Position numbers and translations under genes: made by a program | Assembly: GCA_017453205.1 (NCBI GenBank) | Contig: JAFTKO010000028.1 | Coordinates: 1-33,427, forward strand | From: Clostridia bacterium | GTDB lineage: Bacteria > Bacillota > Clostridia > Oscillospirales > CAG-272 | DNA: 33,427 nucleotides | Reading direction: 5' to 3' | Notes under the pieces: model-generated | What the model was told of the DNA's origin: nothing | The model's database searches: none | What the model saw: the letters and a program-made list of their open reading frames with translations, nothing else | In this document: positions 1 to 33,427 of the stretch, piece after piece | How positions within the stretch are numbered: position 1 is the stretch's first letter | How the letters are laid out: every line of letters starts with the position of its first letter

Positions 1-111
1 ATCTGCGCGATACTGATTATATATGATTTTCCTCCTGTACTTCGGTACAAACACTATGTGGTACTTACAAACCCATTTAGTATGGGATAAACTATTTGTT
101 TGGTTTGCCAT
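1..111 (-). CDS. tnpA: IS200/IS605-family transposase TnpA, N-terminal part (runs off window)
   Basis: The first 37 codons of a single-strand (Y1, HUH-type) transposase read on the minus strand from ATG at 111. The start MANQTNSLSHTKW and the following KYHIVFVPKYRRK segment are the characteristic N-terminus of IS200/IS605 TnpA. This strand of the TnpA fold precedes the HUH motif, which lies outside the window. A GGAG ribosome site sits about 6 bases upstream. The gene continues past base 1, so completeness, activity and any accompanying tnpB cannot be judged. Upstream of the start is the hairpin-bearing element end. Family assignment is strong from the N-terminal signature alone. Confidence 0.88.
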   Translation of the reverse strand, partial: MANQTNSLSHTKWVCKYHIVFVPKYRRKIIYNQYRAD

Positions 112-262
112 TCTTTCTCCTTTCGTGTTACAATAGACTTGGGCATCTTATTGTACCACATTAGGAGATTTTTTGGTATAACCTTTTGTTCCCCACCCGC
201 ATAGCGGGTGGTTGTCTGTTTCGCGCGACGCGCTCAACCGCCTAAAGGCATTAATATAAAAG
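112..262 (-). mobile_element. IS200/IS605-type element end with subterminal hairpin
   Basis: This is the non-coding stretch upstream of tnpA. It contains a perfect hairpin, CCACCCGC (193-200) / GCGGGTGG (204-211) with a 3-base loop, followed by a GC-rich CGCGCGACGCGC patch. IS200/IS605 elements carry such imperfect palindromes near each end, which TnpA recognises as single-strand hairpins. The exact outer boundary cannot be fixed from one copy; it probably lies between about 214 and 262. Confidence 0.6.
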
Positions 263-291
263 CCACCTTGCCGCTCCATGAGACAAGGTGG
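263..291 (-). terminator. Hairpin terminator of the minus-strand housekeeping run
   Basis: The 8-base-pair stem CCACCTTG (263-270) / CAAGGTGG (284-291) is followed, on the minus strand, by CTTTTATATT. It lies 20 bases after the stop of the YlmC/YmxH gene, which is where an intrinsic terminator is expected. Confidence 0.6.
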
Positions 292-310
292 TATTTTCTA
301 TATTAAAAAA

Positions 311-607
311 TTAAAAACGAAAATGCTTATTTTTTCGATGATGTTGGCAAACACAACAGGACAATTCATGTTGTGTCAGTTTCACAAGGATGGTGTCCTC
401 GCCGATGCACTCGATTTTGTGCCACGGGATAATCAAATCATCCTCTTTGCAAAAGCCGAAGATTCCACAACTGCCGTTGATAATCAAGGATAGGATTTTT
501 GCATCCTCACAATCAAACTCAAAATCGTTTGCGTAGCCCAGCCTGGAGCCGTCACAAAGGTTTACGATCTCCAACTGCCGCAAATCGGCGGTACTGAAAC
601 GTTTCAT
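311..607 (-). CDS. YlmC/YmxH family PRC-barrel sporulation-type protein
   Basis: A 98-residue PRC-barrel-like protein. The segment EIVNLCDGSRLGYANDFEFD, then the GxxGFxxxxDDLIIPWHKIECIGEDTILV pattern near residues 50-75, is the signature of the small YlmC/YmxH family of spore-forming Firmicutes. The family's biochemical role is not established; members are expressed during sporulation. The start at 607 has a GGAG site about 9 bases upstream. The C-terminus carries a Cys/His-rich tail (CCVCQHHRKNKH) beyond the usual family end, perhaps metal-binding; this is inference. It is the last gene of the minus-strand run, 61 bases after the P-type-ATPase-like gene and directly before a hairpin terminator. 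Confidence 0.85.
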   Translation of the reverse strand: MKRFSTADLRQLEIVNLCDGSRLGYANDFEFDCEDAKILSLIINGSCGIFGFCKEDDLIIPWHKIECIGEDTILVKLTQHELSCCVCQHHRKNKHFRF

Positions 608-668
608 ACGTAGTAGCTCCTTTCAGCGGATACTTCCCGACATTTGTAGTATATGCACAAATTACGTT

Positions 669-3386
669 TTACTTGGCTGTCCGATGAAAAAAGTTTGAAA
701 AAAGAATGTAAAAGAAGATATAAAGCAAGGGCGGCAAGATCAATGACAAGAGAGAGACAAGATTCCAAGACCCCAAGCCGAATATTTTTTCAAAAGCGGC
801 AAACGGCACCGAGAAAGAGATCATTAAAATTACAGGCACCAAAATAACCGCGGAAACAGAAAGAAAAGAGCGCCAAGGAATTTGCAAATTGGAAGAAAAT
901 AATGTCAAAGGCAAAGCTGTCAATTGCAGAACCAACATGGAACAAAAAAGATAAGAAACACACACCGCTGCTGAAAAAACACCGCACCAAACAAGGATAA
1001 AAGCATAGAGGACCGTGACAAGCGATGTAACGGAAGTACTGCAAATACACCGATACTCTTTAAAAATTCTGCCCGCATGTGTTGGAGAAAATGCATGCGG
1101 CTTTCGCAATCGGTTTTGCGGAATAAAAACCGAAAGCAACCATAAGACGCAGATCGTTTCACAAATAACCCCGCCAAACAGCAATTGTGCACCGCTCATT
1201 AAACCGAAGCCAAAACAGACCGAAAGAATGGTGGGTATCAGATGCAAAAGCTGTGAGGCAATTAAAAACCTTAATATCAGTGAATAACGGTAATCCGAAG
1301 CACGGCAATCGGAAATGATCCTCAACAATGAGTAGAGACCGCCCTCCAATTTTGTTGCACGATGAATCACCACATCGGCATAACACCGAACCGCTGACGG
1401 AGAGGCTTCCTTCAAAGCCGAAGCGTGTTCCCTTTCCGCTCCCCAAATGTCCTTCTCTCTATGATACAGCACCAGATCACAGGTGACAGCAAGAGACGCG
1501 GAATACATGAGAGAAAGGTCCTCTGCATGTGTACCCAAAACAGCCACGCGTCGTTTTTGCAATTTTAAATCTTTTAACAATCTTTTGATCTCTTGATGAG
1601 AAAAGCCGATAAAAACGCGGTGCTTTTCGATAAAAGTACAAAGATCACCTTTCGTGCCTCTTACCTGTTCGGCTGTGATACCTTTATGATCATATCCTGT
1701 GGACAAAGCGTAATAACGCTCTTCCTTTGAGTCATCGGGCAAGAAAAAGGAAACACGGACTCCGCTTTGTTTCAATTCTTCCAATATTGACGGAAGAGTG
1801 GTTTGTGTTTGCTCACGCAAAGCTACCACGCCAAGCAAAATTGTTTTATTTTCTATCCGTTTTAGGATGATATGGAGACGACATCCCTCCTCTTGTGCTG
1901 AAGCGATGAAGTCCCGCAATCTTTTTCGCACAAGATCATTCAAAGGATTTTCTTTTCCGCAATCCTCAAAATGAGAACAGTGATCCAGCCATGCGAGACG
2001 TTCGGAGAACAAAAGAAAAAAATCGGCATCCTTGGTTTTTATGTCCAATAGGTCTTCCCTGCTCTCTTCCCTGTACAGATGCTGTACCGATAACAACCGC
2101 ACCCGTAAAGCTTCTGCATCATAATCACACACACGCAACAGCTCATGATGAAATGTGGAAAAATCTGTCTGTCGGTCAGCGGTACTCAATGTATACGGTG
2201 CACAGGGTTTGGCTTGCTCGAGTAACAAAAAAGCTTCGCACAGCGCCTGCAAAGAAGGGTTGGCTCTGTCATCTCTAACCTGTTGTTCTCCTGTACCCGT
2301 AGCGCAACGAAACAGATGCATTTTACCGTCCGAGATACCGCAATGCCCGATCACAAAGATATCGGTCAGTGAGGAAAGACGTTCAACAGCGCGTGTTGAT
2401 TTTAAAACCACACGTTTTTCGGGTTGTGTTTCACGAAAATGTTTGTCTTTCAAACGTATAATCGGAATTTGAAACCGGAACGACAGCAAGGCTTGCGAAC
2501 CGATTGTAATCAAAGCGCTCAGAGAAAGAAAAATACTTAATATACTAACATCCTCGGGAGCAGTCAGCATTCCGACAACCGTTAACGGCAACAGTAATAC
2601 AAAAAGTATGAATGAATAAAAACGGATAAAAGGGCGCACACAAGAAACACCCTCACAGCGTTTTACGGCGGGAACCTCTAATGTAAACTCTTTCATGGCA
2701 CCGATATAGGTTTGCTCCCCGACCGCCGTCACAAGCGCGCGCGCTTCCCCGTCCAAAACCTCGGAACAACCGAAGAGCATGTTTTCCAAATTAGGTGCAT
2801 GCGTTTGGTTTCCATAAGGATAGATCGTTTCAGCTTTTTTGACAGTAACTGTCCAAATCGGCTTTCCTTTTTCATCCGGGCTCGGAGTTCGTATTGCAAA
2901 GTTATTTGCAAAGAGTAACCGGCAATCGCACGGAACGATATCACCTTTTTTTAATAAAATGATATCTCCTTTCACCAAATTGCTTGCCGACGTTAGGTAT
3001 TCCTTACCGTCGCGAACAACACAAACCGTGGGAACGCGGTATTTGGCAATATCCGTGACAAATCGCTTTTCCATCAGTAATAACCGTATAGCAAAGCAAA
3101 TTCCCAAAGCAAAACAAACCAATGTGGAAATTCCCGTGATCATCTCGGAAAAACAAATTGACAAAATACAAGCGAAAAGAAGCAATAGCAGAGCGGGATC
3201 GGTGAATAAGGACTTGAGAATTTTACTGTTCTCTTTTTGAGAAGCTACAAAAAGTGTGTTTTCTCCAAACTTCCGATAACGAGAACGAGCCTCCTTGCGG
3301 GATAAACCGCAGGAGGCATTGGTATGCAATTTTTTGACCGCATCATCAGATGACATCTGATGCCATTTTACGTTCTCTTTTTCCAT
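669..3386 (-). CDS. P-type cation ATPase-like protein lacking the catalytic motifs (pseudo-ATPase)
   Basis: An intact 905-residue protein with the full P-type ATPase layout: N-terminal cation-ATPase region (residues 8-45), two membrane helices, actuator domain with the KGD turns (139-149), a second helix pair (about 253-305), the region that normally holds the phosphorylation site, a nucleotide/hinge region, and about six C-terminal helices. The key residues are gone. The stretch AVERLSSLTDIFVI aligns without gaps to AVETLGSATVICSD, so the phosphorylated Asp of DKTGT is Ile346. The actuator TGES is replaced near residues 165-175. The hinge GDGxND reads GTHAED (618-623). The helix-4 PEGLP is absent. 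It therefore cannot follow the normal phosphoenzyme cycle. It starts 24 bases after the Clp ATPase gene and has only a weak ribosome site. A regulatory, scaffold or non-ATP-driven membrane role is possible; its substrate is unknown. Confidence 0.85.
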   Translation of the reverse strand: MEKENVKWHQMSSDDAVKKLHTNASCGLSRKEARSRYRKFGENTLFVASQKENSKILKSLFTDPALLLLLFACILSICFSEMITGISTLVCFALGICFAIRLLLMEKRFVTDIAKYRVPTVCVVRDGKEYLTSASNLVKGDIILLKKGDIVPCDCRLLFANNFAIRTPSPDEKGKPIWTVTVKKAETIYPYGNQTHAPNLENMLFGCSEVLDGEARALVTAVGEQTYIGAMKEFTLEVPAVKRCEGVSCVRPFIRFYSFILFVLLLPLTVVGMLTAPEDVSILSIFLSLSALITIGSQALLSFRFQIPIIRLKDKHFRETQPEKRVVLKSTRAVERLSSLTDIFVIGHCGISDGKMHLFRCATGTGEQQVRDDRANPSLQALCEAFLLLEQAKPCAPYTLSTADRQTDFSTFHHELLRVCDYDAEALRVRLLSVQHLYREESREDLLDIKTKDADFFLLFSERLAWLDHCSHFEDCGKENPLNDLVRKRLRDFIASAQEEGCRLHIILKRIENKTILLGVVALREQTQTTLPSILEELKQSGVRVSFFLPDDSKEERYYALSTGYDHKGITAEQVRGTKGDLCTFIEKHRVFIGFSHQEIKRLLKDLKLQKRRVAVLGTHAEDLSLMYSASLAVTCDLVLYHREKDIWGAEREHASALKEASPSAVRCYADVVIHRATKLEGGLYSLLRIISDCRASDYRYSLILRFLIASQLLHLIPTILSVCFGFGLMSGAQLLFGGVICETICVLWLLSVFIPQNRLRKPHAFSPTHAGRIFKEYRCICSTSVTSLVTVLYAFILVWCGVFSAAVCVSYLFCSMLVLQLTALPLTLFSSNLQIPWRSFLSVSAVILVPVILMISFSVPFAAFEKIFGLGSWNLVSLLSLILPPLLYIFFYILFSNFFHRTAK

Positions 3387-3410
3387 TTATTTTAATCTTT
3401 CTTTTCAGCT

Positions 3411-5762
3411 TTACATGCAATTGATGAGGATGTTTTCACCGTCTGCGTCGATTTTTGCAAAAGAATAGAACTTGCGATAGTCGGCAATGATCATACTTGC
3501 CAAGCGGTCCTCGACTTCTTTTTGGATATAACGGCGCATATTGCGCGCACCGTATTTACGCGAGAAAGACTGCTTTGCAATTAAGGCGGTTGCCGCATCG
3601 GTATACGACAGCTTGATATTCTTTTCGGAAAGCGCCTGTTTCAGTTCCTCTAACATAATGGATGCAATCTTTACAAAATCGGTTTCGTCAAGCTGACGGA
3701 AAGTGATGATCTCATCCACACGGTTGAGAAATTCGGGACGCAGAAAAGCCTCCAAGGCCTTTTGCGTTTTGGCGTCGGCGCCGGCAACGTCTCCCCATGT
3801 GAACCCGGCAGTCGCTGCGGAATGATCGGATCCCGCATTGGTGGTCATCACGATAACGGTGTTTTCAAAGTTGACCGTCTTGCCGCGCGCGTCGGTAATT
3901 CTGCCGTCATCCAAAATTTGAAGCATGATATTGAGCACATCGGGATGCGCTTTTTCGATCTCATCAAAAAGAACGATTGAATATGGGCGGCGGCGGATCT
4001 TTTCGGTCAATTGCCCCGCTTCATCGTAACCGACATATCCGGGAGGTGCGCCGATAATACGGGAGACCGAGTGCTTTTCCATAAATTCGGACATATCCAA
4101 ACGAATCAAGGTCTCGGGAGAGTGAAAGAGGTCGTTTGCAAGCGTTTTCACAAGCTCGGTTTTGCCCACACCCGTAGGGCCTGCAAAGATAAAGGAAACC
4201 GGCTTGCGCTTGTAGGCAATACCCGCGCGGTTGCGTTTGATCGCACGTGCTACCGCCTCTACCGCGGTGTCCTGTCCGATAATGCGCTCTTTCAAACGGC
4301 TTTCCAACTTATCGATCTGTTCAAACTCGTTTTCGGTAATATTGGTTGCGGGAATACCGGTCCAAAGCTCAATCACATTTGCAATCTCGTTTTCGGTTAA
4401 CTCAACACTTTTCGCTAAGGGTTCCAGCTCTCCGAGCTTTGCAGAAAGACGCAATTCCTCGGCGCGTACCTTGGTGATTTCCTCATAGCGCGCCTGTTCC
4501 ACGGATTCGTTACCAGCAATCTCACCTTCCAGTTCTTCTCTCTTTTCTTTCAACAGCAAAAGCTGGTCGCGCAAAGCATAGGAGTCATTGATGGATGCTG
4601 AGGAAAGCGAGAGATAGGATGCCGCCTCGTCAAGCAGATCGATGGCTTTATCCGGAAGATAACGGTCGGTGATATAGCGTTCCGAAAGGATTACGGTGCG
4701 GCGCAAAAGCTCCTCCGGGATAATGACCGAATGGAACTCCTCATAATAATGCTTGATGCCGCGCAGCATTTCCACGCTTTCATCAATCGACGGCTCATTG
4801 ACCATGACAGGTTGGAAACGGCGTTCAAGAGCGGTGTCCTTTTCGATATATTTGCGATATTCGTTGAGGGTGGTGGCACCAATGATCTGCACCTCACCGC
4901 GGGAAAGCGCGGGCTTGAGAATATTGGCGGCGTTGACACTTCCCTCTGCTTCACCCGCACCGACAATGTTGTGTACCTCGTCGATTACAAGAATGGCGTT
5001 GCCCACCTCATGCACCTCGTTGAGCAGTCCGAGAATGCGGGACTCAAACTGACCGCGAAACTGGGTTCCCGCCACCAAGGCGGTCATATCCAAAAGATAG
5101 ATCTCTTTCTTTTGGAGCTTATACGGCACATTGCCGGCGGCGATCCGCATAGCGAGCGCCTCGGCAATCGCGGTCTTACCGACACCCGGCTCACCGATGA
5201 GACAGGGATTGTTTTTTTGGCGGCGGCAAAGAATTTGGATGACACGGGAGAGCTCTTTGTCTCTGCCAACGATTTGATCAAGTTTCCCCTCACGCGCAAA
5301 CTTTGTCAAATTGCGGCTGTATGTGGTCAAAAACTTCAGTTTTTTTTCTTCCTTTGCCGCTTTTTTTGCCGCTTTGCGATCGTTTTCGGGAGGATTTTGC
5401 TTTCCGTCCTGCGATTGATTGGGCATGTTTGAAGCCTTGTTACCCGCAGAGAAGAGTCCCGCGTCGCGGAAGAGTTTGGGAAGATCGATCGCGGGAGCTC
5501 CGCCGTCCTCGCGATCGTCACAATCGGAGGGCAGATTTTCAGATGCCTGCTCCAGCATCGTGGTCAGCTCCTCCTCGGCATTTTCCATCTGTTCGGGGGA
5601 AATGCCGAACTGATTCATGACATTGCCGACGATATTGTCCACCGGCACGCCCATATCCTTGGCGCACTTGAGGCAAAGTCCTTTGGTGGCCTTTTCGCCG
5701 TTTTCTACTTTTGTAACAAAAATGACAGCCATACGTTTATGGCATTGCGAACACAAAACCAT
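3411..5762 (-). CDS. clpE: Clp/Hsp100 AAA+ ATPase with N-terminal zinc finger (ClpE-like)
   Basis: A 783-residue class I Hsp100 unfoldase that would feed unfolded proteins to ClpP. The N-terminus has a four-cysteine zinc finger (C4, C7, C30, C33) in place of the Clp-N repeats of ClpC; this is the ClpE arrangement. Next comes a charged linker (about 115-150), then AAA domain 1 (Walker A G190-T197, Walker B D261-E262), a coiled middle region (about 395-445), and AAA domain 2 (Walker A G528-T535, pore loop GYVGY 575-579, Walker B D600-E601). The ClpP-docking tripeptide position reads AGF (652-654) rather than the usual [ILV]-G-[FL]. The start at 5762 is the only in-frame ATG before the zinc finger; its ribosome site is poor and an 18-base palindrome lies just upstream. 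No CtsR or CIRCE operator was seen. The family is certain; the choice of ClpE over ClpC rests on the zinc finger. Confidence 0.88.
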
Positions 5763-5774
5763 GAGTTTATACTT

Positions 5775-5792
5775 TATCCGAAGCTACGGATA
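5775..5792. promoter_or_regulatory. 18-base near-perfect palindrome in the leader of the Clp ATPase gene
   Basis: The palindrome TATCCGAAGCTACGGATA ends 13 bases upstream of the clpE-like start codon; only the central A/A positions break the symmetry. It could be an operator or an mRNA hairpin shielding the weak ribosome site. It does not match CtsR (tandem GGTCAAA) or CIRCE. Confidence 0.35.
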
Positions 5793-5817
5793 CATTCCTT
5801 TCCGTTTTGAGTAAAAA

Positions 5818-6513
5818 TTATTTTCCGAACCAACCGGCTCTAACATCCAAAAACTTGATCTTTTCAAGTAAGGATGACTCTCCGAAAAATTTGACAATCA
5901 CCGAATCGGCGTAAATCGCAGACTCCGCCCAAAAGAACTTGATCACGGATGCCGCAACGAACAACAGCACAATGGCGATCAAAAATCCAAGGACTGCGCC
6001 AAGTACGGTATTGAGTCTGTCCAAAATACCGATGTGATCGATCAGCTTATCCAATAAGATCGCACCGATCCAAAGAACGACAAGTGTGATCAGAAATACT
6101 CCGATATAACCAAAAATATTGGAAATGACTGTGGCAATGGGAGAAGCAATCGAATCGGTGACAGAGGTAACCAGCTGTTCTCCGGAGCCCTCCGCAGCGG
6201 TGATTCCCGCTTTGATCTCCTCGGTTTTTAAAAACGCGGGCAATTCCGTAAAAATACTTTCTGCATTAAAGTTTTCGGCGGCGTTTTTGTACATGGTATG
6301 CAACTTATCGTAAACAAAATCTCTTACGGCACCGCCAATGAATTTATCACACAGAAAGGCGCCCAATTTGGTGCCAAAGAAGTATGCCGCCACCAAGGCA
6401 AGGATCGTTTTTAAAAAATGAACGACACTTTTCAAAAATCCGCGTTTCGCGCATGCAAAGATCAGCGCAATTCCTACCAGCAAAAAGATAACGTCTGCTA
6501 TCATATGTCCCAT
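5818..6513 (-). CDS. CvpA-like membrane protein
   Basis: A 231-residue membrane protein with an N-terminal helix pair (about residues 5-47) and a C-terminal helix pair (about 130-185). The start DVIFLLVGIALIFACAKRGFLKSV fits the CvpA (colicin V production) family, as does the RLNTVLGAVLGFLIA segment near 165-180. A soluble loop of about 70 residues separates the helix pairs. CvpA proteins are linked to envelope stress and secretion phenotypes, but the mechanism is unknown. The start at 6513 is supported by a GGAG site about 8 bases upstream; a second ATG three codons later is less well spaced. It follows the DUF5711 gene by 38 bases, a pairing that suggests co-transcription. Confidence 0.8.
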   Translation of the reverse strand: MGHMIADVIFLLVGIALIFACAKRGFLKSVVHFLKTILALVAAYFFGTKLGAFLCDKFIGGAVRDFVYDKLHTMYKNAAENFNAESIFTELPAFLKTEEIKAGITAAEGSGEQLVTSVTDSIASPIATVISNIFGYIGVFLITLVVLWIGAILLDKLIDHIGILDRLNTVLGAVLGFLIAIVLLFVAASVIKFFWAESAIYADSVIVKFFGESSLLEKIKFLDVRAGWFGK

Positions 6514-6551
6514 GTTTCCAATCTCCTTTTATTGTTTATTTATTTTTATTT

Positions 6552-7772
6552 TTAATTTTCAATATGAATGTACTCTGCCTTTTGCGGTGAGCACAGTAAC
6601 ACCTCATTTTCGTCGATCGCCAAAATATGACGGTTCTCAGTCGTACAAAAGATGCTGGTAAGACTCCCGTTTTGTATATTCAAACGAGTGATGCCGTTTT
6701 GTGTCAGCAAAAACAAACTATCCTTAAAACGGCTGAGCTCTTCTATCGGTTCGGCGGTACTTTCATTATACAACATTTTTCCGCTTTTGTCAAACACTAT
6801 TATATGAATTTTTTCTGAAATTACAGATGAGCGCAAACAAACCGTTGCACCCTCCTCCCCAAGATCGGCAGTTGCAAGAATTTTACCGTCAAACGCATAA
6901 GTGTTTTGGAGCTCTCCTGTCTTGCTCACAAAACAAATTCGATCGTTGCAAAGCACGCTGATCCCGCCCGATGAGGTAAATTCGCAGGAAAGTGCCGCCG
7001 TATCTCCGATGGGAACCGTAATTCCCGACGCATCGGTACGAGGCTCTTGAAGTGTCAGTTCTGTATAAAACAAACCGTCTTTTACCGAGGAAGTCAAAAG
7101 CGCGAGCCGGGTTCCCTTTTCGTTGATAGCAATATCCATCACATACCCATTTTTATTATAGCGGTTCAAAAGTGAAAAATGACTGCTGTAAAGCGAAACC
7201 ACTGAGGTATATTCTTCCGACCGCGAGATCAGCGCGTACATGCCTTGCTCGGAAATGGTTGCGCCATAAAGCGGGAAATCGCTTTTCCCTGCGTAAATCT
7301 GCGTGTAGGAGTTATAAAGCGAATACTGTGTCCCGCCCAACTCGTATACCAATAAATATTTTCCCGAGCCGAGCGCCACGGGATTTTGATAGTTGATTGT
7401 TTGGCTGATCGTTTGGCGTCCCGTGGCTGTAAAAACAGTTACGGAATTGTTCCCCGCAACCGCGAGTCCTTTGCGGTAAAGCGTAAAGCTTTGTTCGTTC
7501 GCAGTCGGATAGGTGACCGCGTCGGAGCCAATGACATCAACGGTCTCCGCCGAGGCACCGAGATCCTTGAAGAAATAATAAAAATTTTGATAAGTGATCA
7601 AATTGGTATTGCGAAAGAAAGAAAGAACAACAAACGCAAATAAAGAAAGATACAAAACAACTTGAAATATTCCCAATCGTGCCGAGATATTTTCATAATA
7701 TTCATTTTGCGGTTGATCGAGAACGATCTCCTTGTTTTCTTTTCGAGTACCGAAACGTATCTTTTTTTTCAA
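6552..7772 (-). CDS. DUF5711-family single-pass membrane protein with beta-propeller-like ectodomain
   Basis: A 406-residue protein with a basic cytoplasmic N-terminus, one membrane helix (about residues 34-53), then a long beta-rich extracytoplasmic domain. The domain is made of repeated short blocks typical of a propeller (patterns such as YLLVYELGGTQYSLYN and ILATADLGEEGATVCL). The layout and the neighbouring CvpA gene match the DUF5711 family of Clostridia, whose function is unknown. The start is TTG at 7772, chosen because GGAGG lies 7 bases upstream and no ATG fits. It sits 32 bases downstream of truA in the same run. It may sense or bind a cell-wall component, but this is inference only. 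Confidence 0.75.
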   Translation of the reverse strand: MKKKIRFGTRKENKEIVLDQPQNEYYENISARLGIFQVVLYLSLFAFVVLSFFRNTNLITYQNFYYFFKDLGASAETVDVIGSDAVTYPTANEQSFTLYRKGLAVAGNNSVTVFTATGRQTISQTINYQNPVALGSGKYLLVYELGGTQYSLYNSYTQIYAGKSDFPLYGATISEQGMYALISRSEEYTSVVSLYSSHFSLLNRYNKNGYVMDIAINEKGTRLALLTSSVKDGLFYTELTLQEPRTDASGITVPIGDTAALSCEFTSSGGISVLCNDRICFVSKTGELQNTYAFDGKILATADLGEEGATVCLRSSVISEKIHIIVFDKSGKMLYNESTAEPIEELSRFKDSLFLLTQNGITRLNIQNGSLTSIFCTTENRHILAIDENEVLLCSPQKAEYIHIEN

Positions 7773-7804
7773 AAGGGTGCCTCCTTTCCGATCGGCATTT
7801 CAAA

Positions 7805-8563
7805 TCAGTAGATCACGCGGTTGAGATACAACCCGCACGCGGGCATGGTAGAACCCGCAAGCGTGCGATCGCGGCTTTCTGTGATCTTGTCAATGTCGTC
7901 GGCACGCAATTTTCCTTGCCCGACCGCCAAGAGGGTGCCTGCGAGGATTCTCACCATGTTGTAAAGGAAACCATTGGCGGAAATGCGAAAAATGATCACA
8001 TCTCCCTCACGTCGGACATCACAGCGTGTCACGGTACGTACCGTACTTTTTACGGATGAGCCCTGTGCCATGTAAGCCGCAAAATCGTGTGTTCCGCAAA
8101 GCTTGGCAGAGGCACGGTTCATCTCCTGTAAAGCATCATCGGAGATCGGCTTTGGAATATGTGCCGACCGATTTTCTTCAAACGGACTTCTGACCGTGCG
8201 ATTATAAAAACGGTAAATATATTCTTTTTCTTTGACATCGTATCTGGCATGAAAGCCATCCTCCACCCAATCCGCGGCAAATACACAAATATCCTGCGGC
8301 AAATATGCCGACATGGCAAGTGGGAGCCTTTCTGCGGGAATCGCAGTCGGCAAATTTGACTGCCCCTTTTTGGCAACCGTAGCACAGAACGCATTGGCAT
8401 GAACTCCGCTGTCTGTGCGACTGCAACCGACAATATCACAGTCAAAGCCAAATACCGCACGTGCCGCTTCATTTAATTTTTGCTGAATACTGACACCGTT
8501 TGGTTGGACTTGATAACCACAATAATCGGTGCCGAGATAACTGATTTTGATAAGCGCTTTCAT
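7805..8563 (-). CDS. truA: tRNA pseudouridine(38-40) synthase TruA
   Basis: A 252-residue enzyme that isomerises uridines 38-40 in the anticodon arm of tRNAs. The catalytic aspartate is D51, in the family motif GCSRTDSGVHA (47-57). The N-terminus MKALIKISYLGTDYCGYQ and the later FLYNMVRILAGTL segment are typical. The reading frame is open for 51 more codons upstream, but that extension lies inside ecfT in another frame and has no family similarity, so ATG at 8563 is the start. It begins 2 bases after the ecfT stop, which suggests translational coupling. The ecfA1-ecfA2-ecfT-truA order is common in Firmicutes. Confidence 0.95.
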   Translation of the reverse strand: MKALIKISYLGTDYCGYQVQPNGVSIQQKLNEAARAVFGFDCDIVGCSRTDSGVHANAFCATVAKKGQSNLPTAIPAERLPLAMSAYLPQDICVFAADWVEDGFHARYDVKEKEYIYRFYNRTVRSPFEENRSAHIPKPISDDALQEMNRASAKLCGTHDFAAYMAQGSSVKSTVRTVTRCDVRREGDVIIFRISANGFLYNMVRILAGTLLAVGQGKLRADDIDKITESRDRTLAGSTMPACGLYLNRVIY

Positions 8564-8565
8564 GA

Positions 8566-9390
8566 TTACGAAAGTGTATAGCCAAAGCCGTAACGGTTCA
8601 AAAAGAAGAGACCGACACCAAATGCCGCAACCAACAGGATGGCAACAAAATCCACCGCGCGGTAATGAAGAACATTTAAGCGCGTTCTTCCCTCCCCGCC
8701 GTGGTAGCAACGGCACTCCATTGCCGATGCAAGATCAAACGCACGGTTGAACGCCGATACAAACAAAGGAACCAAAATTGGGATCAGAGCTTTAGCACGC
8801 TTTAAGAGACTTCCTGTGGTAAAATCAGCCCCGCGCGCCTTCTGTGCGTTCATAATCTTTTCGGTTTCCTCGGTCAACGTGGGGATAAAACGCAGGGCAA
8901 TGGTCATCATCATTGCGAAATCGTGAACCGGAATCTTAATCTTTTTGAGCGGAGAAAGCAAATATTCCAACGCGTCTGTCAAAGCAATGGGGGTTGTGGT
9001 ATAGGTCAAAAAGATACCCGTTCCGATAATCAAAACCGTAATGCGCAAAACCATAAACAAAGCATTCCAAATTCCTTCGGCATAAATTTTGATTTTCCAA
9101 CTCTCGGGGGTAAGCAAGGTCTCACCTTTCGTCATAAAAATATTGATGACCGAGGTAAAGGCAATGATAAAGAGGATGGGGCGCAGGGAGCGCAGTACCA
9201 ATTTCAGCGGAATATGGCTAAGCGTGACCAATAAGATTGCCGAGAGAAGCAGTGCAATAAATCCCGTAAGATTTTTGCAAAGAAAAGTACAGACAATGTA
9301 AAGAACCGCCATAATAACCTTGGCACGCGGATCAATACGGTGCATGGGAGATACAGCAGGATAATATTGCCCAAAAGCAACCCCTTTCAT
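8566..9390 (-). CDS. ecfT: Energy-coupling factor transporter transmembrane protein EcfT
   Basis: A 274-residue integral membrane subunit that couples the two EcfA ATPases to interchangeable vitamin- or metal-binding S components. The N-terminus GQYYPAVSPMHRIDPRAK is the family signature; five to six membrane helices follow. The first coupling motif is intact (AQKARGADF), while the second reads AMECRCYHGG, where AM(E)xRGY is usual, so its Gly is replaced by Cys. ATG at 9390 is preferred because GGAGG lies 9 bases upstream; the in-frame GTG at 9399 abuts the ribosome site. It starts 1 base after the ecfA2 stop. No S component is present in the window, consistent with a group II module serving several substrates. 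Confidence 0.93.
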   Translation of the reverse strand: MKGVAFGQYYPAVSPMHRIDPRAKVIMAVLYIVCTFLCKNLTGFIALLLSAILLVTLSHIPLKLVLRSLRPILFIIAFTSVINIFMTKGETLLTPESWKIKIYAEGIWNALFMVLRITVLIIGTGIFLTYTTTPIALTDALEYLLSPLKKIKIPVHDFAMMMTIALRFIPTLTEETEKIMNAQKARGADFTTGSLLKRAKALIPILVPLFVSAFNRAFDLASAMECRCYHGGEGRTRLNVLHYRAVDFVAILLVAAFGVGLFFLNRYGFGYTLS

Positions 9391-9391
9391 G

Positions 9392-10348
9392 TTATACACC
9401 TCCCTTTCCCGTTTCCAAAAAACGTTTTACCGCCGAGACTGCGGCATCGACTGTATAAATATCTTGAGGAACATCCATACCTTTTTCACGCAAAAGCGCC
9501 ATCAGCTGTGTGATCTGCGGAATATCAAGACCGATGGAGGAAAGGTCGGAGACCTTGGAGAATACCTCCTTACAGTTTCCGTGCATTTTGACCTGTCCGT
9601 TTGCCATGACGACCATATCATCACAGTAGCGTGCCATGTCCTCCATGCTGTGACTGACAATGAGCACCGTGGAACCGGTGGTTTTCTGATAGTGGCTGAT
9701 ACCTTCAAAAATAAAGTCTCTGCCGCGCGGATCCAGACCCGCCGCAGGCTCGTCCAAGACCAAAACCTCCGGGCGCATGGCAATGACACCCGCCAAGGCA
9801 ACGCGGCGTTTTTGTCCGCCGGAAAGATCAAAGGGGGATTTATCCAACAGATCCGACTCGATCCCCGTAAATTCCGCCGCCTCCAAAACGCGGGCTTTGA
9901 TCTCTTCCTCGGAAAGTCCCATGTTTTGAGGACCGAACGCGATATCCTTAAACACCGTCTCCTCAAACAACTGGTATTCGGGATATTGCATAACCAAGCC
10001 CACACGAAAGCAAAGCTCTCTGCGGCGGCGTGTAACCTCTGCTTTGATTGCCTTTTTTGCGGCGCTTTTCGATAAATTTCGGTAAGGGGGCAAAGACTTG
10101 CATGCCTCCAAAACCTCCTCCGGGCGGCTGTTGATGTCATAGTCATCCAAAAGAACCTTGCCCTCGGTGGGGCTTGCAAGACCGTTGAGGAGCTGCATCA
10201 TTGTGGATTTTCCCGAACCCGTATGCCCGATAATTCCCGTCATACAGCCCGCGCGAATCCCGAGAGAAACATCATCAAGTGCTTTCTTCTCAAACGGCGT
10301 TCCCTGACCGTAGATATAGCTGACATGATCCAAATAAATCTTATACAT
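9392..10348 (-). CDS. ecfA2: Energy-coupling factor transporter ATPase EcfA2
   Basis: A 318-residue ABC ATPase. Walker A is GHTGSGKST (41-49), the Q-loop QYPEYQLF begins at 121, the signature is LSGGQ (175-179), and Walker B ends at E200. The Q-loop wording and the LDEPAAGLDPRGR stretch are typical of the EcfA2 (EcfA') subunit. It carries an insertion of about 35 mostly basic residues between the core beta-strands and the Q-loop (about 75-110), longer than in the usual 285-290-residue protein. Its start overlaps the ecfA1 stop by 8 bases, indicating coupled translation of the heterodimer. Confidence 0.94.
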   Translation of the reverse strand: MYKIYLDHVSYIYGQGTPFEKKALDDVSLGIRAGCMTGIIGHTGSGKSTMMQLLNGLASPTEGKVLLDDYDINSRPEEVLEACKSLPPYRNLSKSAAKKAIKAEVTRRRRELCFRVGLVMQYPEYQLFEETVFKDIAFGPQNMGLSEEEIKARVLEAAEFTGIESDLLDKSPFDLSGGQKRRVALAGVIAMRPEVLVLDEPAAGLDPRGRDFIFEGISHYQKTTGSTVLIVSHSMEDMARYCDDMVVMANGQVKMHGNCKEVFSKVSDLSSIGLDIPQITQLMALLREKGMDVPQDIYTVDAAVSAVKRFLETGKGGV

Positions 10349-11237
10349 CTTGTTCCTCTTGCTTCAAAGACGTTTTTGCATAATAGCTTGCAATCAACTC
10401 GGCACAATCTTCTACCGTGGAAATTTTTGTTCCGTCAATATCGATCCCCGATTTGCGCAATTCATGGATCAGTGCCGCGCATTGCGGTACCTCGAGGCCG
10501 ACACGGCGCAAGATCTCGCGCTGTGCAAAGATTTCATCGGGCGTACCGTCCATCAAAAGCTCTCCGTCATTGATCACAAGAATGCGATCGGCCATTGCCG
10601 CCTCGTTCATATAGTGCGTAATATTGAGCACCGTAATCCCATGCTCACAATTCAGCATTTGGATCGTATTCAACACCTCACGTCTGCCGCTGGGATCGAG
10701 CATTGCCGTCGATTCGTCAAAAATAATACACTTTGGCATCATGGCAATGATCCCCGCAATGGCAACCCTCTGCTTTTGACCGCCCGAGAGACGGTGAGGT
10801 TCATGATGCGCATAATCGCTCATATCGACTGCCGCCAAGGCACCATCCACCCGTTCGCGCAGTTCGGGGTGCGGAACACCGAGATTTTCGGGACCGAACG
10901 CAACATCTTCTTCTACGATCGTGGCAACCAACTGATTATCGGGGTTTTGAAAGACCATACCGACGTTTCGGCGAAGCTGTAACACTTCTTCATCGGAAAG
11001 CTCACGTCCCGTCAGCTCCACATCTCCGATCACAAGCTTACCCGAGGTCGGTTCCAATATCAAATTCAAAAGCTTGGCAAAGGTCGATTTACCAGAGCCG
11101 TTGTGACCGAGCACCGCGACATATTCGCCCTCATGAATATCCACCGAAATGCCGTTGAGCGCAGGATGCTCTGCTTTTCCGTCAGCGTCGGTATAGGAAA
11201 AGCAAAGTTTTTCGGTATGAATGTAAATATCAGACAA
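10341..11237 (-). CDS. ecfA1: Energy-coupling factor transporter ATPase EcfA1
   Basis: A 298-residue ABC ATPase, partner of EcfA2. Walker A GHNGSGKST is at 44-52, the Q-loop glutamine at 97 (QNPDNQLVATIVEEDVAFGPENLG), LSGGQ at 150-154, and Walker B ends CIIFDE (E175). The wording FDESTAMLDPSGR is typical of EcfA1. The start is taken as TTG at 11237 because AAGGA lies 9 bases upstream; an in-frame TTG at 11246 touches the ribosome site and is unlikely. The gene follows the methyltransferase by 18 bases. Confidence 0.93.
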   Translation of the reverse strand: MSDIYIHTEKLCFSYTDADGKAEHPALNGISVDIHEGEYVAVLGHNGSGKSTFAKLLNLILEPTSGKLVIGDVELTGRELSDEEVLQLRRNVGMVFQNPDNQLVATIVEEDVAFGPENLGVPHPELRERVDGALAAVDMSDYAHHEPHRLSGGQKQRVAIAGIIAMMPKCIIFDESTAMLDPSGRREVLNTIQMLNCEHGITVLNITHYMNEAAMADRILVINDGELLMDGTPDEIFAQREILRRVGLEVPQCAALIHELRKSGIDIDGTKISTVEDCAELIASYYAKTSLKQEEQDV

Positions 11238-11255
11238 CTTTATCAATCCTTTCTG

Positions 11256-12125
11256 TTAAGCTTGCTCGGAAAACCACCGCGAGCTGGCACCGCAAGGCAA
11301 AAATCCACCTGTTTGTGTGACGCGCAATCCGAGCTCTCCCGACTCGATCTTGCCGCCAAAACGACTGCGGACCTTCAAATCCAACAAATAGTTCATCGTC
11401 ATGGGGGAAAGCCCTGTTGTATAGGAATTGACGAGGAAAAAGAGCGGTTGGTCGGAAAGTAGCTGTGAGGTCAGCGATATCAAGCCATCGATACTGTCCT
11501 CCAACTTCCAAACCTCCCCACCGGGACCTCTGCCATAGGAGGGCGGATCCATAATGATCCCGTCGTAATGATTTCCGCGACGGAGCTCACGTTCCACAAA
11601 CTTTTTACAATCATCAACAATATAGCGAATGGGAGCCTCGGAAAGACCCGAAAGTGCCGCGTTTTCCTTTGCCTGTGCAACAATGCCTTTGGAGGCGTCC
11701 ACATGTACCACCGCCGCGCCTGCGGATGCCGCCGCAACGGTTGCACCGCCCGTATAAGCAAACAGGTTGAGCACCTTGATCGGGCGGTTGGCTTGTCTGA
11801 TCAAATCGGAAAACCAATCCCAATTTGCCGCCTGTTCGGGAAAAAGTCCCGTATGCTTAAAGCCCATCGGACGCAAGAGAAATCCGAGCTCGCCGTAACG
11901 GATATTCCAAGACTCGGGCAGTTTGTTTTTTACCCATGCACCGCCTCCCGAGGAGGAGCGTCTGTAAATACCGTCGGCGCGCTTCCACGCGGGATGCTTG
12001 GCAACGCCCTTCCAAATGATCTGCGGATCGGGGCGGATCAGAATATAGTCCCCCCAACGCTCCAAGCGTTCTCCGTCCGATGTATCCAGTAATTCATAGT
12101 CTTTCCAATGTTCCGAAAACCACAT
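11256..12125 (-). CDS. Class I SAM-dependent methyltransferase, rRNA cytosine-5-like (RlmI/RlmK-type fold)
   Basis: A 289-residue methyltransferase. The SAM-binding motif LFAYTGGAT is at about 121-129, the acidic VDAS motif follows, and the catalytic-type loop DPPSYGRG is at 193-200. These fit the large-subunit rRNA methyltransferase-like group related to RlmI/RlmK. The target base is not predictable here. The open frame extends 37 codons further but overlaps ruvC and lacks family similarity. ATG at 12125 has GGAA about 8 bases upstream and begins the usual MWFSEHWKDYELLDTSDGERLERWGDY opening. It lies 28 bases after ruvC. Confidence 0.85.
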   Translation of the reverse strand: MWFSEHWKDYELLDTSDGERLERWGDYILIRPDPQIIWKGVAKHPAWKRADGIYRRSSSGGGAWVKNKLPESWNIRYGELGFLLRPMGFKHTGLFPEQAANWDWFSDLIRQANRPIKVLNLFAYTGGATVAAASAGAAVVHVDASKGIVAQAKENAALSGLSEAPIRYIVDDCKKFVERELRRGNHYDGIIMDPPSYGRGPGGEVWKLEDSIDGLISLTSQLLSDQPLFFLVNSYTTGLSPMTMNYLLDLKVRSRFGGKIESGELGLRVTQTGGFLPCGASSRWFSEQA

Positions 12126-12153
12126 ACGTGCAGTTCCTTTCAAAAATCCCGTG

Positions 12154-12651
12154 TTATTTGTTGTAGTAGCTTGCCAAGCGAGAACCTCCGCTGTGGGCAT
12201 GGCAAATAGCAATGGCAAGCGCATCGGCGGTATCATCGGGACTTGGCGGTTTGGGCAGATTCAACAGCATGGTCACCATGGTAATGACCTGCTTTTTTTC
12301 GGCTCTTCCGTACCCGACCACCGCTTGCTTGACTTGAAGCGGTGTATATTCCTGTATTTTGATCCCCGCACGCTCCGCGGCAAGCAAAATGACACCGCGC
12401 GCCTCGGCAACGCGAATACCCGTGGTAATATTGGTATTAAAGAATAGTTCCTCTACCGCCATCGCGTCGGGATGATATTTTTCGATCAGACCGTTCATGC
12501 CGTCAAAAATCCCCTTAAGGCGCTCCTCCGTGCGTGTTCCGGCGGGGGTACGAAGCGAACCGTAAGCGATTGTGCGGAAGCGTGAGTTGCGATATTCAAT
12601 GACGCCCCAACCGACAATGGCAAGCCCCGGGTCGATACCGAGAATGATCAT
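12154..12651 (-). CDS. ruvC: Holliday junction resolvase RuvC
   Basis: A 165-residue endonuclease that cuts Holliday junctions after RuvAB branch migration. The four acidic catalytic residues are visible: D7 (LGIDPG), E67 (AVEELFF), D140 and D143 (PDDTADALA). Length is normal. It is the first gene of the minus-strand run and is driven by the consensus promoter at 12696-12724. Its GGGAG site is 14 bases from the ATG, rather far. It is divergent from ruvAB, which lie 3.5 kb away on the other strand. Confidence 0.96.
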   Translation of the reverse strand: MIILGIDPGLAIVGWGVIEYRNSRFRTIAYGSLRTPAGTRTEERLKGIFDGMNGLIEKYHPDAMAVEELFFNTNITTGIRVAEARGVILLAAERAGIKIQEYTPLQVKQAVVGYGRAEKKQVITMVTMLLNLPKPPSPDDTADALAIAICHAHSGGSRLASYYNK

Positions 12652-12695
12652 AAGACAGTTACACGCTCCCTTTCAAAAATAAAATACCAATATAT

Positions 12696-12724
12696 ATTAT
12701 ACCACCAAAAAGGAGAGATGTCAA
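12696..12724 (-). promoter_or_regulatory. Consensus sigma-A promoter for ruvC operon
   Basis: On the minus strand TTGACA (12719-12724), a 17-base spacer and TATAAT (12696-12701) match the consensus exactly. It lies 45 bases upstream of ruvC. Confidence 0.85.
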
Positions 12725-12774
12725 ACGGTAATTTTACTTTTTGGAAAAATCCGTTTAAAAATACAGATTTATGG

Positions 12775-12803
12775 TTTACAGAAAGGATTTTTTATGATAT
12801 AAT
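12775..12803 (+). promoter_or_regulatory. Near-consensus sigma-A promoter for DUF951-yfhO-ruvAB
   Basis: TTTACA (12775-12780), a 17-base spacer and TATAAT (12798-12803) match the consensus with one change. It lies 80 bases upstream of the DUF951 gene. An inverted repeat AAACGG (12723-12728) / CCGTTT (12751-12756) lies between the two divergent promoters and could be a shared operator. Confidence 0.8.
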
Positions 12804-12882
12804 AATATAATAATGCAAGTATCAAGCAGTTCATATCTGTCATTCCGATTTTGATATACTTACTTTTTCAAGGAGAACGCCT

Positions 12883-13083
12883 ATGCAGATCATTCCCCTG
12901 CACCCAAACGACCGCATCCAACTCAAAAAGCCACACCCTTGCGGCAGCAATGTTTTTCTCATTTTGCGCGTTGGCAGTGAAGTGCGCGTGATATGTGAAG
13001 GGTGTAAAAGAGACATGACACTTGACCGTGTGAAGCTTGAAAAATCGATCAAAAAGGTTCTTCCGCAAAGCGAACAAGAGTAA
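12883..13083 (+). CDS. DUF951 family small protein
   Basis: A 66-residue protein. The stretch LKKPHPCGSNVFLILRVGSEVRVICEGC is the DUF951 signature. The Cys pair of CEGCKRDM plus the PHPCGS Cys may bind metal. Function is unknown; in Firmicutes it often sits near chromosome-maintenance or translation genes. A GGAG site is 7 bases upstream of the ATG. It is the first gene of the plus-strand operon and ends 24 bases before yfhO. Confidence 0.88.
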   Translation: MQIIPLHPNDRIQLKKPHPCGSNVFLILRVGSEVRVICEGCKRDMTLDRVKLEKSIKKVLPQSEQE

Positions 13084-13107
13084 CTGTTGAAAGGAAAATT
13101 CAAAAGA

Positions 13108-16100
13108 ATGGAACAAACAAAAAAACTCCGACAAGTCCCCGATCAAGCAACGTCCGGCAAAGATCTCGTACCGATCCTCTCTCCCGACGGGAAACCGAAA
13201 AAGAAATTTTTTGCCGAGTACGGATATCTGTTGTTTGCCATGCTGATACCCGCGTTGCTAATGTATTTGATCTATCTTTCCAAAGGCTTGTACCCGTTTG
13301 GCGACGGCTGTGTTTTGGTGCTGGATCTGAACGGTCAGTATGTATGGTTTTTTGAGGCACTACGTAATTTTGTCCACGGGGACGCAGATCTGCTTTATTC
13401 CTTCTCCCGTGCTCTGGGCGGTGAATTTCTCGGTATTTACGCATATTATTTGGCAAGCCCGCTTTCCTACTTGGTTTGTCTTTTCCCCAAAGAGCGTATG
13501 CTTGAGGCACTCCTTACACTCTTTCTTTTAAAGACCGCGCTGTGCGGCGGTACGTTCGGTTATTATATGCACCGCACGATGAAAGAACCAAAGCCCTTTG
13601 CCATCATTGCCTTTTCCACCTTTTACGCGCTGACAAGCTATGCTGTGGTGCAACAGCACAACACGATGTGGATCGACGCTGTGATGTGGTTACCGTTGAT
13701 CACGCTCGGTATCGAGTCGCTGATCAAATACGGCAAGTTTAAAATGTACACCATATTCCTTGCAATTACATTGTTCAGTAACTTCTACATCGGGTTTATG
13801 GTCTGCATATACTGTTTGATTTACTTTTTCCTTTATTATATCGCGCACGGCGGAGAAACAAAAGCCAACAATCCCCTGCACGAAAAGCAACACTTTATCA
13901 AATCTCTGTTCCGCATTGCGTTTTATTCCATGATCGCCATCGGGATTGCGGCAGTCATCCTGCTTTCGGCATACTATTCGCTCAATTTTGGAAAAACGAC
14001 TTTCTCCGATCCGAAATGGGAGTGGACACTGAAGTTTGATATTATCGATCTGTTGTACAAATTCTTGCCCGGCTCCTACGATACGGTACGCCCTGCGGGT
14101 TATCCCTTTGTGTACTGCGGTGTTCTGACACTTTTGCTGTTGCCCGCATACTTCCTTTCTCACAAATACCCCATGCGCCAAAAGATCGTTTCGGGTGTAT
14201 TCATTTTGATCTTTGTTGCAAGCTTTTCATTTAGCGTAACCGACCTGATTTGGCACGGTTTTCAAAAGCCAAACTGGCTCAACTACCGATACAGCTTTAT
14301 GCTGTGCTTTTATTTGTGTGTACTTGCCTGCCGTGCGTTTGCGCATTTTGAAAGCATCTCGCTCAAGAGTGTGATGGGAACAGGCGGATTGATCGCCTTG
14401 CTTTGCGTGATCCTGCAACAGTACTCGGATGATGCTTATGTTGATCCCAATGATTATACCTGTATTTGGTTCACATTGCTCGCCGTCTTTGTCTATCTCG
14501 CCATTCTCGGCGTACTGCGTAAAACCAATGACAAGGCGTTGGTCAGCGTCGTGCTGATTGCCGCGATATCCATTGAGGTATTCCTCAACGGGCTTTGGAA
14601 TCTCAATGGACTGGACGATGATGTGACCTACTCCAAATACAGCTATTACAACAACTTTCTCAACAAAACCCGACCGATTGTGGAAGAGGTACAGGAGTCC
14701 GACACCTCCTTCTACCGCATGGAAAAGACCTTTTTCCGCAAGACAAACGATAACATGGCATTGAACATTCGCGGTCTTTCGGGTTCAACCTCCACGCTCA
14801 ATAAGGAAACCATTCAATTTTTAAATAAAATGGGCTATGCCTCTAAATCGCATTGGTCCAAATATCTTGGCGGAACTCCTGTGAATGACTCTTTGCTGGG
14901 GTTGAAATATATTGTTTCCGACAACACCGTTTACGCCAATTATTACGAAGTATACGCTACCGACGAGCAAAATCAATATATCGCGTACAAAAATCCGTAT
15001 GCGCTCTCGATCGCATATGGGGTCGACGATGATCTCTTGAACTTCCCTCTCGGATTTATAAAAGAAGAGACCTTGGACGGTACGACCGAGGAAGAAAAAG
15101 ACAGTATCATCGGTTCCGCCATCGACAGTGTGAAAGACAAGATCAACGAATGGCTGGATATTGATGAGACCGTCAACAGTGCCGAATATGAGGATGCTTA
15201 CAACAGTCCCTTTGAGAGGCTGAATGCGATGATCAGCGCAATGCTCGGTGAGGAAGAAACGTTGCAAATCTTCGTCCCTATTGAGATCACCAACACATCC
15301 ACTTCCAATCTCAATCAATCCTATGTGGTCGGGCATTACAGCTACTCCGTGATCAACTCCGAGCGTGACGGCACACTGTCTTATACGGTAGAAATGCCGG
15401 AAAGTGCCGAGTTATTCTTCTATGCTCCCTCCGATTACCCGCGTGAAGTGAGCCTTACCTTGGAGGAAAACGGCAATGGCACCTCTTGGGGAACCTTTAA
15501 CGGAAACGAGACCAACCGCATTATCTCTTTGGGTTACCAAAATGAGGGCGATGTGCTTACACTTGACTTGACATTGGAAAACACCAATTATTACCCCATG
15601 ATCGGCGAAGAGTCTTTCTATTACATTGATTGGGCTGTGTTTGAGGATGCGATGGCACGACTTGCACAAGATCAGTATCAGATCACCGAATACACCGAGA
15701 CCTCTTTTAACGGTACCTTTACTGCCTCAAGGGAACATGAGTTGGTTATGACAACCATTGCATATGACAAGGGGTGGAAGGTTTATGTGGACGGTGAAGA
15801 GGTGGAAACAGTCAAGGCGCTCGGTTCTCTGGTCTCCTTCTATATCGATGGCACGGCAGGCGAGACGCACACGGTGGAAATGGTTTATGAGCCCGCTACA
15901 TTCTCCATCGGCCTTACGGTTTCGCTGATCTCTCTTGTCCTCCTTGTTTTGCTGATTATTTTTGAAGAACACTTAAAAAAAGTCAAAGTTTTGCGTGCCG
16001 TGGTTTCGGTACCCGAATACAAGCAGCATGTTTCGATTTTCGATATTGCCGAAGCAAAGGAAAAAGCCGAAAAAGAGGCTCGCCGTGAGTCTCCGCAAAC

Positions 16101-16128
16101 AACAGACACCGATAAAAACGACCAATAG
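13108..16128 (+). CDS. yfhO: YfhO family membrane protein (GT-C type glycosyltransferase-like)
   Basis: A 1006-residue polytopic protein. A first helix (about residues 35-55) precedes an extracytoplasmic loop containing LDLNGQYVWFFEAL. About twelve further helices run to residue 490, then a large beta-rich ectodomain extends to about 930, followed by a final helix (about 935-955) and a basic cytoplasmic tail. This is the YfhO layout. Characterised homologues transfer lipid-linked sugars onto wall or lipoteichoic polymers outside the cell; the acceptor here is unknown. ATG at 13108 is preferred over TTG at 13087, since AAAGGA lies between them. It has no obvious functional link with ruvAB, with which it shares an operon. 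Confidence 0.87.
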   Translation: MEQTKKLRQVPDQATSGKDLVPILSPDGKPKKKFFAEYGYLLFAMLIPALLMYLIYLSKGLYPFGDGCVLVLDLNGQYVWFFEALRNFVHGDADLLYSFSRALGGEFLGIYAYYLASPLSYLVCLFPKERMLEALLTLFLLKTALCGGTFGYYMHRTMKEPKPFAIIAFSTFYALTSYAVVQQHNTMWIDAVMWLPLITLGIESLIKYGKFKMYTIFLAITLFSNFYIGFMVCIYCLIYFFLYYIAHGGETKANNPLHEKQHFIKSLFRIAFYSMIAIGIAAVILLSAYYSLNFGKTTFSDPKWEWTLKFDIIDLLYKFLPGSYDTVRPAGYPFVYCGVLTLLLLPAYFLSHKYPMRQKIVSGVFILIFVASFSFSVTDLIWHGFQKPNWLNYRYSFMLCFYLCVLACRAFAHFESISLKSVMGTGGLIALLCVILQQYSDDAYVDPNDYTCIWFTLLAVFVYLAILGVLRKTNDKALVSVVLIAAISIEVFLNGLWNLNGLDDDVTYSKYSYYNNFLNKTRPIVEEVQESDTSFYRMEKTFFRKTNDNMALNIRGLSGSTSTLNKETIQFLNKMGYASKSHWSKYLGGTPVNDSLLGLKYIVSDNTVYANYYEVYATDEQNQYIAYKNPYALSIAYGVDDDLLNFPLGFIKEETLDGTTEEEKDSIIGSAIDSVKDKINEWLDIDETVNSAEYEDAYNSPFERLNAMISAMLGEEETLQIFVPIEITNTSTSNLNQSYVVGHYSYSVINSERDGTLSYTVEMPESAELFFYAPSDYPREVSLTLEENGNGTSWGTFNGNETNRIISLGYQNEGDVLTLDLTLENTNYYPMIGEESFYYIDWAVFEDAMARLAQDQYQITEYTETSFNGTFTASREHELVMTTIAYDKGWKVYVDGEEVETVKALGSLVSFYIDGTAGETHTVEMVYEPATFSIGLTVSLISLVLLVLLIIFEEHLKKVKVLRAVVSVPEYKQHVSIFDIAEAKEKAEKEARRESPQTTDTDKNDQ

Positions 16129-16152
16129 AACAAATCGAAAGGAAATTCACCC

Positions 16153-16794
16153 ATGTTTTACTATATCAGCGGAAAGCTTGCACATCTTGAAAACGGTATT
16201 GCCGTAGTGGACGCGGGCGGTGTCGGTTACAAGCTGACCATCAGCGGTACGACCTACGATGCCATGCCGCCCAACCGTTCGGTAAAGGAACCGCCGAATG
16301 TCTCGCTTTATACGCACATGGCGGTCCGTGAGGACGGTGTGGAGCTTTACGGCTTTGCAACCGAGACAGAGCTTGCATCATTTAAGCTACTGATCACGGT
16401 GTCTGGCGTGGGCCCCAAGGCGGCAATGTCGATTCTCTCTTTGCTCACACCCGAAAAATTTGCACTTGCCGTTTGTACCGAGGATAAAAAGACGATTGCA
16501 AAAGCAAACGGTATCGGCCCCAAAACCGCCGCGCGTATCATCCTTGAACTGAAAGATAAGCTGATGAAGGAGCACTCGGGCGAGGATCTTTCAAGCATCG
16601 TGTCCTCGCCGTCGGGAGCATCTGCTGTCGGATCGGCATCCGTGCGCGGCAAGCTTTCGGAGGCAACCGACGCTCTGATCGTGCTCGGATATTCCAAGGC
16701 TGAGGCACTCAACGTGCTCAAGGATCTGAATACCGATGGCATGGAACTGGAGGAACTCATTCGCGCCGCCCTTAAAAAGCTGATGAAATATTAA
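16153..16794 (+). CDS. ruvA: Holliday junction branch migration protein RuvA
   Basis: A 213-residue protein that binds four-way junctions as a tetramer and loads RuvB. The N-terminal OB-fold opens MFYYISGKLAHLENGIAVVDAGGVGYKL. Two helix-hairpin-helix motifs follow (VSGVGPKAAMSIL near 83-95, NGIGPKTAARIIL near 118-130). After a flexible linker, the C-terminal RuvB-contacting domain (about 168-213) carries the LIVLGYSKAEALNVL signature. AAAGGA lies 9 bases before the ATG. It follows yfhO by 24 bases and precedes ruvB by 25 bases. Confidence 0.96.
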   Translation: MFYYISGKLAHLENGIAVVDAGGVGYKLTISGTTYDAMPPNRSVKEPPNVSLYTHMAVREDGVELYGFATETELASFKLLITVSGVGPKAAMSILSLLTPEKFALAVCTEDKKTIAKANGIGPKTAARIILELKDKLMKEHSGEDLSSIVSSPSGASAVGSASVRGKLSEATDALIVLGYSKAEALNVLKDLNTDGMELEELIRAALKKLMKY

Positions 16795-16819
16795 ATACGG
16801 AAAGGAGTCTTGAACACGC

Positions 16820-17893
16820 ATGGATATCGATACCAACGATTTTGATTTTGAAAATCGGATCATGAATACGGGATACAACGCCGAGGATTCCGACGTGGAG
16901 ACCTCCCTACGCCCAAAACGCTTGGACGAATATATTGGACAGGAAAAGGTCAAAGAAAATCTGAAAATCTACATTGAAGCGGCAAAAAAGCGAAATGACC
17001 CTTTGGACCACGTTTTGCTGTACGGGCCTCCCGGACTCGGAAAGACCACACTTTCCAACATCATTGCGGCGGAAATGGGAGTCAATATCCGCATCACGTC
17101 GGGCCCTGCGATCGAAAAGCAAGGCGATCTTGCCGCCATTCTTACCAATTTGAATGAGGGGGATGTCTTGTTCATTGATGAAATTCACCGTCTTTCTCGC
17201 TCGGTGGAAGAAATTCTTTACCCCGCCATGGAGGACTACGCACTCGATATTATTATCGGCAAAGGACCTGCGGCGCGCAGTATTCGCATTGATCTTCCCC
17301 GCTTTACCTTGATCGGTGCGACCACACGTGCGGGACAGATGACCACACCGTTGCGTGACCGTTTCGGTGTCATTTTGAAGCTCGAGTTGTATACGCCGGA
17401 AGAGCTTGCCACCATCGTTCGCCGAAACGCGGGGATCCTCGGTATGGAGATCACCGATGACGGTGCCATTGAGATTGCAAGCCGTTCCCGCGGAACACCC
17501 CGTATTGCCAACCGTCTGCTCAAGCGTGTCCGCGATTTTGCGCAGGTCAAAGGTGACGGCGCAATTGATTCCGATATTGCAAACTATGCGCTCAACCGTC
17601 TTGAGATCGACCAACTGGGGCTTGACAATGTGGATAGGCGCATGCTGGAGACCATTATCAAATTCTACGATGGCGGTCCCGTCGGACTGGAAACGCTTGC
17701 CGCCACCGTTGGTGAAGAAGCAGTCACGCTGGAGGATATGTATGAGCCGTATCTGATGCAAATCGGGTTTCTCAACCGCACGCCGCGCGGCAGATGCGTC
17801 ACCCGCATGGCATATGAACATCTCGGCATTCCCTTTCATGCCCCCAAGCCCCCGCAGGAAGAACAACTCAAGCTATTTGAAGAGGAAAAATAA
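16820..17893 (+). CDS. ruvB: Holliday junction branch migration helicase RuvB
   Basis: A 357-residue AAA+ motor that drives branch migration with RuvA. Walker [10 protein letters not shown] is at about 69-77, Walker B LFIDE ends D120-E121, and sensor I with the arginine GATTRAG is near 167-172. The C-terminal winged-helix domain reads RTPRGRCVT near 324-332. The start at 16820 has GGAG 12 bases upstream and gives a normal-length protein. It is the last gene of its operon and is followed by a strong terminator. Confidence 0.97.
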
Positions 17894-17934
17894 TCATTTC
17901 CGATACCGTGTAATCCTTTGATCGGGGAATTACA

Positions 17935-17976
17935 AAAAACGACCATAGACATTATTATCGGTCTATGGTCGTTTTT
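17935..17976. terminator. Strong bidirectional intrinsic terminator after ruvB
   Basis: A 16-base-pair perfect stem (17935-17950 with 17961-17976, core GACCATAGAC/GTCTATGGTC) and a 10-base loop are flanked by A-run and T-run, so it can end transcription on both strands. It separates ruvB from the convergent DUF2185 gene. Confidence 0.9.
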
Positions 17977-18013
17977 GTTTCTAATTGAAGTTTTTTATCG
18001 GTTTGATATTGAT

Positions 18014-18349
18014 TTATTCTTTGTCTTCAATAAATTGATTTCCTTGCCGGATCCATGCACTTCCATAAGGTGCATCCAAATATTTCACAATGTCTGCATC
18101 ATAATTACAAATTGTATTCAAATCAAAAATGTTGATATTCTCCGGTGTATTGACATATTCATCAGACTCATCTCCTGCAAAAAATCTCCATCCGCTATCC
18201 GGCATTTCCGAATCGGAATCGGGTTCTTCTCGGTACATATAACCCACCTTTGTCCCATCAACGGTAATACGGTTTGTTGCAAAACAACCCATAGGATTTG
18301 CTGATGTATAAATCTTTTTCATTTCTTGTTTCTTCTTAAAAAAGCCCAT
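18014..18349 (-). CDS. DUF2185 (Imm33-like) domain protein
   Basis: A 111-residue protein with the DUF2185 pattern: VGYMYREEPD...DSGWRFFAGDESDEYVNTPENINIFDLNTICNYDADIVKYLDAPYGSAW. This domain is related to the Imm33 immunity group of polymorphic toxin systems, although many members stand alone without a toxin and their function is unproven. The start at 18349 is chosen because AAGGA lies 7 bases upstream. It begins 1 base after the stop of the multi-pass membrane gene, so the two are translationally coupled. No toxin gene is next to it. Confidence 0.8.
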   Translation of the reverse strand: MGFFKKKQEMKKIYTSANPMGCFATNRITVDGTKVGYMYREEPDSDSEMPDSGWRFFAGDESDEYVNTPENINIFDLNTICNYDADIVKYLDAPYGSAWIRQGNQFIEDKE

Positions 18350-18350
18350 G

Positions 18351-19130
18351 TTAAAGTCCTTCCAAAATATTTGCGCTGTCATATTCCAATTTTGCTTTTT
18401 TCTCGCTCAAACAAAAACGGTTGAGAAACAGCACAATGACCGCGTAACCGATCAAAACAAAAGCAAGGTCCGATAGATAGGAAACGATCATCCATAAAAG
18501 GTCAGCAAGCCCCGTAGGCGCTCCGTACCAAATGTCGTAGATCACGCGCGAGATCAACTGTGCCGTGGCGGGAATGATCGCAAGCAAAACACCTGCACGC
18601 AAAACCGTTTTTTTGTAATCAAACAGTTTTGTTACGGGTAATTCTTCAAACACTGCCGTTTGCGCGTTTGCCGCTCTTTTTTTCAGACATAAGATCAAAA
18701 GCACGGCAACAGCAATTTGCGCAAGATCCAAAAGCATATCGATCAGACAGTACGGCAGATAAAGAGAGAAAAAGTCATTGACCGACGGAAATCCGCACAC
18801 ACAAAAATCCGCAATTTGATTGGCAAGGTACCGAAACACCACTGCGCCGGCATATACGGCAAGCAATGGGATACTGTTTTTGATCTCCAATCGAAAGACC
18901 GCGTAGAGTAAAAACGCAAACGCCGCCCAATAAAAAAGATAGTTACAAAGAAGCCCCAACACATCAATGATCAGCGGTACCACCGTATCCGCAAGCAAAA
19001 TATCGCTTGCCACGACCCGCGAGATCGGCGTACATACGGCTGCGTAAAACAACGCAATCACAAACAGCCATACCGCAAGCTGTACCGTCAACTTCTTTTT
19101 GCGACAGCGTTCAAATAAAGAAAGTTCCAC
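18351..19130 (-). CDS. Multi-pass membrane protein of unknown function
   Basis: A 259-residue protein with about six hydrophobic helices (starting near residues 14, 50, 74, 115, 165, 205) and a short basic loop containing CLKKRAANAQ. I do not recognise the family. GTG at 19130 is the likely start: GGAG is 7 bases upstream, and the promoter at 19162-19190 would place the transcript start inside the longer frame that opens at 19190. It is directly followed by the DUF2185 gene, so it may be its partner. Confidence 0.75.
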   Translation of the reverse strand: MELSLFERCRKKKLTVQLAVWLFVIALFYAAVCTPISRVVASDILLADTVVPLIIDVLGLLCNYLFYWAAFAFLLYAVFRLEIKNSIPLLAVYAGAVVFRYLANQIADFCVCGFPSVNDFFSLYLPYCLIDMLLDLAQIAVAVLLILCLKKRAANAQTAVFEELPVTKLFDYKKTVLRAGVLLAIIPATAQLISRVIYDIWYGAPTGLADLLWMIVSYLSDLAFVLIGYAVIVLFLNRFCLSEKKAKLEYDSANILEGL

Positions 19131-19161
19131 ATCAAAACTCCTTTCCCAATCGATTTCTTTT

Positions 19162-19190
19162 ATTATATCACACTCGTAATACGATTTCAC
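19162..19190 (-). promoter_or_regulatory. Probable promoter of the membrane protein/DUF2185 pair
   Basis: On the minus strand GTGAAA (19185-19190), a 17-base spacer and a perfect TATAAT (19162-19167). The -35 is weak. It supports the GTG start at 19130. Confidence 0.55.
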
Positions 19191-19274
19191 CTCTTATTTG
19201 TAAATATTTTCTTTTTAGAAGCATATTCTGATAACAAAATTGCTTTGCCTTTGGAAAGGAGCTTGCAGCGTTTT

Positions 19275-20201
19275 ATGAAAGATGATTTACAAGCTTTGCT
19301 TGATCCGCAACCGTTTGACTATGAAGCATTGATGCAATGTGTGACGGCTCTGAGCAAACGTCATTCTTTTTTGGAGTTCAATTATCTCGGGAACAGCATT
19401 TTGGGACGAGGAATACCGCTTTTGAGACTTGGAAACGGCAAACGGAAGGTGCTTTATGTCGGTACCCATCACGGGATGGAATGGATCACATCATTGGTGC
19501 TAATGCGTTTTGTCAAGGATCTTTGTGAATGTTATCAAAATCACGGAAGCTTTTATAAAAACGCATCGGAGCTTTTCTTGCAAACACATACTCTGTACAT
19601 CGTTCCCATGCTCAATCCCGACGGTGTGGAATATCAAATTCACGGTATTTGTGACAGTAATCCGCTTCACGACCGTTTGTTGACTATGAATAACGGCAAT
19701 GAAGATTTTTCCAAATGGCAAGCAAACGCACGCGGGGTGGATCTCAATCATAATTACGACGCGGGCTTTGAAGAATATAAAAGGCTGGAAAGCGAAAACG
19801 GTATCACGGGTGGCTGTGCCACACGCTTTAGCGGTGAAGCCCCCGAATCCGAGCCAGAGGTCGCAAGTATGTGTAATTTTATACGCTTTCACACAGATCT
19901 TTGTGGGATTTTAACATTACATACACAGGGAAAAGAAATTTTTTATAAGAGCGGTGGAATTGCGCCAACACGTTCCACGACAATTGCAAAAAAAATAGCC
20001 ACGGTCAGTGGGTATCGGCTATCCGAGGCAGAGGGCTTGGCATCCTATGGCGGTTTGACCGATTGGTGTGTACAAAAACGCGGTTTGGCATCCTTTACCT
20101 TGGAATGTGGCAAAGGGACCAATCCTTTGCCGTTGTCGGAATACTTCCCTATCTACACCGATCTGCGCAAACTGCTGTTTACCTTCCCGACATTTTTGTA
20201 A
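19275..20201 (+). CDS. M14-family zinc carboxypeptidase (gamma-D-glutamyl-diamino-acid type)
   Basis: A 308-residue metallopeptidase. Zinc ligands are H66 and E69 (THHGMEW) and H216 (LTLHTQGKE); the catalytic general base is E277 (FTLECGKG). The TLECGKGTNPLPLSEYFPIY ending is typical of M14 enzymes that trim peptidoglycan stem peptides. The usual LNRNF substrate-binding motif reads LNHNY (157-161), so the carboxylate-binding Arg is His. No signal peptide is visible, so it may act in the cytoplasm on recycled muropeptides. GGAG lies 13 bases before ATG 19275; in-frame starts upstream touch that site. It is probably transcribed alone, between divergent and downstream promoters. Confidence 0.85.
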   Translation: MKDDLQALLDPQPFDYEALMQCVTALSKRHSFLEFNYLGNSILGRGIPLLRLGNGKRKVLYVGTHHGMEWITSLVLMRFVKDLCECYQNHGSFYKNASELFLQTHTLYIVPMLNPDGVEYQIHGICDSNPLHDRLLTMNNGNEDFSKWQANARGVDLNHNYDAGFEEYKRLESENGITGGCATRFSGEAPESEPEVASMCNFIRFHTDLCGILTLHTQGKEIFYKSGGIAPTRSTTIAKKIATVSGYRLSEAEGLASYGGLTDWCVQKRGLASFTLECGKGTNPLPLSEYFPIYTDLRKLLFTFPTFL

Positions 20202-20237
20202 ACAAACAAAAATTCTCGGTATTTTTAGAAAAAAGTA

Positions 20238-20266
20238 TTGCGATTTTGTTATAAAAGTGGTATGAT
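20238..20266 (+). promoter_or_regulatory. Promoter of the DUF362 gene
   Basis: TTGCGA (20238-20243), a 17-base spacer and TATGAT (20261-20266), 38 bases upstream of the start codon. Confidence 0.6.
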
Positions 20267-20304
20267 ATAGAAAGAAAGCACATAAAAGGACGGTACCCGA
20301 TAAA

Positions 20305-21450
20305 ATGACAGATGTTTCCATCGTTTCCTGTAATTCTTACGATGAGGAGGAAGTACGCACCGCGTTGGAAAACGTACTCCTCCCGATCGGTGGCTTGGAC
20401 TGGGTGACACCGGGAATGAAGATCGCCATCAAGGCGAATCTTGTTTCGATGATGAAGCCCGAGCTTGCCGCCACCACTCACCCCGCCCTGCTTTGCGCAT
20501 TGGTAAAGATGTTGAGAGAGCGGGACGCAGAACCTATCATTGGAGACAGCCCCGGCGGACTTTACAACGCCGCGGTAGTCAACCGTATTTACCATGTTAC
20601 GGGCATGAAGCAAGCCGAAGCCGCTGGGGCATTGCTCAATCAAGATTTCGGCAATTGCGAAGCCAACTTCCCCGAAGCAATGGTCGCGCATCAATTCACA
20701 TACACCGCTTACCTTGACAAGGTCGATGCCATCATTGATTTTTGCAAATTAAAAACACACGGTATGATGGGGATGAGTGCCGCGGTCAAAAATATGTTTG
20801 GTGTGGTTCCCGGAACCTTTAAGCCGGAGTACCATTTCCGTTACCCCGACCACCGCGATTTTGCAAAAATGCTGATGGATCTCAATACCTATTTTGCCCC
20901 TAAAGTCAAGCTTTGCTTAGTTGACGCCATTGTCGGCATGGAGGGCAACGGTCCCACACAAGGGACACCGCGTCATTTGGGCGCGTTGCTTGCCTCCCGT
21001 TCGCCACACCCTCTTGATCTGGTCTGTGCCAAGCTGATCGGCTTGACCCCCAAGGATATCCCTACACTGGAGGTCGCTATGGAAAACGGTTGGATCCCCG
21101 AGAGCGTCGAACAACTGAAGATCAGCGGAGATTTAAATCGATTTTGCGTCAGAGATTTTCAAAATATTCACGTGCGTCGAAGCTTACAATTTGAAGGGCA
21201 TGGAAAATTCGCCTCGATGTTTGTGCGCTCCGCACTGCGTGCCGAGCCGCGTCCCGACAAAAAGCTTTGTGTTTCCTGCAAAAAATGTGCCGAGATCTGC
21301 CCCGCACATGTTATTACCATGAAAAACGGCATCCCGGAGATTGATAAAACACGCTGCATTACATGCTTTTGCTGTCAAGAGTTCTGTCCCGTCGGAGCAA
21401 TGAAAGTCCACCGCCCGTTGATTGCAAGAATTTTAAATCATAAAAAATAA
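20305..21450 (+). CDS. DUF362 domain protein with two [4Fe-4S] ferredoxin clusters
   Basis: A 381-residue iron-sulfur protein. The N-terminal 300 residues are the DUF362 domain, with characteristic IKANLVSMMKPELAATTHPAL, GDSPGG and KTHGMMGMSAAVKNMFG stretches. The C-terminus has two ferredoxin motifs, CVSCKKCAEICP and CITCFCCQEFCP, separated by about 20 residues. These proteins are presumed to be electron carriers or assembly factors in anaerobes; the partner is not shown by the neighbours. The ribosome site (AAAGGA) is rather far from the ATG. A promoter lies directly upstream, and no downstream gene is coupled to it. Confidence 0.9.
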   Translation: MTDVSIVSCNSYDEEEVRTALENVLLPIGGLDWVTPGMKIAIKANLVSMMKPELAATTHPALLCALVKMLRERDAEPIIGDSPGGLYNAAVVNRIYHVTGMKQAEAAGALLNQDFGNCEANFPEAMVAHQFTYTAYLDKVDAIIDFCKLKTHGMMGMSAAVKNMFGVVPGTFKPEYHFRYPDHRDFAKMLMDLNTYFAPKVKLCLVDAIVGMEGNGPTQGTPRHLGALLASRSPHPLDLVCAKLIGLTPKDIPTLEVAMENGWIPESVEQLKISGDLNRFCVRDFQNIHVRRSLQFEGHGKFASMFVRSALRAEPRPDKKLCVSCKKCAEICPAHVITMKNGIPEIDKTRCITCFCCQEFCPVGAMKVHRPLIARILNHKK

Positions 21451-21460
21451 TTTTGTTTTT

Positions 21461-21555
21461 GTGGGGGACTTTTGAGGAAAGCAAACGCGGCAAGCAATGT
21501 TGTAAGTAGCAAAGTCGTTTCGTCCCCACTCCCATAGAACATTGCATCTTCTCAA
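21461..21555. other. Structured intergenic segment with crossing (pseudoknot-like) inverted repeats
   Basis: Several inverted repeats interleave between the DUF362 and yitT genes. Helix A is GTGGGGGAC (21461-21469) with GTCCCCAC (21522-21529), one bulged G. Helix B is GCAATGTT (21494-21501) with AACATTGC (21538-21545). A and B cross in the order A-B-A'-B'. A third pairing, TTGAG (21472-21476) with CTCAA (21551-21555), encloses B. It could be an RNA leader of yitT, a small RNA, or a dispersed repeat. No known riboswitch was recognised, and the strand is uncertain. Confidence 0.35.
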
Positions 21556-21629
21556 CGATAGACTTTATATCCATGTTTTCCAAATAAAAATATTAAGGTG
21601 CGAAATTTATTTGGAAAGTCTGTTTGGGG

Positions 21630-21635
21630 TATAAT
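21630..21635 (+). promoter_or_regulatory. Possible -10 box for yitT-family gene
   Basis: A perfect TATAAT lies 33 bases before the start codon at 21669, but no convincing -35 sequence is present at the right distance. Confidence 0.35.
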
Positions 21636-21668
21636 AAATCAAACGCAAGGATCTTGGGAGTGTTTTTT

Positions 21669-22532
21669 ATGAAGACATACACGTTTTTGAAGGAATATCT
21701 ATGGCTGACAGTCGCCTCGGCGCTCATGGCTGTGGGCATCTATTTTTTTGAATTTTTAAACGGTTTTACCACCGGCGGAGTCAGCGGTGTTTCCATGATA
21801 TTGGGGGTATATTTTCCGCAATTAAGCGCGGGTACGTTTATGCTGGTAATCAACACCGTCCTTTTGCTGATGGGATTTTTGATCATCGGTAAGAATTTTG
21901 GACTTAAAACCTTTTATTGCAGTGCTTTGGTGTCTGTTGGCACCTATCTTTTGGAGCGTATGTTTCCCCGTTCTGCTCCTCTGACGGATGAGCCGATGAT
22001 GGAGGCTGTTTTTATGGTCGTACTTCCCTCTTTGGCAAGTGCGATCATGTTTTATCTTGGTGCCTCCTCAGGCGGGACCGATGTCATTGCCATGATCATT
22101 AAAAAATTTTCCACCTTGGATATTTCCAAGGCACTTTTTGTATCGGATTTTCTCATCGTCATGCTGTTAGTCGTTGTATTTGGGATTGAAGCATGGCTGT
22201 TCTCGCTACTCGGTTTTCTCGCAAGAGTGCTCACTGTCCATCTTTTTCTTAAAAACATCAACACCTCCAAGTATTGCACCGTTATCACATCGCCCGAGCA
22301 AAAAGACGCGATTTGCAACTATATTACCGATGTTTTGGAAAAGAGTGCAACGGTAAGCGAGGCTTTTGTAGGTGCCTACCGCAACGAAAAAAAGAGCGTT
22401 TTGCTGGTTGCGCTTACCCGCCGTCAGGCGGGTAAGCTGAAAAGCTTTGCAAAAACGCTCGATGAACAAACCTTTATTATTATGTCCAATACCAGTGAGA
22501 TCACGGGAGAGGGCTTTCAAGAAACGCTGTGA
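21669..22532 (+). CDS. YitT family membrane protein (DUF161 + DUF2179)
   Basis: A 287-residue protein. About five to six membrane helices include the family motif FLNGFTTGGVSGVSMIL near the N-terminus and LGASSGGTDVIAMIIKK in the middle. The soluble C-terminal DUF2179 domain (about 200-287) carries YCTVITSPEQKDAICNYI and RRQAGKLKSFAKTLDEQTFIIMSNTSEITGEGF. The transported substrate is unknown. ATG at 21669 has GGGAG 8 bases upstream; the frame opens earlier, but the upstream codons include the TATAAT. It ends only 3 bases from the stop of the convergent secreted-protein gene, with no hairpin between. Confidence 0.88.
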   Translation: MKTYTFLKEYLWLTVASALMAVGIYFFEFLNGFTTGGVSGVSMILGVYFPQLSAGTFMLVINTVLLLMGFLIIGKNFGLKTFYCSALVSVGTYLLERMFPRSAPLTDEPMMEAVFMVVLPSLASAIMFYLGASSGGTDVIAMIIKKFSTLDISKALFVSDFLIVMLLVVVFGIEAWLFSLLGFLARVLTVHLFLKNINTSKYCTVITSPEQKDAICNYITDVLEKSATVSEAFVGAYRNEKKSVLLVALTRRQAGKLKSFAKTLDEQTFIIMSNTSEITGEGFQETL

Positions 22533-22535
22533 ATT

Positions 22536-23078
22536 TCACTGCGCTTCCTCGACCGACACGGTAAAAGTCAGCTTTCCGGCATATTCCCCCGCAACGGCAA
22601 TATCCTGTTGATCTACCTTAACTGTACCCGTTACGGTTTGATCTGCGGTTACGGTCGCAAACACGTTGCCGCTTTCAAATTTTGTACCGTTGCTTTGATA
22701 AACCTCATACGGTAAGGTTGCCTCGCCGCAATAAAGCAAAAATTGATTGTTGGGTGCGGTAATCGTCAAATCAATCGATTTTCCGTTGAGATAAGTGATC
22801 CCCTCAAAAACAACATTGAAATTCTTTGATACAACATCACTTCCCTCTGTTCGCGTGATTTCACCGATCGGGATTTCAGCGGGAATAGACACAGTGAACA
22901 CGGGCTTGCTCACTGCGGTTGCCATAACGGAAATATCAAGACTGCCCCCGACGATGTTCCCGTCGGCGTCGGTTTCAAGCTCAACAGCCTCAGCCGAAGC
23001 GGAAAACACAGTACCGAATGATACAAATACAACACATAGCGTGATCCAATAAAGAATGATATTCTTTAATTTTTTCAT
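22536..23078 (-). CDS. Small secreted protein sharing a C-terminal domain with the RCC1 propeller protein
   Basis: A 180-residue protein with a signal peptide (basic start, hydrophobic core, likely cleavage after SASA near residue 29). The mature part is a beta-rich domain of about 130 residues starting KPVFTVSIPAEI. The same domain forms the C-terminus of the neighbouring RCC1 protein; both contain xVxTVSIPAE, a xNGxxFAVxTxDxxxTxxGxxxxDQ block and an EYxGxxxFxxx ending. No LPXTG, WxL or S-layer anchor was seen. The function is unknown; a surface or fibre-like subunit is possible. Its ATG overlaps the upstream stop (ATGA), so the two proteins are translationally coupled. Confidence 0.8.
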   Translation of the reverse strand: MKKLKNIILYWITLCVVFVSFGTVFSASAEAVELETDADGNIVGGSLDISVMATAVSKPVFTVSIPAEIPIGEITRTEGSDVVSKNFNVVFEGITYLNGKSIDLTITAPNNQFLLYCGEATLPYEVYQSNGTKFESGNVFATVTADQTVTGTVKVDQQDIAVAGEYAGKLTFTVSVEEAQ

Positions 23079-24748
23079 TCCGCTTCCTCCTGCTCCACCG
23101 CCGCCAGTGCGATGTCAAAAATAATGGTTCCCGTATATTCGTCGGTATAAACAATTTGGCTTTGATCAATCTCGATACGGCCGTTAACCGTCATTTCACC
23201 ATCCTCGGTAAACACTGCAAATATATTTCCGTTTTCGATTGCAGTACCCGTTCCCGTGTCAGATGTATTATAAACCGAATAATATAACTTATGTGTGCGC
23301 TTTGCGTTTTCCAAAACAAACTCTCCGCTCTCGGTTCTGATCGATACCACAACCTCCTGCTCACCAAAAAGATAGTCGATGTCAGAAGCACTTACCGTAA
23401 AAGGAAGGAGTTTATTTAATGCCGTACTTGTCTGCATCAGATCCTCAGCGCCCAGCTCGGCGGGAATAGAAACCGTATATGTGGGCTTGGGAATATTTGC
23501 AGTTGCTGTTACGTAAACATCCTTACTGATATCCTCGGGTGCGGTACCGAGACAAAGATTACTGCCATCGGCTTTGGTTATCGGTGTCAAAGAAAGTGCC
23601 GTGTCATTTCCCCAAAGATAGACCAATCCGTTTTCATCGATTGCCGCGGAATAATTATTGTTTGCCGCAATCGACGTAATGATGATATCATTCAAAGCAT
23701 CAATTTGTAACGGTGTTGTTTGGAGATTGCTGTTCTCGCCCTCGGCATTGATCTCGACACCCAATTGGTATTTCTCGCCGTCTCCCCAACCGTACACTGT
23801 GCCCGATGCGGTCAGTGCCAACGTGTGATTGGAACCTGCGGCAAGCATGACGATATTCGAGGAAAGCACATCAAGATCGGCGGCTTTGAGAAGATAGGTT
23901 TTCGTGGTTGAGGTACTGCCGTTGCCAAATTGCCCGTATTTGTTGATACCGACACTTTGAACCGTTCCGTCAGCACATAAAAAAGTCGAAAAAGAGGCGC
24001 CGAAAGCAACCCCGTTGACTGCCGCCGAAAATGTCTCGGTGGTCGTCGTCGGCACATAAACTACCGAAGTGCTTTGAATACCGAGCTGGGTATCCCCGTT
24101 TTGTCCCCACAAATAAACCGTTCCGTCGGCGGCAATTGCGGCGGCAGAAGAGTTGCGCGCATAGATTTCGGTGATAAAAACTCCTTTCAATTCTTCAATT
24201 TTTGTCGGAGTGGTTATTTCTTGCGTTTCCTCACCTAATCCCAACATTCCTTTGGAAGCATCCCCCCAAGAATAAACACTGCCATCCGCACACAGTGCAA
24301 ACGAGACACCGTTTCCTGCGGCAACTGCGGTTACATTGCTGAGATCTGCAACAAGCCATGGAGTGGTTGTGGATTTATGCGTATCATCATATGCTACCCC
24401 CAATTGCGAAGTTTCATTGGAGCCCCAAGCATAAACAGTACCTTGGGAGGAAATCGCCAACACATGGTTGGTTCCCGCCGCAACGGAAACAAAAGTCAGC
24501 GTATTTCCGTTATCGTCTGTTGCCGTGACTGCAGTCGGTTTTGTCGCGGAGGTCACAGACGAAGAAGCATTTGTCCATGTCCAAACGGTACCGCTATGAT
24601 CAAGCGCGGCAAAAAAATCCGGTCCGATTTCAAGTGTCGGAGTAACGGAGGTTGCCGCAACGGTTGGTACCGCATAAAAATTTGCCAAACCCACCAAAAG
24701 AGTGATGCACAGCAAAATCGACAGCAATTTTTGTTTGCATTTTAACAT
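23075..24748 (-). CDS. Secreted seven-blade RCC1 propeller protein with C-terminal beta domain
   Basis: A 557-residue exported protein. A signal peptide (about residues 1-32) is followed by seven RCC1 repeats, each ending in G-T/S/L-V-x-x-W/V-G (examples HVLAISSQGTVYAWG and TLALTASGTVYGWG), enough for one closed seven-bladed propeller (about 38-405). A domain of about 130 residues shared with the next gene's product (TYTVSIPAEL to the end) follows. RCC1-type propellers in bacteria are presumed binding platforms; the ligand is unknown. ATG at 24748 is chosen because GAGG is 9 bases upstream and an earlier ATG abuts it. It lies 23 bases downstream of the membrane-anchor gene. Confidence 0.83.
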   Translation of the reverse strand: MLKCKQKLLSILLCITLLVGLANFYAVPTVAATSVTPTLEIGPDFFAALDHSGTVWTWTNASSSVTSATKPTAVTATDDNGNTLTFVSVAAGTNHVLAISSQGTVYAWGSNETSQLGVAYDDTHKSTTTPWLVADLSNVTAVAAGNGVSFALCADGSVYSWGDASKGMLGLGEETQEITTPTKIEELKGVFITEIYARNSSAAAIAADGTVYLWGQNGDTQLGIQSTSVVYVPTTTTETFSAAVNGVAFGASFSTFLCADGTVQSVGINKYGQFGNGSTSTTKTYLLKAADLDVLSSNIVMLAAGSNHTLALTASGTVYGWGDGEKYQLGVEINAEGENSNLQTTPLQIDALNDIIITSIAANNNYSAAIDENGLVYLWGNDTALSLTPITKADGSNLCLGTAPEDISKDVYVTATANIPKPTYTVSIPAELGAEDLMQTSTALNKLLPFTVSASDIDYLFGEQEVVVSIRTESGEFVLENAKRTHKLYYSVYNTSDTGTGTAIENGNIFAVFTEDGEMTVNGRIEIDQSQIVYTDEYTGTIIFDIALAAVEQEEAE

Positions 24749-24771
24749 GATCGTCATCCTCTCTTTATAAT

Positions 24772-25578
24772 TTATCGAACCGTCAAGCCCGTTTCCACAT
24801 TCGCACCGTTCATTGCGGAACGGTCATTCAGTGAAAACGTCTCAATGGAGATCAGCAAATTGTAGTTTCCTTTTTCCAAAGCACGGGAAAGGCGCAAATC
24901 GGTAACCGCCTGCCCGGGAGGTACCAAACCCGAGGTGTACAATACCTCACCGCTCTCTTTTAGAATTAAAGTAAAACGAAAATAACAGGGATTTCCTTGC
25001 GGATTTAACAATACCATTTGTACATTTTTCGTGTTTGCCTTCCATACGACATCCGCATATCCGGGAATGGCAATGCTGTCCGACGAACCGTTTCCGATAC
25101 TGCCATTTTCGCTTTCATAGTCCTTGGCATTGGGATCGATCTCCCACGGATCGGTTTTATCATTTTGAAGCCACATACCAAAAAAGATGGCGCCAACCAC
25201 CAAAGCCACCACTGCGATTGCCGCAATCGCCAAGTAACTCTTTTTGATCAACACACCGCCACCCGAGGATTTCGAATTTGACGGCTCTGCAGAGTTAGTG
25301 GGGGCAACCTCTTGCACTTGTGAAGGCGGTTCCGATTCACGGCTCTCATGGGGCGTTTCCGTTTGCGGTTCTTCCGCTACTATGGGATCCTCCGTGTCAA
25401 GCATCGGTTCTTCAAGTTCGGTTGGGTTCTCTTCAACTGCCGTTTCCGCAACAGACTCTTCTTTGTCTGTCAGAAGTTCTTCCGTAGCGTTAGCTTCTTC
25501 TGTCGGTGTTTCGGTTACCACTTGCTCTTCATTTTTCACATCTTCATCGGAAACAAGCTTCTCATCCTCTAACGCCAT
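24772..25578 (-). CDS. Acidic single-pass membrane protein with extracellular beta domain
   Basis: A 268-residue protein. Residues 1-100 are a strongly acidic, Glu/Thr/Pro-rich cytoplasmic tail without hydrophobic stretches. A membrane helix follows at about 116-135, then a short linker and an outside domain (about 165-268) with the pattern NPQGNPCYFRFTLILKESGEVLYTSGLVPPGQAV and LEKGNYNLLISIETF. I know this pattern from Firmicutes surface clusters but not its function. It is the first gene of the operon, with a GAGGTGG ribosome site and a good promoter. It may anchor or export the two secreted proteins encoded after it. Confidence 0.78.
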   Translation of the reverse strand: MALEDEKLVSDEDVKNEEQVVTETPTEEANATEELLTDKEESVAETAVEENPTELEEPMLDTEDPIVAEEPQTETPHESRESEPPSQVQEVAPTNSAEPSNSKSSGGGVLIKKSYLAIAAIAVVALVVGAIFFGMWLQNDKTDPWEIDPNAKDYESENGSIGNGSSDSIAIPGYADVVWKANTKNVQMVLLNPQGNPCYFRFTLILKESGEVLYTSGLVPPGQAVTDLRLSRALEKGNYNLLISIETFSLNDRSAMNGANVETGLTVR

Positions 25579-25601
25579 GTTATTCCCACCTCTTTTACAT
25601 C

Positions 25602-25618
25602 TGTCGAACCTTGTCGAA
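25602..25618. repeat. Tandem TGTCGAA direct repeat, one helical turn apart
   Basis: TGTCGAA occurs at 25602-25608 and 25612-25618, spaced 10 bases, between the -10 box and the start of the envelope operon. The position suits an operator for a protein binding one DNA face. Confidence 0.4.
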
Positions 25619-25622
25619 TATT

Positions 25623-25651
25623 ATTATAACATAAAAAAGTCATTTTTTCAA
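25623..25651 (-). promoter_or_regulatory. Promoter of the RCC1 envelope operon
   Basis: On the minus strand TTGAAA (25646-25651), a 17-base spacer and TATAAT (25623-25628), 45 bases upstream of the first gene. Confidence 0.75.
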
Positions 25652-25826
25652 TACATATTTTGGTAAAAATAAAAATTAAATATTATTTGATCAAGTTGCA
25701 CATACATTTCCGTGCATTCCTGCGGTGATGTAGGAATAACATAGGATGTAACAAAGTACAAAAATCTTAAAAATACACCCCTAAAGCCTCCACAGCTTAT
25801 CGTCTGCTTGCATAATACAGCACAAT

Positions 25827-25872
25827 AAAAGCTCTTAAATTTGGGCAATATTAGCCAAATTTAAGAGCTTTT
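25827..25872 (-). terminator. Long hairpin terminator at the end of the recombinase pseudogene
   Basis: An 18-base-pair perfect stem (25827-25844 with 25855-25872) and a 10-base loop; on the minus strand it ends in TTTTATTG. It overlaps the last codons of the recombinase frame and marks the inner end of the accessory region. Confidence 0.75.
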
Positions 25873-27368
25873 CGTATTTTGGTGGAGCAGGTGTCGTCAT
25901 AGACGAACACCCCTCCTTTCCTTCATTTTCGCCTTCAAAAGCTTCTTCAATCTCGTCAAGCGGGATATTGTCGATGCTCAAAGGCTTTTTGCTCGCGTTG
26001 ATGATTATGGTGAAATGGTCATCGTACAGATAGACCGAGTGTACGAAGATGTTTATAAGTGCTCTGCGCTTGTTGACGTCATCCATCGGCATTTCACAGA
26101 TAAAATCGAGAAAAGCGTATATCTGCGCTTCAGTCAGACAGATCTTCTTGTTATTCTCAATGGCGAGCTGCGCTTCTAACTCCGCTTTCTCAGCTTGGCG
26201 GCGGTTAAGGCGCTCGGTCAGCATATCCACCGCTTGTCCTTGCTCAATGCCTTTCCAAAGGTTTTCAATCGCGGTATCGACCTCCTTGATGGCTTTCTTA
26301 ATTTCCTTTATCGAAAGGTTGTCGGGACTCTTGTTACATTCCTCCGCAACACGCTGGGCAATAATATCGTATCTTATCGTCGGTGAGCATTTGCAGACAC
26401 ACTTCTATTACGCGGTTTTCGATATATTCTTTGCCGACAACCTTCTTATCGCATTTGTTTTTGCGAGAGTTCTTGCACTTGTAATAATGGTACTGTCTGC
26501 CCGACTTGCCCGTGCCGCCGTAGCCGACCATCATTTCCTTGCAATGACCGCAGAAAAGCTTTGTTGTCAACAGATATTCGTTTTCGCCGCGAGTCCGCGC
26601 GGGTGCGGATTTGTTCTTGTTCATAAGCGCTTGTACCCGATAGAATAAGTCGTCGTCCATAATACGCGGCATTCCACCGGGCGTTTCAACTCCTTTGTAT
26701 AAATATATGCCAATATAGCGTTTGTTTTTGAGAAGATGGCTTAGGCTATTGTAGGTAAACTCGTTACCGATTGAGGTCTTGATCTTTCTGCGTTGCAAGT
26801 CCTTGACAATCTCGGCTTTGGTTTCTCCGCTTGCATAACGCTCGTAGATCTCGCGGACGATTGCCGCTTCTTCCTCGTCAACCGAAAATGTGCGGTCTTT
26901 GTTCACCTTATATCCAAGTCCGGGGTTGCTGCCGTTGGATAAGCATTTCTCGGCATTGATTGCCATACCACGGTTGATCTTCTGCGCAAGATCTACGGAA
27001 TAGTATTCCGCCATACTTTCAAGAACACCCTCGATGAGAATGCCCGAAGCATCGTCCGAGATGTTCTCTTTGGCGGACATAACCCTAACTCCGTTCTTCT
27101 TCAGCTTGGCTTTGTAGATTGCGCCGTCGTAACGGTTACGTGCAAAGCGGTCAAGCTGATAGACAAGCACACCCTCAAAGGTATGCTTGTCGCTATCCGC
27201 AATCATTCTTTGGAAATCGGCGCGGTTATCAAACTTACCGCTTTGAGCGCGGTCGATATATTCACCCACAATGATGTAATTGTGAGATTCGGCATATTCG
27301 TAACAGACCTTCAACTGACCTTCAATGGATTGCTCGGTTTGACTATGGCTTGAAAATCGAGCGTATAT
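25835..27368 (-). pseudogene. Large serine recombinase, broken (no normal start, frameshift)
   Basis: This is a site-specific serine integrase/resolvase of about 510 codons. The resolvase domain includes the catalytic-serine region YARFSSHSQTEQSIEGQ at the start, LDRFARNRYDG, and the zinc-ribbon-like CGHC...CKNSRKNKC; a coiled C-terminal region follows. Two lesions are seen. First, the codon at the start position (27366-27368), 8 bases after a strong AGGAGG, is ATA; no ATG, GTG or TTG precedes the catalytic motif in frame before a TAG. Second, near 26366-26370 the frame shifts by one base; translating the other frame continues smoothly as IIAQRVAEECNKSPDNL and joins the C-terminal frame. It would have integrated the accessory element and is now probably inactive. 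Confidence 0.85.
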
Positions 27369-27398
27369 TAGTAATACCTCCTATTCGTCCTAATATAA

Positions 27399-27626
27399 TT
27401 ATAATTGTTTATCGTGAGAAGTCGATTGTACCGATACGGGAACACCCGACGAGCGAGCATCGGGTGGCTTTTTCTGGTATTCGGGGTGCTTAGCGAGCCA
27501 CTTTTCAAAGTAGGCTTTGCCTTCGTCGCTGTCGTAAAATGCGCGTATCTCGGGCACTAAGGCTTTGGCAAAGGAATTGAGCAGTTCTTCAGGGAGTGCG
27601 ACGTCGATCTTTGGGCGTTTGGTCAT
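27399..27626 (-). CDS. Small conserved mobile-element protein, unknown function
   Basis: A 75-residue protein beginning MTKRPKIDVALPEELLNSF, with an acidic middle (FYDSDEGKAYFEKW) and a loose Pro/Ser-rich tail. I recall similar proteins between ParB-like and recombinase genes in Clostridia elements, but no function. GGAGG lies 7 bases before the ATG. It ends 30 bases before the recombinase start region and begins 12 bases after the ParB-like gene. Confidence 0.65.
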   Translation of the reverse strand: MTKRPKIDVALPEELLNSFAKALVPEIRAFYDSDEGKAYFEKWLAKHPEYQKKPPDARSSGVPVSVQSTSHDKQL

Positions 27627-27638
27627 AGGCAGTCCTCC

Positions 27639-28493
27639 TTATAAGCTTCGCTCTTTTTTGCGCTGAAGAACTTTGTAATAATGCTCGCAGGCTTTGAGCA
27701 CAAAGTCCTCGGTTTGTTTGGCATTGGCTTTGGGGATATACTTTCGGATACGCTCCATCGGCACCTTGAACATCTCCTTCTGATTTGCCTTTTCCTCGCT
27801 CATAATTTCGGCAATGATTTCGGGTGTCAAGCCCTGCTCATAGCTGATCTTCTTGAATCGGCAAGCCTGCGAGAGCGACGGAGTGCAATCGTTAATCTCC
27901 ATCTGCTCCAAAAGATCGTATTGCTCTTGCTCATTGAGATAGGAAAGCTCAACGGCGGGAGTGAAGGAGATACGCCCGTCGTCTACATATTCAAGGATTT
28001 CGGGGATAAGGTTGGTAAGACGGATATAGCGACGGACTTGATTTTTGCTATCTCCCGCTTCTTCTCCAACGATTTCAGCAGTTTCCAACTTCCCACCAAG
28101 TTGGTCGGAAGTTAAATCGGAACGCCAACCTTGGTGTTTCATCGCTTCAAGCTTCATCTTGTAAGCAAAAGCTTTCTCGCTCGGCAGAATGTGCTCGCGG
28201 TGAAGGTTGCTATCCACCAAAACGATTGCCGCTGCGTCGCGGTCGAGAGAAACGATTAAGGCAGGGACTTCTCTGATCCCTGCCTTTCTGCTCGCCATAA
28301 CCCGTCTATGACCGGATATGATCTCATATTCATCTTCGGTGTTTTCTTTGGGGCGAACGATAATGGGAGATAGAACGCCGTGCTCGTGAATGCTCTCGGC
28401 AAGACGCTCCATTTCCTCGTTGTCCTGTACCTTGTAAGGGTGGTTCTCAAATGCGTGTAATTTTTCAATCAATATATTTTTCGTGTTTTTCAT
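27639..28493 (-). CDS. ParB/Spo0J-family DNA-binding protein of the mobile element
   Basis: A 284-residue ParB-like protein. The CTP/DNA-clamp ParB N-terminal domain is at about 8-100, with the ISGHRRVMASRKAG motif near 60-73, followed by a helix-turn-helix region and a C-terminal helical part. No ParA is adjacent, so it is more likely an element regulator or accessory segregation factor than the chromosomal ParB. It starts 6 bases after the relaxase stop, with the ribosome site inside the relaxase end. The frame is intact although both flanking mobility genes are broken. Confidence 0.85.
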   Translation of the reverse strand: MKNTKNILIEKLHAFENHPYKVQDNEEMERLAESIHEHGVLSPIIVRPKENTEDEYEIISGHRRVMASRKAGIREVPALIVSLDRDAAAIVLVDSNLHREHILPSEKAFAYKMKLEAMKHQGWRSDLTSDQLGGKLETAEIVGEEAGDSKNQVRRYIRLTNLIPEILEYVDDGRISFTPAVELSYLNEQEQYDLLEQMEINDCTPSLSQACRFKKISYEQGLTPEIIAEIMSEEKANQKEMFKVPMERIRKYIPKANAKQTEDFVLKACEHYYKVLQRKKERSL

Positions 28494-28499
28494 ATAGTT

Positions 28500-29486
28500 T
28501 TACCTCGTTCTTGTTTTTTCTTTCTTTTGGATGAGTCCGTTGTTTTTCAGTTCGATCTCTCGCTCGGCATCAAGCAATTCCTTGATACACGGAATATGCT
28601 GTTCGATACGCAGAGAAATCTTTAGTTGTTTGCGCAAGGGCGTCATCTTTTTGGTCAGCTCCTTGCATTGTTCTTTGAGTGATGCTTCTTCCTCGGGCGT
28701 TTTCACACGACGAAGCCGTAAGCGCAATTCATAGCGTTTCTGCTCCAACTCGGCAATACGAGCCGCCGTATTCTGCTGAAATGACAAAAGCTCCTGCGGC
28801 GACTCGATAAAGTTGTCGCGCAAGAGCCAATATTCTTCCATATATTTGTCGGCTTTCGATGCCTCGGTGCGTATCATCGGAGAGAGTGGACGGCTATCCA
28901 CTTCTTGTACGTTATTGCCCGTGCATATCTTAAACAGTTCGATGATGATGGAAAACAAGAGTTGAAGTCCGTCCATCTGCGCCGCTTCACGCATTTGACA
29001 TTCAAAATCAAGCAACGGCTTACGCTTTGATTTTGGTGGGTTAAATTTTATTTGCCCGATATGATCGTAATTCCAACGGAAGCGGTTGATGAGATTTTCC
29101 TTTGTATATCTGTCACTCAAACTGCTGAGGCGGACGGAGCGCGACCACCCCGCCGAAATGACGGCGGGATGCTCGTAATTGAAATCTCGTGTGAAGGTGT
29201 ATCCGAGCGTTTTAAGAAATGCCACGAACTCGATGTGAGTAATGCACTGTGACAGAGCTTCTTCTACGTCGCGCCTCAGCATCTCGCGGTGGTTAACCTG
29301 TCCCGCCTTTTGCGCCCAATATGCCTTCTTATTGCTATAAAACTTGTGGCTTTGAATGACCGATTTGCTTCGCTCGGCACAGATCGCATCGGAGATCTTT
29401 CTCAGCTCCAAGCGGTCGCCAATGCTGTTGCGGAATTTCTTCCCGTCGGTAAAAGAAACGCTATTGATTACGAAATGATTGTGAAA
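28500..29486 (-). pseudogene. Relaxase/mobilization nuclease, N-terminally broken
   Basis: The C-terminal two thirds of a MobA-type relaxase. The metal-binding FHNHFVINSVSFTDGKKFRNS segment is present at 29486 downward, followed by about 300 residues with a coiled C-terminus. Directly before the Phe codon is an in-frame TGA. Adding one C to the TTCAC there would join the frame to an upstream LDKIDF reading, so a one-base deletion probably cut the gene at its catalytic motif. The N-terminal catalytic-tyrosine region is not recognisable upstream. A shorter frame could start at TTG 29411, but that would lack the HNH motif. It is expected to be inactive. Confidence 0.78.
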
Positions 29487-29609
29487 TCAATTTTGTCAAG
29501 GGTAAAGTGAGCATGTTTACAATTTGTTTGCATATTTTTTGTCGGCTTGAGATAAACCGTAAGTTCGATGAAATGCAGGCAAAACATCACATTCAACAAA
29601 AAAAGATAT

Positions 29610-29640
29610 CCCGCTTAATACCAATTCAGCATCAAACGGG
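29610..29640 (-). terminator. Intrinsic terminator after the small membrane protein gene
   Basis: A 10-base-pair stem (29610-29619 with 29631-29640, two G-U pairs on the minus-strand RNA) and an 11-base loop, followed on the minus strand by ATATCTTTTTTTG. It lies 13 bases after the gene's stop and separates it from the relaxase remnant. Confidence 0.75.
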
Positions 29641-29652
29641 ACTCTGCATAAT

Positions 29653-29952
29653 TCAATTTTTCACCGATGCAATGTAATCAAACAGATCAGTCTCAACTTC
29701 CTTGTATTCTTTTAAAGCATCTTTGAGCTCCCCATTCGTATGCCCGTCACGCAAAGCAATGCTGTTCGCGACGGTCAGCTTCCCAAGAGAATTCAACGTC
29801 CGAATAATCAGCGTCATCTGATTCGCTTTTTCGGCTTCCCGTTCCTCTTCTTTCTTGCGTTGCTTTTTCAAATGGCTTTGGATCAAGAACAAAACAACAC
29901 CGCTAAAAACACTTGCAACGGACGTAAGTAAAACAGTGAATAACGTCTCCAT
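29653..29952 (-). CDS. Small phage/element membrane protein (N-terminal helix, charged coil)
   Basis: A 99-residue protein with one N-terminal helix (about residues 5-25), then a highly charged coiled region (KKQRKKEEEREAEKANQ) and an ending KDALKEYKEVETDLFDYIASVKN. Similar small proteins are frequent in Clostridia prophages and elements. It is holin-like in size and position, but holin function is not shown. A strong GAGGGGG ribosome site precedes ATG 29952. It follows the transporter gene by 17 bases and ends the operon. Confidence 0.65.
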   Translation of the reverse strand: METLFTVLLTSVASVFSGVVLFLIQSHLKKQRKKEEEREAEKANQMTLIIRTLNSLGKLTVANSIALRDGHTNGELKDALKEYKEVETDLFDYIASVKN

Positions 29953-29969
29953 ATATTCTCACCCCCTCT

Positions 29970-31049
29970 CTATCCAAATACAAATGCCAAAAGGCGGACT
30001 ACCATGATCAGAGTGATCAACGCGCCGATATATGACATTGAATAAAGCGAGAGATCGACTTCCTGATCTCGCTCCTGTAAAGCACCGATTGCAGGCGTGC
30101 TTGTCATTCCACCGCAAATTATGGATAAAGACTCAACCTTTGAAAAATTGAACAAACCGTGAGTGAGCAGATAGCCGCCAAAGATCGATACCGCTGAGAT
30201 CATTGCACCGTATAAAATCCCAATCCAATAGATCTCCCCCGTCAGGCTTTGTCCCGCGTTTATTCCCGAACCAACAAAGAACAGCATCAAGCCAAGACTT
30301 TTTACAGCAGATAATCCGATAAATTTCAAATCGTTTTTTCGGCAGATAAAACCGAAAATCAATGCGCTGATCAGTATACTTCCGGTATTGCCGATCGGCA
30401 GGAACATAGCAAGGATCATCCCTACAAGAATGGATAAAGATAACCAAATAAATATATTTGCACATCGAGCTTTTGATCCTTGCATGACACCGCTATTCCG
30501 TGCATTCGTTTGTATATCGGTAGATCGAATATACGGCAATCGGAATACCTGAACAAACAGAACGACCGATAATACGCCTACCGCATACGACATTCCGTAC
30601 CCCCAGGAGACCTGCGATTCGTGTCCATATACCTCTATTCCCGCAGACATCGCAGGAGTGCTTGTCATGCTTCCGGAAAACAAGCCGACCAAAACATCGG
30701 GCATCACCGCTCCATCCATCAATCCAATCACCACTGCCACCGCAAATCCAACGGTCACCATGCATACACCGCTTACAAGAGCTTTTAACTGCTTGTTTCC
30801 GAATTTCCCAAGGAAGGTCGATCCCGCCTGCAAGCCGATCGCCGAAATAAACAGCACGGTTCCAATGCTTGATAAAAAGCTACAAATTTCGGAAATAACA
30901 ATGCTATCCCAAATACTTCCCTTTGATGTAAGATACCCAAACGCCAACGCCACAAGCAACACGCCTGCAATTCCAAGCCGCACACCAAGGATATTTACCT
31001 TTCCAAGAAGCAATCCTATAAGGATCAATGCAAACAGGATCGGGATCAT
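29970..31049 (-). CDS. Aspartate/alanine-exchanger-like membrane transporter (YidE/AsT family)
   Basis: A 359-residue transporter of about ten membrane helices. It has the internal duplication of the Asp-Al_Ex family: each half carries the signature GSMTSTPAMSA (about residue 130) and GGMTSTPAIGAL (about residue 316). Unlike the YidE/YbjL proteins, there are no TrkA-C domains between the halves, so it is a compact form. The substrate is unknown. Its ATG overlaps the stop of the metallophosphoesterase (ATGA), with GAGGAA 7 bases upstream, so the two are coupled. The intact frame amid degraded genes suggests it is still useful to the host. Confidence 0.82.
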   Translation of the reverse strand: MIPILFALILIGLLLGKVNILGVRLGIAGVLLVALAFGYLTSKGSIWDSIVISEICSFLSSIGTVLFISAIGLQAGSTFLGKFGNKQLKALVSGVCMVTVGFAVAVVIGLMDGAVMPDVLVGLFSGSMTSTPAMSAGIEVYGHESQVSWGYGMSYAVGVLSVVLFVQVFRLPYIRSTDIQTNARNSGVMQGSKARCANIFIWLSLSILVGMILAMFLPIGNTGSILISALIFGFICRKNDLKFIGLSAVKSLGLMLFFVGSGINAGQSLTGEIYWIGILYGAMISAVSIFGGYLLTHGLFNFSKVESLSIICGGMTSTPAIGALQERDQEVDLSLYSMSYIGALITLIMVVRLLAFVFG

Positions 31050-31870
31050 AATCGTTCCTCATTCGGCTCACAGAACGGAATGATCTCTCTGTGCAACATT
31101 CGAACCTTACCAAGCGTTTTGCCAACGTGGTAATGTCCGCAGTACCAGATCTCATGCTCGTTTTTCTGCCTTAGCGTTTCCAGCCATTCCTCTGTGGATC
31201 GGTCAATATCAATAGGATATCGGATCGGCTCTTTCTTCTTGCGCTTCTGACGTGCTCTTTTCTGATCCTCGGCAGCTCGTTTGGTTGAAATAAACATCTC
31301 AGTCGGCAAGCAGGAGATTGGGCAGGTATGTGTCAAGAATCCGTCAATCTTGTTTCCTCTTTCCGTAAGCTTGGATTCAACCAACGCCTTGGTTTCGTCG
31401 CTTGGCATCTCATCTTCCCAAAACGGCAATCCTTCCTCCAAGCATCGGATCTTATCTACGCTGTGCGCGCCTCCTACCACCATAAACTCTTTGCCATTGA
31501 AGTTGTATACTTCCCCATCCTTCGCAAAGAAAATATTCGGATATTTTGGTTCATAGTAAACAATGCCGCCGCAGAAGGTCTGAATCCCATATGTAGGAAT
31601 ATTCTCGGGGCGATTTTCCTTGTTACCGTGCAGACAGAACAAGGTCACGTCAACGTCGCGCAATCGTGCTTTCAGCTTGTCGTCTCGCTTGTCTCCGTAA
31701 TAGTTGAATCCACTGTCACCGAGGATCACAATGACATCCTGTTTCCGAAGATGATTGGTCTTACAGAACTCGATCAGACGATCAAAATGTCGGTGCTTAT
31801 CTCCTGTGATGTAATACTTGGGGGGAATGTTATCGATTGTCTCCGGTTCTTTGATCTTGCGTTGCTTCAT
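31046..31870 (-). CDS. Calcineurin-like metallophosphoesterase
   Basis: A 274-residue enzyme with all metal-site motifs: DKH (24-26), GDSGF (51-55), GNKE (82-85), H181 in THTCP, and GHYH (245-248). A basic insertion lies near 200-215. It probably hydrolyses a phosphodiester or phosphomonoester; the substrate is unknown. ATG at 31870 was chosen (GAGG 11 bases upstream). The frame stays open to a TTG at 31975, whose extra 35 residues include a Gly/Ala-rich helix (SSALAGMASGLSATGG) like a linker of RHS or secreted proteins, so the N-terminus is uncertain. It is coupled to the transporter gene. Confidence 0.82.
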   Translation of the reverse strand: MKQRKIKEPETIDNIPPKYYITGDKHRHFDRLIEFCKTNHLRKQDVIVILGDSGFNYYGDKRDDKLKARLRDVDVTLFCLHGNKENRPENIPTYGIQTFCGGIVYYEPKYPNIFFAKDGEVYNFNGKEFMVVGGAHSVDKIRCLEEGLPFWEDEMPSDETKALVESKLTERGNKIDGFLTHTCPISCLPTEMFISTKRAAEDQKRARQKRKKKEPIRYPIDIDRSTEEWLETLRQKNEHEIWYCGHYHVGKTLGKVRMLHREIIPFCEPNEERL

Positions 31871-31980
31871 GCGTTGAAATACCTCATTCCCACCTGTTGC
31901 AGAAAGTCCGCTTGCCATACCTGCAAGTGCCGAGGAAAACACGGAATCGGTCAGCATGATCGAAGGATCCGCCAAGAATG

Positions 31981-32787
31981 CTATGCAGTACCGTTATGTT
32001 TCAGACCGCAAACAGTGCTGTCGAGGTCATAAAGATACTCGTTGACATATTTAGGGCAGTTGTAAATATCGGTTACGATTTCTTTAACGATATTTGTTCC
32101 GTCAAGAATATAGTCGTGAATCTCACTACTCGTAGTTTTCTTGATACGAATACCATCATTGTTATATTTGTAGGTATTCGCACCGTATTGCTTGAGCTGT
32201 CTGCCCTTTTCCCAAGTTGCGTCAGTACCGAGATAATTGGTCGGATTGCCGTTGGCATCATAGGTAATCGTTTGCGAACCAACCTTAATCAGCTTATCTT
32301 TCCATGTAGTATCGTATGTATAAACAACACCGTTCTTTTCAAGGATATTGCCGTACTTTTTCGTCAGATCAGAACTATCGGCATACACCATATTATTAAC
32401 CGTGTTACCGTTAACCTTTTCAGTCAACAGTTGACCCAGTTCATCATAGGTGTATTCATATACTCCGTCTACGCTATCGATTACCTTGGTAATGCGTTCC
32501 TCGGCATCGTACTCGTACTGAATCGTTCTGCCATCAGCGAACTCGATCTGCTTCACAAGTGTAGTTTCGGGCTTGGATACTTGCTTATCGTTATCCAGAT
32601 GCGTCTGCGTAATCTCGCCCTCGTGATAGGTGAAAGTACGGTTCATTAAGCCCTTACCAAGCTGCAACTCATCAAACACTTTGCGTCCCAAATGGTCGCT
32701 CTTGGCATGAGAAACTACACCGGTAGGCAACTGTACCGCTACATTCTGATATTCAAAGACATATTTCTGCTTGATACTGTCGGCATT
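31981..32787 (-). pseudogene. RHS/YD-repeat protein fragment
   Basis: About 270 codons of RHS repeats: FADGRTIQYEYDAEERI, VYEYTYDELGQLLTEKVNG, SQTITYDANGNPTNYLG and NTYKYNNDGIRIKKT are classic YD units. The fragment lacks the secretion N-terminus, and the frame opens only just after a TGA at the -10 box (32796). It stops at TAG (31981-31983) inside the conserved core, before the hyperconserved end and the toxin domain. No start codon is evident for the full reading; an internal start at 32730 is non-canonical. It is a relic of a polymorphic toxin gene. Confidence 0.8.
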
Positions 32788-32790
32788 TTT

Positions 32791-32819
32791 ATTATATCAC
32801 ATCAGCTATCTTTTGTCAA
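32791..32819 (-). promoter_or_regulatory. Perfect-consensus promoter at the RHS break point
   Basis: On the minus strand TTGACA (32814-32819), a 17-base spacer and TATAAT (32791-32796). It directly adjoins the terminator upstream and reads into the RHS fragment and possibly the metallophosphoesterase operon. Confidence 0.7.
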
Positions 32820-32826
32820 TAAAAAA

Positions 32827-32869
32827 CCGCACCCAAAATAGAAATCATACGAAATCTACTAGGGTGCGG
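32827..32869 (-). terminator. Intrinsic terminator after the 96-residue membrane protein gene
   Basis: The stem CCGCACCC (32827-32834) / GGGTGCGG (32862-32869) is followed on the minus strand by TTTTTT. The 27-base loop can pair further. Confidence 0.75.
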
Positions 32870-32889
32870 AGCGAGGTGATAATGAAGTG

Positions 32890-33180
32890 TTACAAAAATG
32901 ATACCCCAATGGAGAACCAAATAAATAAAACCCCAATACATAGCACAGAAAACAGAATGACCACACGAGAAATAACCTCGTTTCTTTCGATATCGTAGTC
33001 TTTACTCACTAAATTCGCCAAAAATCTGTAACCTTCTTTTTTTATACTACGAATAATATTTCTATTATCTTTTTCTTTGGATTTTATTATTGCAAACCAA
33101 AGTTTTATAACTATATATGCAAGCAAAGCAAATATGGCTATGATTGCAATTGCTCCTAGTATTAAAACCATCATTATCAT
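32890..33180 (-). CDS. AT-rich small two-helix membrane protein (possible orphan immunity protein)
   Basis: A 96-residue protein with two hydrophobic helices (about residues 3-32 and 70-93) around a basic loop (KSKEKDNRNIIRSIKKEGYR). It has no recognisable family. Base composition is much more AT-rich than the housekeeping region. GGAGG lies 6 bases before the ATG at 33180. The place next to an RHS fragment, the small size and the low GC fit an immunity protein that outlived its toxin, but this is inference. Confidence 0.65.
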   Translation of the reverse strand: MIMMVLILGAIAIIAIFALLAYIVIKLWFAIIKSKEKDNRNIIRSIKKEGYRFLANLVSKDYDIERNEVISRVVILFSVLCIGVLFIWFSIGVSFL

Positions 33181-33195
33181 GTTTTTCCTCCAAAA

Positions 33196-33291
33196 TTATG
33201 CAAGTTGTGTAAAAAAGCTCTTGAAATAGTCCTGTAATTTATACTGCGTAAGCTGAATTTTACTTTCTATCTTTGTTTTTATGTTGTTCAT
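33196..33291 (-). CDS. Possible 31-residue peptide upstream of the small membrane protein
   Basis: A short frame (MNNIKTKIESKIQ..., ending in FFTQLA) starts at ATG 33291 (or 33300), with AAAGG about 10 bases upstream inside a small hairpin (33302-33316). Its stop is 5 bases before the GGAGG of the next gene, as in an operon or a leader peptide. It has no similarity I can name, and chance is not excluded. Confidence 0.3.
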   Translation of the reverse strand: MNNIKTKIESKIQLTQYKLQDYFKSFFTQLA

Positions 33292-33376
33292 TATAACCAT
33301 ACCTTTCTGCGAAAGGCACCAACAAGGAATAAAACGGTCGGTGTCTGTTCGCTTAAATTTTTTAACATATTTGTGA

Positions 33377-33420
33377 TATAATTTTTGGTGTGGGAAGTTA
33401 CACTACAGAACACGCGGAGG
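33377..33420 (+). promoter_or_regulatory. Possible promoter and ribosome site of a gene beyond the window
   Basis: TATAAT at 33377-33382 (poor -35) and GGAGG at 33416-33420 point to a plus-strand gene starting just after the window end. Confidence 0.4.
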
Positions 33421-33427
33421 TAGGTGC

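Follow-up and report, generated by a model that had tools for sequence, protein, structure and literature searches.

What does a relative of the P-type ATPases do once the residues that drive pumping are gone, and is its gene decaying or maintained? The question is raised by a gene near the left end of a Clostridia bacterium contig (JAFTKO010000028.1, assembly GCA_017453205.1), which was analyzed over its full 33,427 nucleotides and is referred to here as the window. The gene lies at positions 669..3386 and is real as a single uninterrupted frame of 905 codons, as originally predicted; it starts with ATG and is on the minus strand, which had not been given. Its frame, Pfam domains, and hhalign alignment identify the 905-aa product as a P2-type pseudo-ATPase. 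Only two Pfam domains are found in it, Cation_ATPase_N (residues 8-76; 3159..3365, minus strand; E 1.7e-11) and E1-E2_ATPase (residues 118-293; E 1.4e-13), with no recognizable HAD hydrolase or nucleotide-binding domain. The actuator domain, delimited by Pfam and conservation (residues ∼113-240; 2667..3050, minus strand), has lost its TGES loop, and the family-mean hydropathy has hydrophobic stretches compatible with an M1-M10 layout. The C terminus (672..692) ends in RTAK, and RTAK or RTSK is terminal in 10 of 14 aligned members of the genus, possibly as a short recognition motif.

The likeness to cation P-type ATPases along the full length, as first proposed, is far above chance. A profile of fourteen family members aligns with one of 22 canonical pumps at an hhalign probability of 100% and E 1.1e-59, over 833 columns. 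Because this alignment spans residues 7-897, homology extends to the P-domain and membrane parts, and the protein belongs by descent to the P-type ATPase superfamily with its actuator, P, N, and membrane parts. A 37-member family profile matches the Listeria Ca2+-ATPase lmo0841 (PDB 6zhf) at E 7e-103; this is the best PDB match of the family profile, and that of the window protein is SPCA1. The best NCBIfam model for the window protein is the PMR1-type Ca2+-ATPase TIGR01522, at 89.5 bits over residues 6-296 against a cut-off of 798.3, which a canonical paralogue in the same genome (L046; G000:C3:113683-114618) likewise misses, at 680.9. That paralogue is a P2-type ATPase with DKTGT, TGES, and GDGVND, and the pseudo-ATPase is thus no substitute for a canonical pump.

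P-type ATPases are defined by an aspartate that is phosphorylated. In the window protein the catalytic-site segment reads TDIFVIGHCGISDG, and the stretch AVERLSSLTDIFVI terminates at Ile346 (codon 2349..2351, minus strand). The gap-free alignment sets Ile346 opposite the catalytic Asp, in agreement with the original prediction, and hhalign, with a one-residue shift, sets Gly347 there; neither is Asp. The other predicted losses are also confirmed: GDGxND is replaced by GTHAED in the alignment (residues 618-623; 1518..1535, minus strand), and TGES and PEGLP are gone. Replacements extend to the Ca2+-site residues of the aligned M5-M6 region (residues 710-749; 1140..1259, minus strand).

The gene is not confined to this genome. 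A search of 60 relatives finds matches over most of the length, at 31 to 47% identity, in 13 further genus genomes, the range being 29 to 47% in an alignment of these orthologues, and G029 carries a copy split over two contigs, so that, with the window, 15 of the 35 genus genomes have the gene. At the level of the family (group f1), 150 of 295 genomes and 46 of 71 genera have matches to the 37-member profile at E 1e-125, where the best canonical match seen is 6.5e-111; these 150 are profile matches, with motifs checked on a subset. Relatives with degenerate sites that adjoin a gene for the Clp ATPase ClpE are also present in two further families, f17 and f20. Among the relatives with a name on record, most go by Clostridia bacterium or Oscillospiraceae bacterium, and many were sampled from the guts of ruminants. 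Other searches were less informative: the window protein alone as query returned no related loci; a class-wide search of 196 genomes with a narrow profile (A1, E 1e-45), which may not reach f17 and f20, matched no genome but that of the window; and a broad profile (A5) used across the class gave 29 loci besides the window's own, 27 canonical and two without a long frame, with no separation.

The loss of motifs is shared throughout these relatives. In a first motif scan, DKTGT, TGES, and GDGxND are all absent from 56 of 56 related open reading frames (ORFs), and all three are present in each of three canonical ORFs. An Asp stands at the site in only two of the 56 (L117 and L082), neither with DKTGT; the site in L117 is VDREGALT. 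The Glu of TGES alone is retained in 7 of 55. The P2A hallmarks, PEGLP in M4 and the M5/M6 Ca2+-site residues, are not preserved, with the M4 Pro in 8 of 55 and the M4 Glu in 33 of 55. When a wider set is ranked by bit score, DKTGT and GDGxND are missing from all ORFs that score above 450 bits, and the top canonical ORF is at 424; below 450 bits the two kinds overlap, and three f20 members (393 to 404 bits), L154 (347 bits), and one fragment also lack DKTGT. Among 31 diverse members, Pfam recognizes the actuator in 31, the N terminus in 28, the membrane C terminus in 21, and the HAD hydrolase in one.

The catalytic site itself has taken several forms. A number of relatives have PKEGAF or PREGAF, in which the Lys or Arg and the Gly of the old motif are kept and Pro replaces Asp, and f20 members have, for example, CAKGQAF or CEKNSAF. 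By their sequences these forms look like intermediates toward that of the window, and the residues found there in different members (Pro, Ala, Glu, or Asp) offer a natural series through which the loss of the site can be followed. The protein could still be an enzyme if the nucleophile has been relocated, for example to Asp353-Gly354, both residues of which are invariant in 14 of 14 aligned genus members. By eye, however, no HAD motif surrounds Asp353, both GDGxND and TGES have disappeared too, and PKEGAF-type members (L112, L088, and L081 among them) have no DG pair; we consider a relocated nucleophile highly unlikely.

A single branch separates 49 pseudo-ATPases from 30 canonical pumps in a 79-row tree with an SH-aLRT of 100, from an unrooted quick IQ-TREE search (LG+C20) without bootstrap in which several rows have long branches. 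On the pseudo-ATPase side, the f17 and f20 members are placed closest to the canonical pumps, and the genus of the window is deeply nested. One origin for the pseudo-ATPases is possible on this tree. Some members have charged C-terminal tails, of 275 residues in L085:6464-10060, 369 in L115:1883-5755, and 179 in L092:4023-7331, and those of L085 and L115 end alike, each with the stretch EYEAIMAEYN. Domain fusions were considered as a clue to function and set aside, as a Pfam scan of seven long members gave no additional domain above the cut-off.

The pseudo-ATPase gene belongs to a row of genes on the minus strand. Its upstream neighbor, separated by 24 bp, codes for a 783-aa ClpE-type Clp ATPase (3411..5762), identified by Pfam and by motifs that include an N-terminal zinc finger, two Walker A motifs, and an xGF loop, in keeping with the zinc finger, two AAA modules, and xGF loop expected of ClpE. 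Further upstream, all on the minus strand, are genes for a CvpA-like membrane protein (5818..6513; PF02674) and, by Pfam, a DUF5711 protein (6552..7772), a TruA-like pseudouridine synthase (7805..8716), an EcfT-like protein of the CbiQ family (8566..9399), and two ABC ATPases that form an EcfA-like pair (9392..11246), giving the order EcfA-EcfA-EcfT-TruA-DUF5711-CvpA-ClpE and then the pseudo-ATPase. Directly downstream is a gene for a YlmC/YmxH-family PRC-barrel protein (311..607, minus strand; TIGR02888, 73.7 bits against a cut-off of 44.2). Beyond it are a hairpin-like stretch (∼190-250) and the first part of an IS200-like transposase, truncated where the contig ends (1..111, minus strand; Pfam Y1_Tnp, E 1.4e-5). 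Elsewhere, the window codes for a 560-aa RCC1-repeat protein (23075..24757) and, near the right contig end, has an ORF with an RHS repeat (31981..32730). The YmxH neighbor suggested a link with sporulation, which we dropped, as SpoIVA is present in 30 of 35 genus genomes, both with and without the pseudo-ATPase, and does not discriminate between them.

Adjacency to a Clp gene, originally proposed as a point to check in homologues, holds widely. In 65 of the 70 loci searched by tblastn, which come from three families, the pseudo-ATPase gene is immediately preceded by a ClpE gene in the same orientation, and the intergenic gap is at most 50 bp in 45 of 49, with a median of 16 bp. Two of the five loci without an adjoining ClpE have only 391 bases and 1 base of upstream DNA, ClpE is ∼2 kb further upstream in L108, and no ClpE is present within the available 1.9 to 2.0 kb of upstream contig in L110 and L093. 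Of 47 ClpE partners, all 47 have retained the two GVGKT Walker A motifs as well as the xGF loop; the zinc finger is seen in 44, and the remaining three are truncated where the DNA ends. What follows the pseudo-ATPase varies between loci, with YmxH in 16 of 55, RpsB in 16 of 55, and Tsf in 9 of 55. We examined 28 further regions from the order, not a fair sample since eight were chosen for a P-type match: 14 have a degenerate P-type relative after ClpE (weak or partial in L277 and L279), 13 have ClpE without one (L274 and L282 with little contig left), and in the remaining region, L230, ClpE is missing and the sole P-type gene is a canonical pump.

Is the gene, then, a former Ca2+-ATPase in decay? 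The loss of every catalytic motif and the patchy occurrence within the genus are what decay would produce, and one frame (L079, 757 aa; 1 of 56) does end at an early stop inside its contig. Against this, 52 of the 56 frames are at least 881 aa long and the three other short ones run into the end of the fetched DNA. Among the 14 closest family pairs, 12 are measurable, most at dS >1, and dN/dS is 0.045 to 0.19 in ten and 0.30 and 0.40 in the other two; the window's own pair is not among them, its nearest relative being only 47% identical. The two closest pairs have values of 0.045 (dS 0.55) and 0.125 (dS 0.40). Two pairs are inside the window's genus, one at 0.146 (dS 1.46) and one at 0.40 (dS 0.82), and the latter is the weakest evidence for constraint and a point in favor of decay. 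New residues recur across the family, as described below for the ion site, and tblastn (E 1e-3) finds no remnant after ClpE in any of 17 genomes without the gene, in four of which only 0.4 to 1.8 kb lies beyond ClpE. On the dN/dS values and the lack of remnants we reject decay, which is extremely unlikely.

Conservation is uneven along the protein, with mean pair identities of 0.34 in the actuator (the highest), 0.31 in the N terminus, and 0.16 in the N domain (the lowest). The first GD of the actuator domain is retained in 55 of 55 members and the second in 56 and 54 of 56. The original prediction named two outcomes that would indicate decay, close relatives with DKTGT and dN/dS near 1, and neither appeared: DKTGT is in none of the 56 related ORFs and all 12 usable pairs lie between 0.045 and 0.40. 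Its proposal of selection for a role other than pumping is borne out by these low values together with a motif loss shared by 56 of 56. With homology kept, catalytic residues lost, and purifying selection in the measured pairs, the protein may be classed as a pseudoenzyme. We are confident that it is a conserved, non-pumping pseudo-ATPase and, since selection persists after the pump parts were lost, it probably has another membrane job. With like assurance, we place it in an ancient family of P2-type ATPase relatives that do not pump, are maintained by selection, and are encoded directly after ClpE in gut Clostridia.

Of the 20 genus genomes without the pseudo-ATPase, 19 still encode a ClpE-type protein (two only in part), the closest being 89% identical to that of the window; G017 has only a 52% match over 130-759, as is seen for the second Clp of other genomes. 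ClpE is thus independent of the pseudo-ATPase, and its persistence, together with the lack of remnants, indicates that the pseudo-ATPase is dispensable or replaceable and can be absent without trace. YmxH is the next ORF after ClpE in 6 of the 17 genomes without the gene. In 58 matched pairs whose ClpE proteins are 75 to 95% identical, mean identities are 0.36 for the pseudo-ATPase, 0.41 for CvpA, and 0.81 for ClpE; the rate of the pseudo-ATPase is close to that of an ordinary membrane neighbor and far above that of ClpE.

These observations would suit an accessory membrane protein whose function is unrelated to ClpE and which is held in place only by an old operon: ClpE persists without it, its rate is near that of CvpA, and relatives with nothing P-type after ClpE still have most of the EcfA-to-ClpE row. 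Moreover, since the row includes housekeeping genes, adjacency alone is no proof of contact. An unrelated function is nonetheless rather unlikely, as the gene keeps its place directly after ClpE in nearly all loci of three families even though the genes downstream vary. A Clp partnership, to which this adjacency points, is plausible.

The membrane part offers another clue. At the canonical Ca2+ site the family has Arg for the M5 Glu in 46 of 54 members, Gln for the M5 Asn in 40, and Gly for the M6 Asn in 45, and the M6 Asp is retained in 42; neither the M5 Glu nor the M6 Asn is retained in any of the 54. Of 71 canonical rows, three have a gap at the same M5 place and none of the other 68 has Arg. 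The Ca2+ site is thus not merely lost; its replacements are recurrent. The family site is mostly Gln and Arg in M5 with Gly and Asp in M6, and that of the window is Gln, His, Gly, and Glu.

Such a site might serve a non-pumping ion sensor or a passive transporter, in which the M5 Arg and M6 Asp would bind or gate an ion or proton, the cytosolic domains would report it, and ClpE would be simply co-transcribed. Recurrence of the M5 Arg, the M6 Asp or Glu, and the M6 Gly across the family favors this proposal. The family's M5 Arg may align with the Arg of the plant pump. In P3A proton pumps, the TM6 Asp is reported to be under the control of a TM5 Arg (PMC10654040), a precedent for such a pair. 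However, aligned f17 and f20 members have neither Arg nor Asp, and the window itself has His and Glu where the family mostly has this pair, such that a role in ion sensing or transport appears quite unlikely.

Our preferred reading is that of a maintained non-pumping P2-type relative that acts as a membrane scaffold or adaptor with ClpE. Without a phosphorylatable Asp and GDGxND, the protein would form no phosphoenzyme and would not pump. The membrane body with the cytosolic N-terminal and actuator domains would be retained as a docking platform or interaction surface, and, through a predicted contact, would present ClpE, acting with ClpP, with clients or a signal from the membrane. Taken as a whole this statement is tentative and falls somewhat short of probable, and the ClpE adaptor role as such is possible without being likely. 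A bolder version is unlikely as a whole: a one-time conversion, in an ancestor of several gut Clostridia families, of a P-type pump into a dedicated, non-pumping membrane adaptor of ClpE. This would be a bacterial ERAD-like receptor on a P-type ATPase body, whose ion site, in the family of the window, has been rebuilt and charge-paired.

We know of no report of ClpE with a dedicated P-type relative. Within the titles and opening parts of abstracts that our literature search covered, there is neither ClpE with a P-type relative nor a bacterial family of this kind, and, within the scope and wording searched, no paper joins P-type ATPase with pseudoenzyme or pseudoenzymes; the family may therefore be undescribed within that literature and those words. 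A free-standing bacterial clade without the phosphorylated Asp or the other catalytic signatures, intact over dozens of genera, implies that a pump body could serve a purpose other than transport. The ClpE neighbor provides a testable partner, and the genomes without the gene are natural knockouts.

Among known systems, the closest in build are the P2A-type Ca2+-ATPases (lmo0841, PMR1/SPCA, and SERCA), which share the N-terminal, actuator, and membrane parts and their order with the pseudo-ATPase. Unlike them, it has no phosphorylatable Asp, TGES, GDGxND, or PEGLP, and its Ca2+-site residues are replaced. A precedent for degeneration is reported in the guanylate cyclase beta of Plasmodium, which has a degenerate P4-ATPase domain (PMC6592433); that protein is described as eukaryotic, of P4 type, and fused to a cyclase, whereas the pseudo-ATPase is a free-standing bacterial P2-type protein encoded beside ClpE. 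The proposed mode of action would resemble that reported for YqgP-FtsH of Bacillus subtilis, in which a membrane protein is a non-catalytic adaptor of an AAA+ protease (PMC7231995). There, the pair consists of a rhomboid and FtsH and is described as experimentally shown; here, by analogy, a P-type relative may play the corresponding part with ClpE.
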